Assembly (NCBI RefSeq): GCF_011059105.1
Contig: NZ_JAALLS010000004.1
Location: forward strand, 124,001-188,000
Origin: Fodinibius halophilus
Lineage (GTDB): Bacteria > Bacteroidota > Rhodothermia > Balneolales > Balneolaceae
Direction of reading: 5' to 3'
DNA: 64,000 bases
In this document: piece by piece, positions 1 through 64,000 of the stretch
Position numbering within the stretch: position 1 is the first letter of the stretch
Layout of the letters: each line of letters opens with the position of its first letter
Made by a program: the position numbers and the translations under genes
Notes under the pieces: generated by a model
What the model was told of the DNA's origin: nothing
The model's input: only the letters and a program-made list of their open reading frames with translations
Databases searched by the model: none

Positions 1-62
1 GGGACAAGCAAATATTATTCGCATTATAGCCCAAAAACCCGGTAACTAAACTAAGCTCGGTA

Positions 63-461
63 CTACTCACTTTCAAAGCCACCATCCACCAGCTGCTGGT
101 AACCGCCTACATTATAGACATTCTTGAAGCCGTATTTTTTCATCAGCTTAAGAGACTTTCCGCTCCGGTTACCCGACCGACAATACAGGTAGTAGGTTTT
201 ATCTTTATCAAGTGAGTCGAGCTGAGCCTCAAACTCTCCGCTCAAATAATCATACTGATAATCAACTCTTGCAATATGACCCGCATCGTACTCTTCCTGG
301 GTTCGAACATCTATTACGATACCACCTTTCTGATCAAGTTCTTTTCGAAATTCACTGGGATCCAATCTGTTATCAGATGACGACGATTCATTGCCACATG
401 CTTGTAGCATCAAAAAGCCTAATAGAGCAACTAATCCGATCGAAACTATTCGTTTAATCAT
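63..461 (-). CDS. Rhodanese-domain lipoprotein
   Basis: A 132-residue exported sulfurtransferase-like protein. The N-terminus is a lipoprotein signal ending in LQAC (lipid Cys22). One rhodanese domain follows, with the conserved IDVRTQEEYDAGHI segment and the active-site loop CRSGNRSG, whose catalytic Cys is about residue 94. It should pass sulfane sulfur on the periplasmic side, anchored to a membrane. It is the last gene of the sulfur operon, 31 bases after a paralogous rhodanese gene whose catalytic domain is very similar, so tandem duplication is likely. The substrate cannot be read from the sequence; thiosulfate or persulfide is inferred from the neighbours. Confidence 0.88.
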   Translation of the reverse strand: MIKRIVSIGLVALLGFLMLQACGNESSSSDNRLDPSEFRKELDQKGGIVIDVRTQEEYDAGHIARVDYQYDYLSGEFEAQLDSLDKDKTYYLYCRSGNRSGKSLKLMKKYGFKNVYNVGGYQQLVDGGFESE

Positions 462-492
462 AATTAAATAAGTATTAGATTAACATATAAAT

Positions 493-879
493 CTATTCTG
501 TTTCAAATCCAGCTTTTGCCAAATCCTGAAACCCTCCTACATTATACACATTTTCAAAGCCTTTTTTGTTCATAATGTGGGCTGCTTTTCCGCTTCTGTT
601 ACCCGATCGGCAATACAAAAAATAGGTCTCATTCTTATCCAGCTTATCTAACTGCTGTTGGAACTCCCCGGAGATAACATCAAAGTTATGATCTGCCTGC
701 TTTAGATGCCCCTGTTTATATTCATCAGCAGTACGTACATCAATAATAGTTCCGGATTCATTTTTCATTTTCTCTTTAAAACCCTCCGGTGAGAGCACCT
801 CTTGGGCATTTTTCTGGGAAAGATAAAAAAGGCCAAATGCCACTACTAAAAGTATAATTACTATTAACGCTGTATTCAT
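493..879 (-). CDS. Membrane-anchored rhodanese-domain protein
   Basis: 128 residues. A single N-terminal membrane segment (about residues 3-20, no lipobox) is followed by one rhodanese domain with IDVRTADEYKQGH and the catalytic loop CRSGNRSG (Cys about residue 90). It is a close paralogue of the downstream lipoprotein rhodanese but keeps a transmembrane anchor instead of a lipid anchor. The pair may work on one sulfur-relay step at two membrane positions. It belongs to the same minus-strand operon as the TauE exporter, the persulfide dioxygenase and the YeeE/YedE genes; the gap to the TauE gene is 93 bases. Confidence 0.88.
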   Translation of the reverse strand: MNTALIVIILLVVAFGLFYLSQKNAQEVLSPEGFKEKMKNESGTIIDVRTADEYKQGHLKQADHNFDVISGEFQQQLDKLDKNETYFLYCRSGNRSGKAAHIMNKKGFENVYNVGGFQDLAKAGFETE

Positions 880-972
880 TTTCAGTTATAATTGTTTAAC
901 GCTTTACAAAACCAGTTGTCATTGCAAACAAAGTGACGGTTTTTAAAGCCTTCTTGTTGTAATTAAACGTTC

Positions 973-1734
973 CTAAATATTCATATAGCTGATATAACCG
1001 CCCATCAGAATGAGAAATACGGCAAATCCTTTTTTTAATTTTTTGTTGGAAATCTTGCTGGATACTTTTTTTCCAACCAGACTGCCCACGGCACCAATCA
1101 AGCTAAACACAAGAATCAGTTCCCAGTTCATCGACATATCCAGCTCGGCCAACACCTCCACATATTTATAAAAGCCACTAAAGCTCTTCAGGGCAATAAT
1201 TAACAAGCTGGTGCCCACCGCCAGGCTCATGGGCAATCCGCCCAGCAGTACAAGTGCCGGAACAATAAGAAAACCGCCGCCGACCCCGACTAAACCTGTT
1301 AAGATTCCTACTGCCAAACCTTCAATGATAATTTTCCACCAGGCGTGGGTGACCTTTGGCTCACCGTCAATGTGAATGCGCTCCTTGTTATCTCTGAACA
1401 TCATAACGGCTGCTACAATCATCACAAGAGCAAACAGAAGCAGTTGAAAAGTGCCCGTCACATAACCGGCAATAATAGCTCCTCCATAGGTACCGGCCAT
1501 TCCCGGTAGCCCAAAAAGGATAACACTTCTCCAGTGCACCTGCTTCTTTAACGCATAGGGAATAAATCCTGCAAAGCTGATAGCCCCAACGATGCCGAGG
1601 GATTCTGCAATAGCTACTTTCTCGGGTTCATCGGCCAGATAAATAAGTACCGGGACCGTCAAAATTGAGCCGCCGGAACCCAACAGGCCCAGGGATAACC
1701 CAACCAGTAACGCCCCAATCCAAGATAAAATCAT
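973..1734 (-). CDS. TSUP-family sulfite/organosulfonate exporter (TauE/SafE type)
   Basis: A 253-residue polytopic membrane protein with about eight predicted helices in two homologous halves. Each half opens with the TSUP glycine-rich pattern: [18 protein letters not shown] near residue 20 and [20 protein letters not shown] near residue 150. TSUP proteins move small sulfur or carboxylic anions, often sulfite. Sitting directly downstream of a persulfide dioxygenase-like gene, whose family makes sulfite, it is best read as the sulfite exit route. Length fits the family. Substrate is inference from context. Confidence 0.88.
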
Positions 1735-1787
1735 ATCGCCTACCTATGTATTAGAGGCCGGGGATTCCCCGACCCAAGCAATTCCTA

Positions 1788-3203
1788 TTATTGTGCAGCA
1801 GCTTTATCTTTTTTATCAGCGTACTTGTGCTCCCAGTTTTCGTAATCATCGTCAACCCATTGCACATCAAAGCCTTCTTTATCAAGCAGACCGCTTGCAT
1901 ACGAGGCACGTCCCCCTGCGGCACAATGGACCAGCAGCTGTTTATCTTTTGGTAGTTTGTCCAGCTCATCTGCAAGACGGGTGTGCGCAATATTTATCGC
2001 ATCCGGTAGATGGCCCTCCGCATATTCTGTTGCTTTCCGAACATCAAGTACAATACTATCATTAGCTTGCCGATGCTCTTCAACAGCATCAAAATCAATT
2101 GTCTCAATGGAAGTTAGAGATCCATCCCAATCACGCAACATCCGGGGTGTTACATACCCTTCGATGTTATCGAGACCTACGCGAATTAAATCGCGAACCG
2201 CTTCTTCCAGATTATCTTCTTCAATAACAAGATACAGATCCGCATCGGCATCGGCATAAGAACCGGCAATGGTATTAAAACTTCCGTTAAATACCGCCAG
2301 TAGAGATCCCTCCAGATGCCCTTCCATATACTCGGCAGCCTCCCGTGTATCCACAATAAGACCACCGGTATTTACTATTTCGGAAACACTCATTTTTGGG
2401 GGATTGGGAAGCGTACCCAACACTACGGGTCCTTCTTTATTTACTTTCTTCATCCGTCCAAAGTAAAGTGGCGGCTCGGGCTGCCCATCCAACACAAAAT
2501 CGACAAACTCATTTTCAGTAGTTGCTGCATTAAAGGCCGGGCTAAAGCGCAACTCATACCCTACCGTTGATTCCGGAACCGAACCGAGTGCCTTTCCACA
2601 GGCACTGCCCGAGCCGTGTGCAGGCCAAACCTGTAAGTATTCGGGCAAACTTTTAAACTGAACTACCGATTGATACAATGCCTTGGCGGCAGGCTTCATT
2701 GCCCCTTCTTGGCCGGCAGCAGTTTCCAGAAGGTCCGGGCGCCCGACATCACCGACAAATACAAAATCACCGGTCAATATTCCCATCGGCTCATCGGCCG
2801 CCGCGCCGTCAGTTAATAAAAAACTAACCGACTCAGGAGTATGACCCGGCGTATGGATAACATCAAACTTAATGTTGCCCAGGCTAAACGAATCACCATC
2901 CGTAACTAATTCATAATTGTAATCACTGTCTAAAAGCCACTCATACTTCCAATCCTTATCTCCTTCATCGGAGGCATAAACCGTTACTCCTCGCTCAGCA
3001 AACTCCCGCAAGCCCGACACATAATCCGCATGAATATGGGTATCTGTAGCAGCGGTAATGGTAAGCCCTTCACTTTCCGCTAATTCATAATATTGATCGA
3101 TATCTCGCATCGGATCTACAATAATGGCATCTCCCGATGCCTGACATCCAATGAGATACGAATACTGTGCTAACTTTTTATCAAATAACTGTTTAAAAAA
3201 CAT
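1788..3203 (-). CDS. MBL-fold persulfide dioxygenase-like protein with two rhodanese domains
   Basis: 471 residues in three parts. Residues about 1-245 form a metallo-beta-lactamase fold of the ETHE1/Blh type, with metal ligands visible in THIHADYVSG (His56, His58, Asp60), HTPGHTPES, GDVGRPD and VWPAHGSGSACG. A first rhodanese domain (about 265-360) lacks a catalytic Cys. A second (about 370-470) has the active loop HCAAGGRASYASG. The family oxidises glutathione or other low-molecular-weight persulfides to sulfite; the second rhodanese can transfer sulfane sulfur. It lies between thiosulfate-type transporters and a sulfite-type exporter, which fits that role. Confidence 0.9.
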   Translation of the reverse strand: MFFKQLFDKKLAQYSYLIGCQASGDAIIVDPMRDIDQYYELAESEGLTITAATDTHIHADYVSGLREFAERGVTVYASDEGDKDWKYEWLLDSDYNYELVTDGDSFSLGNIKFDVIHTPGHTPESVSFLLTDGAAADEPMGILTGDFVFVGDVGRPDLLETAAGQEGAMKPAAKALYQSVVQFKSLPEYLQVWPAHGSGSACGKALGSVPESTVGYELRFSPAFNAATTENEFVDFVLDGQPEPPLYFGRMKKVNKEGPVVLGTLPNPPKMSVSEIVNTGGLIVDTREAAEYMEGHLEGSLLAVFNGSFNTIAGSYADADADLYLVIEEDNLEEAVRDLIRVGLDNIEGYVTPRMLRDWDGSLTSIETIDFDAVEEHRQANDSIVLDVRKATEYAEGHLPDAINIAHTRLADELDKLPKDKQLLVHCAAGGRASYASGLLDKEGFDVQWVDDDYENWEHKYADKKDKAAAQ

Positions 3204-3262
3204 ATTGTGACTCCGTTTACAATAGTGTTATTAAAATTGCTGTTTTCATTTCAGTGCCCGAC

Positions 3263-3685
3263 TCAATGCGGCAGCCTTGGACGTAATAATCCATATACCC
3301 ATGTGCCCAATATAGCGCTGACGATAGGCACGATCATAATTTCATACCCGGCTCCGGCCAAGGTGAATAGCGGACCCGGACAAGCACCCGTTAGGGCCCA
3401 ACCGATACCAAATAACGTTCCTCCGGCCAAGTATCGTACTACCTGTGATGAATCCTTCGGCGGAATGGTGATAGGCGTACCGGTACTATCTTTGAGCTCC
3501 CACTTTTTTATCAGTTGAATTGAAATCATCGCTACTATAATAGCTGACCCGATAATACCGTACATGTGAAAAGCATCGAACCGAAACATCTCTTGTATTC
3601 GGAACCATGAGATAACTTCGGACTTGACCAATACAAAACCAAAGAACAGTCCGGCAAGTAAGTATTTAAGATAATTCTTCAACAT
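3263..3685 (-). CDS. YeeE/YedE-family membrane protein, second half (DUF6691 type)
   Basis: A 140-residue membrane protein with about four helices. It carries the family signature GGTLFGIGWALTGACPGPLFTLAGAG with the conserved Cys in TGACPGP. YeeE/YedE (TsuA) proteins take up thiosulfate or other sulfane-sulfur species through conserved cysteines. Here the transporter is split over two genes: this short one and the 186-residue gene 27 bases upstream, a common arrangement in sulfide-oxidising bacteria. The two polypeptides probably assemble together. The exact cargo is not shown by the sequence. Confidence 0.87.
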   Translation of the reverse strand: MLKNYLKYLLAGLFFGFVLVKSEVISWFRIQEMFRFDAFHMYGIIGSAIIVAMISIQLIKKWELKDSTGTPITIPPKDSSQVVRYLAGGTLFGIGWALTGACPGPLFTLAGAGYEIMIVPIVSAILGTWVYGLLRPRLPH

Positions 3686-3712
3686 AATTACTGCTATATA
3701 CCTATCGTCTGT

Positions 3713-4273
3713 TTAAAGTATCAGTGGAAAGATCACATGGGTGATAAACAGGCCACCGATAAAGAAGCCTATCACTGCCAGCAGGGAGGCCAGTTGTAAA
3801 TTTGAAATACCGGTGATCGCATGACCCGAGGTACAGCCCCCGGCATAGCGAGCACCAAATCCAACAAAAAAGCCACCTATAACCATAACAATAAGGCCAT
3901 TAACCGTGCTAAGACTTTCCCAACTAAATAATTCATTCGGCATCATGCCGGTGAAATCTGATATCCCGAGAAACTGCAACTCTTTTACCGTTTGCTGTGA
4001 CAGATCTATGGGCTCGGGATTATTAAAAACCCAACCGGCCAAAAAACCACCAATTACAGTACCACTAATAAAAATCAGGTTCCAGAGTCCTTTCTCTTTC
4101 CAGTTGTATCGAAAGAACTCAATTTTCCCCGGCATACAAGCGGCACAAACGTGACGCAGGTTTGATGAGACTCCAAATGTTTTACTACCCAATAAAAGTA
4201 ATACCGGTACAATCAACCCAATCATGGGCCCGGCTATATACCACGGCCAGGGTTGCTGTAATAGTTCTAGCAT
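3713..4273 (-). CDS. YeeE/YedE-family membrane protein, first half
   Basis: A 186-residue membrane protein, first gene of the sulfur operon. About four to five helices are visible. It has the conserved motif GFGARYAGGCTSGHAITG near residue 145 with the family Cys, plus a second Cys pair in RHVCAACMPGKIEF around residue 40. YeeE/YedE proteins import thiosulfate-like sulfur compounds. It pairs with the 140-residue YeeE/YedE gene directly downstream. The ATG lies about 54 bases from a clear Bacteroidota-type promoter at 4327-4357. Confidence 0.87.
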   Translation of the reverse strand: MLELLQQPWPWYIAGPMIGLIVPVLLLLGSKTFGVSSNLRHVCAACMPGKIEFFRYNWKEKGLWNLIFISGTVIGGFLAGWVFNNPEPIDLSQQTVKELQFLGISDFTGMMPNELFSWESLSTVNGLIVMVIGGFFVGFGARYAGGCTSGHAITGISNLQLASLLAVIGFFIGGLFITHVIFPLIL

Positions 4274-4326
4274 GCTGTGCCTACTCGTTATTTATATTCT
4301 ACTATTTATACCAATTTAAAGGTATG

Positions 4327-4357
4327 CAAAAGTAGCGCATTGACGCCAGCCTGTCAA
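4327..4357 (-). promoter_or_regulatory. Promoter of the sulfur operon
   Basis: Read on the minus strand: TTGACA (4352-4357), a 17-base spacer, then TACTTTTG (4327-4334). This matches the Bacteroidota -33 TTG / -7 TAnnTTTG pattern exactly. It directly precedes the YeeE/YedE gene starting at 4273. Confidence 0.7.
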
Positions 4358-4369
4358 TACAAGTATGCA
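4352..4369. promoter_or_regulatory. Candidate GntR operator half-site over the -35
   Basis: The plus-strand stretch TGTCAATACAAGTATGCA overlaps the -35 of the sulfur promoter. Its AATACAAG core is also present at the -35 of the DUF302/RND operon (12024-12031), and AATACAA forms the left arm of the palindrome before the GntR gene (12129-12143). Binding by the GntR/UTRA protein is inferred. Confidence 0.45.
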
Positions 4370-5050
4370 CAAATAATCTTTGATATCTCAAAGCAATCAA
4401 AATAGATCTCCTACTTAACATCAATAGCGGGAGCGTCCCGCTCGTACTATATTACACCACGCCTGCTATCGACTTCGGCAAGGAGGATATTTATGATTTA
4501 AAATTCAGTCGCTGAACTCCCCGTCTTACTAACACCCCTCCCGCTTCGCGGCACTCCCCTCGAGGGGAGATAAAAGGTAGTATATATAATGATATTGCTT
4601 TTAACTTTTAACCCAACGGCTGTAATGCTGTTACTAACTCAATCTTCTCAAAATGAAGTCTCCCTCCATGCCTGCAGGGAGGGAACAAGGGTGGGTCAGC
4701 CGAGCACGAGCAGAACGACGTGGCAATCTCCCAGAATCGATTAGTTGATGTGTAAAGGGGTGCTCTTCAGATACTATGTAAGCTAAAAAAAGGAGACTGC
4801 CGCGGTCTTCCGGAAAATCGCCGGAATCCCTCGCAGTGACACTGCTTTTATTTTTAAAAGCAACATTGGCATTAGCACAAAAAAATGCCAAATAAACAGA
4901 TGATATTTCTCAGCCGGTCAATTTTTTCTGGTTCCGATGCTCTGCGTCGGAACCAGATAAAGCGATACGCTTGCGCGATGAGGAATTTGTACTGCGAAGG
5001 CATCGCGGCAGAGCTACAATACACCCTTCAGCCACACCCCCATTTTCCAG
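4370..5050. repeat. Gene-free stretch rich in palindromic repeats
   Basis: No convincing gene lies in this stretch. It holds several repeat pieces: a REP-like hairpin (4424-4450, core GCGGGA-GCG-TCCCGC), a CCCCTCGAGGGG-type palindrome near 4555, a 46-base repeat unit (4655-4700) with a second copy at 34870-34914, and a hairpin with 11-base perfect arms TCTGGTTCCGA/TCGGAACCAGA (4927-4957). It separates the sulfur operon from the end of the RND operon, both read leftward. Confidence 0.6.
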
Positions 5051-5054
5051 GAAT

Positions 5055-5312
5055 TCATGAGAGAGAATTAGATTGGGAATCTGCCTCTTTCTCAACACCT
5101 ATTCCCACCTTGGCCAATATCTGTTCGGCCAGGCACCAATTAGTAAATGAGGATTGAAATAAATTTAACCCTACAAACAGGGTAAATAAAAACCAGTACG
5201 GACTCATAAAGTAACCCAGGATTACACTGATCGTTACAAAAGCACCCGCCAATCGGCGAATGACTTTTTCCATGGGCCGCATGATGCTACAACTTTGATT
5301 CGATTGATTCAT
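5055..5312 (-). CDS. DUF2892 (YgaP-type) inner membrane protein
   Basis: An 85-residue protein with two membrane segments and the DUF2892 pattern (MEKVIRRLAGAFVTISVILG, then the second helix LFTLFVGLNLFQSSFTNWCL). In E. coli YgaP this module is fused to a rhodanese, and DUF2892 proteins are commonly linked to sulfur genes. It is the last gene of the DUF302/TolC/RND operon. A second DUF2892 gene follows the GntR regulator at 13059, which ties the two ends of the region together. The molecular role of DUF2892 is unknown. Confidence 0.8.
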   Translation of the reverse strand: MNQSNQSCSIMRPMEKVIRRLAGAFVTISVILGYFMSPYWFLFTLFVGLNLFQSSFTNWCLAEQILAKVGIGVEKEADSQSNSLS

Positions 5313-5348
5313 TATTTATTACTTTTAATTAATTATAAATTAGTGCGA

Positions 5349-5660
5349 CTATACTGCTTTATCCACATTAAGCGAATATGCATGCAGTGGATTTTGTTTT
5401 TCTGCACCAGTCTCTTTGTTATACGCTTTTACTTCATCGATAACTCGCTTCACACACTCCTCATTCTGGATGGAGAAAAACAGCGATGAATAGACACCGT
5501 GGTCGCCGCCCGCAAACCAGTTTGTGATCTCCGGCTGATGTTTATCGGTTCGAAAACCGTGCACCTCGGTTTCGCTGTAAATTGGTACCTTCTGTCGTGC
5601 TAAAATCTTGCGAACGTCATCGGTGTATTCTTCGATACTAAGTATGATTAATAACTTCAT
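5349..5660 (-). CDS. Small PII/CutA-like protein linked to RND pump
   Basis: About 103 residues, starting MKLLIILSIEEYTDDVRKIL. The ATG at 5660 is preferred over an upstream GTG at 5690 because the protein then opens directly with the first beta strand. The strand-helix-strand layout and size suggest a ferredoxin-like PII/CutA fold, as in small proteins encoded next to metal RND pumps. No classical T-loop or TGxPGDG motif is present. It lies 77 bases after the RND pump gene and before the DUF2892 gene. Assignment rests on size, predicted fold and context. A ligand-sensing or pump-modulating role is a guess. Confidence 0.6.
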   Translation of the reverse strand: MKLLIILSIEEYTDDVRKILARQKVPIYSETEVHGFRTDKHQPEITNWFAGGDHGVYSSLFFSIQNEECVKRVIDEVKAYNKETGAEKQNPLHAYSLNVDKAV

Positions 5661-5737
5661 AATGTGATGTTTTTGTTTATTGATATTCACGACCGGCTAT
5701 CACAATCTCCATACCCGGCTCTGACACCTGCTTAAGC

Positions 5738-8700
5738 TTACGTTTGTTCTCCTTTGAGTTCCTTCACTTTGTTCTCTACCATAAAGTAGATCAGCGGTAC
5801 CATCACGAGCGTAAGTGCTGTTGATGCCACGGCTCCCCCCATCAACGAAATCGCCAATCCCTGAAAAATGGGATCAAACAATATTACTACTGCACCAATC
5901 ACAACGGTACCGGCAGTAAGGATAATAGGCATACTTCGCACGGCCCCGGCTTCGATAACCGCTTGTTTAAGCGGTTCACCATCGTCAAGCCGTATATTGA
6001 TAAAGTCGATTAATAACACGGAGTTACGCACCATAATACCGGCCAGGGCAATCATACCAATCATAGATGTGGCCGTAAAGAAGGCGCCCAACACCCAGTG
6101 ACCCACGAGGATACCGATCAACGAAAGCGGGATAGCAATCATCATAATAATAGGCACTTTGAAATCCTGGAACCATCCGATGATCAGCATGTATATGATC
6201 ACCAGCACAATGGCAAAAGCAATTCCCAAATCACGGAATACTTCGTAGGTAATCTGCCATTCGCCGTCCCATTTCAGGGTATAGTCCTCTGTCATAAACG
6301 GCTGTCCGGCAAAGATCTGTGATAGATTATAGCCTTTGGGCATATCAATATTATCGATCTCTTCGCCGGTGTCGAGCAAGGCATAAACCGGACTTTCAAT
6401 TTCACCGGCAACTTCAGCCAGCACATACGTTACGCGCCGTTGGTTTTTGCGATGGATACTGGATTCGAGTGTATCTTTGCTCATAGTCACCAGATCAGCT
6501 ACAGGTATCATCGTCCCTGCCGCCGATTTCATATGCAACTGTTTAAGTTTTTCGATATCAGAGCGATCAGCCTTGGGCAACTTCACCGTGATAGACACAT
6601 CGTTCAGTTCAGTTTCGCTATAAAGACGTGATACATCCTTTCCACGAAGCGCCATCGTTACGGTCTGCACCACCTGCTTGGATGAGATACCCGACATCAT
6701 TGCTTTTTCGGTGTTTACATCCAGCTTGTACTTAGTCTGCGGTGCTTCGACCATCCAGTCTACATCGACGATACCTTCCGTTTTTTCGAAAATATCTTTC
6801 ACCTGACTACCGACCCGCTTACGCCCATCGGTATCGGGACCGTAAACTTCAGCTACAATCGTAGATTGTACCGGCGGTCCGGGGGGCACCTCAACAACTT
6901 TGACGTTGGCGTTATATTTTTCGCCCACCTTTTGAACCATGGGACGCAACCGTTTGGCAATAGCGTGACTTTGATCGCTTCGCTCTCCTTTATCGATCAG
7001 GTTCAGCTGGATATCCGCCACATTAGATCCTTTTCGCAGGTCGTAATGTCGTACAAGCCCGTTAAAATTAATAGGCGCATTATCACCGGCATAAATCTGG
7101 TAGTCCTTAATTTCAGGCACATCCTTTAAACTTAAGCCCACTTCTCGAGCAACCGCATTGGTCCGCTCCAGCGTAGTGCCTTCCGGCATATCAATGATAA
7201 GCTGCACCTCATTTTTATTATCGAACGGTAACATTTTCACCTCTACCATTCGGAAGATGAACAATAGCATAGAAGCAAACAGCAACACTGTTACTCCACC
7301 GATAAACATCCAGCGTTTAGAGATACTTTCCAGCAGCGGATTCATCGTACGCTCATACCATTTATAAATGAATGTTTCTTTAAGGTCATACTCTTTGTCC
7401 TCTCCATGTTCATCTTTCTCTGTATTACCGTGTGGCAGTAGAATGTAAGCCAACCACGGAGTAATAATAAGAGCAACAATCAAAGAAAAAATCATCGCCA
7501 GCGAAGCACCTATTGGCATGGGACTCATATAAGGGCCCATCAATCCCGATACAAAAGCCATTGGCAATACCGCCGAAATCACGGTAAATGTTGCCAATAT
7601 AGTTGGATTCCCGACCTCGCTGATCGAGGCAATAGCTGCCTGTTTGAGCGGGAGTTTCTTCATCTTAAAGTGCCTGTGCATGTTCTCGGCGATAATAATG
7701 GAGTCATCGACCACAATACCCGTCACAAAAACCAGCGCAAAGAGTGTAATCCGGTTTAGGGTATAGCCAAACATGTAATACAGAAAGAGGGTAAGCGCAA
7801 AGGTTACCGGCACCGACAGGAATACAACTAATCCACCGCGCCAGCCCAATGCAAGAGCCACAACAAAAGTCACAGCCAAAATAGCAACCAGCAAATGCTC
7901 AAGGAGCGATAATACCTTGGCTGAAGCGGTCTCCCCATAATTTCGAGTAGTAGTAACATTTACATCAGCCGGAATTAAGCTACCATCAAGCTTGTCTACT
8001 TTTCTTTCAATCTGCTCGGCGATATTCATTGCATCTGCACCGGACCGTTTGGCTACAGAAATGGTCACCGCGGGATATGATTCACCCGCATTTAGGCCAG
8101 ACTGTTGAGCTTTTTGATGGCCAACCCCGTACGACACATATTCCGAGGGCTCCTCCGGCCCGTCACGGATCTCAGCGATGCTGTGCAAATAGATCGGATC
8201 TCCATTTTGTACATCTACAACAACGTTCCGCACTTCTTCGGCGGATTTAAAAAAGTCTCCGGTATCTACCAAGTACTCGGTATCGTTATTGCTAAATGAT
8301 CCGGACGAAAGCTCTTGGTTTGCTGCCTGTATTTGTCCGACCACCTGCATCGGGTCTATACCATAAGAGGTCATTTTATTCTTGTCCAGATTCACCGCGA
8401 CCTGTCGGGTACGTCCGCCGTGGATATCGGTCTGCGCCACATCCTCGATCTGTTTGATATCCAAGGCCATTTCATCGGCCACCCGGCGCAAATCAAAATC
8501 GCTGTATTTATCGCTCCATAATGTCAATGTCATTATTGGAACATCATCGATGGAACGGGTTTTAACCATGGGTTGGGTCGCCCCCTCTGGAAAGCGATCC
8601 ATATTTTTCATGATCTCATTATAGAGACGAACCAGACTGCGCTCTACATCTTCACCAACGTAAAATCGCGCCGATACCATCGCCTGGTCGGGCATGGATG

Positions 8701-8962
8701 TGGAATATACATATTCTACGCCTTCAATATTTGAGAGTACCTTCTCCAGCGGTATTGCAATACGTTTTTCCACTTCCTCTGGCGTTGCCCCGGGATAGCC
8801 CACAAAAATATCGGCCATCGGCACATCAATTTGCGGTTCTTCTTCGCGCGGAGTCAGATACGTTCCGTAAAAACCCAGCGCCAGAAACACAATCATCAAC
8901 AAGGGCGTCAACTTTGAGTCGATAAACCCTTGCGCTACTTTTCCTGCAATTCCAGTTTTCAT
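5738..8962 (-). CDS. RND efflux pump, AcrB-type inner-membrane subunit
   Basis: 1074 residues with the RND layout: helix 1 at about 15-33, a large periplasmic domain, helices 2-7 around 350-530, a second porter domain, and helices 8-12 at the end. The proton-relay segment GIVVDDSIIIAENMHRH near residue 415 keeps the two Asp of helix 4. The N-terminal motif TPREEEPQIDVPMADIFVGYPGATPEEVE marks a subfamily distinct from drug-type AcrB and from CusA. With its adaptor and TolC in the same operon it should form a full tripartite pump. The operon also encodes DUF302 and DUF2892 proteins and shares promoter architecture with the sulfur operon, so a sulfur-related cargo is possible but unproven. Confidence 0.92.
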   Translation of the reverse strand: MKTGIAGKVAQGFIDSKLTPLLMIVFLALGFYGTYLTPREEEPQIDVPMADIFVGYPGATPEEVEKRIAIPLEKVLSNIEGVEYVYSTSMPDQAMVSARFYVGEDVERSLVRLYNEIMKNMDRFPEGATQPMVKTRSIDDVPIMTLTLWSDKYSDFDLRRVADEMALDIKQIEDVAQTDIHGGRTRQVAVNLDKNKMTSYGIDPMQVVGQIQAANQELSSGSFSNNDTEYLVDTGDFFKSAEEVRNVVVDVQNGDPIYLHSIAEIRDGPEEPSEYVSYGVGHQKAQQSGLNAGESYPAVTISVAKRSGADAMNIAEQIERKVDKLDGSLIPADVNVTTTRNYGETASAKVLSLLEHLLVAILAVTFVVALALGWRGGLVVFLSVPVTFALTLFLYYMFGYTLNRITLFALVFVTGIVVDDSIIIAENMHRHFKMKKLPLKQAAIASISEVGNPTILATFTVISAVLPMAFVSGLMGPYMSPMPIGASLAMIFSLIVALIITPWLAYILLPHGNTEKDEHGEDKEYDLKETFIYKWYERTMNPLLESISKRWMFIGGVTVLLFASMLLFIFRMVEVKMLPFDNKNEVQLIIDMPEGTTLERTNAVAREVGLSLKDVPEIKDYQIYAGDNAPINFNGLVRHYDLRKGSNVADIQLNLIDKGERSDQSHAIAKRLRPMVQKVGEKYNANVKVVEVPPGPPVQSTIVAEVYGPDTDGRKRVGSQVKDIFEKTEGIVDVDWMVEAPQTKYKLDVNTEKAMMSGISSKQVVQTVTMALRGKDVSRLYSETELNDVSITVKLPKADRSDIEKLKQLHMKSAAGTMIPVADLVTMSKDTLESSIHRKNQRRVTYVLAEVAGEIESPVYALLDTGEEIDNIDMPKGYNLSQIFAGQPFMTEDYTLKWDGEWQITYEVFRDLGIAFAIVLVIIYMLIIGWFQDFKVPIIMMIAIPLSLIGILVGHWVLGAFFTATSMIGMIALAGIMVRNSVLLIDFINIRLDDGEPLKQAVIEAGAVRSMPIILTAGTVVIGAVVILFDPIFQGLAISLMGGAVASTALTLVMVPLIYFMVENKVKELKGEQT

Positions 8963-8987
8963 AATGGTATTACTAAATAATTTGTAT

Positions 8988-10082
8988 TTACTGCGTACTT
9001 ACTTTTCGACCTTCGCGTAGCGGCTGATCAATCGAAGCCACATACAACTCACCTTCCGATAAGCCCGATAAAATTTCTATACCGTTAGCACTTTCATCGC
9101 CAAGACGAACCCAGCGAAGTACTATCTCCGAGTTATCATTCAGCGTATATAAACCGGTCAGTTGTCCACGTTCAACAATGGCAGACTTAGGCACGACGAT
9201 TGCTCGATCACCCTCCGTTACCAAACCGACCTGGGCAAACATCCCAGACTTTATGCCTGAATCCTTGTCCAACTCCGGCAACATCACCTCAACAGCAAAC
9301 TGTCGGCTACCGCGATTACCGGCCTGGTTAATGCTTTTAACCACTCCAATACCATCGTTGTAGCCGACTGCTTTTATATCTACTGAAACGGTATCATCAT
9401 AACTGAATAATGAAATATTACTCTCGGGAACCGTTATATTCACTTTCATTATCCCCTCCTGTTCAAGAGCAATAATAGGTTGTCCCGGTGAGGCCATATC
9501 TCCTTCCGAAACCATCTTTGAGATCACATAACCGTTAAAAGGTGCCGTTAACCTGGTATAGTCGAGCATGTCTTCCACTTCCTGAAGCTTACTCTCCAGC
9601 ATTTGCACTTTGGCCTTGGCCATCTCGTACTGCGTGGAAATATCATCCAGCTCCTTTTGAGTAGCACTTTCCTGCTCATACAGATTCTTAATACGGTTAT
9701 AATTGGTCTCCGTATTACTCAGGGCCGCCTTTGCTTCAATTAAACTTGATTCAACCTGATTCATCTGTGCCTGCAGATTGTCATCTTTAATCTGAATCAA
9801 CACATCCCCCTTGCTGACGTAATCCCCTTCTTCAACTTCCAGCTGGGCGATACGTCCCATCACTTTGGTACTCATGTTGATTGTACGATCACTGCTTACC
9901 GTCCCGGAAAAGCGGTGTGATGCCGTTCCCTGCACATATTCTGCAGTTTGTGTATCTACCGTTATAGGTTGATCTTCTGCGGGCTTCTCACTTTCAGAAG
10001 AGCTGCACGAAATCCCCACCAACATTAGCACTGCAAGTGCCGATAATAGTCTTCCTGATATATTCATAATTCTATATTTCAT
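8988..10082 (-). CDS. RND periplasmic adaptor (HlyD/MFP family), lipoprotein
   Basis: 364 residues. The lipoprotein signal ends near GISCSSS. Then come the lipoyl/barrel-sandwich half-motif (VMGRIAQLEVEEGDYVSKGD around residue 80), a long coiled-coil hairpin (about 100-175), the second lipoyl half (LTAPFNGYVISKMVSEGD near 180), a beta-barrel domain and a membrane-proximal domain ending REGRKVSTQ. It bridges the RND pump and the TolC channel encoded on either side, with gaps of 25 and 38 bases. Family and role are clear; cargo is not. Confidence 0.92.
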   Translation of the reverse strand: MKYRIMNISGRLLSALAVLMLVGISCSSSESEKPAEDQPITVDTQTAEYVQGTASHRFSGTVSSDRTINMSTKVMGRIAQLEVEEGDYVSKGDVLIQIKDDNLQAQMNQVESSLIEAKAALSNTETNYNRIKNLYEQESATQKELDDISTQYEMAKAKVQMLESKLQEVEDMLDYTRLTAPFNGYVISKMVSEGDMASPGQPIIALEQEGIMKVNITVPESNISLFSYDDTVSVDIKAVGYNDGIGVVKSINQAGNRGSRQFAVEVMLPELDKDSGIKSGMFAQVGLVTEGDRAIVVPKSAIVERGQLTGLYTLNDNSEIVLRWVRLGDESANGIEILSGLSEGELYVASIDQPLREGRKVSTQ

Positions 10083-10120
10083 TGTTCTATTTGTTTTGTT
10101 GTTAAAATCTTATGAGAAAA

Positions 10121-11485
10121 TTAGTAGGGCATTTCACGCTCAAGCAGCAACTCCAATGTTGCCACACTTAAATTGTATTGATAGAGTGCATTTAATCGCT
10201 GCAGTTTACTTTGGAGCAGCTTGGTTTCAGCCTGTAGCAGATCAGTCGTTTTTTCCATCCCCTGCTCATAACGATTATTCCGGATACGAAAATCTTCATC
10301 TGCCTGCTCTACTGATGCCTCAGCAAATTTGAGTTGTTCCTGCGCCTGACCAAGTGAGCGTTGGGCCTGCTGAATCTCCATCTTATTCTTGAAAAGACTA
10401 CTTTCGTAAGCCAACTCGGCCTTTTTGTACTGGGCTTTGGATTCCATAACCTTGCCTACATTTTTGAACCCTTTAAACAGATCCCACTTTAGCGTAGCCC
10501 CAATCATATAACTGTCGCCCTGCGTACCGAAGAGCACTTCATCATTAAATTCGTAGCTGCCAAACAGGTTTATACTGGGGACAAAATTGAACTTTGAGGA
10601 TCGCTGCATCTCTTTCGCAGCCGACATCCGGTACTTCATAGCCTCAATTTTAGCATTCGTTGTATTCTCAGGATCAATCATATCATCCGAAATGCCAGGG
10701 CGCATCTGCAGGCTGTCTGTAGCTACAATCCTGATATCCTCATCGATATTCAGCAAATAGCGAAAATTATCTTGTACGGTTTTTCGCTGATCTCGAACCT
10801 TTGACTGCCTGCTTTTGAGCTCTAACACGCGGACTTTCGCTGCCAAATAATCGGCCTTATTAATCATATCCTGTTCGTAATAGTTCTTGGCCTGACGTTC
10901 ATTTTCGCGTGCCATTTCAAGCGACTTCGTAATAACCTGATCCTGCTTCTCCATTAACTGAAGCTGGTAATAGGTATCTTTCACTTGGTAGCGGACATGC
11001 TGAATAGTCCCTTCCATCTGCTTTTTTGCGGCTTCCAACTGATTTTTAACCGCCCTGCGCTGAAAAATCGCATCCGCATTAAAAAGCGGTTGTTGCGCCT
11101 TAAAAGTAGTAGTAAAGTTATCGTAGACATCGGGGTCGTTTAGCCGTGTTGGATTAAAATCGGCCTGTGTTACCGCTTCCTGCTTTAACTTAAACCCGAA
11201 AACATTCAGCGGATCATTCGTTGAGATACCTGTCTCCTCTATAGAAAGCTGCGGCAAAAATACAGCATTGGTCTGCCGATACTGTGAGCGGACCATCTCC
11301 ATATCGGCCTCCGCCATTCGAATCTCAAAGCTGGCCTCTTCGGTAATGGCAAGCGCTTCCTGAAGATTTATCTCCCGAATATTCGGTGTATCATTAGCAT
11401 TAGACTGTGCCAGTACCGACTGAGTAATAAAAAGTAACAGTACTGCAAAGAGCGGCCAGACTTTATTTATTCTTTGAATTTTCAT
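10121..11485 (-). CDS. TolC-family outer-membrane efflux channel
   Basis: About 454 residues, starting MKIQRINKVW at the ATG 11485; a GTG two codons upstream is possible. A signal peptide ends at VLAQ. Two repeated TolC halves of long alpha-helices follow (about 45-230 and 250-450), with the typical pattern of helical barrels and NxxRYEQGMEKTTDLLQAET near the end. It is the outer-membrane exit of the RND pump. It lies between the DUF302 gene (91 bases upstream) and the adaptor gene (38 bases downstream). Confidence 0.9.
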   Translation of the reverse strand: MKIQRINKVWPLFAVLLLFITQSVLAQSNANDTPNIREINLQEALAITEEASFEIRMAEADMEMVRSQYRQTNAVFLPQLSIEETGISTNDPLNVFGFKLKQEAVTQADFNPTRLNDPDVYDNFTTTFKAQQPLFNADAIFQRRAVKNQLEAAKKQMEGTIQHVRYQVKDTYYQLQLMEKQDQVITKSLEMARENERQAKNYYEQDMINKADYLAAKVRVLELKSRQSKVRDQRKTVQDNFRYLLNIDEDIRIVATDSLQMRPGISDDMIDPENTTNAKIEAMKYRMSAAKEMQRSSKFNFVPSINLFGSYEFNDEVLFGTQGDSYMIGATLKWDLFKGFKNVGKVMESKAQYKKAELAYESSLFKNKMEIQQAQRSLGQAQEQLKFAEASVEQADEDFRIRNNRYEQGMEKTTDLLQAETKLLQSKLQRLNALYQYNLSVATLELLLEREMPY

Positions 11486-11576
11486 TTTCACTTATTGTTG
11501 GTTAAATATTTCTGTGTCCACTTATTCGCAATCGCAAGTTCCCATAACTAATTACATTGCGAAATAGGAGATACCC

Positions 11577-11963
11577 CTACAGCCTATCAATTACTTTTTG
11601 CAAGCTTGAACGAACTTGATCCGCAATAGGATGTAGCCCCTCATTTTCTACGGCTTGCATAGAAGCTACCGGATTAACAGCCGACACCTCTACTTGACCG
11701 TCGTCATGTTCTTCGACAATTACATTACAAGGAAGCATTACTCCTATTTTGTCTTCGGCAGTTAACGCTTTGTGGGCAAACTCAGGATTGCAAGCACCCA
11801 AGATGCGGTACTTCTTAAAGTCCACATCCAGCTTTTTCTTAAGTGTTTCCTTCACATCGATCTCGGTAAGTATTCCAAAACCCTCTTCTTGCAGAAGTCC
11901 TGTGATCGTTTCAATTGCTTCTTCAAATGATCCGTCAATATTCTTTGCGTAAAAGTATTCCAT
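11577..11963 (-). CDS. DUF302-domain protein
   Basis: 128 residues, no signal peptide. It has the DUF302 hallmark sequence around residues 20-100: EGFGILTEIDVKETLKKKL, then the conserved YRILGACNPEFAHKAL with its Cys, then LPCNVIVEEHDDGQVEVS with a second Cys. DUF302 is a small alpha/beta homodimer of unknown function that often occurs in sulfur-oxidation and metal-stress operons. This is the first gene of the RND operon, 32 bases from its promoter. The two conserved Cys could carry sulfur or bind a metal; that is inference. Confidence 0.88.
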   Translation of the reverse strand: MEYFYAKNIDGSFEEAIETITGLLQEEGFGILTEIDVKETLKKKLDVDFKKYRILGACNPEFAHKALTAEDKIGVMLPCNVIVEEHDDGQVEVSAVNPVASMQAVENEGLHPIADQVRSSLQKVIDRL

Positions 11964-11994
11964 AACTGTATTGGTTGGTTTGATTTATCTGGCA

Positions 11995-12025
11995 TCAATA
12001 TAGCCACCCCCGCCCTACTTGTCAA
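11995..12025 (-). promoter_or_regulatory. Promoter of the DUF302-TolC-RND operon
   Basis: Minus-strand TTGACA (12020-12025), a 17-base spacer, then TATATTGA (11995-12002), close to TAnnTTTG. Spacing and -35 are identical to the sulfur operon promoter at 4327-4357. Confidence 0.65.
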
Positions 12026-12038
12026 TACAAGTTAATAC
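12019..12038. promoter_or_regulatory. Candidate GntR operator over the -35
   Basis: The plus-strand stretch TTGTCAATACAAGTTAATAC contains AATACAAG (12024-12031), shared with the operator candidate at 4356-4363, and an imperfect inverted repeat TTGT-CAAT-ACAA. It covers the -35 hexamer, a repressor-like position. Confidence 0.5.
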
Positions 12039-12128
12039 ATATTAGTAATATTTCCGATATACACAATCTATATGGCCTTAAAATCGGCTTAATTACACTA
12101 TAATGCCCTATTTCAAGCAATACAACAC

Positions 12129-12143
12129 AATACAACTTGTATT
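12129..12143. promoter_or_regulatory. Perfect palindrome upstream of the GntR gene (autoregulatory operator candidate)
   Basis: AATACAACTTGTATT is a perfect 15-base palindrome (AATACAA-C-TTGTATT), 70 bases before the GntR start. Its TTG at 12138 can serve as a -33 element with TAGTTTTT about 19 bases past the hexamer. The left arm AATACAA is shared with the two operon operators. Confidence 0.55.
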
Positions 12144-12212
12144 AACAGGTATTTGTCTGAATAGTTTTTATTCAGTAGATTAGTATCAAAAGAAATTGCA
12201 GAAGATCTACCT

Positions 12213-13016
12213 ATGGACTTAAAAGAAGGAATTCCGTTACACAAACAGATTAGCGACTGGATTAAGAATCAAATTGAAAGGGGAACGCTTGAAGAAAACG
12301 AAAAGCTACCCTCCGAAAATGAACTCAGTAATAAGTTCGATGTTAGTCGAGTAACCGTTCGACGGGCATTACAAACTTTGGAAAACGATCAGCTTATTTA
12401 TCGTTGCCAGGGCCTTGGCTCTTTTGTTACTGATCAGCGCACCCATCAGTCATTTTCCATTTTAAATGATTTCACCGAAGAACTGGCCGGCTCGGGATTA
12501 AAACCGAGCTCAAAACTGATCTCTTTTGAGCAACAAGATATATCTGGACAAAAAGATTTACTCTCATACCTGGGAATTCAGAATAAAGAGATAGCCGTAA
12601 AAATTGAGCGTGTTCGTCTTGGTGATAATTCGCCCATTGCCTATGACATAACCTGGATGCCGGTCTTTTACGGCCAACTCATTGAAAGCTATGACCTGGA
12701 GCAAACAACCATTTTCGCTATCCTGGAAGAAGAGTTCGATATCCCCATAGAAAGAGGATGCTATCGTATTGAAGCGACCTTAGCCGATGAAACATTGGCC
12801 CAACACCTGCAGGTAGATCAACAAACACCCCTATTGCAGATTAATCGAATATCGTACACTATTGGTGACAAGCCGGTTTATTTTCAAAAACGGTTCTATC
12901 GAAATGACAAAATGGTATTTGAACTTATGGCCGAACGCCATAAAGAATCTACCGGCGATAATAGCGAAGTTTTAGCCTCGAAAGAGTTTACTCCTGTTTT
13001 TCGTGATAGCAACTAA
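12213..13016 (+). CDS. GntR-family transcriptional regulator with UTRA domain (HutC subfamily)
   Basis: 267 residues. An N-terminal winged helix-turn-helix (about 5-72) has the GntR signature IPLHKQISDWIKNQI...LPSENELSNKFDVSRVTVRRAL. A C-terminal UTRA effector domain follows (about 90-240; ITWMPVFYGQLIESYDLEQ and PLLQINRISYTIGDKPVYFQKRFYR). Such proteins are usually repressors released by a small ligand. The gene diverges from the DUF302/RND operon, and its promoter carries a palindrome whose half-site recurs at that operon and at the sulfur operon. It is therefore the likely regulator of both. The effector is unknown. Confidence 0.9.
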   Translation: MDLKEGIPLHKQISDWIKNQIERGTLEENEKLPSENELSNKFDVSRVTVRRALQTLENDQLIYRCQGLGSFVTDQRTHQSFSILNDFTEELAGSGLKPSSKLISFEQQDISGQKDLLSYLGIQNKEIAVKIERVRLGDNSPIAYDITWMPVFYGQLIESYDLEQTTIFAILEEEFDIPIERGCYRIEATLADETLAQHLQVDQQTPLLQINRISYTIGDKPVYFQKRFYRNDKMVFELMAERHKESTGDNSEVLASKEFTPVFRDSN

Positions 13017-13058
13017 TGACTTTACCTAATCTCTAATAAATAACAAGAGGTATCAATT

Positions 13059-13259
13059 ATGAAGAAGAACATGGGCACCCTAGATCGCGTTATTCGAACA
13101 CTCTTAGCCTTATTGGTAGGTGTATTATACTTTACCAATATCATCTCCGGAACTACTGCTGTGATACTGGGCGTTCTCGCTTTGGTCTTTTTATTAACAA
13201 GTTTAATTAGCACCTGCCCGCTGTATATCCCATTCGGGCTCTCAACAAAAAAGGACTAG
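13059..13259 (+). CDS. DUF2892 small membrane protein
   Basis: 66 residues with two hydrophobic helices. It opens with the DUF2892 pattern MKKNMGTLDRVIRTLLALLVGVLYF and ends LISTCPLYIPFGLSTKK, with the TCPLYxPxG motif typical of the family. Such proteins are often found with rhodaneses and DUF302. It follows the GntR gene by 42 bases, is probably cotranscribed with it, and is closed by a strong terminator at 13286. It is a second, divergent DUF2892 copy relative to the one at 5055. Confidence 0.85.
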   Translation: MKKNMGTLDRVIRTLLALLVGVLYFTNIISGTTAVILGVLALVFLLTSLISTCPLYIPFGLSTKKD

Positions 13260-13285
13260 CCAACAACCAATACTTTTATTTCTGA

Positions 13286-13316
13286 GCAGGCAAATAATAT
13301 TTGCCTGCTTTTTTTA
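13286..13316 (+). terminator. Rho-independent terminator after the GntR/DUF2892 unit
   Basis: The perfect stem AGCAGGCAAAT / ATTTGCCTGCT has a short AT loop and is followed by a run of T. Confidence 0.85.
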
Positions 13317-13441
13317 TTATAAACATGCTTTTTGATTAAAATATTTATCCCTTACGGCTTAACAAATATTAAAAAAATTTTACCTATTCATTTTTTATCA
13401 ATACACTATATAACCTAAAGTAACTGTAGAGAACCCCATAA

Positions 13442-16255
13442 GTGAGATTTTTGGCAACCCAACAGAGTGACATACCTCTTTCAACGTTAAAAATCACGTT
13501 AATCTACGTGGTTATTGCTACACTTTGGATTGCCTTTACCGATCGTATTTTGGAATCATTTATTTCTGATCCCCGATACCTTTCCACCATGCAAACATAT
13601 AAAGGTGGGATATATATCTTGCTGACTGCAGTTGGGCTGTTTTATCTTATTAAAAAACATGACCGGCAGCTAGCTACAAAAGAGGAAGAAATTGAAGAAC
13701 TATCAGAGAAGTTCTCCCTGGAAAAAGAACTCTCAGATATGTTAATCAAGAAAATTCCAGTATTGATTAATATATATGATCCTGATCTCGAAGAATTTAG
13801 AATCAATGAAGAGTTCGAAAAAATAAGCGGATGGAAAAATAATGAAATCAATAAAATCGATTTTATGGAAGCCTGTTTTCCTGACTTCGACCTCCGTAAA
13901 GAGGCGGCTGAATTTATGGACAGCCCCGGCCTGGGTTGGCAAGAGTTTCCACTTACTACCAAGTCGGGCGAACAGGTTCCTACCTCATGGACCAACATAA
14001 AGTTAACGGATGACACGTCGGTAGGCATCGGCATTGATATGACCGAAATAAAAGCATCGCAGGCCAAAGTAAGAGAATCACGAAAATTACTTCGCAAAAT
14101 ATTCGAAAGCCTGGAAGAAAGCGTTCTACTGCTGGAACCGGAGAACTGGACCATTGTTGACTGTAATAAAAGTACTGAAAAAATATTTGGCTACCCTGCC
14201 GGCAAATTAATAGGAAAATCCACAAGACAACTCCATGTTAATGAGGCCGCATACAAGGAGTTCAATGAACTTGGTCGGGAACACCTTGACAAAGAAGGAA
14301 TTTTCAAAACAGAGTTCAAAATGAAACGGAAAAATGGAGAGGTTTTTTTCTCCGATCATACCGTTTCACTGGTATATAATGAAGAGGGGGAGATTGATAA
14401 AATTGTCAGTACCATACGCGATATTAATGCACAAAAAGAATACCAGCAAAGAATGGAGGCGCAAAATGATTTCATATCAATTACCCTCCAAAACCTGCCG
14501 ATAGGAGTAGCTGTTAATACCATCAGCGATGGAGAAACCAATTTTATTAACGATCAATTCAGCAACATCTATGGCTGGCCTAAAGAGGTACTGAAAGATG
14601 TAGATAGTTTTTTTGACCATGTTTATCAAGATGAACAGTACCGCGAGAAAATGCGCGAACAGGTAATGGCGGATCTAAATAGCGGCAATCCCGAACAAAT
14701 GAGCTGGAAGGGGATTCGTGTCACTACCCAAGATAGAACTGTAAAATACGTAGATAACAAAGCCATTCCTCTGTATGAACAAAACCTGATGATTTCTACC
14801 GTAGTTGACGTCACAGAACAGAAAAAACTTGAGCAACAACTCCGGCAATCAGAGGAGAAATATCGGCATATGTTTAAGAAAAACCCTGAACCTATGTGGA
14901 TATTCAATCCCGAAAACCTGGCTTTTGTTGAGGTCAATGAAGCTGCGGTGAAACATTATGGCTACTCCGAAGAGGAGTTCTTAAATATGACGATCGCTGA
15001 TATTCGTCCTCCTGAAGATATAGAACCATTAAAAAAAGATGTCGAAGAGCATACTGGAGTTGCATCCTATTCTGAAAATTGGGTTCACCTTAAAAAAGAT
15101 GGGAGCCGCATTAATGTTAAGGTTTCGGCCGCAGATGTTAACTATAACAACCATACCTATCGGTTGGTCCTTATTAATGACATTACCAGGCAGAAAAAAC
15201 TAAAAGAACAGCTTCGAAAAAGTAAGGAGCGTATCCAGACCATTACAAACAATGTCCCGGGGGTTGTCTATCGCTATATACTTCATCCTGATGGAACAGA
15301 TGAATTTAAATATATCAGTAAAGGTGCAAAAAAAATATGGGGCTACTCCCGGGAAAAAATAGAAGCTAATAATGATTTAATATGGAATAATATACACCCG
15401 GAGGATTTAGCTGAAATAGAACAAGCTATTCAGGAATCAGCAGAAAGCCTCACGGAATGGAATCTGGAAGGGCGCATTATTAAACCTGATGGTACTACGC
15501 GTTGGCATAAAGGCACCGCCATTCCGCACAAAGATGAGGAAGAAAATATAGTGTGGGATGCTATAACTATTGATATCACCGATCAAAAGCGATTACAAAA
15601 CAAGATCATACAATCAATTATTGAGGGAGAAGACCGGGAGCGTAAACGTATTGCACGGGAACTGCATGATGGGCTGGGCCAGTACCTGGTAGCAGCGAAT
15701 ATGAACTTTCAATCTGTTAAACCCCAAATTGGACAACTACCTAAAAAACGAGAACAACAGTTTAATACCGGGCTTTCTCATTTATCGAAAGCCCTCTCAG
15801 AAACCCGGACTATTGCACATAATTTAATGCCCAAAGCTATTGCCGACTATGGACTTATTGCAGCACTTGAAAACCTGATCAATGATCTTAAAACAAGCAC
15901 TGATATTAACTTTGAATTTCAACACAACCAAAACAGACTTGATCTTTCGCCCAAGGCAGAAGTAAATATCTACCGTATTATTCAAGAAATTATTTCTAAT
16001 GCAGTCCGTCATGCGCAATGCTCTAACATCTCTGTTTCTTTGAATCGATATGACGAATTCTTGCGTTTAATTATAGAAGATGACGGTATTGGCATTGAGC
16101 TTACCGACAAACATGAAGACCAAGGATTAGGTTTGCGAAGTATTAAAACACGGGTAAACAGCTTGGATGGTTCCCTAGATATCGAATCGGAACCCGGTGC
16201 AGGCATAAAAACAACAATCACTTTTTCGGAAATTGACAAACTAACTGACAAATAA
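13442..16255 (+). CDS. Multi-PAS sensor histidine kinase, NarL/DesK type (HisKA_3)
   Basis: 937 residues, GTG start. Two membrane helices (about 15-37 and 52-72) precede a short coiled coil and five PAS/PAC repeats (roughly 95-205, 215-335, 345-460, 465-585, 590-715). Several end in the PAC pattern DITxQKxL. The catalytic part has the HisKA_3 box ERKRIARELHDGLGQYL with phospho-acceptor His742, then an HATPase_c domain with IIQEIISNAVRHA (N box), DDGIGI (G1 box) and GLGLRSIKTRV (G2 box), all intact. It lies 3 bases before a NarL-type response regulator, its evident partner. The signal is unknown. PAS domains this numerous suggest cytoplasmic redox or small-ligand sensing. Confidence 0.92.
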   Translation: MRFLATQQSDIPLSTLKITLIYVVIATLWIAFTDRILESFISDPRYLSTMQTYKGGIYILLTAVGLFYLIKKHDRQLATKEEEIEELSEKFSLEKELSDMLIKKIPVLINIYDPDLEEFRINEEFEKISGWKNNEINKIDFMEACFPDFDLRKEAAEFMDSPGLGWQEFPLTTKSGEQVPTSWTNIKLTDDTSVGIGIDMTEIKASQAKVRESRKLLRKIFESLEESVLLLEPENWTIVDCNKSTEKIFGYPAGKLIGKSTRQLHVNEAAYKEFNELGREHLDKEGIFKTEFKMKRKNGEVFFSDHTVSLVYNEEGEIDKIVSTIRDINAQKEYQQRMEAQNDFISITLQNLPIGVAVNTISDGETNFINDQFSNIYGWPKEVLKDVDSFFDHVYQDEQYREKMREQVMADLNSGNPEQMSWKGIRVTTQDRTVKYVDNKAIPLYEQNLMISTVVDVTEQKKLEQQLRQSEEKYRHMFKKNPEPMWIFNPENLAFVEVNEAAVKHYGYSEEEFLNMTIADIRPPEDIEPLKKDVEEHTGVASYSENWVHLKKDGSRINVKVSAADVNYNNHTYRLVLINDITRQKKLKEQLRKSKERIQTITNNVPGVVYRYILHPDGTDEFKYISKGAKKIWGYSREKIEANNDLIWNNIHPEDLAEIEQAIQESAESLTEWNLEGRIIKPDGTTRWHKGTAIPHKDEEENIVWDAITIDITDQKRLQNKIIQSIIEGEDRERKRIARELHDGLGQYLVAANMNFQSVKPQIGQLPKKREQQFNTGLSHLSKALSETRTIAHNLMPKAIADYGLIAALENLINDLKTSTDINFEFQHNQNRLDLSPKAEVNIYRIIQEIISNAVRHAQCSNISVSLNRYDEFLRLIIEDDGIGIELTDKHEDQGLGLRSIKTRVNSLDGSLDIESEPGAGIKTTITFSEIDKLTDK

Positions 16256-16258
16256 AAA

Positions 16259-16912
16259 ATGGGTAGTATTAATATCCTTCTTGTTGATGATCATGATATT
16301 GTACGTGATGGAATTCGATTACTCTTGGAAGATGAAATAGGATTCAACATTATAGCCGAAGCTGAAAATGGCCAAGAAGCCATTCAAGCCTGCGAAGACT
16401 ATGATATCCAATTTGTCATCATGGATATAAACATGCCAAAAATGGATGGCATAGAAGCTACTCACAAGATTAAAGAACAGTATCCCGATATTAAAATACT
16501 CGCCCTTACTATGATGGATGAGGATGAGCACATTCGTAATATGATTGAGGCGGGGGCTTCAGGATATATTTTAAAAAGCTCTGACAAAGCTGAGCTTGTA
16601 GATGCCATTACCACCATTCTTGACGGGCGCCACTACTTTAGTGAAGATGCTACCCAACGGGTCATGATGGATCTTGTCAAAAGCAGTGGACCAAACAAAA
16701 AGAGAGATCCTGCTAATATTACCGAACGAGAACATGAAGTGCTGGAACTCATCGTTAAAGAATATACCAACCAACAGATTGCTGACGAGTTTCATATCAG
16801 TATCCGTACCGTTGATGCCCACCGACGCAACCTGCTTCAAAAAACCGGGGCTAAGAACACAGCGGGCTTAGTCACCTACGCGATCAAGCATGATCTCGTA
16901 GAATTAGAGTAG
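16259..16912 (+). CDS. NarL/FixJ-type response regulator
   Basis: 217 residues. The receiver domain (about 4-120) has the acid pocket LLVDDHD, phospho-acceptor Asp56 in VIMDINMPKMDG, and the conserved Lys in GASGYILKSS. A LuxR-type helix-turn-helix (about 150-215) has LTEREHEVLELIVKEYTNQQIADEF-like spacing and SIRTVDAHRRNLLQKTG. It is the cognate partner of the PAS kinase directly upstream (3-base gap). DNA targets are unknown. Confidence 0.94.
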   Translation: MGSINILLVDDHDIVRDGIRLLLEDEIGFNIIAEAENGQEAIQACEDYDIQFVIMDINMPKMDGIEATHKIKEQYPDIKILALTMMDEDEHIRNMIEAGASGYILKSSDKAELVDAITTILDGRHYFSEDATQRVMMDLVKSSGPNKKRDPANITEREHEVLELIVKEYTNQQIADEFHISIRTVDAHRRNLLQKTGAKNTAGLVTYAIKHDLVELE

Positions 16913-17031
16913 AACCTTCTTATTGATGGCGACTAGGCGAAAACACCTATATCAAATTTAGGTGGATTATGCGATACTTCTGCTCCCCTAAAAATAGTAG
17001 ATTGGGTTTAAGATACAACGGACAGTTTCTT

Positions 17032-17433
17032 ATGAACATTCTGCTATTAGGCCCAGACGGCTCCATTACCCATACAATTTTTGAGATGCTAGACTCTATT
17101 GAGGAGTGGCATATAGAACACCATACCTTCAAAAATGGATCTACAGACCTCACAATTCCCCTCAAGCTGAAAAACGCTTCATATGATGTTATATCAGTGA
17201 ATTTGAACGGTTTTTCTAAACCTTCCAAAAAAGTAGTTCGTAAAATCTCTTCGACATATCCGGATGTTCCCCTCCTTGTCTTCGACTCATACAGCCAATC
17301 ATTTTTGATAAAACCCTTACTAAAGGTGGGGGCAAACGGTTACCTTCAGGTAGGTGCAAGTGAAGGCAAACTTATTGAAGCATTAAAAAAAGTGGCTGAC
17401 GGTCAACGATATATATTCTCGGAATCTACCTAG
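17032..17433 (+). CDS. Stand-alone degenerate receiver (pseudo-receiver) protein
   Basis: About 133 residues from the ATG at 17032 (MNILLLGPDGS); an in-frame ATG at 16969 would add 21 residues with no domain content. The whole protein aligns with a response-regulator receiver and has no output domain. All key residues are replaced. The N-terminal acidic pair is GPD. The phospho-acceptor position reads SVNLNG (Asn57 where the upstream regulator has Asp56). The conserved Lys is Gln in NGYLQVGAS. It cannot be phosphorylated in the usual way and probably acts by binding. It sits between an active two-component pair and a degenerate kinase. Confidence 0.75.
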   Translation: MNILLLGPDGSITHTIFEMLDSIEEWHIEHHTFKNGSTDLTIPLKLKNASYDVISVNLNGFSKPSKKVVRKISSTYPDVPLLVFDSYSQSFLIKPLLKVGANGYLQVGASEGKLIEALKKVADGQRYIFSEST

Positions 17434-17543
17434 TGTTGTATAGGTGATTGCAAGGGTAAAAAATTTAGGCTTTTCTGCTGTTTTGTTTCAGTTGAAATTT
17501 CGTAAATATACCCTTCAACAATTTGTCAACAATCCCATACATC

Positions 17544-19724
17544 ATGAATCGCAATCCTTCAGAACTCCGTTTAGACCCGTCATTATTGGATAATCTGGTA
17601 GCTCAAATTGCTATTATTGATTCCGAAGGGAAGGTATTGAAGACCAATAGTTCCTGGGATACTTTCGGGGACAATACAAGCCATATAGCACGAACTTCTG
17701 AAGGAAAAAACTACTTTAATAGCCTGCAAAGAGCTATTGAATATGGTAATGACTATGCTCTCAAGTTACTGTTGGGATTTAAAAAAGTTATCAACGGCAC
17801 TAAAGAATCTTTTACCCTCTCTTATCCTGATCAGAATAAAGATAACACTTTTTGGTTCAAACAAACCATTCGGCCTTGTCAAGACAAGCAACAATATTTA
17901 ATAATTAATGAAGATGTCAGTGCTTCCGTAGGAAAAGAGCATCGTCAAAAGCTGCATCAAAGCAGATACCAGATACAATTTGAACAAAGTCTGGATGGTA
18001 TCCTTATCACTGATACAGACGGAAAAATAATTGATGCCAATCCGGCCGCTTGTAAAATCCTCGGACGTAACCATACGGAACTAATCAACTGTACCAGGAA
18101 AGATATTGTTGATGTATCCGATCCGAAGTATCAACAAGCGCTTTCTCAACGAGAAAAATCAGGTGAATACCAGCTTGAAACCACCTTTTTGCATAAAGAT
18201 GGGAGCGCTATACCTGTTGAAATATCCTCACGCGCATACCGTACCCCACTTGGTAAAGTTCGAGCTATTGTCAGCTTCAAAGATATTAGCCAGCGCAAGA
18301 AAATTGAGAGTGACCTGGTAAGAAATAAGCACTTTATTGAATCTATTCTTGATAGTATTCCCGGGGCCTTTTTTGTACTCAATAGCGATAGGGAATTTGT
18401 TCGCTGGAATAAAAACATGACGACCAACCTGGGATACACCGATGACGAACTTAAACATACGGATGCTCTTGAATTCGTAATTGATAATGAACGACCTAAA
18501 ACTCGTCAAGGACTTGAAAAATGTTTGGCCGGTGAAGAACTTACTCTTGAAACACGAGCACTCAATAAAAATGATGAGGTCCGAGATTACTATATAAGTG
18601 CCAAGCGATTTATTGAAGATGGCAATAAATATATCGTTGGTGCTGCTCTGGATATGACAACTGAAAAAAGGATTAAGCGAGAGAACCAGCAGACCCAACG
18701 CATGCAGCAACAACTTTTTGATAATGCTCCTGTTGGCATAACAATAGTAGACGCCGATAATAATGTTCAGAGTATCAATAAAAGCTTTGAAGAGATTTTC
18801 AACTATAGCGAAGAAGAAGTTCTTCAAAAGCCTATTAATGAACTTGTCATTCCCGACCACAAAAAGATTGAGGCGCAAGCAGTCTCCCAAGCAACCTTTG
18901 ACGGAGAAACCCTAAAAATTAAAAGTGTGCGCTCTACCAAAGATGGCAAAGAAGTCCCCGTTCTGATAGGAAGTGTTCCCGTCAGTCATGAAGGTGAAAT
19001 CATAGCCATTTATGGTCTCTATGTTGATATCTCGCAGCAGCAAGAGTACCAAAACAAAATTGAAGAGGCTTTAAAAGAAAAAGAAACCCTGTTGGCTGAA
19101 CTTCATCACCGGGTAAAAAACAACTTGGCGTTAATCAACAGTCTGTTAGAGTTACAAGTTTATGATTCTGATGATCCGGAGTTTAATAAGCAGCTTCAGG
19201 ATATAAAAAATCGCATCCTGACCATCTCCTCAATTCATGAGACGCTATATAAGAATGGGAAGTTCAATAGTATTCCTTTCCAAAATTTCATTGATGAATT
19301 TATTTCTGACAATAACATTCAGCAAAAGCATGGCAATAAAACGATCAACCTTAAGACAGACATAGGATCAACCCGACTGAATATTGACCAATCGATTCCC
19401 TGTGGCTTGTTGCTTAATGAAGTGTTATCTCTGCTCAGTGAATTTTCTGATGATACGAACGACTCCACCGATATTAGTATTCGGTTACGGGAATATGGCA
19501 AACAAGTACACCTTATCATCGACGGCTACGATATTGTCTCGGACCCAGAACAACTAAAACATAAAGATTCACTGCACAACCTGCTTATTAATCCCCTGAC
19601 CAAACAGCTGGATGGGCAGATCCTTTGGCCTAACAACAGTTCTTCTTATCAAAAGTTTGAGCTGATATTCACCAAGCAAAATGGAAACGGACCCGCAAGG
19701 AATTGGTTACCCCAGACAACCTAA
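17544..19724 (+). CDS. Multi-PAS HisKA_2-type protein with degenerate ATPase domain (probable pseudokinase)
   Basis: 726 residues from ATG 17544 (an in-frame TTG lies 21 bases upstream). There are no membrane segments. About four PAS/PAC units (roughly 20-130, 140-255, 265-380, 385-505) lead to a HisKA_2 box LLAELHHRVKNNLALINSLL (His521/522). The ATPase part has decayed. The N box reads LLNEVLSLLSEF without the second Asn. The G1 box DNGxGxP is IDGYDIVSDP. The G2 region reads SLHNLLINPL without its glycines. The phospho-acceptor His is kept, so it might accept phosphate from another kinase or act as a scaffold. It follows the pseudo-receiver by 110 bases. Confidence 0.85.
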   Translation: MNRNPSELRLDPSLLDNLVAQIAIIDSEGKVLKTNSSWDTFGDNTSHIARTSEGKNYFNSLQRAIEYGNDYALKLLLGFKKVINGTKESFTLSYPDQNKDNTFWFKQTIRPCQDKQQYLIINEDVSASVGKEHRQKLHQSRYQIQFEQSLDGILITDTDGKIIDANPAACKILGRNHTELINCTRKDIVDVSDPKYQQALSQREKSGEYQLETTFLHKDGSAIPVEISSRAYRTPLGKVRAIVSFKDISQRKKIESDLVRNKHFIESILDSIPGAFFVLNSDREFVRWNKNMTTNLGYTDDELKHTDALEFVIDNERPKTRQGLEKCLAGEELTLETRALNKNDEVRDYYISAKRFIEDGNKYIVGAALDMTTEKRIKRENQQTQRMQQQLFDNAPVGITIVDADNNVQSINKSFEEIFNYSEEEVLQKPINELVIPDHKKIEAQAVSQATFDGETLKIKSVRSTKDGKEVPVLIGSVPVSHEGEIIAIYGLYVDISQQQEYQNKIEEALKEKETLLAELHHRVKNNLALINSLLELQVYDSDDPEFNKQLQDIKNRILTISSIHETLYKNGKFNSIPFQNFIDEFISDNNIQQKHGNKTINLKTDIGSTRLNIDQSIPCGLLLNEVLSLLSEFSDDTNDSTDISIRLREYGKQVHLIIDGYDIVSDPEQLKHKDSLHNLLINPLTKQLDGQILWPNNSSSYQKFELIFTKQNGNGPARNWLPQTT

Positions 19725-19848
19725 TTAAAATATATTGCTAATTAATTTAATTTTCTTAGGTTCATGCTGACCTGTTGTTACAGGCAAAGCAAATAACATT
19801 GCTTTTATATTGCCAAACTGGCACAAGTACTGCCATAAGGTAACAGGG

Positions 19849-19877
19849 GTGACTCCGCACACGTGGAGATAGACCCG
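19849..19877 (+). repeat. Solitary type I-E-like CRISPR repeat remnant
   Basis: A 29-base unit begins GTGACTCCGC and ends GAGATAGACCCG. It has the I-E pattern GTG....CCGC....G.GGAGAT..ACCCG and a short stem CTCCGC/GTGGAG with a wobble pair. No second unit lies at the expected 61-base step and no cas gene is present in the window. Confidence 0.35.
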
Positions 19878-19999
19878 CTGGAATTGATCGATAGAGAAAG
19901 TGCACAAATACGCGGATTTTATTATCATGGAGATAGCACTCTAACTGAGTTGCACTTTGGGCGGCATGAAGAAAGAATCGGTATGACTGAAAGCTAATA

Positions 20000-20263
20000 A
20001 TGAGTAGTGACAAGGAGCTTTTACAAAATGCAATTGAGCAGATTCGCACATATAATGCCGATGAACGATCACCGTATAGTATTGAGCATTTCTTTCTGCG
20101 GCTGAATGAGGCCGACCAATCTGAAAATAAGGAGCTCTGGAAAGAACTTCGCAAAGCACTGGCTGAGAGCCAGCAAATTAAGCGGAAGGCTCCAAAGAAG
20201 TTTTTTACCCGACTTTATTTTGCAGATGAAGGATATTGGTGGTGGAATCCGGAAGAGTGGTAA
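20000..20263 (+). CDS. Small uncharacterised protein
   Basis: 87 residues, charged and mainly helical (MSSDKELLQNAIEQIRTYNA...), ending in an aromatic tail FADEGYWWWNPEEW. No signal peptide, membrane segment or recognised domain is visible. Codon use and charge pattern look like a real cytoplasmic protein, and the ATG is preceded by in-frame stops. It lies just after the CRISPR-repeat-like remnant and opposite a PIN/antitoxin pair. Function unknown; an accessory or defence-island origin is possible from context only. Confidence 0.55.
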   Translation: MSSDKELLQNAIEQIRTYNADERSPYSIEHFFLRLNEADQSENKELWKELRKALAESQQIKRKAPKKFFTRLYFADEGYWWWNPEEW

Positions 20264-20360
20264 ATACCCGTCAGCGGTCGATCATCAATCCCAACTGATT
20301 TATCATACACCTAGATACCCCTCCATTACGCATCACGCATAACCTCGATACAAGCAGTTT

Positions 20361-20780
20361 TTATAGGTGGTTAGAAATAAACTCAGCTGGTGATAGTATG
20401 GATATATTATTTCCTTTCTTAAAGTCTTTCCTATTCCTGGTAATTATGCCGTTGCAGTCGTTATGTATCGCACAATAATATTGTACTGCATCCTCAAAGT
20501 CCTTCCACCCAGATTTCAGAGCACCATCAACAATTGTCTTATCTACTGTAGATATATGTGTAAGCTCCCTAAAAGCACGTATCCTGGTTATCGCATCTTT
20601 TGATCCGTACTCTGATCTTGCAAAATAAAATATAGTGCTATAAGAGACAGCCGAAACAGCCGCTTGTATGTTTCCTTCTTCGGCAGCTTGGAATATAAGC
20701 CCCGCATCATGCCAAAACTTTTTTCGTTTAAGCAGGGCATCCAAACACACGTTAATATCAATTAAATATTTACTTGCCAT
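20361..20780 (-). CDS. PIN-domain toxin-like ribonuclease (VapC-type)
   Basis: 139 residues, a single PIN domain of the PIN_3 group. Acidic active-site positions are visible as Asp8 in LIDINVCLD, Asp94/Glu96/Asp97 in KDFEDAVQYYCA, and the ITRNRKDF segment near residues 113-120. The ending ISILSPAEFI is typical. PIN toxins cut RNA and are held inactive by a partner antitoxin. The ribbon-helix-helix-like gene directly upstream, ending next to this start, is that partner. The protein appears intact. Confidence 0.88.
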   Translation of the reverse strand: MASKYLIDINVCLDALLKRKKFWHDAGLIFQAAEEGNIQAAVSAVSYSTIFYFARSEYGSKDAITRIRAFRELTHISTVDKTIVDGALKSGWKDFEDAVQYYCAIHNDCNGIITRNRKDFKKGNNISILSPAEFISNHL

Positions 20781-21050
20781 TTATTCACTGTATTTTTTTC
20801 TGATCTCTTGAGTGACTATTTCTTTATAATCCCCGGCGGGCTCTTTGCCAGAGCGGTTAAGACTTCCAATAATTTTCTCCGTTAATGACCCTGGCTTGGG
20901 CGTGAACCCAATATCCTCATCTTTTGCAGCCATTGGACCTAGCTTATCTTCGAATAAATTAGATACGCTAGTGCCATGCTTTTCAGCATATTTTTTAACC
21001 CGCTTTATTACTCCTTCCTCAACAGTTAGCGTAAGTTTTTTCTTAGCCAT
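20781..21050 (-). CDS. Antitoxin-like protein (DUF6364 / ribbon-helix-helix type)
   Basis: 89 residues beginning MAKKKLTLTVEEGVIKRVKKYAEKHGTSVSNLFEDKL, the pattern of DUF6364 or RHH antitoxins: a beta strand, then two helices for DNA binding in a dimer. The C-terminal half is charged and would wrap the PIN toxin encoded immediately downstream (adjacent stop and start). Together they form a VapBC-like module. Autoregulation by the complex is usual for the family. Confidence 0.82.
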   Translation of the reverse strand: MAKKKLTLTVEEGVIKRVKKYAEKHGTSVSNLFEDKLGPMAAKDEDIGFTPKPGSLTEKIIGSLNRSGKEPAGDYKEIVTQEIRKKYSE

Positions 21051-21164
21051 AACATAAATCGTTTCATTTCTGTTATACGTGCAATATAATAATGGACACG
21101 TACTAAACCAAGATAAGAAGTGTCATAAACACTTAAAGCTGGTTGTCCTGTTATTTATCACACA

Positions 21165-21195
21165 GAATACCTCCGCATACGCAGAGATAACTTTC
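21165..21195 (+). repeat. Second solitary type I-E-like CRISPR repeat remnant
   Basis: The core ACCTCCGCATACGCAGAGAT has the I-E layout with stem CTCCGC/GCAGAG (one mismatch). It lies about 1.3 kb from the similar remnant at 19849, on the other side of the PIN/antitoxin pair. It is a single copy with no adjacent array. Confidence 0.3.
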
Positions 21196-21231
21196 ATCAC
21201 TCACGATCTCAATACCCACAACTCAAAAAAC

Positions 21232-21261
21232 AAAAAAGGCCCTCCGCAAAACGAAGGACCT
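21232..21261 (-). terminator. Terminator of the DUF7282 lipoprotein gene
   Basis: On the minus strand a stem AGGTCCTTCG / CGGAGGGCCT with a TTTTG loop is followed by a T run. It ends 35 bases after the stop at 21296. Confidence 0.8.
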
Positions 21262-21295
21262 CTAAACCAGCAGTGATGGGGTTTAACTGCTATGT

Positions 21296-22816
21296 TTACT
21301 CTACCGTAAATTTGACCATAACGATACTACCATTAGAATCCGTAACCGGCGGATCATCAGGATTACTGTCATTGGCATCAAAATCGTAGGTGCCATTACT
21401 ATTACTGTCGATATGTAACATCGCCCAGAGTTTTTCTCCGGCGGATATACTTTCACCGTCGTTCAGGTCTATCATCACGTCGCCATTGGTACCGGTATAA
21501 GTGTCGGCTTTTCCAATAATCCCTGATACATCAGGTGCGTCATTGCCATTACTATCTTGTGTATTACGGTGGATCACCACAAAGCCGCGCTGCTTGGCAT
21601 TAGCCTCGGCAACAGCGATGTCACTGTCGGCCGTCTGAGCATTAGCAGCTACTTTTGGTGTAGCACCGGAAACAGTAATCTCCGTCATCAGTATGTTTCC
21701 ATCTACCAGCATTGGTCCATCGAGTCCATTTTGTCCGTCAAATTCATACTCGCCAATAGTACCGGTGTCATAGTGCACCATTGGCCATAACTGTTCGCCA
21801 TCACTAACTACGGAATCGCCAAATGCAATTTTCACATCGGTATTCATTCCTTTCTCGATCTGTGCTTTTCCAATAATAGGCGGAACATTGGGTCCTGAGC
21901 CGGCATCTCGGTGTACTACAACCCAACCATCAGCATCGGCATCAACATCTACCATAATGGAATTATCCATCACCGTTTGATCACTAGCTGTAAGGGTAGA
22001 TTGGTTTGCTTGTACAGTAAAACTGGTAAGTACAATACTGCCATCTTTGGGTACCGGCTGATCGAGTCCGCTTTGCCCGTCAAACTCGTACTCACCATCA
22101 GTTCCGGTATCATAGTGAAGCATTGGCCACAGCTTCTCACCGGTTTCTACCGATTCACCATCATTAAGCGTCACCTGTACGGTTCCATTCGAACCGGCAT
22201 CTACGGCTGCTTTACCTATGATATCGGGTACCATCGGACCATCACCGGCACTGTTAGAGCGGTGAATAACAATCCATCCTTCTTCCGCAGCATCGACATC
22301 TACATTAAAAGTTCCGCCACTGTTCGATTGATTTACCTGGTCATCTGCCATTATCGCGGGATCAGTCTGGCTTATACTAAAGGGCTTGGTAAGCACTTTA
22401 TCGTCTACGGTAATAGGCTGGTCTGGCGAATCGCCACCGGTGAATTCATATTCACCCTGTGTACCCGTATCTTTATGCAGCATCGCCCATAGCTGCTCGC
22501 CATCAGAAACGCTCTCCTCCAGCTGAATAGCTACATCGGTATTGGTTCCGGATTCTAACATCGCTTTACCAATGATATCGGGCACCATCGGGCCATCACC
22601 GCTTGAATTGGATCGATGAATAACAACCCAGGCCGATTCTGATACTTTAGCCTCAGGAATGGTTAGCATGTTACCATTCGAGGTCCCTTGATTCTCTACC
22701 GATAAGGTAGCAGGATCTTCCATATTCGTGTCGTCTCCGGTCCCGTTGTCACTGCACGACATTATCGGCAACATCAACATTACGGTATATATGAGTAACT
22801 TCTTTGTAGAAAACAT
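21296..22816 (-). CDS. Lipoprotein with four DUF7282-type repeats
   Basis: 506 residues. The lipoprotein signal ends LPIMSCSDNG, with acidic residues after the Cys suggesting surface export. Then come four repeats of about 110-120 residues (near 37-150, 153-268, 270-385, 390-506). Each has the same order: a GWVVIHR strand, PDIIGKA, a DGExLWxMLH segment and a DTGTxGEYEFDG loop. This is the DUF7282 pattern known from haloarchaeal and halophilic surface proteins. The acidic, Gly/Asp-rich loops suggest calcium- or salt-dependent beta-sandwich folds. Function unknown. The gene stands alone between the antitoxin unit and a divergent protease gene. Confidence 0.8.
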   Translation of the reverse strand: MFSTKKLLIYTVMLMLPIMSCSDNGTGDDTNMEDPATLSVENQGTSNGNMLTIPEAKVSESAWVVIHRSNSSGDGPMVPDIIGKAMLESGTNTDVAIQLEESVSDGEQLWAMLHKDTGTQGEYEFTGGDSPDQPITVDDKVLTKPFSISQTDPAIMADDQVNQSNSGGTFNVDVDAAEEGWIVIHRSNSAGDGPMVPDIIGKAAVDAGSNGTVQVTLNDGESVETGEKLWPMLHYDTGTDGEYEFDGQSGLDQPVPKDGSIVLTSFTVQANQSTLTASDQTVMDNSIMVDVDADADGWVVVHRDAGSGPNVPPIIGKAQIEKGMNTDVKIAFGDSVVSDGEQLWPMVHYDTGTIGEYEFDGQNGLDGPMLVDGNILMTEITVSGATPKVAANAQTADSDIAVAEANAKQRGFVVIHRNTQDSNGNDAPDVSGIIGKADTYTGTNGDVMIDLNDGESISAGEKLWAMLHIDSNSNGTYDFDANDSNPDDPPVTDSNGSIVMVKFTVE

Positions 22817-23058
22817 AATCTGTTATTTTTACTTGTGATTAGTGAAAGTTTTCAACTGTCTATCCTAATACACGTAATAACTTTGGTAGCAGATTTATTT
22901 TTTCTCCTTTTTTTTTCAAAACCCCCTTTTACATCCTTTCACAGATAGTGTTCTTGCTTATTTCACAAATCTCTTACATAATAGAAGTACACAAAAAGAT
23001 TGTTCATCAATGTAATTGAGCTATTCGGTCTTAGCATTTAAACCCAATTAATGTTCTT

Positions 23059-26000
23059 ATGAAAAAGCTGGCAGTACTTCTCCTTGTATTAACATTTTTA
23101 TGTTCTATAGATACCTTCGCACAAACCAATGAACCCTTTGCCCGATTCCCAACGATAAGCCCCGATGGTTCTACCATTGCCTTTTCTTATCAAGGGGATA
23201 TCTGGACCGTACCGATTGATGGAGGTCGAGCATGGAGACTAACACTTCATGAGGCATACGAAGCACGACCTCAATGGAATCATAACGGCAACAGCATTGC
23301 CTTTACAAGTGATCGTCACGGAAACGATGATATTTTCGTAATGGATGCTAAGGGTAACGACCTAAAAAGGCTTACCCACCATTCAACCTCTGATGAGCTT
23401 AGCGGCTGGACACCCGATAATGACCTTATATTTACCTCTGAGCGGGTATTTAACCAAGTGGAATGGGAGCCCGAAATTCATACCGTATCCGCTGAAGGCG
23501 GTACCCCCGATCGCTTTTTCGATGCCTTTGGGATGATGGCTACTATGTCTCCGGATGGGCGCTATCTTGTCTTTATTCGGGGATACAACAAGGAGTATCG
23601 CAAACGCTATCGTGGTCCGGCCAATAAAGATCTATGGGTGTATGACACTAAAAACGGCACCTATCAGCAGCTAACGGATTTTAAAGGCAACGATATGTAT
23701 CCCACCTTTACCGGTAACAATACCCTGTACTTTATCAGTGAACGCAGTGGTACACACAATATCTATCGCACAAAATTTACTTCTAACGGCACCTTTGGAA
23801 GCAGCCCCCAACAACTTACCGACTTTGAAGGTGATGGGGTACGTTATTTTGACGTCAGTAATAACGGAACTATCGTCTTTGAACGTAAAACGGGACTCTA
23901 TACTCTTATTGATGATTCGGTCTCACCCCTGGAACTTGACCTTACCCATGATCAACGGTTTTATAACATAGAGCGCAAATCATATTCTGCTGATGCCGAA
24001 GAGTTTGCGGTTTCTCCCAGTGGAGATTGGCTCGCCTTTGTTATTGAGGGAGAGATCTTTGTAAAACATAACGACCCTTCCAAACAGCGATCAGTCAAAG
24101 TCACGGACCATGCTTTTCGGGATCGCGATGTTACGTTCCTCAATGATTCTACCCTTATTTTTGCCAGCGACCGTAACCGGCAATATGATCTTTACTCATT
24201 ACAACCTTCTCAAAAAGGCAAAAATGAGCTTTTCGAAAGCCTACAGTTTTCTGTTAGGAGATTAACATCTACCGAAGCTCCCGAAAGAAATCCCGTAGTA
24301 TCACCGGATGGTAAAAAAGTAGCTTTCAACCGTGGGCGCGGGCAGCTGGTAGTATCAAAAATATCGGGGCGGTCGGAACTGGGAGAAGAAACGACACTGC
24401 TTGATACCGGCTGGGCCGAGGCCAGCGATGTAGCATGGAGTCCCGATAATAAATGGCTGGCATACTCCAGACCCGATCTGGATTTTAACCATGAAGTATA
24501 TATCCATCCGGTTAACAATTCACGTGAGCCCGTAAATGTAAGTAAACATCCTCGTCCCGACCGCAACCCGGTTTGGAGTCCCGACGGAAGCAAGCTCGCT
24601 TTTCTTTCAAACCGAAACAATGGGGATAATGATGTTTGGTTTGCCTGGCTTGACAAGCGAGATTGGCAACGCACCGAACTCGATTGGGAAAAAAGTGAAA
24701 AACCTGTAGAAGTTACCGAAGAAGAAGCCAATAGTATAACGGTAGATATCGATTTTGATGGATTGTATAAACGCCTAAAACAAGTTACCTCTATGCCCGG
24801 TGACGAATCCGGATTGGCTATCTCCAAAGATGGACAAACTTTCTATTTTGTTGGCGATGATACCGACCGCGACCTATACCAAGCTAAATGGGATGGCAGT
24901 AAAACCAAAGCACTGACTGAAGGTGGCAAAAGCCCCTATAGCATTAGATTACATGCCAAAAAGAATGCCCTCTACTTTATGAAATCCGGCGGACGAATGG
25001 CGCGATATGATCTCGAGAAAAACACGCTTGAAAACCTCCCGCATAAGGCTAAGATGAAGATAAATCATGATAAACAGCGTGAGCAGATTTTCGAAGAAGC
25101 TTGGCGAAAGCTCAATGTGAATTTCTATGATCCCAATTTTCACGGTCAAGATTGGGGAGAACTCCATGATCACTACAAGGTCTGGACCCAACAGGTTTCT
25201 TCTGATCGTGATTTTGAAGATGTCATGAATATGATGCTTGGCGAACTTAACGCCAGCCATATGGGCTTTTATGGGGATGACCGAGCCGAGACTCAAGAAG
25301 TACGAACCGGCCTCCTGGGCGTAGAAGTAACCGATGTATCCAATGGTGTTCGCATTGACCGCATAGTACCAAACGCTCCTGCCGACCGTGAAGTAAGTAA
25401 ACTAAATACGGGCGAAATCATTACTCACGTTGATGGAGAATCCGTTGCTGAAACCACTAACTTTTATAGTCTACTAACCGACAAAGTAAACACTCCTACG
25501 CTGTTGCAGGTAGAAAATAGTGAGGGCAAACAGCGCGAAGTCGTCATTGAACCTACCGGTAGTCTCAGTGACGAACTGTACGAACAGTGGGTCGAGAAAC
25601 GAAAAGAACTTACCGACAAGTACTCTGACGGTCAGCTCGGGTATATTCATGTTGAAGGGATGAACTGGCCCAGCTTCGAACGCTTTGAACGCGAATTAGT
25701 AGCAGCCGGCGAAGATAAAAAAGGCATCGTCATTGATGTACGTTACAACGGCGGGGGCTGGACAACAGACTACCTGCTTACGGTGCTGCAGTATAAACAG
25801 CATGCTTATACTATTCCGCGCGGAGCAACTTCCAACCTGGAGAAAAACAAAACTAAATTTCGCGATCATTATCCTTTTGGAGAACGGCTGCCCCTTTCCA
25901 GCTGGACCGAGCACGCCATTACCCTATCTAACCAGAATAGCTACTCAAACGCCGAAATTTTCTCTCATGCCTTCAAAAACCTTGACCTGGGAACGCTAGT

Positions 26001-26238
26001 GGGCGAGGCTACCTTTGGAGCTGTAATTTCAACCGGAGGTGCCGGGCTGATGGGTGGTTCCTATGTACGCCTGCCATTCCGGGGCTGGTATGTAAAAGCA
26101 ACGGACAAGAATATGGAGTTAGGGCCGGCTGACCCCGATATCGAGCTCAATAATGCCCCCAACTACCGCACTAGAGAAGATACCCAGCTTAAGCGGGCCG
26201 TTGATGAATTATTGAACCAGATCAAAAATGAAAAATAA
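23059..26238 (+). CDS. Tricorn-like protease (S41 family) with beta-propellers and PDZ domain
   Basis: 1059 residues, exported (signal ends TFAQ). Residues about 25-290 and 300-640 form repeated beta-propeller blades of the TolB/WD40-like kind (SPDG, WSPD and similar motifs). Then come a Tricorn C1-like helical part, a PDZ domain (about 750-830) and an S41 peptidase domain (about 860-1045). The Tricorn catalytic set is visible: Ser733-His734 in ELNASHMGF, nucleophile Ser963 in SYSNAEIF, and an acidic residue near NMELGPADPDIEL. Homologues degrade peptides in a gated fashion. Here the enzyme is secreted, so periplasmic peptide breakdown is likely. It is a single-gene unit closed by a terminator. 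Confidence 0.93.
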   Translation: MKKLAVLLLVLTFLCSIDTFAQTNEPFARFPTISPDGSTIAFSYQGDIWTVPIDGGRAWRLTLHEAYEARPQWNHNGNSIAFTSDRHGNDDIFVMDAKGNDLKRLTHHSTSDELSGWTPDNDLIFTSERVFNQVEWEPEIHTVSAEGGTPDRFFDAFGMMATMSPDGRYLVFIRGYNKEYRKRYRGPANKDLWVYDTKNGTYQQLTDFKGNDMYPTFTGNNTLYFISERSGTHNIYRTKFTSNGTFGSSPQQLTDFEGDGVRYFDVSNNGTIVFERKTGLYTLIDDSVSPLELDLTHDQRFYNIERKSYSADAEEFAVSPSGDWLAFVIEGEIFVKHNDPSKQRSVKVTDHAFRDRDVTFLNDSTLIFASDRNRQYDLYSLQPSQKGKNELFESLQFSVRRLTSTEAPERNPVVSPDGKKVAFNRGRGQLVVSKISGRSELGEETTLLDTGWAEASDVAWSPDNKWLAYSRPDLDFNHEVYIHPVNNSREPVNVSKHPRPDRNPVWSPDGSKLAFLSNRNNGDNDVWFAWLDKRDWQRTELDWEKSEKPVEVTEEEANSITVDIDFDGLYKRLKQVTSMPGDESGLAISKDGQTFYFVGDDTDRDLYQAKWDGSKTKALTEGGKSPYSIRLHAKKNALYFMKSGGRMARYDLEKNTLENLPHKAKMKINHDKQREQIFEEAWRKLNVNFYDPNFHGQDWGELHDHYKVWTQQVSSDRDFEDVMNMMLGELNASHMGFYGDDRAETQEVRTGLLGVEVTDVSNGVRIDRIVPNAPADREVSKLNTGEIITHVDGESVAETTNFYSLLTDKVNTPTLLQVENSEGKQREVVIEPTGSLSDELYEQWVEKRKELTDKYSDGQLGYIHVEGMNWPSFERFERELVAAGEDKKGIVIDVRYNGGGWTTDYLLTVLQYKQHAYTIPRGATSNLEKNKTKFRDHYPFGERLPLSSWTEHAITLSNQNSYSNAEIFSHAFKNLDLGTLVGEATFGAVISTGGAGLMGGSYVRLPFRGWYVKATDKNMELGPADPDIELNNAPNYRTREDTQLKRAVDELLNQIKNEK

Positions 26239-26261
26239 TAATTAATCCTATTTCAATTTGT

Positions 26262-26296
26262 AGGTGCTGTCTGTAGATACGGGCAGTGCCTTTTTT
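26262..26296 (+). terminator. Terminator after the Tricorn-like gene
   Basis: The stem AGGTGCTGTC / GGGCAGTGCC, with wobble pairs, is followed by six T. Confidence 0.7.
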
Positions 26297-26417
26297 ATTG
26301 GAATAGCTAACTGGTGGACAGCCAGAAATAAAAAGGGCCTCCTTATTGTCCCCCTCTTGGTAAAAACAATTTCGTTACTGTCTGTTTTTTTACTAATTTT
26401 GCTAATTCAATTTTCAG

Positions 26418-26861
26418 ATGAGCAGACATTCAACAACATATCGCCTCTTTACACTATTTACAGCAATATTTCTTGCTGTGAGTATTAGCTTGCCATCCAT
26501 AGTGGTGGCATCTGTCTATTGTGATATGGAGATGCAACAATCGCCAACAACTACAGCTTCCGATAAACAATGTATGTTGATGGCATACCAATCTAATCAA
26601 AATAATTCAGATCAACTGAACCCTGACAGCCAAAATACCAATTGCAGTTGGACGCTAACTTGTGAGATCACCCAAACTGATCTAACAAACAAGACTATCC
26701 CAACTGTTAATAAAAAAGCAGTTCAGGCATTCGTTGTTTCGATTGTTGACTTCATTGATACCGAATCGGTGTCCATCCCCACTTTTCTTGCAGATGCCGA
26801 ACGGAACCAGCAACAGGAATCTCCCCCTCTATTCTTGCTAAATAGCACTTTTCTGAATTAG
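26418..26861 (+). CDS. Uncharacterised exported protein upstream of the cus genes
   Basis: 147 residues with a signal peptide (helix about 10-30, cleavage near VVAS). The mature part is polar and Gln/Asn/Ser-rich, with four Cys (in VYCDMEM, KQCML, NTNCSW, LTCEIT) and a Met-rich start CDMEM...CMLM. No domain was recognised. Small periplasmic Cys/Met proteins often accompany CusA-type pumps. This gene lies 119 bases before CusA in the same direction, so a metal-binding accessory role is plausible but not shown. Confidence 0.6.
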   Translation: MSRHSTTYRLFTLFTAIFLAVSISLPSIVVASVYCDMEMQQSPTTTASDKQCMLMAYQSNQNNSDQLNPDSQNTNCSWTLTCEITQTDLTNKTIPTVNKKAVQAFVVSIVDFIDTESVSIPTFLADAERNQQQESPPLFLLNSTFLN

Positions 26862-26980
26862 CATCCTCCCTTCGCTATTTAGGTCTTAACATTTAAAAGA
26901 CCACTATACGGAATAACTATAGCCGTTAGGCAGTTCTGTACTTCTCATTACTTAAAAACTCACGATTCACAGCTAGTGCT

Positions 26981-29900
26981 ATGCTCGACAAAACCATACG
27001 TTTCTTTCTTGAGAACAAACTTATTTCGGTGCTTTTGCTTCTCCTTTTTGTGGGATGGGGCATTTCCGTGGCCCCCTTTAACTGGCAGCTGGATGACATC
27101 ATCCCGCGCGATCCAGTACCGGTAGATGCCATTCCCGACCTTGGCGAGAACCAACAGATCGTTCATACCGAATGGCCGGGACGTTCTCCACAAGATATTG
27201 AAGATCAAATTACCTACCCGCTAACAACAGAGTTACTGGGACTTCCCGGCGTTAAAAGTATACGAAGCAGTTCTATGATCGGCCTCTCCACCATTTATGT
27301 AATTTTTGAGGAGGATATCGAATTTTACTGGAGCCGGTCGCGTATCCTGGAAAAACTTAATTCACTTTCTTCCGGGACATTACCTGAGAATGCACAGCCT
27401 TCGCTCGGGCCTGATGCCACCGGGCTGGGACAAATATTCTGGTACACCCTGGAAGGACGCGACAATAATGGAGATCCCGCCGGGGGCTGGGATCCGCAGG
27501 AACTACGCACAATACAGGATTATACCGTGGATTACGCTCTTTCTTCAGCCCAGGGAGTGGCCGAAGTAGCACCTATCGGCGGATATGTAAAGGAGTTCCA
27601 AGTGGATGTCGATCCGGAAGCAATGCAGGTGTACGATATTACCATGCAGCAAATTTTTGAGGCGGTCCGCGGCAGTAATGTCGATGTCGGCGCACGGACT
27701 ATAGAAATGAATAATGTGGAATATCTAGTGCGTGGACTCGGATACATCAAGAGCCTTGAAGACCTGGAAAAAGCAGTAGTAGTAAGCAGAAATAATACGC
27801 CTATTCGCATTCAGGATATAGCACATGTTACACACGGCCCGGCTATGCGCCGTGGTGCTCTCGACAAGTCCGGTGCCGAAGCGGTCGGTGGTGTGGTTGT
27901 AGCACGCCAGGGAGAAAATCCACTGCAGGTGATTCAGAATGTTAAAAAACAGATCAGCGAAATTTCCGCAGGTTTACCTTCCAAAACGCTGGATGACGGT
28001 ACTGAATCAAAGGTTACAATAGTTCCGTTTTATGATCGTACCGAACTTATCATGCAAACGCTGGGAACCCTGGAAGAGGCCCTGTTTTTACAGATTCTGG
28101 TGACCATCATTGTGGTTATCGTCATGGTGATGAACTTGCGATCATCGGTCTTGATTTCCGGATTACTCCCCATAGCCGTATTGATGACCTTCATCTCCAT
28201 GAAGTACGGTGGCGTGGACGCCAATATCGTTGCCCTCACCGGTATTGCCATTGCCATAGGTACGATGGTGGATATGGCAGTGATTCTCACCGAAAACATG
28301 ATTCGGCATATTAACGAGGCCGGCGATGAAGAACCATTACTGGAGGTAATTTTCAGAGCAACGAGTGAGGTTGCATCGGCCGTGGTTACCGCTGTTTCAA
28401 CAACTGTTATTAGTTTCTTGCCCGTCTTTACAATGGTAGCCGCCGAAGGAAAACTGTTTATCCCCTTGGCTTATACTAAAACATTCGCGCTGATTGCTTC
28501 TATTATTATCTCACTGATTATTATACCGCCTTTTGCCCACTGGTTCTTTTCGGTGCGTATCAAAAAGCGTGCGCTGAAAATTACCTGGAACGGCTTTATC
28601 GTTGCGCTGGGATTAGTCAGTCTTTTCTTTTCCGTGCTTCCATGGGCCGGATGGCTGTTATTGCTATTCGGGGTCAACACGCTTACGTCACTCTACTTGG
28701 AAACATACGATGAGCGGCAGGCTAACCGGGCCAACAACCTAGTTGCCGCCATCGTCGTCACATGGCTGCTGGCAAAAGCCTGGCTGCCGTTAGGGCCGGA
28801 AGTATCCCTGTTTACAAATTTCATTTTTGTTGGCGGTATCGCTGCGGTCTTGATAGGGATCTTTTTCATCTTTATCCATTATTTTCGCCCCATACTACGG
28901 TGGGCACTCTATTATCGGAAAACCTTTCTTTCTATCCCGTTAGTGCTGATAATCTTTGGAGTAACCATATGGCTGGGATATGGTACCATGTTCGGATGGG
29001 TACAAAAGGGATTTAATTCGGCAGGTCTTCCGGTACAGGAAACAGCAGCGTGGACATCCATGGAAGAAGCCTTTCCCGGACTCGGGGAAGAGTTTATGCC
29101 GCCGCTGGATGAAGGTGCTTTTCTGTTGATGCCAACCACCATGCCCCATGTCGGTGTAGAGGAGGCAAAAGATTATATGCAAAAAATTGATATGGCCATT
29201 TCATCCATCCCCGAAGTAGATATTGTGGTGGGGAAACTTGGCAGAGCCGAGACCGCGCTGGATCCCGCTCCGGTTTCGATGTATGAGAATATCATCCAGT
29301 ATAAAAGTGAGTACAAACGAGATGAAAACGGGCGTCGCATCCGATTTGCAGTCAACGATAAAGGCGAATATCTACGCAATGAATCCGGAGAACTCATCCC
29401 CGATCCAGACGGGAAGTACTTCCGGCAGTGGCGGGATCATATCCAAAGCCCGGACGATATTTGGAATGAAATAGTTGATGCCAGTCGTGTACCGGGATTA
29501 ACTTCCGCCCCCAAATTACAGCCGATTGAAACCAGGCAAATAATGTTGCAATCCGGTATGCGTGCTCCCATGGGTATCAAGGTGAAAGGGCCGGACCTTG
29601 AAACAATTGAAGCGTTTGGACTTGAGCTGGAGGAGATACTTCGAGGGGTGCCTGAAATACAAAGCCAGGCTGTTTTTGCAGATCGCATAGTCGGAAAACC
29701 CTATCTTGAAATTGATTGGGACCGGGAATCTTTAGCTCGTTATGGATTAAAAATTGCAGATGTTCAGCAGTACCTTGAAGTTGCCATGGGTGGCATGGCA
29801 CTGACCCAAACAGTAGAGGGACGCGAGCGGTACCCGGTACGAGTCAGATATGCCAGGGAATATCGCGACAGTCCGCACGAGATCGAACGTATGTTCATAT

Positions 29901-30796
29901 CTACGTCCTCAGGTACAAACATACCGCTGGGTATGCTCGCAGAAATCAAGTACCGTCAGGGACCACAGGTAATTAAAAGTGAAGATACCTTTTTGACCGG
30001 CTATGTGACCTTTGACAGACGGGATGGTTTTTCTGAAGTCGAGGTCGTGGAAGCAGCGCGACAGGTTATCAACGAGAAGATTGAAACGGGTGAACTTTCT
30101 GTACCTCCGGGACTCAGTTACGAATTTGCCGGTAATTACGAAAACCAGATCCGGGCTGAGAAACGCCTTTCTGTAGTAATGCCTATTACCCTGCTCATCA
30201 TCTTCCTTATTCTATATTTCCAATTCCGATCTATCTCGACTACGGCTATGATATTCAGCAGCATATTTGTGGCCTGGGCAGGTGGTTTTATCATGCTTTG
30301 GCTGTATGGACAGCCATGGTTTATGAATTTTGAACTATTCGGTACCAATATGCGCGACCTGTTCCAGATGGGAGTTGTAAACCTCAGCGTTGCCGTTTGG
30401 GTAGGTTTTATCGCTCTGTTCGGTATTGCTGCAGACGGCGCCGTGGTTATTGCTACATATATTCACCAGCTGGTGGACCGGCATAAACCTGAAAATATCA
30501 AGGAGCTACATGAAATTGTCATTAAAGCCGGGAATTTACGTATTCGTCCGACCTTGATGACAACTGCAACCACTACGCTGGCACTGCTGCCGATACTCAC
30601 CTCAAGCGGCCGGGGATCTGATATTATGATTCCCATGGCCATTCCCACCTTTGGCGGCATGATGGTTGCTATTGTCACGCTTTTTGTGGTGCCCGTACTC
30701 TATGCCGTCTGGCAGGAATCCAAGTGGAAAATGCAAGAAAAAATAAAGCAGTTGCCATTGACAGGTAGTAATGGCAATACCAATGAATCAAACTAG
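26981..30796 (+). CDS. cusA: CusA/CzcA-type heavy-metal RND efflux pump
   Basis: 1271 residues, longer than the usual 1030-1060. The N-terminus has the HME-RND motif VDAIPDLGENQQIVHTEWPGRSPQDIE. The proton-relay helix reads GIAIAIGTMVDMAVILTENM. Met positions that match two of the E. coli CusA copper/silver triad are present: Met717 in LLMPTTMP and Met855 in RQIMLQSGM. The extra length comes from two insertions: about 530-690, rich in added membrane helices (two to four), and about 775-830, a charged periplasmic segment. Cu(I)/Ag(I) export is the best guess. The operon continues with the channel, the adaptor and a PII protein. Confidence 0.92.
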   Translation: MLDKTIRFFLENKLISVLLLLLFVGWGISVAPFNWQLDDIIPRDPVPVDAIPDLGENQQIVHTEWPGRSPQDIEDQITYPLTTELLGLPGVKSIRSSSMIGLSTIYVIFEEDIEFYWSRSRILEKLNSLSSGTLPENAQPSLGPDATGLGQIFWYTLEGRDNNGDPAGGWDPQELRTIQDYTVDYALSSAQGVAEVAPIGGYVKEFQVDVDPEAMQVYDITMQQIFEAVRGSNVDVGARTIEMNNVEYLVRGLGYIKSLEDLEKAVVVSRNNTPIRIQDIAHVTHGPAMRRGALDKSGAEAVGGVVVARQGENPLQVIQNVKKQISEISAGLPSKTLDDGTESKVTIVPFYDRTELIMQTLGTLEEALFLQILVTIIVVIVMVMNLRSSVLISGLLPIAVLMTFISMKYGGVDANIVALTGIAIAIGTMVDMAVILTENMIRHINEAGDEEPLLEVIFRATSEVASAVVTAVSTTVISFLPVFTMVAAEGKLFIPLAYTKTFALIASIIISLIIIPPFAHWFFSVRIKKRALKITWNGFIVALGLVSLFFSVLPWAGWLLLLFGVNTLTSLYLETYDERQANRANNLVAAIVVTWLLAKAWLPLGPEVSLFTNFIFVGGIAAVLIGIFFIFIHYFRPILRWALYYRKTFLSIPLVLIIFGVTIWLGYGTMFGWVQKGFNSAGLPVQETAAWTSMEEAFPGLGEEFMPPLDEGAFLLMPTTMPHVGVEEAKDYMQKIDMAISSIPEVDIVVGKLGRAETALDPAPVSMYENIIQYKSEYKRDENGRRIRFAVNDKGEYLRNESGELIPDPDGKYFRQWRDHIQSPDDIWNEIVDASRVPGLTSAPKLQPIETRQIMLQSGMRAPMGIKVKGPDLETIEAFGLELEEILRGVPEIQSQAVFADRIVGKPYLEIDWDRESLARYGLKIADVQQYLEVAMGGMALTQTVEGRERYPVRVRYAREYRDSPHEIERMFISTSSGTNIPLGMLAEIKYRQGPQVIKSEDTFLTGYVTFDRRDGFSEVEVVEAARQVINEKIETGELSVPPGLSYEFAGNYENQIRAEKRLSVVMPITLLIIFLILYFQFRSISTTAMIFSSIFVAWAGGFIMLWLYGQPWFMNFELFGTNMRDLFQMGVVNLSVAVWVGFIALFGIAADGAVVIATYIHQLVDRHKPENIKELHEIVIKAGNLRIRPTLMTTATTTLALLPILTSSGRGSDIMIPMAIPTFGGMMVAIVTLFVVPVLYAVWQESKWKMQEKIKQLPLTGSNGNTNESN

Positions 30797-30803
30797 GGAC
30801 AGA

Positions 30804-32255
30804 ATGGAAATGTTATTGACAATCATAAAAGATTCAGAGATCACATCCCCCTATTCACTGAAAAAGCACAGTGAATTTTCCCCCTTCGAAGGGGGACAGG
30901 GAGATCTCCTTTCTGAAAAGGGACTCATTCTTAGAAAATTTGGCTATAAAGTATTATTGCTAATCCTTTTAATGGCATGGGGAATTAGTCAGTCTCTTCA
31001 AGCACAGGATCATTCTTCACCGGGATCAGATAAAGCAGTCGAAGATAGCCTGGCCTTAAACCAGCATATACAACAGGCGTTAGCCAACAACCCACGTATT
31101 GAAGCCTTATTTCAGCAATACTATGCCCGGCTGGAACAAGTTCCCCAGGTAGGAGCCCTGCCCGATCCCGAAATAATGTTCCAGTACCATATTAATCCAA
31201 TGAGGCAGAGTAATCCCCTGACCCAAACCACCGTAAGTGCCAAACAGATGTTTCCTTGGTTCGGGACGCTCAGTAAACGAGAAGAACAGGTGGAAAAGGT
31301 GGCTGGCATAGAGTGGACGACTTTTGAAAAGGCTCGTAATGAGATCGTTCAAAAAGTAAAAAAGCGCTGGTACCGTCTACATGAATTGCACCACCATTTA
31401 ATGATCTATAGACAGAACAGGGATTTACTGGGTCAGCTAGAACGGCAGGTGCAAAGGCAATATGAAAGCGGGGATGTGAGCCACGTAGATCTGCTTCGGA
31501 TCCAAATTGAACAAGATAACCTGGAAACGAAAATTGTAAATACCGAAGAGGAACTGGAGGTAATGAAAGTTCAATTTAACTCATTGCTGAATCGACCGGA
31601 AGAGACAGCGATTCAAGTACCGGATAAGATATTTACCTCAAAACTTAAAAAAAGTGAAGAGCGCCTGCGCCAAATAATTTATGATCGCAATCCCGAGCTT
31701 CGCGGAAAGGAGCTTCAAGAAGAAGCAGCTCTTGTTGCTGAGGAACAGGCGCGACTCGAGGGGCGGCCATCATTTGGTCTCGGGCTAACGGTTATGAATA
31801 AAAACTACATGTATATGCCTCTGATGTCGGGCGATCGAGCGGGATTAACCGGATCGCTAACCATACGTCTTCCACTATCGCGCTCCAAATATCGCGCTCA
31901 ACGGAAAGAAGCCCGCATTAAAGCTCGAATCGCACGCGAAGAACAGCAGGAAGTTACAAACCGTCTGACCGCTAAAGCAGAATCTCTGTTGCAGCAGTAT
32001 CGTGATGCCGAACGCAGAATCGCTCTGCACGAAGAACGAGTGATTCCCAAAACACGTCAGGCTCTTAAAATAGCATTGTCTGAATATGCCGGGGGACGAG
32101 GCAACTTTGAGCAAATTATCCAGTTACAACAGCAGTTGCTGAAATATGAAATGAAGCTTAACACCGCCTACGTGGAACAAAATATAGCCACTGCTAAAAT
32201 AGAGGCTCTCACTGGGGCATATAATGCAACACCGGAAGAGATAGAAACTGAATAA
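30804..32255 (+). CDS. cusC: TolC-family outer-membrane channel of the Cus system
   Basis: About 483 residues from ATG 30804. The first 45 or so codons run through a palindromic intergenic repeat (30879-30930), giving an odd segment FSPFEGGQGDLLSEKG before the real signal peptide (KVLLLILLMAWGISQSLQAQ). A TolC fold follows, with repeated helical halves (about 80-280 and 290-480). The start is therefore uncertain: an earlier ATG at 30771 would overlap cusA, and a non-ATG start just before the signal peptide is possible. It should be the outer-membrane exit for the CusA pump. Confidence 0.85.
   Translation: MEMLLTIIKDSEITSPYSLKKHSEFSPFEGGQGDLLSEKGLILRKFGYKVLLLILLMAWGISQSLQAQDHSSPGSDKAVEDSLALNQHIQQALANNPRIEALFQQYYARLEQVPQVGALPDPEIMFQYHINPMRQSNPLTQTTVSAKQMFPWFGTLSKREEQVEKVAGIEWTTFEKARNEIVQKVKKRWYRLHELHHHLMIYRQNRDLLGQLERQVQRQYESGDVSHVDLLRIQIEQDNLETKIVNTEEELEVMKVQFNSLLNRPEETAIQVPDKIFTSKLKKSEERLRQIIYDRNPELRGKELQEEAALVAEEQARLEGRPSFGLGLTVMNKNYMYMPLMSGDRAGLTGSLTIRLPLSRSKYRAQRKEARIKARIAREEQQEVTNRLTAKAESLLQQYRDAERRIALHEERVIPKTRQALKIALSEYAGGRGNFEQIIQLQQQLLKYEMKLNTAYVEQNIATAKIEALTGAYNATPEEIETE
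30879..30930. repeat. Palindromic intergenic repeat read in frame at the 5' end of cusC
   Basis: TCCCCCTTCGAAGGGGGA is a perfect palindrome followed by CAGGGAGATCTCC. It belongs with similar palindromes at 4538-4570 and 34641-34661. It is open in the reading frame of the channel gene. Confidence 0.6.
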
Positions 32256-32265
32256 TAAATAGTAC

Positions 32266-32285
32266 GGACGTACCATGGTACGTCC
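32266..32285. repeat. Perfect 20-base palindrome between cusC and cusB
   Basis: GGACGTACCATGGTACGTCC is perfectly self-complementary. It lies 10 bases after the cusC stop and 21 bases before the cusB start. It could fold in RNA and set relative expression, or be a REP-like element. Confidence 0.6.
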
Positions 32286-32306
32286 CGACAAAACAATTTA
32301 AAAATT

Positions 32307-34136
32307 ATGAAATCTCTAAATATCAAACAGACAGGAAAGATAGTCGGAATTCTATTGGCAGGCTTTTTCCTGGGATGGCTGTTCTTTGGCGGCACTGCCG
32401 GAGAAAAGGCAACAAGTATAGATCAGCATGTGGAAGAAACCCATACCGATGAGGAGGGAAATATCGTCTACACCTGTAGTATGCATCCCCAGATCCGACG
32501 CAATGAACCGGGCGATTGTCCCATTTGTGGCATGGAACTTATCCCCGTCGACCAGGCAGATAAGCAGGAAGAAACAGTCTTTACCATGACTGATGCTGCC
32601 GTTAAACTGGCAGAAATTCAAACGACTACTGTTGAGCGGCGCATTCCTAAACTGGAGGTTCGCCTTCCGGGACGTGTAGCTGCCGACGAACGAAGGGTCT
32701 CCTCTATTACTGCACAGTTTCCGGGACGAATAGAGGATCTTTATGTAGATTTTACCGGGATCTTCGTTAAAAAAGGGGAACCATTGGCTACCATCTATTC
32801 TCCGGAACTGATTTCTGCACAGCAAGAACTGCTCGAGGCAGCCAGAAACAAGCAAACCAATTCTGGATTGTATGAATCAACCCGCAGAAAGCTGCGCCTG
32901 TGGGGACTCCCTAAAAGTGAAATTCAACGAATCGAATCTTCCGGAGAAGTAACTGATGCCATACCTATCGTTGCTACACGCAGCGGGTATATTACCAAAA
33001 AGAATATAGATGCAAAGGATTATGTGAATGAAGGAACCGTAATGTATAAAATTGCCAATTTCTCAACACTCTGGGTGTTGTTCGATGCCTATGAAACTGA
33101 TATCGGTGCCATAGATCAAGGAGATTCAGTTGATTTCACCGTTCGCAGTTATCCCGGAAAAACCTTTAAAGCAAAAATTACCTATGTCGACCCATTTATC
33201 AATCCACAAACGCGAACGGCCCGCGTTCGAGCAGAAGTTGATAATACGGATGGCAACTTAAAGCCAGAAATGCTGGCCAGGGGCATAGTAAGCGGAACTA
33301 CTGATAATCAAGAGAAACTCGTGGTACCTAAATCAGCTGTTATGTGGACCGGCAAACGCTCTATTGTTTTTGTGAAACAGCCGAATAGTGAGGTTCCCAC
33401 TTTTGAACCGCGACTGGTAACGCTGGGGCATCGTGCCGGCAATTACTACATCATAGAAGAAGGAGTTGAAGAAGGGGAGCAAGTTGTTACCCACGGCAAC
33501 TTCAAGCTCGACAGCGCCGCTCAACTGGCTGATAAACTCAGCATGATGAATCGCGCGCCTAATAATGAAATCAATGCACCTAGCAACATTAAAAGTGATA
33601 ACAAAGGAGCAGTGGACCAAAATGAAGTGGAAACGAATTCCCCGCAGACCTTAGCTACCGAGCAATATTCCGACATTAATAAAGAACAAGTGCCTGATGC
33701 CTTCAAAAAACAACTAAATAAACTTGTAGATTCCTACCTCAAAATAAAGAATGCATTAACTGAAGATGATCTAAAAAGAGCCTCATCAGCACTTAAACAG
33801 CTGCAAAATTATCACTCAAATATTGATATAACTATGATTGAAGATCAGAAGCAGCAAGAAGTGTGGACAACCCTGCATAACATAGCCGAAAAACATATTA
33901 ATACTCTCAGACTGACGGAAAATATCACCGACTTTAGAGACCAATTTACACTGCTTTCGGAAGCTCTGGGGAAAACCTTCTCTGTATTTGGGGTTAATCG
34001 TACGCTGTACCTGCAATACTGCCCCATGGCTTCTAAACAGGAAGGCGGCTATTGGTTGAGTGAAGAGAAAAAAATAGTCAATCCTTATATGGGGAAAAAA
34101 ATGCCGGGATGTGGCAATACAGAAGCAGTTATTTAG
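32307..34136 (+). CDS. cusB: CusB-type RND adaptor with heavy-metal-binding and DUF3347 domains
   Basis: 609 residues. An N-terminal anchor (about 10-30) precedes a heavy-metal-binding domain (about 53-80: YTCSMHPQIRRNEPGDCPIC, ligands Cys57, His60, Cys71, Cys74). The adaptor core follows, with lipoyl halves, helical hairpin and beta-barrel (about 95-400). A C-terminal DUF3347 domain (about 460-605) carries YLQYCPMASK, NPYMGKKMPGCG and its Cys/Met ligands. Both ends can bind soft metals and hand them to the pump. It is the third gene of the cus operon, 51 bases after cusC. Confidence 0.93.
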   Translation: MKSLNIKQTGKIVGILLAGFFLGWLFFGGTAGEKATSIDQHVEETHTDEEGNIVYTCSMHPQIRRNEPGDCPICGMELIPVDQADKQEETVFTMTDAAVKLAEIQTTTVERRIPKLEVRLPGRVAADERRVSSITAQFPGRIEDLYVDFTGIFVKKGEPLATIYSPELISAQQELLEAARNKQTNSGLYESTRRKLRLWGLPKSEIQRIESSGEVTDAIPIVATRSGYITKKNIDAKDYVNEGTVMYKIANFSTLWVLFDAYETDIGAIDQGDSVDFTVRSYPGKTFKAKITYVDPFINPQTRTARVRAEVDNTDGNLKPEMLARGIVSGTTDNQEKLVVPKSAVMWTGKRSIVFVKQPNSEVPTFEPRLVTLGHRAGNYYIIEEGVEEGEQVVTHGNFKLDSAAQLADKLSMMNRAPNNEINAPSNIKSDNKGAVDQNEVETNSPQTLATEQYSDINKEQVPDAFKKQLNKLVDSYLKIKNALTEDDLKRASSALKQLQNYHSNIDITMIEDQKQQEVWTTLHNIAEKHINTLRLTENITDFRDQFTLLSEALGKTFSVFGVNRTLYLQYCPMASKQEGGYWLSEEKKIVNPYMGKKMPGCGNTEAVI

Positions 34137-34214
34137 TCAGATTATTAAGTTACAAGTATGGAACTGATGATCTTAATTTGTTAACAGCTCTTATTTAATT
34201 TAAGCAGAGTATTT

Positions 34215-34553
34215 ATGAAACTGATTAAAGCCTATATTCGCATTGATATGTTTGAAAATGTGCACAGAGCCCTTAATAAGGAGGGGTATACGAGCATGAC
34301 GGTAATGGAGGCTGAGGGCATGGGCAGCTACAGTGATCCTAAAGATCAGCATAGCTCCCTGAAATTTCCGGCTCTGCACACCAAAGTAGTTAAGCTGGAG
34401 ATGGTTGCGGAAACCGAACATGTTGATGATATCGTTCAAATTATCCATGAAAATGCCAGCACGGGTCATCCGGGAGATGGCTTAATGGTAGTATTACCGG
34501 TAGAGCGGAGCATACGCGTTAGAGATGGAGAAGAGCGGCAGTATACGGTATAA
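34215..34553 (+). CDS. PII-family signalling protein at the end of the cus operon
   Basis: 112 residues, a clear PII fold: MKLIKAYIRIDMFENVHRAL at the start, TSMTVMEAEGMG leading into the T-loop, and the B/C-loop signature TGHPGDGLMVVLPVERSIRVR. The T-loop (about 37-55) is rich in His, Asp and Ser, lacks the Tyr that is uridylylated in GlnB, and could bind metal. It lies 78 bases after cusB and no amtB is nearby, so nitrogen control is unlikely. A sensor that gates the metal pump is the natural reading, though unproven. Confidence 0.88.
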   Translation: MKLIKAYIRIDMFENVHRALNKEGYTSMTVMEAEGMGSYSDPKDQHSSLKFPALHTKVVKLEMVAETEHVDDIVQIIHENASTGHPGDGLMVVLPVERSIRVRDGEERQYTV

Positions 34554-35127
34554 TATTAGTATAATTAGATAGTACAATATGTTTAAAAAGGGCGCTATAT
34601 CTTATTGTTATTGTATCCCATGAAGATAGCATATTTATTTCTCCTCCTTATGAAGGAGGAGATTAAGAGGAGGTTGAACATAACGGGGCATTAGGCTCCT
34701 AAAAGACCGGAAAGTCTCAAAACCTTCACTGCCAGCATACTGCCCCACTCCTGGCCTCTCCCTACTGCTCGCAGGGAGAGGACCGCTTATCTATAATATG
34801 TGTTGGGTTTTAATGCGTATATCCTTTCAGAGACTCTCAGTTTAATTTCCAGCTGAATACTCAATAAAAAAGTCTCTTCCCATGCTTGCAGGGGAAGAAC
34901 AAGATGGGGTCAGCAAATAGCAAGCAACCAGACCTGCTAAATATATCTTCTTGTCCCCTCTAGAGAAGCTATGGAGAAAGTAGGCCAGTGCTTGAAAAAG
35001 GTTTGCTGATAATAAACGGTGGAATAATTCTGTGAAAAGAAAATCCGGCGCACAGATACAGACTTTCCTATTATTAAAAAATTTGAATCTCCTTTCTTCA
35101 TCACCATATAAATGCCCTACTCTTTTA
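34554..35127. repeat. Gene-free stretch with palindromic repeats
   Basis: No supported gene. It contains palindromes CTCCTCCTT/AAGGAGGAG (34641-34661) and CCTCTCCCT/AGGGAGAGG (34755-34781), plus a 45-base unit at 34870-34914 that repeats the one at 4655-4700. It lies between the PII gene and an IS1595-type element. Confidence 0.6.
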
Positions 35128-35783
35128 CGGGCCTTGACTAAAAAAGAGGATCTCTTCGAAATATTTTAAGCATCATTCGGTATAGCTCCTCCTTGGGATT
35201 ATTGAACCGAAACTCCGACTCCTTAAGGTGTAAAATATAGGTTTCCTGGTGAATTCCTTTAAACTTCTCCAGCCGAGATTTTAAGAAGCCGCGAAATCCA
35301 TCAATACAACTTATTTTATCCGGCTTCACCTTTTGCAGTTCTCGGCGATCAACCAGCCAAACTTGTTTATTCTCAGAAAAGTTAAGGATAACATCCAAAC
35401 AGTGCTGCTTCTGTATGCCAGGGTTCATACATGCTTTTTCTTCTACGATACAGGCATACACATTGCTATTCTCCTCACATATTCCGAGACAAAAATTATT
35501 CTGGCATCCCTCTCCTATCTGCTCCATATAGGATACTTCAAAAGGAGCCTGTTTGTAACAATAAGCAGCAAGCCGCTGTCGAATTCCCTTTAGATACCTA
35601 TTCACTGTGTTACGATTCAATCCTGACAGTTCGGCTATCTGAGTAGCTGTTAAATCCAGTGCGAATAAGCGCACCAATTCCCTGAATTTATATTCCGATA
35701 TTTTTCCACGATTAACATACTTGTTATTCATTCGCTCGCAATGACTTACGTAAATTTAATACTTCTATTTTAGTCAAGGCCCG
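35128..35783. mobile_element. IS1595-type insertion sequence (ISNwi1-like), probably inactive
   Basis: About 656 bases bounded by perfect inverted repeats CGGGCCTTGACTAAAA (35128-35143) and TTTTAGTCAAGGCCCG (35768-35783). One minus-strand transposase gene fills it, with its stop codon inside the left repeat. No clear 8-base target duplication is visible at the flanks. The transposase is short and lacks catalytic residues, so the element is probably immobile unless helped in trans. Confidence 0.8.
35138..35731 (-). CDS. Degenerate IS1595-family transposase
   Basis: 197 residues. The N-terminus is a clear ISNwi1-type helix-turn-helix (KISEYKFRELVRLFALDLTATQIAELSGLNRNTVNRYLK) and the C-terminus matches too (FKGIHQETYILHLKESEFRF, RDPL). 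The middle has decayed. The usual VDESYFGG is FEVSYMEQIGE, so the first catalytic Asp is gone. The spacing between the second Asp and the final acidic residue is about 20 residues shorter than normal, and that residue is Asp (SCIDGFRGF) instead of Glu. About nine Cys are present, clustered in GCQNNFCLGICEEN and EEKACMN. The reading frame is intact, so it is either recently dead or kept as a DNA-binding protein. Confidence 0.8.
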   Translation of the reverse strand: MNNKYVNRGKISEYKFRELVRLFALDLTATQIAELSGLNRNTVNRYLKGIRQRLAAYCYKQAPFEVSYMEQIGEGCQNNFCLGICEENSNVYACIVEEKACMNPGIQKQHCLDVILNFSENKQVWLVDRRELQKVKPDKISCIDGFRGFLKSRLEKFKGIHQETYILHLKESEFRFNNPKEELYRMMLKIFRRDPLF

Positions 35784-35837
35784 TCTTATAGTCCGGCTTG
35801 TAATAGCCCATCGAAACCATTCCTTGATCATCTTTTA

Positions 35838-35854
35838 TTTAGAATCATTCTAAA
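35838..35854. promoter_or_regulatory. Perfect TTTAG...CTAAA palindrome before the heme receptor
   Basis: TTTAGAATCATTCTAAA is a perfect 17-base palindrome, 56 bases before the receptor start. Its outer TTTAG/CTAAA arms resemble DtxR/MntR-family boxes, and a near copy precedes the receptor at 48094. Confidence 0.6.
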
Positions 35855-35910
35855 CTATATTTATGACCTGCTATTTAAAAACAGTCTAAATAAAATTCAA
35901 GTTTTTTGGA

Positions 35911-38199
35911 ATGAAAAATTTCTGGTGCTTTACTCTGTTTATCGTAGTTACGGCAGGGACCCTTTCTGTTAAAGGCCAACCCACATCTTCGTTAACGGGC
36001 AAAGTTTTAACTGCAGATGAGCAACCGATCGTCAATGCCCATATTACTATTGACAATAATCACTACCACACCGTCTCTGATACTCAGGGAATGTTCGATT
36101 TTTCATCAATGCCTGCAGGCACTCACAAAATTGTCATCAGCCATGTGGGATATAAACCCCTTCATAAAACCATTGAGCTTGATAACCAACCTGAGGTCCT
36201 GACTTTTCATCTAAAGAGTAAACGCTACCAATCCTCTGCCGTTGTAGTTACAGCAACACGAACGCCCCGAGATATCGAAGAGGTCCCGGAACCGGTTACT
36301 GTGATTTCTGACAAACAGATCGAGGCCCTGGGGAATAATCGACTCAGCACTGTTTTAGCCGAACAAACCGGACTTAGCCTTACATCCAATCATGGTACCG
36401 GGCTACAGGTACAAGGTTTTACTTCGGAGTACACCAAAATTATGATTAACGGACAACCGCTGATCGGACGAACCGCCGGTACTTTTAACCTTGACCGTAT
36501 TACAGTTGGCAATATTAAACAGATCGAAATTATTAAGGGGCCTTCTTCGGCCCTGTGGGGCAGCGATGCGCTGGCGGGCGTGGTAAATATCATTACCCAG
36601 GAAGGGACACGCCCTTTTGAATTAGGTGTGGATGCCCGCTACGGCACCAATCAAACAATGGATCTGGGACTAGACCTTTCAGCACGGAGAAAGGGCTGGA
36701 AAAACGATGTTTACTTTAACCGTAATAGTTCCCAGGGATATAGCCTTTCTCCGAATGCCCTTTCCCAAACCGTACCGGAATATGCCAACTACACCGGCTC
36801 ATACCACACCGAAGTAACCGTATCCGATCGTATTGATACGGAATTCCAGGGGCGTTATTACCGTGAAACCCAAAACAGTATCGATTACCTGGGCAGCCGC
36901 GATAATCCTACTATGTTAGACGGCGAGGCCCTGCAAGAAGATTATAGCCTGTCTCCTACCCTGCATTTCAACCTGGCTTCAAAAACAAGAGCAGAGCTAT
37001 CACATTATTTCAGTCGCTATCGTACCGACACCCAACTTCATTACCAACAAGGTGACAGCCTGTATAACCGATCAAAATTTGACCAGTATTTCAATAAAAC
37101 GGAACTGCAGCTTAACCAAAACTGGAACGCTATCCATGCTACCACAGCGGGGGCCGGCTATAAACATGAGCAGTTGAAAGCTAAACGCTATGCCGGCTCC
37201 CCTATCTTTAACAGCTACTTTGGCTTTATCCAGCATGAGTGGATGCCTAACGACCGACTGGATATCATCGGGGGGCTGCGATATGACGCCCACAGTGAAT
37301 ACAGCTCGCAATTAAGCCCCAAGCTCTCAGCACGATACGAGTTATTTACCTGGTTAGACCTAAGGGCATCTGCCGGCAGTGGTTTTAAAGCACCCGACTT
37401 CCGCCAGCTGTTCCTCAACTTTACCAATCCCACCGTCGGCTACAGTGTATTTGGATCCAGTAATCTCAAAGAAAAAATTCGATCACTGCAAGCTGATGGT
37501 AAGATAAAACAGATTTTACAACCGCTGGACCAGCTCAAAGAAATTAAGGCCGAACATTCCTGGGCCTATAATGTGGGGCTAAACCTGCAACCCAAAGAAC
37601 AGCTGAGTTTGCGAATCAACCTCTTTCGCAACAATGTGAATAACCTTATAGAGTCTGCCCCCATTGCGCATAAAACGAACGGGCAATCGGTATTCAGCTA
37701 TTTCAACCTGGAAGAAGTATATACCCAAGGCATTGAAGCCCAGCTGCGGTGGAATCCCGTCCGGCAACTGAAGATCACGGCCGGCTACCAACTGCTGGAT
37801 GCCCGCCGAAAAATTGAAGAAACCAAGACGGTACAAGATGATAACGGGGAAATTGTCGAAAAGAATGCTGTTTCCTACGAGCCGATGTTTAATCGCTCTA
37901 AACATACGGCCAATCTAAAGGTTTTTTACAATTGGCAAGCCCTGGATATCGATGCCAACATTCGCGGCAAGTGGCACGGCAAATACGGCCGTATGGATAC
38001 CAACGGCAATAATTTTGTAGACAGTGATGAATACCAAGATGGATATATGACCTGGAATACTGCTATCGCGAAGACTATCCAAAACCGCTACACCCTTCAG
38101 CTGGGCGTTGAGAACCTGTTTGATTTTACGCGTCCCGGCGACCTGTCGTACCTGCCCGGACGCAAGTTTTACGCAAAGTTTTCATTACAACTCTATTAA
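35911..38199 (+). CDS. hmuR: TonB-dependent heme receptor (HmuR type)
   Basis: 762 residues, signal ending SVKGQ. It has a carboxypeptidase-regulatory-like domain (about 28-105), a plug (about 115-225, IEIIKGPSSALWGSDALAGVVNIIT) and a beta-barrel ending in aromatic YAKFSLQLY. The heme-receptor boxes are present: FKAP at residues 492-495 and NFTNP shortly after, matching the FRAP/NPNL region of HmuR/HemR. The next gene, 27 bases downstream, encodes HmuY. It imports heme across the outer membrane using TonB energy. Control by a DtxR-like palindrome upstream is likely. Confidence 0.88.
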   Translation: MKNFWCFTLFIVVTAGTLSVKGQPTSSLTGKVLTADEQPIVNAHITIDNNHYHTVSDTQGMFDFSSMPAGTHKIVISHVGYKPLHKTIELDNQPEVLTFHLKSKRYQSSAVVVTATRTPRDIEEVPEPVTVISDKQIEALGNNRLSTVLAEQTGLSLTSNHGTGLQVQGFTSEYTKIMINGQPLIGRTAGTFNLDRITVGNIKQIEIIKGPSSALWGSDALAGVVNIITQEGTRPFELGVDARYGTNQTMDLGLDLSARRKGWKNDVYFNRNSSQGYSLSPNALSQTVPEYANYTGSYHTEVTVSDRIDTEFQGRYYRETQNSIDYLGSRDNPTMLDGEALQEDYSLSPTLHFNLASKTRAELSHYFSRYRTDTQLHYQQGDSLYNRSKFDQYFNKTELQLNQNWNAIHATTAGAGYKHEQLKAKRYAGSPIFNSYFGFIQHEWMPNDRLDIIGGLRYDAHSEYSSQLSPKLSARYELFTWLDLRASAGSGFKAPDFRQLFLNFTNPTVGYSVFGSSNLKEKIRSLQADGKIKQILQPLDQLKEIKAEHSWAYNVGLNLQPKEQLSLRINLFRNNVNNLIESAPIAHKTNGQSVFSYFNLEEVYTQGIEAQLRWNPVRQLKITAGYQLLDARRKIEETKTVQDDNGEIVEKNAVSYEPMFNRSKHTANLKVFYNWQALDIDANIRGKWHGKYGRMDTNGNNFVDSDEYQDGYMTWNTAIAKTIQNRYTLQLGVENLFDFTRPGDLSYLPGRKFYAKFSLQLY

Positions 38200-38226
38200 T
38201 CTAAAAACAACCAAATAAGAACTACT

Positions 38227-38856
38227 ATGTTTCCATTTAAAAAAGCACTATCACTACCACTCTTAGCTGCTGCCATTGCCTTTTTATTCACTGCCTGTGA
38301 CGATTCAGGAACAGGAGTAGACAATGGCGAAGAACCATCGAAAATTGAAACCGACACCGTTGAAGATATTCATACTGGGATATTCTCAACTGCCCAATAT
38401 GTCTATTATAATCTTCGGGAAAATAAGATTGTTGAAAGCACTGACTCAGCATCTACCAAATGGGACATCGCTTTTTACGGCACGGATATTTACACCAACA
38501 GTGGGACGAGCGGTCCCGGAGAAGGAGGAGCGATTGTACTCGACCAATCATTTGATGCTACGGAAATAGCACCATCCGAGAACTATAATACAGATACTGA
38601 TACGTTGTTGGCCATCCCCGGAGACAAATGGTACAGGTACACAGGCCGCAAGGGGGATCCGGCACATACAGTTCTCCCACTCGATAATAAGACAATTGTC
38701 GTACGTACAGCCGACGGCGAACACTATACTAAAATTAATATCCTGAGCTTTTACAAAGGAAATCCAACCATTGAAGAAACCCCTCCGATGGAAGATACCG
38801 GCTACTACACTTTCGATTACGCTATTCAGCTGAACGGTACGCGCAAGCTTAAGTAA
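38227..38856 (+). CDS. hmuY: HmuY-family heme-binding lipoprotein
   Basis: 209 residues. The lipoprotein signal ends LFTACDDSG, with acidic residues after the Cys favouring surface display. The body has the HmuY pattern: WDIAFYGTDIYTNSGTSGPG, GGAIVLDQSF, GDKWYRY and HYTKINILSFYKG. HmuY proteins capture heme from host or environmental hemoproteins and pass it to the HmuR receptor, which is encoded directly upstream. Axial ligands cannot be assigned without alignment. Confidence 0.88.
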   Translation: MFPFKKALSLPLLAAAIAFLFTACDDSGTGVDNGEEPSKIETDTVEDIHTGIFSTAQYVYYNLRENKIVESTDSASTKWDIAFYGTDIYTNSGTSGPGEGGAIVLDQSFDATEIAPSENYNTDTDTLLAIPGDKWYRYTGRKGDPAHTVLPLDNKTIVVRTADGEHYTKINILSFYKGNPTIEETPPMEDTGYYTFDYAIQLNGTRKLK

Positions 38857-38876
38857 CGCTACGTACTTTGCTCATT

Positions 38877-38928
38877 CCCGGGGAAGGCTGTTGGTCTTTT
38901 GCAAACGGGCCACAGCTCTTTTCCCGGG
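38877..38928 (+). promoter_or_regulatory. Large imperfect hairpin between hmuY and the chelatase gene
   Basis: Left arm CCCGGGGAAGGCTGT and right arm ACAGCTCTTTTCCCGGG enclose a 20-base loop. There is no T run, so it is more likely a stability or attenuation element within the operon than a full terminator. Confidence 0.45.
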
Positions 38929-38965
38929 CTTCTAATCACTTTCAAACTAAAACCGACCAACCAAT

Positions 38966-39952
38966 ATGTTCACCAATCATTTGACTTCGAAACTACTATT
39001 TGCCGTTGTACTTATGTTTAGTACGATGGTTTCCGGCGCTATTGCCCAAGATACCGGTGTACTCATCCTGGCCCATGGCGGCAGCGAACAATGGAACAAG
39101 GCTGTTGTAGAAGCCGCACAACCGTTGGAAAAAGACCATGCTGTCGAAATTGCGTTTGGTATGGCCAATGCCGTAACCATGCACAACAGCATCGAAAAGC
39201 TTGAAAAGAAGGGCGTTAACAAAATTGTAACGGTACCGCTGTTTATCTCCAGCCACAGCCCTATCATCCGTCAAACGGAATACCTGCTGGGACTGCGTGA
39301 TACTCTTGCAGATGATCCCATGCCGTTAATGCACCATAAGGATGAATACCTTGCTATGGTGGGTAAAGAAAAGGCGGATTCCTCACAGCTGGTCCATGGC
39401 ATGCTCATTCCTGAGAACCTGCAACCCCTGGAAATAGATGCTGAAGTGACGATGACCCCGGCCCTGGATGACCATAACTTAGTTGCCCAAATTCTGCATG
39501 ACCGTATCAGCAAGCTAAGCGACAAGCCATCCAACGAAACAGTTGTTATGGCCGGACACGGTCCCAACCGAGGGAAGGACAATATCAAATGGGTTAAAAA
39601 CATGGAATCCCTTGCCCGCAAAGTGCAGGATATCCAAAAACAACAAGGGAAAGGTTTTAAGCAGATTTTTGCTCTCACGGTACGCGATGATGCCAATGAG
39701 CAGGTTCACGAACAAGCCAAACAACAGTTTCGCAATGTGGTCCGTCAATCGGGCCAGTTTGGAGATGTGATCGTAGTGCCCCTGTTCCTGTCATCCGGCG
39801 GACGCGAACATGCTGTTGCCAACCGCCTGGAAGGCTTGGATTTTGAGTGGAGTGGTGAAACACTGCTGCCCCACCCACTAATTAGTGACTTTTTGGTGAG
39901 CTCAGTGAACCAAGCACTTAAGAGTAATTCCGCAGGCGATACAGCGAAATAG
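38966..39952 (+). CDS. Exported CbiX/CbiK-type chelatase, possible heme dechelatase
   Basis: 328 residues with a signal peptide (MFTNHLTSKLLFAVVLMFST, cleavage at AIAQ). Two CbiX-like halves are visible. The first has LILAHGGSEQW (His37) and VPLFISSHSP (His97). The second has VVMAGHGPNRG (His198) and VVPLFLSSGGREH. The cytoplasmic relatives insert Co or Fe into sirohydrochlorin. An exported copy in a heme-uptake operon recalls IhtB/FetB of Porphyromonas, a CbiK-like protein proposed to strip iron from heme, and periplasmic CbiK of Desulfovibrio. A role in heme handling or iron removal is inferred. It lies 109 bases after hmuY. Confidence 0.82.
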   Translation: MFTNHLTSKLLFAVVLMFSTMVSGAIAQDTGVLILAHGGSEQWNKAVVEAAQPLEKDHAVEIAFGMANAVTMHNSIEKLEKKGVNKIVTVPLFISSHSPIIRQTEYLLGLRDTLADDPMPLMHHKDEYLAMVGKEKADSSQLVHGMLIPENLQPLEIDAEVTMTPALDDHNLVAQILHDRISKLSDKPSNETVVMAGHGPNRGKDNIKWVKNMESLARKVQDIQKQQGKGFKQIFALTVRDDANEQVHEQAKQQFRNVVRQSGQFGDVIVVPLFLSSGGREHAVANRLEGLDFEWSGETLLPHPLISDFLVSSVNQALKSNSAGDTAK

Positions 39953-39987
39953 GAAGACCTCCTAACAATCACTTTAACCCGAGCGCT

Positions 39988-40042
39988 ACTTCCGGGTATC
40001 ACCGACTGATAACCTTAACGGTCGGTGATACCTGCCGGGAGT
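39988..40042 (+). terminator. Strong hairpin at the end of the hmu unit
   Basis: A perfect 12-base stem GGTATCACCGAC / GTCGGTGATACC (39995-40032) is extended by CCGG pairs outside. There is no long T run, so it acts as a terminator or mRNA-end stabiliser. Confidence 0.6.
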
Positions 40043-40216
40043 ACCATAGAGATCATCTCTCAAAACCTCTGTGCTATAACCAGAACTTTATTAGAGATTG
40101 CTAAAAACAACCCAGGATTGAGAAGGACCCATTTTAGTGTAAAAGAGATCATATTCACTAAAAGAGTCCCTACTAAAGATAAATTATAATCTAAAATCGT
40201 TTCTGAGCCCTTCATT

Positions 40217-40978
40217 ATGAATCTTCAAAACACACTACTCAAAGCGTCTTTATTCTGCCTCTTCTCTTTATTTACGCTTCAAGTTTCTGCCCACAATCTA
40301 TGGATAGAAACAGCCCCCACCGCCAATATTGGAGAACACCATCGAGTATCTATTTATATGGGGGAATATTCTTATGGTGTTCGCGAAAATATTAAAGAGC
40401 ATCGCAAAGAAATAGGCCCTATTACATTATATCTTATCGAACCTGACGGAACTGTTGCAGAACTAGAAACAACAATAGATGGTAACCGCTTTGTTGCTAG
40501 GTTTACGCCCAAAACGAAAGGGACCTACCGGCTGGCTCTAAATGTAACCAAAGCACCGGTTGTGGATTGGCGAGAGTACGATTTGGGGATACTGAAGACC
40601 AACTTCTTTTCTTCGGCTGTTGTAGAAGTGGCAGCCCCAAAGGATCATAAAACTTCAATGAACCCCGTATCTGATCTAAATGAACTGCTTATCACACCAA
40701 CAACAACAGCTCCTTTTGAACGTAATACTCCTGTAACATTTCAACTTACGTTCCAAGGTAAGCCACTGCCCGAACAAGAAATTAAAGTGGGATACAAAGA
40801 CAAGTGGTTTAAAACGCTTTACACCGATGAGCAAGGACAGCTGACCGTCAGTTTTCCCTGGAATGGGCAATTTGTTATTGAAACCGTTCATACAGAGCAA
40901 ACCTCCGGCAGTTTTCAGGGCGAGGAGTATGAAGCTATCCGCCACACTGCAACCTATGTTATTCCAAGGCAAAAGTAA
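40217..40978 (+). CDS. DUF4198-family periplasmic protein
   Basis: 253 residues, signal ending VSAHNLWIE. The mature protein would start at or near His, as is usual in DUF4198 (AHDxWLE-type start). It has two beta-sandwich parts: a first (about 25-145) and a second Ig-like part (about 155-250, ending ATYVIPRQ). DUF4198 proteins are linked to metal uptake, notably nickel/cobalt-type systems and TonB receptors, but their cargo is unsettled. It lies alone between the hmu unit and the first xus-like locus. A weak TTTTAGTG/CACTAAAA repeat (40132-40163) precedes it. Confidence 0.82.
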   Translation: MNLQNTLLKASLFCLFSLFTLQVSAHNLWIETAPTANIGEHHRVSIYMGEYSYGVRENIKEHRKEIGPITLYLIEPDGTVAELETTIDGNRFVARFTPKTKGTYRLALNVTKAPVVDWREYDLGILKTNFFSSAVVEVAAPKDHKTSMNPVSDLNELLITPTTTAPFERNTPVTFQLTFQGKPLPEQEIKVGYKDKWFKTLYTDEQGQLTVSFPWNGQFVIETVHTEQTSGSFQGEEYEAIRHTATYVIPRQK

Positions 40979-41147
40979 TGCTTCATCCACTCTCCCAGGT
41001 TCAAATAATGCTTGAGCTAATTAGCAAAACTTATTGTAGTACTCATCAATTCAGCTCCTGCCCCCAACAACAACCCGGGATAAACTATAACACGGATCCA
41101 CATTTATGTTCTATCTATATCGCTTTACCAGTAAGACTGATGTAACA

Positions 41148-43505
41148 ATGAAAAAGTTAATCCTTTGCTTTCTGCTTATAGCTTGTAGTCAAGTGACATC
41201 TGCACAAAGCCCCGCAACGATAAAAGGTATAATTACCAATCAATCCCAAACACCATTACAGGGCATTAATGTAGCCTTGGAAGGCACCCGGTATGGAGCG
41301 GCAACTAATGCAGACGGCCAATTTAATATCCACAACATTCCGGCGGGCACCTACACTCTTGTGGCTACCGGAATTGGCTATCAGTCGAAAAAGAAGCAGA
41401 TCACTATCCGGCAGGGAGAAATAAAAACATACACCTGGCAGCTACGAGCTTCCTCCTATAACCTGGAATCCATTACCGTTACTGGTAAAAGCCAACTCCG
41501 CGAGGTCGAGGAAAAAGCCTTCAATGTAGATGTGGTAGACACCAAAAAGTTAGACGCTAGCTCCATGGAGTTGGGTCACGCCCTGGACCGTGTTTCTGGG
41601 GTACGAGTACGCGAGAGCGGCGGTGTGGGCTCGCGGATGAACTTTTCGCTAAACGGCTTTAAGGGAAAGCAGGTTAAGTTTTTTATCGATGGCGTGCCCA
41701 TGGACAACTTTGGATCTTCTTTTCAGCTTAACAACATCCCGGTAAATCTTGCTGAACGTATTGAGGTATACAAAGGCGTAGTGCCTGTAGAGCTGGGTGC
41801 CGATGCCCTGGGCGGAGCCGTCAATATTGTTACAGACGCCTACTCCAAAAGCCATGCCGACATATCGTATTCCTATGGGTCGTTCAATACGCATCGCACC
41901 AACCTTAATGCCGTATATGTGGCAGAGTCGGGGTTTATAGCCAAACTAAATGCCTTCCAAAACTATTCTGACAATAACTACAAGGTACAAGTAGATGTTG
42001 CCGACCTGGAAACCGGTGAGTATTACCCCAACCGCAAGGTAGAACGTTTTAACGACACTTATCACAACGAAACCATCATTGCCAATATAGGTGTGGTTGA
42101 CCAATCCTTTGCCGACCGGCTGCTGGTAGGCATAACCTTAGGGCAAAATTATGATGAAGTACAAAACAGCAGTCGCCTCGTCAATGTCTTTGGCCAGTGG
42201 CACACCAAGGGCAACATTATTATGCCTACCCTCAAATATCAGAAAAAGGATTTCTTGGCCGAAGGCCTGGATTTTAACTTGAGTGCAAACTACAACTTTG
42301 GAGAGGAAGCGAGTATTGATACGGTAAATCGTCGCTACAATTGGCTGGGCCAGTACAAGCAGTATAACGGGCCCGGCGGCGAACGCTCGTACTCAAAGTA
42401 TAAATATCAAAATAACAACGGTCTCGTAACGGCTAATGGGAGTTACCGGATTGCTCCTCATCACTCGCTCTCGCTGAGTAATACCCTTAATACCTTTGAC
42501 CGCGAAGGCCATGACGAGCTAAACCCCGATAAAGAGATCTACTCGCAACCCAAGAAGACGTTGAAAAATATAGCAGGATTAGGGTATCAGTATGAAAAAG
42601 ACAGCTGGAGTGCCTCGGTCTTTACTAAATATTACTTCCAAAATAACCGGTATGCCCAGCCGTATAACCCTACCGGCAATTACGGAGATGTAGCCTACAA
42701 AAACCGCAATAACTCGTTTAACTACATCGGTTATGGAGCCGCTACCACTTATTTCATTCATGACAACCTTCAACTTAAAGCTTCCTACGAAAAAAGCTAT
42801 CGCCTCCCCGATTCAAACGAGCTTTTCGGAAATGTGATAAACCTGGAGGGGAACATTGACCTGAAACCTGAGATGAGCCACAACTACAACCTCGGGGTCA
42901 GCTATTGGCTCAACATCCAGGACCGCCACCAGATCACAATTAAAGAGGACATCTTTTACCGTGATGCCAGCGACTTTATTCGCCCCCGGCTTAGCACCAA
43001 TCAGGCCCGGCAAGTTATGGATAACCTGGGAAGTGTTACAAACCTCGGTTTTGAGACGGAAATACGCTACTCTTATCTGCGAAAATTTTCTATCGGTGCA
43101 AACCTTACCTACCAAGACTTGCGCAACAATACCAAGTATGTAGAGGGAAAAAAGAGCGTAGTCTACCGCGATCGCATCCCCAACATGCCCTACCTGTATG
43201 GCAATGCTGATGTCTCATATTCAGTCAATAACCTCTGGGATCAGAGACACTCGCTCAGTCTAAGTTATAACTTGCTGTATGTGCACGAATTCTACCTATA
43301 CTGGCCCAGCCTTGGGAATAACAGTAGTAAACTGAGCATTCCTCAACAGGTTTCTCACGACCTCCGTCTCACGTACACCCTCAACAAGACAAACCTTAAA
43401 TTCACCCTGGAGTGCAAAAATATTACAGACAACAATCTCTATGACAATTTTAGCCTTCAAAAACCCGGCAGAAGCTTTTCCGGGAAAATAAAATACAGTT
43501 TTTAA
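41148..43505 (+). CDS. TonB-dependent receptor, XusA-like (locus 1)
   Basis: About 785 residues from ATG 41148 (MKKLILCFLLIACSQVTSAQ), preferred over ATG 41106 because it begins the signal peptide. A carboxypeptidase-like domain (about 22-105), plug (about 115-235, IEVYKGVVPVELGADALGGAVNIVT) and barrel ending SGKIKYSF are visible. The order receptor, DUF4374 lipoprotein, PepSY membrane protein is that of xusABC of Bacteroides, which takes up foreign siderophores. Ferric siderophore import is therefore the best guess. Confidence 0.87.
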   Translation: MKKLILCFLLIACSQVTSAQSPATIKGIITNQSQTPLQGINVALEGTRYGAATNADGQFNIHNIPAGTYTLVATGIGYQSKKKQITIRQGEIKTYTWQLRASSYNLESITVTGKSQLREVEEKAFNVDVVDTKKLDASSMELGHALDRVSGVRVRESGGVGSRMNFSLNGFKGKQVKFFIDGVPMDNFGSSFQLNNIPVNLAERIEVYKGVVPVELGADALGGAVNIVTDAYSKSHADISYSYGSFNTHRTNLNAVYVAESGFIAKLNAFQNYSDNNYKVQVDVADLETGEYYPNRKVERFNDTYHNETIIANIGVVDQSFADRLLVGITLGQNYDEVQNSSRLVNVFGQWHTKGNIIMPTLKYQKKDFLAEGLDFNLSANYNFGEEASIDTVNRRYNWLGQYKQYNGPGGERSYSKYKYQNNNGLVTANGSYRIAPHHSLSLSNTLNTFDREGHDELNPDKEIYSQPKKTLKNIAGLGYQYEKDSWSASVFTKYYFQNNRYAQPYNPTGNYGDVAYKNRNNSFNYIGYGAATTYFIHDNLQLKASYEKSYRLPDSNELFGNVINLEGNIDLKPEMSHNYNLGVSYWLNIQDRHQITIKEDIFYRDASDFIRPRLSTNQARQVMDNLGSVTNLGFETEIRYSYLRKFSIGANLTYQDLRNNTKYVEGKKSVVYRDRIPNMPYLYGNADVSYSVNNLWDQRHSLSLSYNLLYVHEFYLYWPSLGNNSSKLSIPQQVSHDLRLTYTLNKTNLKFTLECKNITDNNLYDNFSLQKPGRSFSGKIKYSF

Positions 43506-43542
43506 AACAATTTACCCTTAACCATAAGCACGAAAACTTAGC

Positions 43543-44790
43543 ATGAAAACATTCAACATTTACCTCTCCGTCATTCTGGCATCAATACTATTTTTTAGTT
43601 GTAGTGATAGCTCACCCGTAGATAGCAACAACAATAAACCTGATGCATCTTCAAAGTATGTCATAGCAGCTTCACCAACAGCACTTGAAGATGTAGCCGA
43701 TTATCTACTAACAACAGAAAGCCTTACCGAAGGGACCGTAAGCACCCTTGATAGTGGCGTTGAACAAGATGGCACCTATCGTTATTACGTAACCAACAAT
43801 AATAAGTATTTTAGCCTTCTCTATGGACAAGGCAACCCCGGTGCCGTTACCACCTATCAGCTCAATAATTCAGGAGAATTAGAAGAACTTTCTGATTTTC
43901 AATCCGAAACCGTCCAAGCATTCACCTCTGTAGAGGATGATGTTTTAATGATGAAAATTCCAAGAAGTACAAATGATCCTACAGCCTACTGGTATCGCTT
44001 GGATACAAAAAACTCTCAGTTCGTAGATGAAGGCCAGATTGATGTTGTTAAGTTAGCCAATAACGGCGAAGGTGCTTATTTCTCATGGATGACGCAAGTT
44101 GGTGACCAGGTTTGGGCCCCATTCAGTACCATCACCGGCAGTGGAAATAACCGTTTCAGTACTAAATATCCCGACCAAGCCCGGATTGCTGTGTATTCAT
44201 ATCCAGAAATGAAACTACAAAAAGTAATTAAAGATGATCGTACCAGCTTTATCGGTCGCTACTTCACCAAAGGCCTTTCTGTTGATGAAAAGGGAGACGT
44301 CTATGCTTTCTCCTCGGCTGTTGCCATGGATGATGATCAAAAAATGATCTCCTCTAAACCCTCAGCTGTCACACGAATCAGAGAAGGAACAACTGAGTTT
44401 GACCAAGGCTATTTCTTTGACCTCGAAGAAGCTTCAGAGGGATACTATGTAACCAACCATTTCTATACCAGTAATGGCAATTTCTTAGTTATGATGCGAG
44501 ACTTAAATAAAAAAGCCCCCTGGACTGCGGGACATCATCTTGCCATCATAAATGTTTATGATAAAAGCTTTACATGGGTTAAAGATCTGCCCGATGCTAA
44601 AGATATAATCCGCGTTACGAAGATGAATAGCTACATATCTGAAGATGGACAAACTATTCATACTGGCATCACCACCAAAGATGGAAGTCATGTGTATGCT
44701 ATTGATGTAAACTCTGCCACAGCAACAAAAGGCCTTGAAGTAAAAGGAGGTATTATTACCTCAATAAATAAAATTGATCCCGTCGAATAA
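43543..44790 (+). CDS. DUF4374 lipoprotein, XusB-like (copy 1)
   Basis: 415 residues, lipoprotein signal ending LFFSCSDSS. DUF4374 beta-propeller-like body with YVIAASPTALEDVADYLLTTESL, DGTYRYYVTNNNKYFSLLYG, DDRTSFIGRYFTKGLSVDEKGDVYAFS and EVKGGIITSINKI. In Bacteroides, XusB is a surface DUF4374 lipoprotein that binds ferric enterobactin and feeds the XusA receptor. Here it follows the receptor by 37 bases and is followed by a close paralogue, a tandem duplication with clear divergence. Confidence 0.88.
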   Translation: MKTFNIYLSVILASILFFSCSDSSPVDSNNNKPDASSKYVIAASPTALEDVADYLLTTESLTEGTVSTLDSGVEQDGTYRYYVTNNNKYFSLLYGQGNPGAVTTYQLNNSGELEELSDFQSETVQAFTSVEDDVLMMKIPRSTNDPTAYWYRLDTKNSQFVDEGQIDVVKLANNGEGAYFSWMTQVGDQVWAPFSTITGSGNNRFSTKYPDQARIAVYSYPEMKLQKVIKDDRTSFIGRYFTKGLSVDEKGDVYAFSSAVAMDDDQKMISSKPSAVTRIREGTTEFDQGYFFDLEEASEGYYVTNHFYTSNGNFLVMMRDLNKKAPWTAGHHLAIINVYDKSFTWVKDLPDAKDIIRVTKMNSYISEDGQTIHTGITTKDGSHVYAIDVNSATATKGLEVKGGIITSINKIDPVE

Positions 44791-44835
44791 CTCTCATTAC
44801 AACCCAACAACTAAAATTCATCAAACCAGATTATC

Positions 44836-46119
44836 ATGAAGCTTTCAACGCTCATACTCAACCTTTCACTCGCTATTTTTTTAGTAGCAGGATGCAACGA
44901 TTCACCCGTTGACAACGATAAAAATAAAAGTGGTGATCATTCAGAAACGATTACGAAATTTATTGTCACTGCTAAACCTACAGCTCTCGAAAATGCAGCG
45001 GATTATTTACTTACCGCTGACAGTCTCACTAGTGGTACAGTAAGCACTCTTAACAACGGTACGGAGCAGGACGGCACCTACCGGTACTATACTACTGATC
45101 AGGAGCAAACTAAATTTTTTAGCTTCCTCTACGGCAACAACGGTGAAGTTGCTACCTATACACTAAATAACAACGGAGATCTGGAAAAAATTGCCAGTTT
45201 CCAATCAGACAGGGTTCATGCCTTTGCCCCCGTGAATAAGGATATCCTCTCAATGCATATCCCGGGTATTTCACAACAAAATGATCCCACAGCTCGCTGG
45301 TACCGTATAAATACCGAAACGGTACAGAAAGTAGATGAGGGCGAAATCAATACAAAAGAGCTGGCTGGCAACGGCGAATGGGCTTTTTTCTCTTGGATAA
45401 AACAGGTAGATGACAAAGTGTTTGCCCCCTACTACAGCATTTCTGCGGCCGGGCAAAATGTGTTTAGCACCCAATACCCCGACAGTGCTTGGATAGCCGT
45501 GTTTTCGTATCCCGAGATGGAACTGCAAAAGATTATTAAGGATGATCGCACCAGCTTCATCGGCCGGTACTACACCGACGGCCTTTCGGTAGATGAAAGC
45601 GGGGATGTTTATGCCTTTTCCTATTCGGTAGCAAACGATGACGAGCATCAATTCATCTCAACCAAACCCACGGCCGTTACCCGCATCAAAGACGGCAAGC
45701 TATCCTTCGATCAAGACTACTTTTTCAACATCGAAGAAGCTTCCGGCGGGTACCACATGACTAACCATATCTATGCCTCAGATGGCTTTGCAGTTTTACT
45801 TATGACCAAAGAACAAAATGGACGGTACGATGAAGGTAAACGCCTGGCTGTAGTCAACCTCTATGACAAAACATTCCGATGGGTAAGCGGATTTCCAGAA
45901 GCATCCAATATTTTCAAAATTATGGAGAGAAACTACCTGGTATCCGAGGATGGCAGTACGGCTCACATTGGAATTACCCTGAAAAAGGAAGGAGAAAAAG
46001 GAGAAGGAAGTAGCTTTATCTATAACATAGATGTTGCCAATGCCAGCGCAACACGCGGTCTTAAAGTGGAGGGTGGCAGAATTACTGCTATTCATAAGCT
46101 CGAGAACTCAAGTAATTAA
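44836..46119 (+). CDS. DUF4374 lipoprotein, XusB-like (copy 2)
   Basis: 427 residues, lipoprotein signal ending LVAGCNDSP. It is strongly similar along its length to the preceding copy (FIVTAKPTALENAADYLLTADSL, DDRTSFIGRYYTDGLSVDESGDVYAFS), with small insertions such as KKEGEKGEGSS near the C-terminus. The shared core with varied loops suggests that the two copies bind different ligands or form a heteromeric surface capture unit. It is followed by a hairpin (46127) and then the PepSY gene. Confidence 0.88.
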   Translation: MKLSTLILNLSLAIFLVAGCNDSPVDNDKNKSGDHSETITKFIVTAKPTALENAADYLLTADSLTSGTVSTLNNGTEQDGTYRYYTTDQEQTKFFSFLYGNNGEVATYTLNNNGDLEKIASFQSDRVHAFAPVNKDILSMHIPGISQQNDPTARWYRINTETVQKVDEGEINTKELAGNGEWAFFSWIKQVDDKVFAPYYSISAAGQNVFSTQYPDSAWIAVFSYPEMELQKIIKDDRTSFIGRYYTDGLSVDESGDVYAFSYSVANDDEHQFISTKPTAVTRIKDGKLSFDQDYFFNIEEASGGYHMTNHIYASDGFAVLLMTKEQNGRYDEGKRLAVVNLYDKTFRWVSGFPEASNIFKIMERNYLVSEDGSTAHIGITLKKEGEKGEGSSFIYNIDVANASATRGLKVEGGRITAIHKLENSSN

Positions 46120-46126
46120 AAAATTT

Positions 46127-46154
46127 GTAAAGCCCAGTTTTCTACTGGGCTTTA
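46127..46154 (+). terminator. Hairpin between XusB-like and PepSY genes (locus 1)
   Basis: The perfect stem GTAAAGCCCAG / CTGGGCTTTAC has a 6-base loop. T-run support is poor, so partial termination is likely, lowering expression of the membrane gene. A hairpin lies at the same place in locus 2 (51841-51864). Confidence 0.65.
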
Positions 46155-46173
46155 CTTCATAAGTACATAAATT

Positions 46174-47403
46174 ATGTTCAGCTTTAAACCCAAGAAAAAA
46201 CGAAATCGCTCGCTGCTGTATAAAATTTCTGCCTGGCTGCACCTATGGTTGGGCCTTATCTCCGGCATTGTCGTATTTATCGTAAGTATTACCGGGGCCA
46301 TCTATACCTTCAAAGAAGAAATAAACCTACTTATTGAGCCCTTTCAAACGGTCGAAGTACCAGAAGATACTACCATGCTGCCTCCATCCAAACTGGGTGA
46401 TGCGGTAAAAGAAAGCTACAATTACCCCTCGGTTTGGGGCGTAGAATACCGCGGAGAAGGCCGAAGCGTGATGATCCCCTATTATTCTGATCCTTCTGAC
46501 TACCAACAGGCCTATGTTAACCCCTACACCGGTCAGCCGCTGCATAATCGACATCTGAATGATGATTTTTTCCGCTTTATAATCAGCGGTCATTATCAAC
46601 TTTGGCTGCCTCGATCAATCGGTAAACCCATTGTAGCCTATAGTACGCTTATCTTTGTGATTTTACTCATCAGCGGACTTATACTCTGGTGGCCTAAACG
46701 ATGGTCGAAGCGCTACGTCAAAAAGGGATTAAAGATCAGCTGGAAATCAACCTGGCGGCGCATCAACTACGACCTGCACAATGTTGTAGGTTTTTACTGC
46801 CTTTTAGTGGCACTTGTCCTTGCTCTTACCGGCATGGTATATGGCATGAACTGGTTTCGCAGTGCCATTTACTGGACCGCCTCGGGCGGCCAACAACCTC
46901 AGCACGAGCAGGTCACCTCTGATACTACTTTGACAACCACTGATAGACCTGCTAAAGATCAGGATATCCTATTCCAAAAGGTGTTACAATCCGGTGTTGA
47001 CTTGGTAGAAAATGAGGTGCGATTTATATATCCCCGCAGTGAAAAAGGAGTATGGGAAGTACAAGTAAATCCTAACCTGCATAACCGGTACTTACGTCAA
47101 ACCAGCTACTACGAACAGCACTCCCTGGAAGAACTGAAAGAGGAACCCAGCTTTGCCGAAGCGAATGGTGGCGAGCAGTTAAGCCGACTTAATTACGATC
47201 TGCACGTTGGATCTATCGGGGGTATTTGGACCAAAATCATTGCCTTCATTGCTTGCCTGGTATCTGCCAGCCTGCCCGTTACCGGCTTTATTTTTTGGTG
47301 GGATCGCGAAAAACGTCAGCTAAAACAAAAGCGGCGTAAAAAAGCCCGGCATAAGGAAAAGCAAAAAGAAATAGAACAGAAAAGAGAAAAAACTTTGGCT
47401 TAA
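46174..47403 (+). CDS. PepSY-TM inner-membrane protein, XusC-like (locus 1)
   Basis: 409 residues with four membrane helices (about 18-45, 148-170, 200-225, 350-380) and PepSY domains in the periplasmic loops. Conserved features include SAWLHLWLGLISGIVVFIVSITGAIYTFKEE, His-containing FIISGHYQLWLP and INYDLHNVVGFY, and RLNYDLHVGSIGG. Such proteins are thought to be heme-bearing ferric reductases that release iron from siderophores in the periplasm. The C-terminal tail is highly basic. It is translationally close to the DUF6686 gene downstream (2-base gap). Confidence 0.87.
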   Translation: MFSFKPKKKRNRSLLYKISAWLHLWLGLISGIVVFIVSITGAIYTFKEEINLLIEPFQTVEVPEDTTMLPPSKLGDAVKESYNYPSVWGVEYRGEGRSVMIPYYSDPSDYQQAYVNPYTGQPLHNRHLNDDFFRFIISGHYQLWLPRSIGKPIVAYSTLIFVILLISGLILWWPKRWSKRYVKKGLKISWKSTWRRINYDLHNVVGFYCLLVALVLALTGMVYGMNWFRSAIYWTASGGQQPQHEQVTSDTTLTTTDRPAKDQDILFQKVLQSGVDLVENEVRFIYPRSEKGVWEVQVNPNLHNRYLRQTSYYEQHSLEELKEEPSFAEANGGEQLSRLNYDLHVGSIGGIWTKIIAFIACLVSASLPVTGFIFWWDREKRQLKQKRRKKARHKEKQKEIEQKREKTLA

Positions 47404-47405
47404 TT

Positions 47406-47732
47406 ATGCATAACCAAGATAGAACAGTCTTAACACAAAATGGCGATATCATCATTGAACAATGCAGTTGCTGCGATAATATCGTATTCATCTATCGAAA
47501 TATACTACTGAAATTTACGCCTGAGGTGTTCCAGGACTTTACCACCTCATTCCGAAAGCTCAACTTCGAGCGACGTTCTTATGTATTTGAGGATGGCAGC
47601 GAGAAAATGCTGGTTAATACCCCGCAGAAAGAGATCCAACTCTGTTTTACTAAAGGTGAATTTAAACAACTGTGCCAAGCCCTGCAGGAAGCCACGCTTA
47701 TGCTTGAAGTGCATGAAATATTATGCCCCTAG
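47406..47732 (+). CDS. DUF6686-like small protein
   Basis: 108 residues, no signal peptide. It has a Cys cluster IIEQCSCCDNIVFIYRNILLKFT near the start and further Cys (QLCF, QLCQAL, EILCP). The layout matches the DUF6686 group of Bacteroidota, found beside iron-uptake genes and of unknown function. The CxCC cluster could bind iron, zinc or a cofactor. It is the last gene of xus-like locus 1 and is closed by a terminator at 47819. Confidence 0.7.
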   Translation: MHNQDRTVLTQNGDIIIEQCSCCDNIVFIYRNILLKFTPEVFQDFTTSFRKLNFERRSYVFEDGSEKMLVNTPQKEIQLCFTKGEFKQLCQALQEATLMLEVHEILCP

Positions 47733-47818
47733 TAAATCACAGCTTATTTCTAATAAGTAGGATGATACCTTTGTCACTAATATAAATTGCAGTAACAGAT
47801 TTTAACCCCTAAACACAC

Positions 47819-47857
47819 TGGCTGTCGCCCTTTGACTAGGTCGGCAGCCACTTTTTC
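47819..47857 (+). terminator. Terminator of xus-like locus 1
   Basis: The stem TGGCTGTCG / CGGCAGCCA has one wobble pair and is followed by CTTTTTC. Confidence 0.75.
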
Positions 47858-48093
47858 AATTTTCGAATAGCTAAAATATGACTATGCATGGCTTGCCAAA
47901 AAGTGTCCCCCATGAATACCCAACTAAGTTTATACCCCCATAGCATAATATATTTTATATGGGATTACAGATTGTAATTTAGAATTATTCTACATATACT
48001 TTCGCCCTATTTATAACTGGTTTAAATAGATATAGTTTCAGCCCTCCCTTTCGAACTTAACTAAAAGAGCTTATAAGGGTCTTTCAAAAATTC
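47858..48093 (+). promoter_or_regulatory. Control region of xus-like locus 2
   Basis: This is the second part of the 361-base gap after the DUF6686 gene. It holds a short stem CCCATA/TATGGG (47937-47963) and a DtxR-like near-palindrome TTTAGAATTATTCTACA at 47978-47994. No gene is seen. Confidence 0.5.
47978..47994. promoter_or_regulatory. TTTAGAAT-type box before the locus 2 receptor
   Basis: TTTAGAATTATTCTACA differs at two positions from the perfect palindrome upstream of hmuR (35838-35854). It lies 99 bases before the receptor start. Confidence 0.5.
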
Positions 48094-50484
48094 ATGAACA
48101 ACATCAATATTTTTTTTAAAACGTACTTTCTTACAGTCGGTCTCTTTTTTTGTTTCTCGGTATTGGCCCATGCTCAAATCGGAAAAATTACAGGACGCGT
48201 GATCTCGGCAGAAAGCGGGAATCCGTTAGAAGGGGTAAATGCCGGCTTGTCGGGTACGACCATGGGAACAGCAACCAATAAAGAAGGGCTATTCACCATT
48301 GATCATATACCAGAAGGGCGGTATACAATTATCATTTCCAGCATTGGGTACAAACAGGAAGAAAGAAAGATTACTATAGAATCAGGTGACATTCTATCTC
48401 TGGACATCAGGCTAAAAAAAACGATCTCTGCCTTGGATGAAGTAATTGTGACAGGGCTATCAGAAAGCGAAGAACTCGAGCTAACAGCAAAAGCTGTTGA
48501 TGCAGTAGAGCTAGCAGACACCAAGTTTAAAACCACCGACCTGGGAGACGTAATGGCCCAAACCAAAGGGGTAAACGTACGGCGCAGCGGGGGTTTAGGC
48601 TCTAGCTCACGTTTTTCGCTCAATGGGTTAACTGACGACCAAATCCGTTTCTTTTTAGACGGTGTGCCACTTGAATTTAGTGGTTACTCCTTTGGCATTT
48701 CTAACGTACCGGTCAATCTCATTAAACGGGTAGAAATATATAAAGGAGTCGTCCCCATCCGCTTTGGAACAGATGCACTTGGCGGAGCCGTGAACCTAGT
48801 GGCCCCTAAAGAGCACAAAGGGATACACGGTTCAGTCTCTTATCAAACCGGATCATTTGGCACCAACCGTGCTGCAGCAAACATTAACTATCTGAATAAA
48901 GACACGGGTTTCTTTTTCAATGGCAGCGGTTTTTACGATTACGCAAAGAATGACTATAAAATAGATGTAGAAATCCCCGACCAAAGTGGGAAATTAGAAG
49001 ATGCCACAGTAAAACGATTTCATGATAGTTATACCGGATACGGTACAAACTTAAAACTGGGAGTCCAAGATAAATCTTGGACCAACAAATTTTCTGTTAA
49101 AGCCTATATCGCGGATTACGATAAGGATATACAGCACAATAATGTAATGTCCGTGCCATACGGCGAGGTTACATCGGGGAAAAAGAGCTATGGTATTGCT
49201 ATTCATTATGATAAAGTGATTAACCGCAACTTATCACTGAAACTGAAAAACGGTTACTCTTACGATATACGAAGTTTTGCAGACACTTCTCGGTATATAT
49301 ACAACTGGCATGGGGAACCAGTAAGAGATAGCAACGGAAATATCCGAGAACGAGGTACCCCCGGTGAACTTGGTAAAGCGGCAGATCAAGTGTTTTGGGA
49401 CAGAAATTATTACAACCGTCTGAACATTAACTATCAGCTTGATACCCAACACGAAATACACCTTTCCTCAGCTCCTACATACGTTCGGCGAACCGGCAAT
49501 GAGCGATGGCAAGAAGAGTTCGAAACTGTGGATCCCCTTAATGACGTTCGCACGGTATTCAACTGGGTAAATGGTATTGAACACAGTTGGAGTTCGGCTG
49601 ATGGCAAGATTGAGAATGACTTTTTCATAAAGGGATACATGCAAAACATTAAAGCCGAAGAACAAACTAACGGAGCGCCGATAAACCGTAACCGCAGCTT
49701 TCGTACGATAGGTTTTGGTAATAACATTCGATATACCTTTAACAAACAGTGGCTTGTTAAAGCATCCTATGAATGGGCAACCCGCCTGCCCAAAACAGAA
49801 GAATTATTCGGCAATGGAAGCTTGGTGAGGCCTAACCTGTCGCTGGAACCGGAAAAAAGTCACAATGCCAATCTAGCGTTTAATTATAGGACCCCTGATA
49901 CAGAATCTCTTACCTGGAATATCAAACTAAATGGTTTTTTGCGTAGCACCGATCGACTTATTGTGTTGCTCAGTGACAGAGACGTTTACAGATATCAAAA
50001 TGTTTTCTCAGCTGTATCCACCGGTATTGAAGTTTCAGGATCCATAAAAACAAGGAATAATAGATTTCAATTGAAGGGCAACACCACTTGGCAAAGCTTC
50101 AGAAATCAATCTACAAAAGGGCAGTTTGGCAGATTTAAGGGGGATCGAATTCCCAATCGACCATACTTCTTTGCCAACCTGATGGCACAATATAAAATTC
50201 CGCAACCATTTACTGAGTCTGACAGAATTAAGCTCTTTCTGAGCAACCGGTATGTGCATGAATTCTATCGCGGCTGGGAAAGTGTAGGGCTGAAAAGGTT
50301 TAAAGATACCATCCCCTCACAATTCACTCAAAACCTGGGTGCAACTTATGACTTTCCTATTGAGTCGGCCACAGCGTCATTTACTGCAGAAGTACAGAAT
50401 ATAACCAATGCAGATACTTATGACTTTTTTGGCATTCAAAAACCTGGAAGAGCTTTTTATTTAAAAATAACCACACAATTCTAA
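48094..50484 (+). CDS. TonB-dependent receptor, XusA-like (locus 2)
   Basis: 796 residues, signal ending LAHAQ. It has a carboxypeptidase-like domain (about 30-110), a plug (about 120-240, VEIYKGVVPIRFGTDALGGAVNLVAP) and a barrel ending YLKITTQF. It is related to the locus 1 receptor in plug and barrel end (YVHEFYRGWES versus YVHEFYLYWPS; KPGRAF versus KPGRSF), so the two loci are paralogous. The next genes encode a DUF4374 lipoprotein and a PepSY protein, giving a second full xus-like unit. Confidence 0.87.
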   Translation: MNNINIFFKTYFLTVGLFFCFSVLAHAQIGKITGRVISAESGNPLEGVNAGLSGTTMGTATNKEGLFTIDHIPEGRYTIIISSIGYKQEERKITIESGDILSLDIRLKKTISALDEVIVTGLSESEELELTAKAVDAVELADTKFKTTDLGDVMAQTKGVNVRRSGGLGSSSRFSLNGLTDDQIRFFLDGVPLEFSGYSFGISNVPVNLIKRVEIYKGVVPIRFGTDALGGAVNLVAPKEHKGIHGSVSYQTGSFGTNRAAANINYLNKDTGFFFNGSGFYDYAKNDYKIDVEIPDQSGKLEDATVKRFHDSYTGYGTNLKLGVQDKSWTNKFSVKAYIADYDKDIQHNNVMSVPYGEVTSGKKSYGIAIHYDKVINRNLSLKLKNGYSYDIRSFADTSRYIYNWHGEPVRDSNGNIRERGTPGELGKAADQVFWDRNYYNRLNINYQLDTQHEIHLSSAPTYVRRTGNERWQEEFETVDPLNDVRTVFNWVNGIEHSWSSADGKIENDFFIKGYMQNIKAEEQTNGAPINRNRSFRTIGFGNNIRYTFNKQWLVKASYEWATRLPKTEELFGNGSLVRPNLSLEPEKSHNANLAFNYRTPDTESLTWNIKLNGFLRSTDRLIVLLSDRDVYRYQNVFSAVSTGIEVSGSIKTRNNRFQLKGNTTWQSFRNQSTKGQFGRFKGDRIPNRPYFFANLMAQYKIPQPFTESDRIKLFLSNRYVHEFYRGWESVGLKRFKDTIPSQFTQNLGATYDFPIESATASFTAEVQNITNADTYDFFGIQKPGRAFYLKITTQF

Positions 50485-50502
50485 TCTAAACTTAAAAACT
50501 TA

Positions 50503-51762
50503 ATGAAACCTAAAGATAACAATATCATACAATCCCTAACACATAACAGCTTACTGCTGATTGCTATAGTGATGCTGGGTATGACCTTCTCATCATGCAA
50601 TAGTGATTCAATAACGAATTCTGATTCAGACAATGCTGATGACCTTTATGCAGTCTATTGGCGACTAGATACACCTGACGGACGTACCAATTATGTATCC
50701 TTGGTAGATGATTTAATGGATGGCAAAGTTGATGCCTCCGAAGCTCTAGAAATATCGGGACAATCGCGCTTTTATGCACAATCTCGATCTGGTCATTTTT
50801 TCACCGGTAATGGAGAAGAACTTACTATTACCCGATACAATATTTCTGAAGAAGGAAAAAGCATTGAAAAATCCGGTAAGTTTTCACTTGCTAACCAAGG
50901 AGTTACATCATTACAAGCGCGAACGGTATTCCTCAGCGACACGAAAGCCTACTATATCGACAATACGCAAGGACAAATTGTTATATGGAATCCTGAAAAA
51001 ATGGAAATTATCGACTCCTTTGATCTGCCCGAAGAATTTGCTGATGGCTATAAAGGGTATTCCACACAACTTGGCTTTAACGGATATCAGTTAAACGGTA
51101 ACCGACTAAGCATTCCGGTCGGCTGGGTGAACTTCAGCGATGCCACACACCTGGATAAGACCGGCCTGGCTATCGTTGATACCGAAAATAATGAGGTTAT
51201 CTCATATACAGAAGACACCCGCTGTGCACTGGCAACAGAACCTGCTTTTATGCCTAATGGTGATGTTTACTATGGACAAAGCGAACGCTACCATTTTAGC
51301 AAACAGGCCAGAAAAAAAGAAAATGCAGGATGTATCCTTAGAAAAGAAGCCGGTGCCAACCAATTTGACCAAGATTACGACCCTTATATGATGGATCAAA
51401 TAGAAGGCCAAAAAGTTGGACTGAGTCTATTCAATTCACCAAAAGAAAATCATGCTTATTTCAGGGTATTAAATACCGATAAATTGGAATGGTCTGAAGA
51501 TATTGAAGGCATTAATTATTATGGCATCGCTTGGTATACCTACGAAATTAACCTTCCGAAAAATGAAGTCATCGGCAAGGTTGATCGCCCATTAGGACCT
51601 TCTTATGCTGAACAACCATTTAAAATTAACGACGATTTTTACGGTACGCTAAAAGTCAATGATGAGGGCGAACATAAAGTGATTAAATATGCTCCGGATG
51701 GATCCTACGAAGAAGGACTCACTACGCCAGGATATATTTCCAACTTGGTACGTTTACGGTAA
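50503..51762 (+). CDS. DUF4374-like lipoprotein, XusB-like (locus 2)
   Basis: 419 residues, lipoprotein signal ending TFSSCNSDS. It shows the same general layout as the two locus 1 copies (YAVYWRLDTPDGRTNYVSLVDDLMDG..., EALEISGQSRFYAQSRSGHFFTGNGEE, then propeller-like strands) but only distant sequence similarity. It lies 18 bases after the receptor. By position and form it is the surface capture protein of this locus. Assignment to DUF4374 is likely rather than certain. Confidence 0.78.
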   Translation: MKPKDNNIIQSLTHNSLLLIAIVMLGMTFSSCNSDSITNSDSDNADDLYAVYWRLDTPDGRTNYVSLVDDLMDGKVDASEALEISGQSRFYAQSRSGHFFTGNGEELTITRYNISEEGKSIEKSGKFSLANQGVTSLQARTVFLSDTKAYYIDNTQGQIVIWNPEKMEIIDSFDLPEEFADGYKGYSTQLGFNGYQLNGNRLSIPVGWVNFSDATHLDKTGLAIVDTENNEVISYTEDTRCALATEPAFMPNGDVYYGQSERYHFSKQARKKENAGCILRKEAGANQFDQDYDPYMMDQIEGQKVGLSLFNSPKENHAYFRVLNTDKLEWSEDIEGINYYGIAWYTYEINLPKNEVIGKVDRPLGPSYAEQPFKINDDFYGTLKVNDEGEHKVIKYAPDGSYEEGLTTPGYISNLVRLR

Positions 51763-51840
51763 ATGGAATAACTTTAATAGCCTGACTTAAACAGGCTCTA
51801 AAATTCCTAAACATTAATGTTGAAATAAACTACCTATATG

Positions 51841-51864
51841 CAGCTCGGATTGCTCTCCGGGCTG
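51841..51864 (+). terminator. Hairpin between XusB-like and PepSY genes (locus 2)
   Basis: The stem CAGCTCGGA / TCCGGGCTG has one wobble pair and is followed by TATTTTATATT. It occupies the same place as the hairpin at 46127 in locus 1. Confidence 0.65.
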
Positions 51865-51886
51865 TATTTTATATTCACTTCATAAT

Positions 51887-52984
51887 ATGGTAAAACAAAA
51901 CCTTCTTTCCATCCACAAGTGGCTGGGCCTTCTGGCTGGCATCTTCATCCTCATCATGGGCATTTCCGGTTCTATAATCGTCTTTGATGATGAGATAGAT
52001 GATCTGATCAATCACGAAATAATTACGCAGCCCAACTCAACCCAACCTGTTTCTGTGGATAAGGCCTATTCCTCAATTGTGAATACCCACCCCAATTGGG
52101 AAATACGGTTTACAAATATTCCGGAGCAAGCTAACCGTGTTATTGAAGCTGAAATACGCAGGCCAAACGACCGGCGATACTTATATCTTCATCCCGTATC
52201 AGGAAAGATACTATTAGACAAAGCCAGCAAAACCAACTTCACCCACTGGATGTTAAAACTACATTACTCATTACATGCCGGTGTTATTGGTGAGACCATT
52301 CTCTTTGTGGCAGCTCTTATGTTTATCGGATCACTTATTACCGGAATCTGGTTTTATCGTAAAGCAATATGGCGTGTATGTACATTCAAAATTTATCCGC
52401 GATTTCGTGATCTGAAATCAACATCCTCAGAATTACATCGTACTATTGGAGTATGGGCACTTTTATTTAACTTCATTACGGCCCTCACCGGCACCATTAT
52501 TCTCTTTACTATTGTCAGTGCCCACCTTACATCCAAGGGCCCCGAACCAATACCTGATCCACCTTCGATTAATGTTTCAATCGATTCATTACTCAACAAA
52601 GCAGTAGAATCATACCCCGGTTTTGATCCGTCATATCTTATGCTGCCCAAACAAGAAGGCGGTACCATAAGATTTTACGGGCATACGGATACCGACTGGC
52701 CGATACACTACCGCTTTTCAAACTACCTGCAATTTAACCCCAACGATGGAACACTGGTACATGCCTTCTTTATTAAAGATAAACCAATAGAAATGCATCT
52801 GCTTAGTTTTATCTACCCCCTGCATTTTGGAAATTGGGGTGGTATAATTATTAAAATACTCTACTCACTCTTTGGCATAGCTCCTGCTATTCTCTCCATT
52901 ACCGGATTTATTATTTGGCAAAAACGAAACAGTAAAAAGAAAACTATTAAACAAAATAGACAAAAAGAACGACTAGCTGCCTAA
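51887..52984 (+). CDS. PepSY-TM inner-membrane protein, XusC-like (locus 2)
   Basis: 365 residues, four membrane helices (about 12-32, 137-160, 190-212, 320-345). It shares with the locus 1 protein the start SIHKWLGLLAGIFILIMGISGSIIVFDDE and the His motifs MLKLHYSLHAGVIG, SSELHRTIGVWA and IYPLHFGNWGG, candidate heme ligands. Role as a reductase for siderophore iron is inferred from the family and the locus. The basic C-terminal tail is similar to its paralogue. A terminator follows at 53018. Confidence 0.87.
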   Translation: MVKQNLLSIHKWLGLLAGIFILIMGISGSIIVFDDEIDDLINHEIITQPNSTQPVSVDKAYSSIVNTHPNWEIRFTNIPEQANRVIEAEIRRPNDRRYLYLHPVSGKILLDKASKTNFTHWMLKLHYSLHAGVIGETILFVAALMFIGSLITGIWFYRKAIWRVCTFKIYPRFRDLKSTSSELHRTIGVWALLFNFITALTGTIILFTIVSAHLTSKGPEPIPDPPSINVSIDSLLNKAVESYPGFDPSYLMLPKQEGGTIRFYGHTDTDWPIHYRFSNYLQFNPNDGTLVHAFFIKDKPIEMHLLSFIYPLHFGNWGGIIIKILYSLFGIAPAILSITGFIIWQKRNSKKKTIKQNRQKERLAA

Positions 52985-53017
52985 ACCAGCCCTTTCCTAC
53001 TTCTGAAATATTTTTTG

Positions 53018-53052
53018 AGCCTCGATATCTAAAAAGATTCGGGGCTTTTTTT
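53018..53052 (+). terminator. Terminator of xus-like locus 2
   Basis: The stem AGCCTCGA / TTCGGGGCT is followed by seven or more T. Confidence 0.75.
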
Positions 53053-53093
53053 GTTGCCCTAAACAAAAAGGAATAGTCACCATAAAAACAAAG

Positions 53094-53109
53094 TTTAGTC
53101 TTGACTAAA
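53094..53109. promoter_or_regulatory. TTTAGTC-TT-GACTAAA palindrome before the fourth receptor
   Basis: A perfect 16-base inverted repeat 56 bases before the receptor start. It shares TTTAG/CTAAA arms with the boxes at 35838 and 47978. Confidence 0.5.
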
Positions 53110-53165
53110 AATTAAACTAGCCTTAAGTTATTATCTAATTAAAACAACCAATTTTTTATCAACCT

Positions 53166-55391
53166 ATGTATCGTTTTTTACTATTACTTTTTCTCTTATT
53201 TCCTTTAGCACTATTTGGACAAGTTCAATCCGGAACGCTGACAGGTACTATTAAAAGCAATGACGGGCCGGTAGCGGCCGCCAACGTCACCCTGTCAGAA
53301 ATACAAAAAGGCACCCCTTCTGATGAGCAAGGGCGCTTTACAATGAACAATATTAAAACAGGAACGTATACTCTCGCCGTCTCGGCAATTGGCTATAAAA
53401 AACACACTCAGCAAATTACCATTAAAGCCTCTGAAACCGTCACCGTTGATATCCAACTGCAGTCTAAAACAGAACAGCTGGAAGAGGTTGTTGTAACCGG
53501 TACTATGCGCGAGACCTTTGTAAAACAATCACCCGTAAAAGTTGCCGTTGTTACGCCTAAGCGATTGCAACAGGGCAAAACAAGCTCCAACATTATGGAT
53601 CTCATTGGCAATGTAAGTGGTCTGTCTACCCAGTTGAACTGTGGCGTTTGTGGTACCAATGCCATCCGTATTAATGGCGTTGAAGGTCCCAACACAGCTG
53701 TTCTTATCGACGGCATGCCCATAATGGGAGCTCTGGCCAGTGTCTATGGCCTTAATGGCATTAGTCCTTCTATTATTGACCAAGTTGAAGTCATCAAGGG
53801 CCCGCAGTCTACCTTATATGGCACGCAAGCCTTGGGCGGTGTTGTAAATATCATCACCAAAAACCCCAGAACTACACCCGCTTTTTCTGCGGATGTCTAT
53901 GCTAAAAGCACCAAAGAAACCAATATTAACCTAGCAGCTTCTCCGAAATCTGAACGCTTCAAAGGATTTGTAAGCGGCAACCTGCTCCGCATGCAAAACT
54001 ATTTTGACAACAATGGCGATAGTTTTAATGATGTTGCCAAACGATCCCGTATATCACTCTTCGGGAAGGGAAGCCTGGAAGGGAAAACCGGAGAACAGCG
54101 GCTAAACTTCGCCGCTAAATATTATGACGAGAACCGTACGGGCGGTGTTCGATCGTTTAACCATGGATTACGCGGATCCAACAAAATTTATGGGGAATCG
54201 ATCTATACAAAACGCGCCGAACTTCTTACTGATTATCGGCCTGCAGGACTAAATCAACAACTGCGTATCAGTGGAGCACTAACCTACCATAACCAAGACA
54301 GCTTTTATGGCACCGAACACTACGATGCAGAGCAAGGTATTATTTACGGACAAGCCACTTGGGACCAATCGCTTTCAGACAACATCACGCTATTAACCGG
54401 CTTAACCGCACGATATCAAACCTACGATGACAATACCCCCGCCACTTCAGGCGGTACCGATAAGCGTTTCATCCCGGGAATATTTGGGCAAGGGGAATTC
54501 ACCTTAGAAGATTTAACACTGCTCGGCGGACTCCGCATTGACCATCATGAAAAACATGGGTTTGTTACTGCTCCACGCCTGTCGGCTAAATACAGTGCCG
54601 GTGATAATACGACGATCCGACTTAGTGGGGGCACCGGCTTTCGTGTTGTTAATGTCTTCACCGAGGATCATGCAGCCCTAACCGGTTCACGAGAAGTCGT
54701 ATTTGCTGAAAACCTGGATCCCGAACAATCACGCAGCATAACAGGGAGTATAAACCATATCCTGCCATTTTCCGGCAACCCGCTTACGCTGAGCCTCGAC
54801 GGATTTTATACCCATTTCTCAAATAAGATTATCCCTGACTACGACCAGGATCCCAACCTTATTGTATACGAAAACCTGGATGGGTATTCAGTAACACAAG
54901 GTTTTTCAATCGAAGCCGAGCAAAACTTTACTGTCCTCCCCATCAATTACAACATGAGTTTTACCTTGATGGATGTTTTTACTGAAGAAAACGGCCAGCG
55001 CCAAGCCCTTACCTATGCACCCGACTACACGGGTTCGTGGGGACTCACATACCAGCAACGGGCATTGGACCTACAGATCGGCTATACCGGTAACCTGGTT
55101 GGTCCAAAGCGCATGCCCGATAACTATGTGCAAAACTTTGGGCGTGACCAATGGTCGCCGACCTATACAACCCATGATCTTAAAGTGACCAAAGAGTTTA
55201 CCAACGTAAACAGTGAGAACGGCTTGGGTATTGAAGCCTATATATCTGCAGAAAACATCTTCGATTATACGCAAGGGAGTCCGCTTGTTGATGCGTCAAC
55301 ACCCTTTGGCCCCGAATTTGATACCATCTATACCTGGGGCCCTGTAATAGGGCGTACATTTTCGCTAGGTGCTCGTCTTAACATCAGGTAA
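53166..55391 (+). CDS. TonB-dependent receptor with CxxC plug motif
   Basis: 741 residues, signal ending LALFGQ. It has a carboxypeptidase-like domain (about 22-105), a plug (about 115-235) and a barrel ending FSLGARLNIR. The plug has LNCGVCGTNAIRINGVEGPN followed by LIDGMPIMGALASVYGL, a Cys-pair form seen in one Bacteroidota receptor group. An exported thioredoxin-like protein is encoded 8 bases downstream and could keep the Cys pair reduced or process the cargo. Cargo is unknown; iron, manganese or another metal complex is suggested by the DtxR-type gene next door. Confidence 0.86.
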   Translation: MYRFLLLLFLLFPLALFGQVQSGTLTGTIKSNDGPVAAANVTLSEIQKGTPSDEQGRFTMNNIKTGTYTLAVSAIGYKKHTQQITIKASETVTVDIQLQSKTEQLEEVVVTGTMRETFVKQSPVKVAVVTPKRLQQGKTSSNIMDLIGNVSGLSTQLNCGVCGTNAIRINGVEGPNTAVLIDGMPIMGALASVYGLNGISPSIIDQVEVIKGPQSTLYGTQALGGVVNIITKNPRTTPAFSADVYAKSTKETNINLAASPKSERFKGFVSGNLLRMQNYFDNNGDSFNDVAKRSRISLFGKGSLEGKTGEQRLNFAAKYYDENRTGGVRSFNHGLRGSNKIYGESIYTKRAELLTDYRPAGLNQQLRISGALTYHNQDSFYGTEHYDAEQGIIYGQATWDQSLSDNITLLTGLTARYQTYDDNTPATSGGTDKRFIPGIFGQGEFTLEDLTLLGGLRIDHHEKHGFVTAPRLSAKYSAGDNTTIRLSGGTGFRVVNVFTEDHAALTGSREVVFAENLDPEQSRSITGSINHILPFSGNPLTLSLDGFYTHFSNKIIPDYDQDPNLIVYENLDGYSVTQGFSIEAEQNFTVLPINYNMSFTLMDVFTEENGQRQALTYAPDYTGSWGLTYQQRALDLQIGYTGNLVGPKRMPDNYVQNFGRDQWSPTYTTHDLKVTKEFTNVNSENGLGIEAYISAENIFDYTQGSPLVDASTPFGPEFDTIYTWGPVIGRTFSLGARLNIR

Positions 55392-55399
55392 TTACTATT

Positions 55400-55894
55400 A
55401 TGAACACTACACGCCGCACATATTTTTTGGGATTTACTTTGCTGCTCCTGCTTTGGGGAACAGCTACTGCTGTGAACGCCCAACAGCTACAGTGGCACTC
55501 TTTTGAGGAGGCACTGGACAAGGCTCAACAACAAAGCAAACCTGTTGTTATAGATGTTTGGGCTCCCTGGTGCGGCTGGTGCTATAAGATGAAAAATGAG
55601 ACCTATCCTCAATTATCAGAAACTGTTAAAGAAAATTTCATCTTTACACGTATCAATAGAGACAGTAACGAAGATAGCTATCGTTTTAAGGGGAGCAGAT
55701 ATTCGGCTATAGAACTAGCCCAAAAGTTCAGGGTTAATTCTGTGCCTGGCATTGTTATCCTCTCAGCCAAAGGGGAATATATACTTCATATGTCAGGCTT
55801 TCGTAAGGCCAACAAGCTTGAGCAGATCCTGCAAAATGTACGGAAGGTCATAGCTCAGCAACAAAAATGTTGCGCGCAACTTCATGGCCGATAA
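55400..55894 (+). CDS. Exported thioredoxin-like protein
   Basis: 164 residues, signal ending VNAQ. Thioredoxin fold of the Thioredoxin_7/DUF255-like group with the active site WCGWC (Cys58, Cys61) and cis-Pro in NSVPGIV. It probably reduces or isomerises disulfides in the periplasm, perhaps for the receptor encoded 8 bases upstream. Its last 47 bases overlap, tail to tail, the end of the DtxR-type regulator gene on the other strand. It is similar in design to the second exported thioredoxin at 56578. Confidence 0.88.
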   Translation: MNTTRRTYFLGFTLLLLLWGTATAVNAQQLQWHSFEEALDKAQQQSKPVVIDVWAPWCGWCYKMKNETYPQLSETVKENFIFTRINRDSNEDSYRFKGSRYSAIELAQKFRVNSVPGIVILSAKGEYILHMSGFRKANKLEQILQNVRKVIAQQQKCCAQLHGR

Positions 55895-56504
55895 CCTGCT
55901 CCCCTTTTTCAACCTGCATAGTTATGGGGCCCTCAAAAGGTGCTTTTTCTTTTATTTCTATCTTGATTCCCGGCAGAAGACCTATCTCCCCCAGGTACCG
56001 TAACAGCTCCGGATCCTGGTCTTTAACGCGACTCACAATGTACTCTTGGTCTTTCTCCGCCTCATTTAGGGGCAAAGCATCCATTTCAGGCATTAATCCC
56101 TCTTTGGTTGGAATAGGATCGCCATGCGGGTCGTGAGTAGGGTTATCGAGCAGCTTGGCAATCTTATCTTCAAAACGTTCTGAGATATGATGCTCCAACT
56201 TTTCAGCCTCTTCGTGCACTTCATCCCAAGAGTATCCCATCACCTCTAACAAATAAAGTTCAAGCAACCGGTGGTGACGGACAATCTCCAGAGCAATTTT
56301 TTTCCCTGAGTTAGTGAGAGAAGCTCCTTTGTAAGATTCATAATCAACCAACCCCATTTTAGCCAGCCGTTTCACCATATTCGTAGCCGAAGCAGATGAT
56401 ACTTCGAGCGCATCAGCAATCTTGGTTGTCGTAGCCTTGTTGCCGTCGGCCTCGAGGGTGTATATGGTTTTTAAATAATCTTCAACTGCTTGGCTCAGTA
56501 CCAT
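55848..56504 (-). CDS. DtxR/MntR-family metal-dependent regulator
   Basis: 218 residues. A winged helix-turn-helix (about 1-65: LSQAVEDYLKTIYTLEADGN, SSASATNMVKRLAKMGLV) is followed by a metal-binding dimerisation domain (about 66-140: HHRLLELYLLEVMG, EVHEEAEKLEHHISE, with His/Glu ligands) and a C-terminal FeoA/SH3-like domain (about 145-218). This is the full-length DtxR/IdeR/MntR form that senses Fe(II) or Mn(II). The TTTAG...CTAAA palindromes in front of three receptor genes in the window are plausible targets. Fe versus Mn cannot be decided here. Confidence 0.92.
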   Translation of the reverse strand: MVLSQAVEDYLKTIYTLEADGNKATTTKIADALEVSSASATNMVKRLAKMGLVDYESYKGASLTNSGKKIALEIVRHHRLLELYLLEVMGYSWDEVHEEAEKLEHHISERFEDKIAKLLDNPTHDPHGDPIPTKEGLMPEMDALPLNEAEKDQEYIVSRVKDQDPELLRYLGEIGLLPGIKIEIKEKAPFEGPITMQVEKGEQVIGHEVARNIFVAEL

Positions 56505-56577
56505 AATATTTTAATTGATGGCAATTTCTAAATCACTGCTAATATATTAATTAAGAGAGACGATTACATCAGAAAAC

Positions 56578-57084
56578 TTACTTTTCTATGCTTACTCCCT
56601 GCTCTTTAAGATATGCCTTTATTCCCATCTCTTTGTAGTACTCTGCGCCGATATAAGACAACAGTTTATCAAAAATTTCAGCTCGCATAAAACCGGGCTG
56701 GGTGCCCAATATTTTACCGTCAGAATCGATGAAGATCATAGTTGGCGTAGACTGAATACGAAATTTTTGTGCAAAGTTACGTTGTGATACCATCTGATCA
56801 TCAAACTTTATCTTTTCATTTGACTCGATATCAACTTTTACGGGATGAAAGTACTTCTTGATGTTCTCTTGCACTTCCGGTTGGGGAAACACCTGTTTCT
56901 TCATCTTTTTGCAATAACCACACCATTCAGCTTCAGCAAAGATAAAAACCTTCTTCCCGGTTTGAGCAGCCTTTTCCTGTGCTTCTCCCAGTGCAATCCA
57001 GTCCAGAGACTGCCCCAAAACCATCGAATTAATGCCAAAGAGAAAACAAATAACTATAAGAAAAAAACGTTTATTCATAATCAT
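56578..57084 (-). CDS. Exported thioredoxin-like protein (second copy)
   Basis: 168 residues, signal ending MVLGQ. Thioredoxin-like fold with EAEWCGYCKKM (Cys55, Cys58) and cis-Pro in QSTPTMIF. The C-terminal extension YYKEMGIKAYLKEQGVSIEK is typical of thioredoxin-like proteins in Bacteroidota. It is a periplasmic thiol-disulfide enzyme. It lies between the DtxR-type gene (73 bases away) and the phosphatase gene, all on the minus strand, and resembles the thioredoxin gene on the other side of the regulator. Confidence 0.88.
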   Translation of the reverse strand: MIMNKRFFLIVICFLFGINSMVLGQSLDWIALGEAQEKAAQTGKKVFIFAEAEWCGYCKKMKKQVFPQPEVQENIKKYFHPVKVDIESNEKIKFDDQMVSQRNFAQKFRIQSTPTMIFIDSDGKILGTQPGFMRAEIFDKLLSYIGAEYYKEMGIKAYLKEQGVSIEK

Positions 57085-57114
57085 AATATTATAAGAGTAC
57101 AGATATGACCATTA

Positions 57115-59742
57115 TTATGTATCACTTTTATCAAGTTTTATGATGACCATGGTCATATCATCATGTTGCTTTGCTTCTCCAATATAAGTGTAAATATCAC
57201 CTGATAACACCTCTAATAGATCGCGAGCAGAACGCTTCTTATGCTCCACTAGTATATTATTCAACCGTAATGTGCCATAAAACTTATGGCCTTCATTCAG
57301 GGCTTCTACAATGCCGTCGGTGTATAATACCAACAAATCTTCTTTTCCCAGTTCCAACTCCAGCTCTTCGATATTATCATCAAAAGAAGCACCCTTTGTT
57401 AACCCGATCCCAATACCCCGAGGACGTAACTCCTTGATATCGTGATTTTCTGCATTAATCCTGATGATAGGATTATGACCGGCCCGGGCAAAGTGGAAGG
57501 TATTTTTTTTCATATCCACAATACCATAGACCAATGAGATAAAGGTACCCCTAGGTGCATTATCATAAAACAGCCGATTGGTTTTTTTAAGCACTTCTGC
57601 AGGAGAATCAATTTCGCGGCACAGGCTATGTAATATACCTTTGATAAAAGTCATATAGAAAGCGGCCTGAATACCTTTGCCACTCACATCACCAATAGTA
57701 ACGGCTAGGCGGTGATCACCCAGCTTTACGAAATCATAATAATCTCCCCCTGTTTCGTAAGCGGGTTTACACATAGCAGCTAAGTCGAGGTTTTCAAATT
57801 CAGGGGTTTGTACCGGCAAAAACGATTGCTGTACTTCACGAGCGATTTCAAGCTCCTGTTTTATCCGCTCTTCTTGGGCTAACTCTTCTACATATTCCGG
57901 AACAAAGCGGGGTAACGACTGACGCTCTTCCCCCTTGGTCACAAAAATCATTCCTGCAACAATATTGAATACCAAGAATCCACAAAAGACAATGAAAACG
58001 TATAGGTCCGGGGAATTGGCTGTTACCCATCCGGTGGCAGATTCCAACATCAATATTAAAAGGAAATGGGTAAACAGGGTTGTAAGCATATCCCACTTCA
58101 AGAAAATGGCAGTAAGAACAACCCCATAGATACCTGCGATAATAAATTCATGTGTCGTAGGTACCATTTGCTGAATAAAGGGCGAAACTATCGTAATACT
58201 CAAAGCCATAATGGCTGCAGCCAACCACTTATTCTTGTAGAAACCATATACTTGCGTCCCCACTATTGAATATACCCCTATCATAAGAAGTAAACTAAAC
58301 CATACAGTACTGGTAAATAGGTAAATCGGTGCCCAAGCCGCCTCAAAATGTAAGAAGGTGCGTTCAATATTGAACTGCAGTTCAGGTATAACAGCAAGCA
58401 ATGCACTCCAAAGGCCACACAAAATAAATGCCAATACTACGGAGCGCAGAATCATTTCACCGATAGGCTTGTTGAAAAACATTCCCTGCCGCAAATAGTC
58501 ATAACTGTACAACTTCTCGGGCCAATATTGTCGAACCAAAGAATCGCCGACCGCAAAAGCAGCAAAAAAGACAATGGAACTTAGGGCTCCTAAAAAACCA
58601 ATTTGTAGAGCTCTTGCAACTACCTCAGATGTTTCTAAACTTTGTAAAGAAGGGGTGGAAGCCCATTGTTGCAGAAATAGTATACTCCCCATAACAAGCC
58701 CCCCAATAACCCCGACAACCAGTGCCGGTTTTGTATCTATTGCCCGTAACCGTATTCTGAAGTAAAAAAGGATTATCGTTGCCAGAGCAAATAAAAAGAT
58801 AATTCCGGCACGTATTAATTCTAAGGGGTACGGCAGAGCAGAGCCTTCACTCTCACTGTTCGGATTGTAGCTGGCATCAAGCTCTACTAATGCCCCAGTA
58901 GGTAATATGGTAAGATTTAAAACAACATCTTGACCTAAAAGCGGCTTATTATTTTTAAATTCTACTGCAGCTACTGTTTGCGAATGAATAGTTTCAATCT
59001 GTATATCAGACAATTTTAAATTACTTAGAGTCCACCCACTTTGGCTGATATGATAGTTAGCCAGGTTTTCAATATTTTCTTTTGTGTAGGTGTGGGCATC
59101 CCCTTGTGAACGTTTAACATTCAAGGTATCAGCTTTGGTCTTGCGTACCGCATACTCTTTGTCAATATCAAAACGTAAGATACGCTTCCAGGCCGAATCA
59201 GGCAGGCTCTTCCACAATTTCAGGTCGGGGTCTGCTTCAAAGGCGGCAACAATAGCATCGCGATTCACTGAACGTTCAGGCAATATATTGGTATCATTAA
59301 TAAACTCAATAAGATCTCCCTGCTCATCTAAATGTACGGCAGTATGTTCATTAAACATGGGCGGTCCATCCGAATCAAAACCTTTCCCTTCTATCCTTTT
59401 AATACTCATCTGCCAAAAGTAAGGATAGATATCCGGGTGCATAGAAGCAGCCAGGGTATCAATAGCTGTTGATCGGCCAAAGTACTTTTGCAGATTATTT
59501 AACAGATCATTATTACTTTCAAATGTTACAACAGATTGAAGACTTTCTGTGTTATAACCAATGCTATTAAGACTTTCTACCGCTTTAACAGTAGCAGTTT
59601 TTCGTTCAAGTTCGGTAGAAATAGCATTCCGTGGCTCCTGCGATGGGTAACTGAGAAAGAAACCAAATGCACAAAGCAAACCTACCGCCACAAAAATGTA
59701 ATCCTGAACGGCAAAAGCATTATTTTTATTTAATAGCGACAT
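57115..59742 (-). CDS. Membrane-bound SpoIIE/RsbU-type PP2C phosphatase
   Basis: About 875 residues from ATG 59742 (MSLLNKNN); an in-frame TTG lies 21 bases upstream. One helix (about 18-38) leads to an extracytoplasmic domain (about 40-310), then about eight helices (310-610), a short linker helix EERIKQELEIAREVQQSFLP, and a C-terminal PP2C/SpoIIE domain (about 640-875). The metal-binding Asp are visible in VTIGDVSGKG and VLYTDGIVEALN. Such enzymes dephosphorylate anti-sigma antagonists in stress partner-switching. No antagonist or anti-sigma gene is near, so the target is unknown. Confidence 0.88.
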   Translation of the reverse strand: MSLLNKNNAFAVQDYIFVAVGLLCAFGFFLSYPSQEPRNAISTELERKTATVKAVESLNSIGYNTESLQSVVTFESNNDLLNNLQKYFGRSTAIDTLAASMHPDIYPYFWQMSIKRIEGKGFDSDGPPMFNEHTAVHLDEQGDLIEFINDTNILPERSVNRDAIVAAFEADPDLKLWKSLPDSAWKRILRFDIDKEYAVRKTKADTLNVKRSQGDAHTYTKENIENLANYHISQSGWTLSNLKLSDIQIETIHSQTVAAVEFKNNKPLLGQDVVLNLTILPTGALVELDASYNPNSESEGSALPYPLELIRAGIIFLFALATIILFYFRIRLRAIDTKPALVVGVIGGLVMGSILFLQQWASTPSLQSLETSEVVARALQIGFLGALSSIVFFAAFAVGDSLVRQYWPEKLYSYDYLRQGMFFNKPIGEMILRSVVLAFILCGLWSALLAVIPELQFNIERTFLHFEAAWAPIYLFTSTVWFSLLLMIGVYSIVGTQVYGFYKNKWLAAAIMALSITIVSPFIQQMVPTTHEFIIAGIYGVVLTAIFLKWDMLTTLFTHFLLILMLESATGWVTANSPDLYVFIVFCGFLVFNIVAGMIFVTKGEERQSLPRFVPEYVEELAQEERIKQELEIAREVQQSFLPVQTPEFENLDLAAMCKPAYETGGDYYDFVKLGDHRLAVTIGDVSGKGIQAAFYMTFIKGILHSLCREIDSPAEVLKKTNRLFYDNAPRGTFISLVYGIVDMKKNTFHFARAGHNPIIRINAENHDIKELRPRGIGIGLTKGASFDDNIEELELELGKEDLLVLYTDGIVEALNEGHKFYGTLRLNNILVEHKKRSARDLLEVLSGDIYTYIGEAKQHDDMTMVIIKLDKSDT

Positions 59743-59841
59743 ACAGCGTATTTTAGACGGCAAGTTTGTTCATGAATAGTTCACGCACGAATATGCCAAA
59801 TTGTTTCGAAAAATTCTTATATCAAATACACTAATTTTTAT

Positions 59842-60621
59842 ATGTGCCTCATCGTTTTTTCATATAAACAACATCCCACCTACGATTTAATCTTTGCAGC
59901 AAACCGGGATGAAGAATACACACGTCCCACTCGAGCAGCGCGTTTTTGGGATGAACATCCCTATATTTTAGCCGGCAAAGACTTACAGGCCGGGGGCACT
60001 TGGATGGGGATTAACAATAAAGGTGAATTTTCTGCCCTAACAAACTACCGCGACCCAACAATTCAAAAAGAAGATCCACCGAGCAGGGGGCAGCTGGTGC
60101 TGAATTTTCTTAAAAATAATCAACATCCCGCCCAATATTTACGAAAAATCGACTCCAAAGCGAATCATTTTATGGGGTTTAACTTATTAACAGGATCACC
60201 GGATCACTTAGGTTATTACTCTAATCAGCAAAATGAAATTCAACTGTTAGATTCCGGTATTTATGGATTAAGTAACCATCTGCTTGATACCTCTTGGCCA
60301 AAGGTTAACCGTGCAAAAGAAGGGTTAAGTGATGCAATAAAAAATGGTGAGGTATCAGAAGAAACTCTTTTCGAAATACTTGCTGATGATCGAGAAGCTC
60401 CCACAAACCAGCTCCCTGATACCGGCATACCTATAGAAATAGAAAAGAAGATTTCCCCAGTTTTTATTAAAAGTGATCATTACGGTACCCGTTGCTCTAC
60501 TGTTCTACTTGTTGATAAAAGTGGAAATGTCACTTTTTATGAACGACGCTTTATCCCCGGCACCCAACAAATACAAGATGAAAACCGATATGAGTTTGCT
60601 ACCAATGACAACATATACTAA
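59842..60621 (+). CDS. NRDE/TANGO2-family protein
   Basis: 259 residues starting MCLIVFSY, so that Cys2 becomes N-terminal after Met removal, as in this Ntn-hydrolase-like family. The name motif is present in FAANRDEEYTRPTRAARFW; GGTWMGINNKGEFSALTNYR and YGTRCSTVLLVD also match. Animal TANGO2/HRG-9 has been proposed to act as a heme chaperone, though this is debated, and the bacterial role is unknown. The gene is single, divergent from the phosphatase gene. Hairpins at 60620-60701 close it. Confidence 0.9.
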   Translation: MCLIVFSYKQHPTYDLIFAANRDEEYTRPTRAARFWDEHPYILAGKDLQAGGTWMGINNKGEFSALTNYRDPTIQKEDPPSRGQLVLNFLKNNQHPAQYLRKIDSKANHFMGFNLLTGSPDHLGYYSNQQNEIQLLDSGIYGLSNHLLDTSWPKVNRAKEGLSDAIKNGEVSEETLFEILADDREAPTNQLPDTGIPIEIEKKISPVFIKSDHYGTRCSTVLLVDKSGNVTFYERRFIPGTQQIQDENRYEFATNDNIY

Positions 60622-60650
60622 ATGGCACTAGCGAGACGCTAGCGCCATTT
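60620..60650. terminator. Hairpin after the NRDE gene
   Basis: An inverted repeat AATGGC-CTAGCG / CGCTAG-GCCATT with an AGA loop starts at the stop codon. It lies between convergent genes. Confidence 0.6.
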
Positions 60651-60664
60651 AATGAAAAATTCAT

Positions 60665-60701
60665 TTGCCATAGCGCGAGCGTCTCGCTCGTGCTATGGCA
60701 A
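60665..60701. repeat. REP-like hairpin, probable bidirectional terminator
   Basis: A 37-base near-perfect inverted repeat with outer arms TTGCCATAGC/GCTATGGCAA and core GCGAG-CGT-CTCGC. The core and the flanking CTAT resemble the element at 4424-4450. It serves the convergent NRDE and NhaC genes. Confidence 0.6.
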
Positions 60702-60712
60702 TAATACGATTA

Positions 60713-62431
60713 CTAATCTAATGAAGTAGAAGCAGCTTCTTCGCCTTCAGGAGCATATTCTTCGGGATCGGGTATTTTACCAAACTTGAAAATAATACCT
60801 ACTATTATTGCCACGCCTAAGGGATAAATAACCCACCAAGGAATGCCGACAACCAGCATCCCAATCATACTCAAAATACTTATTACTCCCACTATCATCG
60901 CATAAGGCAACTGGGTATTCACGTGCTCCACGTGATCGCACTGGGTTGCAATGGAACTCAAAATGGTGGTATCCGAAATAGGAGAACAGTGGTCGCCCCA
61001 AACCGAACCGGCCAGTACCGAACTCACACTTGCATAGATAATTTCAGCTGTAATATCGTAAGGCAGTCCCGTATTATTGCCGATCTCCCAAGCCAGAGGT
61101 ACAACCAAGGGCATCAAAATTCCCATTGTCCCCCAACTGGAACCGGTAGCAAAAGCAGTAAGAGCAGAAAGCACCAGTACAATAGCAGGCAGCCAATAAG
61201 CATTCAGAGTTTCTCCAAATACATTCATCAGGTAATCAGCTGTACCTAGCTCAACTGTTATAGCACTTAGTGCCCAAGCCAGTACCAAAATCAATAACCC
61301 ATCAAACATGGTATGCATCCCTTCCATCATGCCTTCCAACATCTCTTCAATCTCCAACAGGTTACGAGCCAGCGTCATCACAATAGCAACGGCAATAGAT
61401 ATAAGTGATCCCCAAAGCAGTGCTTTATACGAATCTGCAGTCTCAATAATACTCTGGACAGAATCTCCTGTCCCCGTAATAAATAACCCAGCTACCGTTC
61501 CAAAAATAAGCGTTAAGATCGGGATAGCAGCATTGGTCCAGTGCGATACTTTCTTTGTTTCTTCATCATCTTCAATCTTGTCTTTCCACAGATTGTAAGT
61601 ATCTAGCTTAGGATTGTGCTTGGCCTTATACAGGTTAATACGCGCTGTCAGCATCGTAGCAAAATCGCGCCCCGACCATGCAATAAGGATCACAAAAAGA
61701 ATAGTAAAGAAGGCATAGAAGTTATAAGGCAAGGAATTAAGGAAAACCGCATAAGCCGACTCATTGAAGTTGGGCATCTTGGACTCTGCATCGGCGATAA
61801 ATCCTACCATGGCCCCAATCCAGGTACTTACCAGCGCAATAGTTGCAACAGGAGCTGCGGTGGCATCAACAAGGTAGGCGAGCTTGGCCCGGGAAATCCG
61901 GAGCTTATCGGTTAAGGGGCGCATCGTATTACCCACCACCATGGTATTGGCATAGTCATCAAAGAATACCACAAATCCCATTAGCGAGGTCATCAACTGC
62001 CCATGCACTTTGGTACGTACAAAATTGGTAATACGAGCGATAATACCGCGAGTCCCCCCGTTATCTGTAATGATCCCGACCATACCACCAATCAAAATGG
62101 TAAAGATGATAATACTCATATGACTGGTATCGGCTGTGGCTGGTACAATATATCCATCAAGTGCCGTAAAAAAACTGGTAAAAACACCTCCGAAACTCAG
62201 ATCCCCGGCCAAAAAGGCTCCGCACCAAATCCCCAAAAAGAGTGCAAATAATACTTGCCTAAAGATCAGTGCTATTCCGATAGCCACAAGAGGGGGCACA
62301 ATACTGAGCCAACTTCCCTTCGTGATACCGCTACTGGCAGCCTCTGCAGCATCAGGAGAGGCAAAACCAAAATTATAAAATAGAAATAGTGTTAACAGAC
62401 CTGCTACGAAAAATAGTGCTTTTCGCTTCAT
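60713..62431 (-). CDS. NhaC-family Na+/H+ antiporter
   Basis: 572 residues, about 12 helices, preceded by a cleavable or anchor helix (MKRKALFFVAGLLTLFLFYNFGFA). NhaC signatures include FFDDYANTMVVGNTMRPLTD near residue 155, ALTAFATGSSWGTMGILMPL near 425 and GDHCSPISDTTILSS near 480. It exchanges Na+ (or organic substrates in some members) for protons, and fits the halophilic character of the window. The C-terminus is acidic (PDPEEYAPEGEEA). It stands alone. Confidence 0.9.
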   Translation of the reverse strand: MKRKALFFVAGLLTLFLFYNFGFASPDAAEAASSGITKGSWLSIVPPLVAIGIALIFRQVLFALFLGIWCGAFLAGDLSFGGVFTSFFTALDGYIVPATADTSHMSIIIFTILIGGMVGIITDNGGTRGIIARITNFVRTKVHGQLMTSLMGFVVFFDDYANTMVVGNTMRPLTDKLRISRAKLAYLVDATAAPVATIALVSTWIGAMVGFIADAESKMPNFNESAYAVFLNSLPYNFYAFFTILFVILIAWSGRDFATMLTARINLYKAKHNPKLDTYNLWKDKIEDDEETKKVSHWTNAAIPILTLIFGTVAGLFITGTGDSVQSIIETADSYKALLWGSLISIAVAIVMTLARNLLEIEEMLEGMMEGMHTMFDGLLILVLAWALSAITVELGTADYLMNVFGETLNAYWLPAIVLVLSALTAFATGSSWGTMGILMPLVVPLAWEIGNNTGLPYDITAEIIYASVSSVLAGSVWGDHCSPISDTTILSSIATQCDHVEHVNTQLPYAMIVGVISILSMIGMLVVGIPWWVIYPLGVAIIVGIIFKFGKIPDPEEYAPEGEEAASTSLD

Positions 62432-62887
62432 TCGATACTTATTTGATTAACTATTTTCAGCTGAATGCTGGATTATCCTTAATTGATGAGTGAAAATACA
62501 ATCTCTATGCAAATTTGCCAGATTTTTTTGCGACTGATTTTTCATCTTTATAAAAAAAACGAAACAAATAGAATAAACCAGCATTTTTTTGTTCTATCTT
62601 CAAAAAAAATTAATACTGCGTTTCCTCTATTATCAGAAAGTATACACGCTATACTCAACGTAAATTGATAAGAAACTTTACAAAGCACTCTGATCGATAG
62701 TCCATTCCCTGCCTCCCTGATACCATGCTTCTTCGTAGCTTTTTAGCTGTACTAAATTCAATCCTTCTTCAATTCCTCAAAAAAATATAAAAAAGCTTTG
62801 GGGGTCCCCCTGCCACCAGTGTGTAACACAGTCTAAACGGACTAAAAAATGGTCTGTGATTCAACTTTCAATTAAATCTTTACTGTT
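62432..62887. promoter_or_regulatory. 456-base gap with possible metal-box half-sites
   Basis: No supported gene. A GGGGGTCCCCC palindrome lies near 62800, and GTCTAAACGGACTAAA at 62831-62846 holds two direct CTAAA half-sites 42 bases before the lipoprotein gene. These resemble half of the DtxR-like boxes but do not form a palindrome. Confidence 0.4.
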
Positions 62888-63880
62888 ATGAAATTTTCAA
62901 AGTTACTGTTTCTTATTACTTCACTGGCAATATTTAGTTTCTATGGATGTGCAGACAAAGGGCCTACAAATACTGATCCCGTTATTACGCCCCCATCAGC
63001 AGAAGAGTTTAATGCTCTCAAAGAAGCTGCCTGGGAATCCAGGAAACAAACCCACGACTTCGATGCTGAGGATGGCATCTCTTTCACATCTGAAAATGGT
63101 GTTGACTTAAATATCCCTTCGGGCTGCCTCACCCAAGATGGACAAGCAGCAAGTGGCTCAGCAACATTAGAATACGTTGAACTTTTTGAACGAAGTAACA
63201 TGCTTGTCACCAATAAACCTACAATGGGAGTAGACTCCACGGGTAACAAAAAGATGCTTGTCTCTGGTGGTTCATTTTTTATTGAAGCCACACAAAACGG
63301 AGAAGAACTGGAAGCATCCTGCAACAACATTCAGCTGGCCATTCCCACAGATTTAACAGGCGGACCTGACCCAGAAATGACACTATGGACCGGTACGGTT
63401 GATGAAGATGGTAACCTTGCCTGGGATGAAGAAGAAGGTAAACCGGGCGCAGGCGGTGACAACGGAAATCGCGTATTTACAGAAGGCAATACTTACTATG
63501 CGTTTCCACATGACTTTGGTGCTACCAATGTAGATCGGTTTTATTCTGATCCACGACCTAAAACCACACTGCAAGTTCGTCCCCCCGAAGGTTATGATGC
63601 TGAAAATTCAGCAGTGTATCTTTCTTACGACGGCGAAGGCAATGCGCTGGCTAACCTGGATACCTTTGATGAAAACAGCGGTATCTTCTCAGAGCATTAC
63701 GGGCAAATACCTGTGGGCTTAGAAATGCACGTTATTTTTGTAAGTGAAGAAGATGGACAATGGCGTTATGCAATTAAAGCAGTTACGGTAGAAGAAGATG
63801 ACATCTATACATTCACCATTGGAGAAACACAACTCGGATCTGAGCAGAACTTAACAGATGCGATAGCGAACCTTCCCTAA
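62888..63880 (+). CDS. Uncharacterised lipoprotein with ZU5-like N-terminal domain
   Basis: 330 residues, lipoprotein signal ending SFYGCADKG. Residues about 45-160 have a ZU5-like pattern: ISFTSENGVDLNIPSGCL, SGSATLEYVELFERSNML and LVSGGSFFIEATQNGEEL. The rest (160-320) is beta-rich and acidic with a Gly/Asp loop GKPGAGGDNGN. Such proteins are common surface lipoproteins in Bacteroidota and have no known function. The gene stands alone and is closed by a strong hairpin. Confidence 0.75.
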   Translation: MKFSKLLFLITSLAIFSFYGCADKGPTNTDPVITPPSAEEFNALKEAAWESRKQTHDFDAEDGISFTSENGVDLNIPSGCLTQDGQAASGSATLEYVELFERSNMLVTNKPTMGVDSTGNKKMLVSGGSFFIEATQNGEELEASCNNIQLAIPTDLTGGPDPEMTLWTGTVDEDGNLAWDEEEGKPGAGGDNGNRVFTEGNTYYAFPHDFGATNVDRFYSDPRPKTTLQVRPPEGYDAENSAVYLSYDGEGNALANLDTFDENSGIFSEHYGQIPVGLEMHVIFVSEEDGQWRYAIKAVTVEEDDIYTFTIGETQLGSEQNLTDAIANLP

Positions 63881-63913
63881 AAAGTACTTTTATCAAGAGC
63901 GACATCAATAAAA

Positions 63914-63945
63914 AAACCTGACAGGTGTTGAAACCTGTCAGGTTT
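63914..63945. terminator. Bidirectional terminator
   Basis: The perfect 13-base stem AAACCTGACAGGT / ACCTGTCAGGTTT has A-rich and T-rich flanks. It lies between the lipoprotein gene and the convergent gene at the right edge. Confidence 0.8.
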
Positions 63946-63964
63946 AATTTCTTGGTACTGAGAA

Positions 63965-64000
63965 TTAACCCAACTTCTCGATTGCAGTCTCGATTCGTCG
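63965..64000 (-). CDS. C-terminal end of a gene cut by the window edge
   Basis: The last 36 bases read on the minus strand as RRIETAIEKLG followed by TAA, in one open frame to the edge. The ending is like that of PLP-dependent aminotransferases and similar enzymes, but eleven residues are too few to name it. The hairpin at 63914 just beyond the stop supports a real gene end. Confidence 0.5.
   Translation of the reverse strand, partial: RRIETAIEKLG

Follow-up and report, generated by a model that had tools for sequence, protein, structure and literature searches.

One common site through which a GntR-type regulator of salt-loving bacteria appears to govern an efflux pump and reactive-sulfur genes

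We analyzed a stretch of 64,000 nucleotides of Fodinibius halophilus (NZ_JAALLS010000004.1, positions 124,001-188,000; hereafter the window), taken from a genome of 4,192,514 bases (about 4.19 Mb). It holds an operon of reactive-sulfur genes, an operon made of a DUF302 gene and an RND pump, and a gene for a GntR/UTRA regulator (gntR) (Table 1). We take the YeeE/YedE half encoded by the first gene of the sulfur operon to be PmpA-like and the DUF6691 half to be PmpB-like. The persulfide-dioxygenase-like protein (hereafter PDO) also gave a weak match to Blh (NF040641), far under the cut-off of that family. The pump operon also encodes a small conserved protein, for which a search of the PDB gave no relative (best E 0.25).

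Table 1. Features of the locus, with positions in the window.
Feature	Position	Strand	Match or remark
Rhodanese-like protein	63-461	-	Pfam PF00581
Rhodanese-like protein	493-879	-	Pfam PF00581
TauE/SafE-type (sulfite exporter family) permease	973-1734	-	Pfam PF01925
Metallo-beta-lactamase and rhodanese protein, persulfide-dioxygenase-like	1788-3203	-	Pfam PF00753, PF00581
YeeE/YedE half, DUF6691	3263-3685	-	Pfam PF20398, PF04143
YeeE/YedE half, sulfur operon gene 1	3713-4273	-	Pfam PF04143
Operator-like site, sulfur operon, ACTTGTATTGACAGGC	4349-4364	-	on -35 TTGACA 4352-4357; -10-like TACTTT 4329-4334
YgaP-like TM protein (DUF2892)	5055-5312	-	Pfam PF11127
Small conserved protein, pump operon	5349-5660	-	without Pfam or NCBIfam match
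RND pump permease	5738-8962	-	Pfam PF00873
RND periplasmic adaptor	8988-10082	-	TIGR01730
TolC-like outer membrane efflux protein	10121-11491	-	Pfam PF02321
DUF302 protein, pump operon gene 1	11577-11963	-	Pfam PF03625
Operator-like site, DUF302-RND operon, perfect dyad ACTTGTATTGACAAGT	12017-12032	-	on -35 TTGACA 12020-12025; -10-like TATATT 11997-12002
Palindrome AATACAACTTGTATT of the first-pass annotation	12129-12143	.	shares bases with the conserved dyad; poor conservation of its own
Operator-like site 5' of gntR, ACTTGTATTAACAGGT	12135-12150	+	78 bases ahead of the start codon
GntR/UTRA (HutC-type) regulator, 267 aa	12213-13016	+	Pfam PF00392, PF07702
YgaP-like TM protein (DUF2892), directly 3' of gntR	13059-13259	+	Pfam PF11127

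The first-pass annotation had described one type of promoter for both operons, and this is what we found ahead of the YeeE pair and of the DUF302 gene: TTGACA, a spacer of 17 bases and a TA-rich -10, which reads TACTTT(TG) on the minus strand in the former and TATATT(G) in the latter. The 8-mer AATACAAG that it placed over both -35 elements is present there in exact copies (4356-4363 and 12024-12031), and the palindrome that it reported near gntR is perfect. As operators, these strings fared less well. With up to one mismatch, AATACAAG has 83 matches in the window where 73 ± 8 are expected, and it is poorly conserved; AATACAAnTTGTATT likewise does not exceed chance in the window and is poorly conserved. 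The palindrome, with up to three mismatches, has 8 matches in the window (6.9 ± 2.7 expected). In the 88 homologous loci where gntR is linked to sulfur or pump genes (see below), AATACAA-C-TTGTATT occurs upstream of gntR with at most one mismatch in 6, against 80 for ACWTGTnnnnACAWGT. The candidate operator is likely to be the 16-bp dyad ACTTGTnnnnACAAGT rather than the palindrome. At the promoters of the sulfur and DUF302-RND operons this dyad coincides with the -35, and a third copy stands upstream of gntR. The site of the sulfur operon differs from it by two mismatches and has a poor right half.

To study the locus in relatives, we collected 41 non-self matches of at least 195 bits and took 40 loci (G048, near a contig end, and the broken fragments of G033 were left out). 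Pump or sulfur genes were present in 39 of them, in stretches of 6.7-20 kb, the exception being L051. The wider comparison comprised 168 loci (L170 was dropped as too short), and collapsing sequences with at least 95% identity left 121 non-redundant ones. In 88 of these 121 loci, which are related and hence not independent counts, gntR lies within 8 kb of sulfur or pump genes; in 78 of the 88, the closest such gene stands upstream in divergent orientation. The dyad occurs upstream of gntR with at most one mismatch in 80 of the linked loci and is perfect in 68. For comparison, 40 permuted dyads gave in the same 88 loci a mean of 0.4, with no perfect match, and random stretches of 460 bases from these loci contained the dyad in 8 of 1386 cases. 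Read away from gntR, TTGACA lies inside 33 of 87 dyads; a -10-like hexamer follows 16-18 bases downstream in 32 of these 33, by a loose pattern that has no control set. The other 54 dyads lack TTGACA.

The string CTTGTATTRACARG has three exact matches in the whole genome, all within the cluster, and its reversed control has none. With up to two mismatches, the dyad ACTTGTATTRACAAGT is found at seven places, the three sites of the cluster and four positions within open reading frames; at three mismatches there is no excess in this genome (84 matches, 104 for the reversed control). The first-pass annotation had named equal frequency at unrelated promoters as the outcome that would count against its motif: this is the case for the 8-mer AATACAAG and not for the full dyad. 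Across 58 relatives, we identified 50 sites with at most one mismatch, against 9 for the reversed control, and 38 of them are at gntR clusters. We inspected all 12 remaining sites. Seven are in open reading frames, one is intergenic without a nearby open reading frame of 90 aa, and two lie between a CitMHS/TrkA_C permease gene and a Na/Pi cotransporter gene. The last two precede genes of the kinds discussed here: one is ahead of a YeeE-YeeE-PDO operon on a contig without a gntR match (G012), the other ahead of a DUF302 gene away from gntR (G038). The 12-mer CTTGTATTRACA, which we also tried, proved less specific (35 sites in 12 genomes of the genus, 10 for the reversed control).

The 267-residue protein combines a GntR winged helix (PF00392, E 7e-19) with a C-terminal UTRA domain (PF07702, E 3e-31), and there is no ArsR domain among its Pfam matches. 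Against the NCBIfam equivalogs of GntR proteins (HutC, PhnF, TreR, LSA1692 and others), the best match was NF041547 with 145.6 bits for a cut-off of 275, and none of the best 25 of 28 matches reached its cut-off. An AlphaFold2 model computed from 69 sequences (the window and 68 of 80 contig loci; mean pLDDT 88) places Cys65 in a strand of the wing, Cys183 in a strand of the UTRA domain, and R133 and R135 in the pocket. Its fold matches NagR, DasR and PhnF. The alignment with NagR (4u0v) has a Z of 22.5 over 240 residues and an rmsd of 9.8, which probably results from domain placement; the effector domain of DasR (4zsk) gives a Z of 22.9 and an rmsd of 1.7 over 164 residues.

According to excerpts of the NagR study, Arg48 of NagR reads G-4 and Arg38 reads G-5 (PMC4333415). 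Here, the equivalent of Arg48 (R46) is kept in 121 of 121 sequences, with G at operator position -4, and the place of Arg38 is taken by other residues (N36 in 61 of 121), the operator base at -5 being T. Taken together, the dyad and these residues fit a readout of the NagR type. The NagR operator, 5'-GTGGTCTAGACCAC-3' (excerpts of PMC4333415), resembles ACTTGTnnnnACAAGT in its GT....AC core. The protein shares with NagR and DasR the arginine responsible for reading G-4 and the anion-binding arginines, and its putative operator is a dyad whose -4/+4 spacing agrees with theirs. In contrast, those proteins are regulators responding to amino-sugar phosphates, whereas the neighbours here are sulfur, pump or cofactor genes. 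The protein also falls outside NagR/DasR by its residues: Arg38, Glu145, Glu222, Ala224 and Ser226 are all changed, and several of the changed pocket positions are invariant in the present set.

A parallel in gene content is offered by unrelated regulators. The ArsR-type sulfane-sulfur repressors SqrR, BigR, SoxR and sHdrR are linked to pdo, rhodanese, TauE, PmpAB/YeeE and RND pump genes (PMC12423496, 2025). The same kinds of genes are linked to gntR here, with shared sites, but a GntR/UTRA protein of 267 residues and an ArsR protein of about 105 belong to unrelated families. Related RND pumps of Paracoccus and Nitratireductor are found near SqrR-like ArsR genes. In Paracoccus pantotrophus, such a gene stands among genes for a metallo-beta-lactamase protein, a YgaP-like TM protein, DUF6691, a sulfurtransferase, DUF2892, an adaptor and an RND permease. 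A search of G000 for a SqrR-like ArsR gave no match at E 1e-6, and for three of six plasmid homologues of the pump the gene table of the stretch shown, which is incomplete, has no ArsR gene. CstR, an all-helical tetramer with dithiol sites, belongs to another family than GntR/UTRA. It is the persulfide-responsive regulator, of the CsoR family, of the cst operon in Staphylococcus aureus (excerpts of PMC9774590).

We consider, with a probability of roughly three in four, that the 267-residue protein is an autoregulated repressor of GntR/HutC type controlling a reactive-sulfur regulon. That gntR belongs to one regulon with the sulfur and DUF302-RND operons, a GntR protein thus taking the role of the ArsR-type regulators, appears well supported by comparison, given the conservation of the dyad, the linkage, the two off-cluster sites and the ArsR neighbourhoods. 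The first-pass annotation had proposed both points, the single regulon and a GntR protein in the place of SqrR/BigR. The regulator is not always one and the same, since some relatives have a separate gntR copy for each operon, as in G011, with one copy near sulfur genes (L044) and one near pump genes (L045). From the genes, dyads, promoter geometry, conservation and linkage, which are direct observations, we infer DNA binding, repression and sulfur as the signal in this regulon. A dimer would bind the dyad, which covers the -35 TTGACA of the YeeE-PDO-TauE-rhodanese and DUF302-RND promoters, and RNA polymerase would therefore be kept off; the copy upstream of gntR would close a feedback loop. 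As reduced or partly oxidised sulfur compounds accumulate, a sulfur species would bind or modify the repressor, whose DNA-binding domains would move away. The pump would then be made together with the rhodaneses and the proteins for thiosulfate-type uptake, persulfide oxidation and sulfite export.

Instead of a persulfide, the regulator might sense a ligand bound in its UTRA pocket. The most likely candidate, to which we give somewhat less than even odds, would be a small oxyanion (sulfite or thiosulfate) bound by R133, R135 and T166, which would shift the DNA-binding domains in the manner of sugar phosphates in NagR; in the cofactor-linked branch the ligand might perhaps be molybdate. NagR binds phosphate through R133, R135 and S165-I166-Y167, and a sulfate-bound form is mentioned (excerpts of PMC4333415). 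The counterparts here are R133 and R135 (121 of 121 each) and T166-I167-Y/F168, and the sugar-facing Glu145, Glu222, Ala224 and Ser226 correspond to D145, Q225, R227 (121 of 121 each) and Y223 (118 of 121). The two arginines may however be general to UTRA domains, and the fourth phosphate contact of NagR, Thr90, is not conserved (N, S, A, M and others at position 88). The 33 unlinked members are often near moeA (10), moaA (4) or SQR-like genes (5), the last found with a broad Pyr_redox_2 query that also matches 16 of the 88 linked loci, and L147 adjoins a sulfite/nitrite reductase gene. These neighbours hint at a small oxyanion.

The main rival to a small anion is a cysteine switch, in which sulfane sulfur would act on Cys65 of the wing together with Cys183 (or 189/196) of the UTRA domain, through persulfidation or a bridge, and so release the repressor. 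SqrR uses its two cysteines in this way. We regard such a switch as possible, at lower odds than the small anion. C65 is present in 59 of the 121 sequences. Position 183, 189 or 196 is a cysteine in 47 of these 59, compared with 2 of the 62 without C65, and a separate clade of 20 rows pairs C39 with C213. Six columns hold 159 of the 223 cysteines, which elsewhere make up 0.2% of residues. Sulfur linkage is found for 81 of 88 sequences with C39 or C65 and 7 of 33 without, but sign tests corrected for the tree had no power and supported no association. Moreover, all six columns are free of cysteine in five sulfur-linked members (L160, L264, L276, L280 and L048), 12 of the 59 proteins with C65 lack the partner, and C65 occurs in the MoaA-linked L269, L270 and L274. 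The linked members without these cysteines and the lack of power after tree correction set back the cysteine switch as the sole explanation.

It is unlikely that the dyad is an autoregulatory site of gntR only, the sulfur and pump operons being neighbours under their own control. Most dyads are indeed in the gntR intergenic region, and part of their conservation may reflect autoregulation only, because 11 of the 33 unlinked loci carry the dyad ahead of gntR as well. However, the sulfur operon of the window, about 7.8 kb away, carries a site on the -35 of its own promoter; L034, L035 and L036 have a site there too, with 2-3 mismatches, the sites on the -35 are at fixed spacing, and those of G012 and G038 precede sulfur or DUF302 genes at a distance from gntR. 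In G005 (L038), a search of the gap ahead of the sulfur genes yielded no good site, the best one having 4 mismatches. A reading of the shared string as a housekeeping element of the promoter (a TTGACA -35 with an upstream box) and not as a repressor site is very improbable: TTGACA does lie within 33 of the 87 dyads, but the dyad is symmetric, the majority of its copies lack the hexamer, and in its own genome it is confined, at two mismatches or fewer, to the cluster and four sites inside genes.

If the regulon reading is right, a set of reactive-sulfur genes known around ArsR-type repressors is run by an unrelated family with a ligand pocket, a case of regulator replacement, and DUF302, the YgaP-like membrane proteins and the RND pump would be tied to sulfur handling. 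In Balneolia and Rhodothermia, which are little studied, the dyad could then serve to locate sulfur genes. More tentatively, this may be a new GntR/UTRA branch, present throughout Balneolia and Rhodothermia and in some Verrucomicrobia and Gemmatimonadota, whose former sugar-phosphate pocket directly recognizes a sulfur oxyanion, either sulfite or thiosulfate. Its targets would be reactive-sulfur genes and an RND pump, and elsewhere in the branch genes for sulfite reductase or the molybdenum cofactor. The thiol-based switch of SqrR/BigR would thereby be replaced, and some lineages would have gained cysteines as a second, thiol-based input. A literature search, mostly outside subscription journals, found no GntR/UTRA regulator described for persulfide, sulfide or YeeE genes. 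The mentions of GntR in excerpts of PMC5480029, PMC8148161, PMC5178258 and PMC11267869 concern other matters; in the last, Alvin_0098, a gene of the GntR family, is about two-fold up in pyrite culture.

Sequence evidence of three kinds now supports the proposal of a single regulon spanning the sulfur operon (YeeE-YeeE-PDO-TauE-rhodanese, PDO being a persulfide-dioxygenase-like gene) and the DUF302-RND pump operon: linkage, conservation of a dyad, and dyads away from gntR clusters. Sulfur or pump genes lie within the fetched stretch at 39 of 40 relative loci and, in a wider non-redundant set of 121 gntR loci, at most 8 kb from gntR in 88 (hereafter linked loci). The nearest linked gene is usually upstream and divergent (78/88). 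The 121 whole stored stretches comprise 71 with sulfur genes only, 13 with both gene sets, 5 with pump genes only, and 32 with neither. Eleven of the 13 comprise the window itself plus closely related loci (L034-L043), while L071 and L073 belong to a distant clade of the tree. In some genomes each operon has a regulator of its own (G011, L044 and L045). At L037 and L039-L042, the sulfur genes come after the pump genes and lack a good dyad site of their own, an arrangement that points to a single long operon. Among named relatives, those nearest to the GntR protein are from Aliifodinibius/Fodinibius.

The three sites and two promoters reported in the first-pass annotation are present in the window. 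Of the word said to be shared, the 8-mer is not beyond chance in the window, whereas the longer CTTGTATTRACARG is, with three exact places in the 4,192,514-base genome, all before the two operons and gntR. The window belongs to contig 34 of this genome. The palindrome AATACAA-C-TTGTATT had to be abandoned as the operator, being not beyond chance in the window and present with at most one mismatch in only 6 of the 88 linked loci. Alignment of the relatives' upstream regions gave as conserved element a 16-base dyad, ACTTGTATTRACAAGT. Searched as ACWTGTnnnnACAWGT 5' of gntR, it is perfect in 68 and has at most one mismatch in 80 of the 88 linked loci. The corresponding numbers were on average 0 and 0.4 for 40 permuted dyads (maximum 0 and 3), 1 and 8 for random stretches from the same loci (n=1386), and 0 and 8 for shuffled regions (n=1760). 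In the window, the dyad upstream of DUF302 is perfect, that of gntR has one mismatch, and that of the sulfur operon two; both operon dyads cover the -35 of their promoters. When 87 dyads are read in the direction leading away from gntR, TTGACA is present in 33, and 32 of these have a -10-like hexamer 16-18 bases on (a loose pattern, without control). A dyad over the -35 is the geometry of a polymerase-blocking repressor, and we regard it as the candidate operator. One helical turn (ten bases) ahead of the DUF302 operator stands a half-site of the form ATATGTATT or close to it, possibly a second binding register.

In NagR, Arg48 reads G-4, Arg38 reads G-5, and the wing contacts G-7 (PMC4333415). 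As in NagR, the Arg48 equivalent (R46) is invariant (121/121) and the dyad keeps G at -4. Unlike in NagR, N36 stands in place of Arg38 in 61 of 121 proteins, and position -5 is mostly T. The dyad accompanies 59 of the 61 N36 proteins vs 32 of the 60 others (counts not corrected for kinship), a co-occurrence that would tie the protein to the site.

Off-cluster dyads precede a YeeE-YeeE-PDO operon in relative genome G012, on a contig without gntR match, and a DUF302 gene in G038. Such dyads are an independent check of the predicted regulon. Of the off-cluster sites, 12 in all, 7 are intragenic and 1 lacks a nearby ORF. G038 and G041 have in common a dyad between CitMHS/TrkA_C permease and Na/Pi cotransporter genes.

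Among the best 30 of 55 plasmid records, one match to the window's RND permease, from Flammeovirga, reaches 61% identity; the other 29 (39.5-47.4%) are mostly from Proteobacteria, with some Cyanobacteria. Three of six viewed pump neighbourhoods have ArsR genes (Paracoccus, Pseudanabaena, Nitratireductor), and none is listed in the stretches shown of the others, where the gene table is incomplete. SqrR is the best solved-structure match of the Paracoccus (E 1e-20) and Nitratireductor (3e-23) proteins; the one Pseudanabaena protein tested was not clearly SqrR-like. Cysteine-bearing ArsR regulators of this kind are described near pdo, rhodanese, TauE, PmpAB/YeeE, and RND genes (2025, PMC12423496). 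The Nitratireductor query had no match in the window's genome at E 1e-6 and matched in 30 of 58 relatives, at best with 2.5e-12. Hence, the GntR/UTRA protein seems to occupy the place held elsewhere by an ArsR protein, and this neighbourhood comparison agrees with the earlier claim of an unusual regulator. The regulon itself is already known; the regulator family would be new in that role, for which our literature search found no earlier GntR/UTRA report.

We infer that the regulator responds to sulfur. A small oxyanion bound in the UTRA pocket is the slightly favoured signal. Most phosphate-binding residues of NagR (PMC4333415) are kept (R133 and R135, 121/121 each; T166-I167-Y/F168), but the place of Thr90 is not conserved and, unlike in NagR, the sugar-facing positions have other, nearly invariant residues. 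The 33 members without sulfur or pump genes are often near moeA (10), moaA (4), mobA (5, of which 4 also near moeA), or SQR-like genes (5), and a Methylacidiphilum homologue adjoins a sulfite/nitrite reductase gene. The sulfur operon's own enzymes (PDO, TauE families) presumably make and export sulfite. A small oxyanion would unite all these observations. Slightly behind comes a thiol switch with C65 and C183 as sensor, placed by the structure model in a wing strand and a UTRA strand. Both are common, and a cysteine at 183, 189, or 196 occurs in 47 of 59 proteins with C65 vs 2 of 62 without; however, several sulfur/pump-linked members lack these cysteines, and tree-corrected tests of the association had no power.

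Coordinates of features in the window and at loci of relatives (L-numbers)
Feature	Location	Remark
Dispersed-repeat pieces	window 4440-5050	gap between YgaP-like gene and YeeE operon
Small protein of RND operon	window 5349-5660	conserved, 51-87% identity in 11 relatives
Half-site before DUF302 operator	window 12017-12042; L034-L041	
Permease/cotransporter dyads	L240 about 7061; L241 about 7146	perfect; Pfam for L240
Sulfite/nitrite reductase gene next to GntR homologue	L147 10871-12595	Methylacidiphilum
moeA at most 8 kb from GntR member	L151, L162, L173, L271-L273, L277, L278, L284, L285	
moaA at most 8 kb from GntR member	L268-L270, L274	

The small protein of the RND operon had no Pfam, NCBIfam, or PDB match. 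The repeat pieces have 52 matches in their own genome, themselves included, and the gap that holds them is 785 bases long in the window vs 331 in L034.
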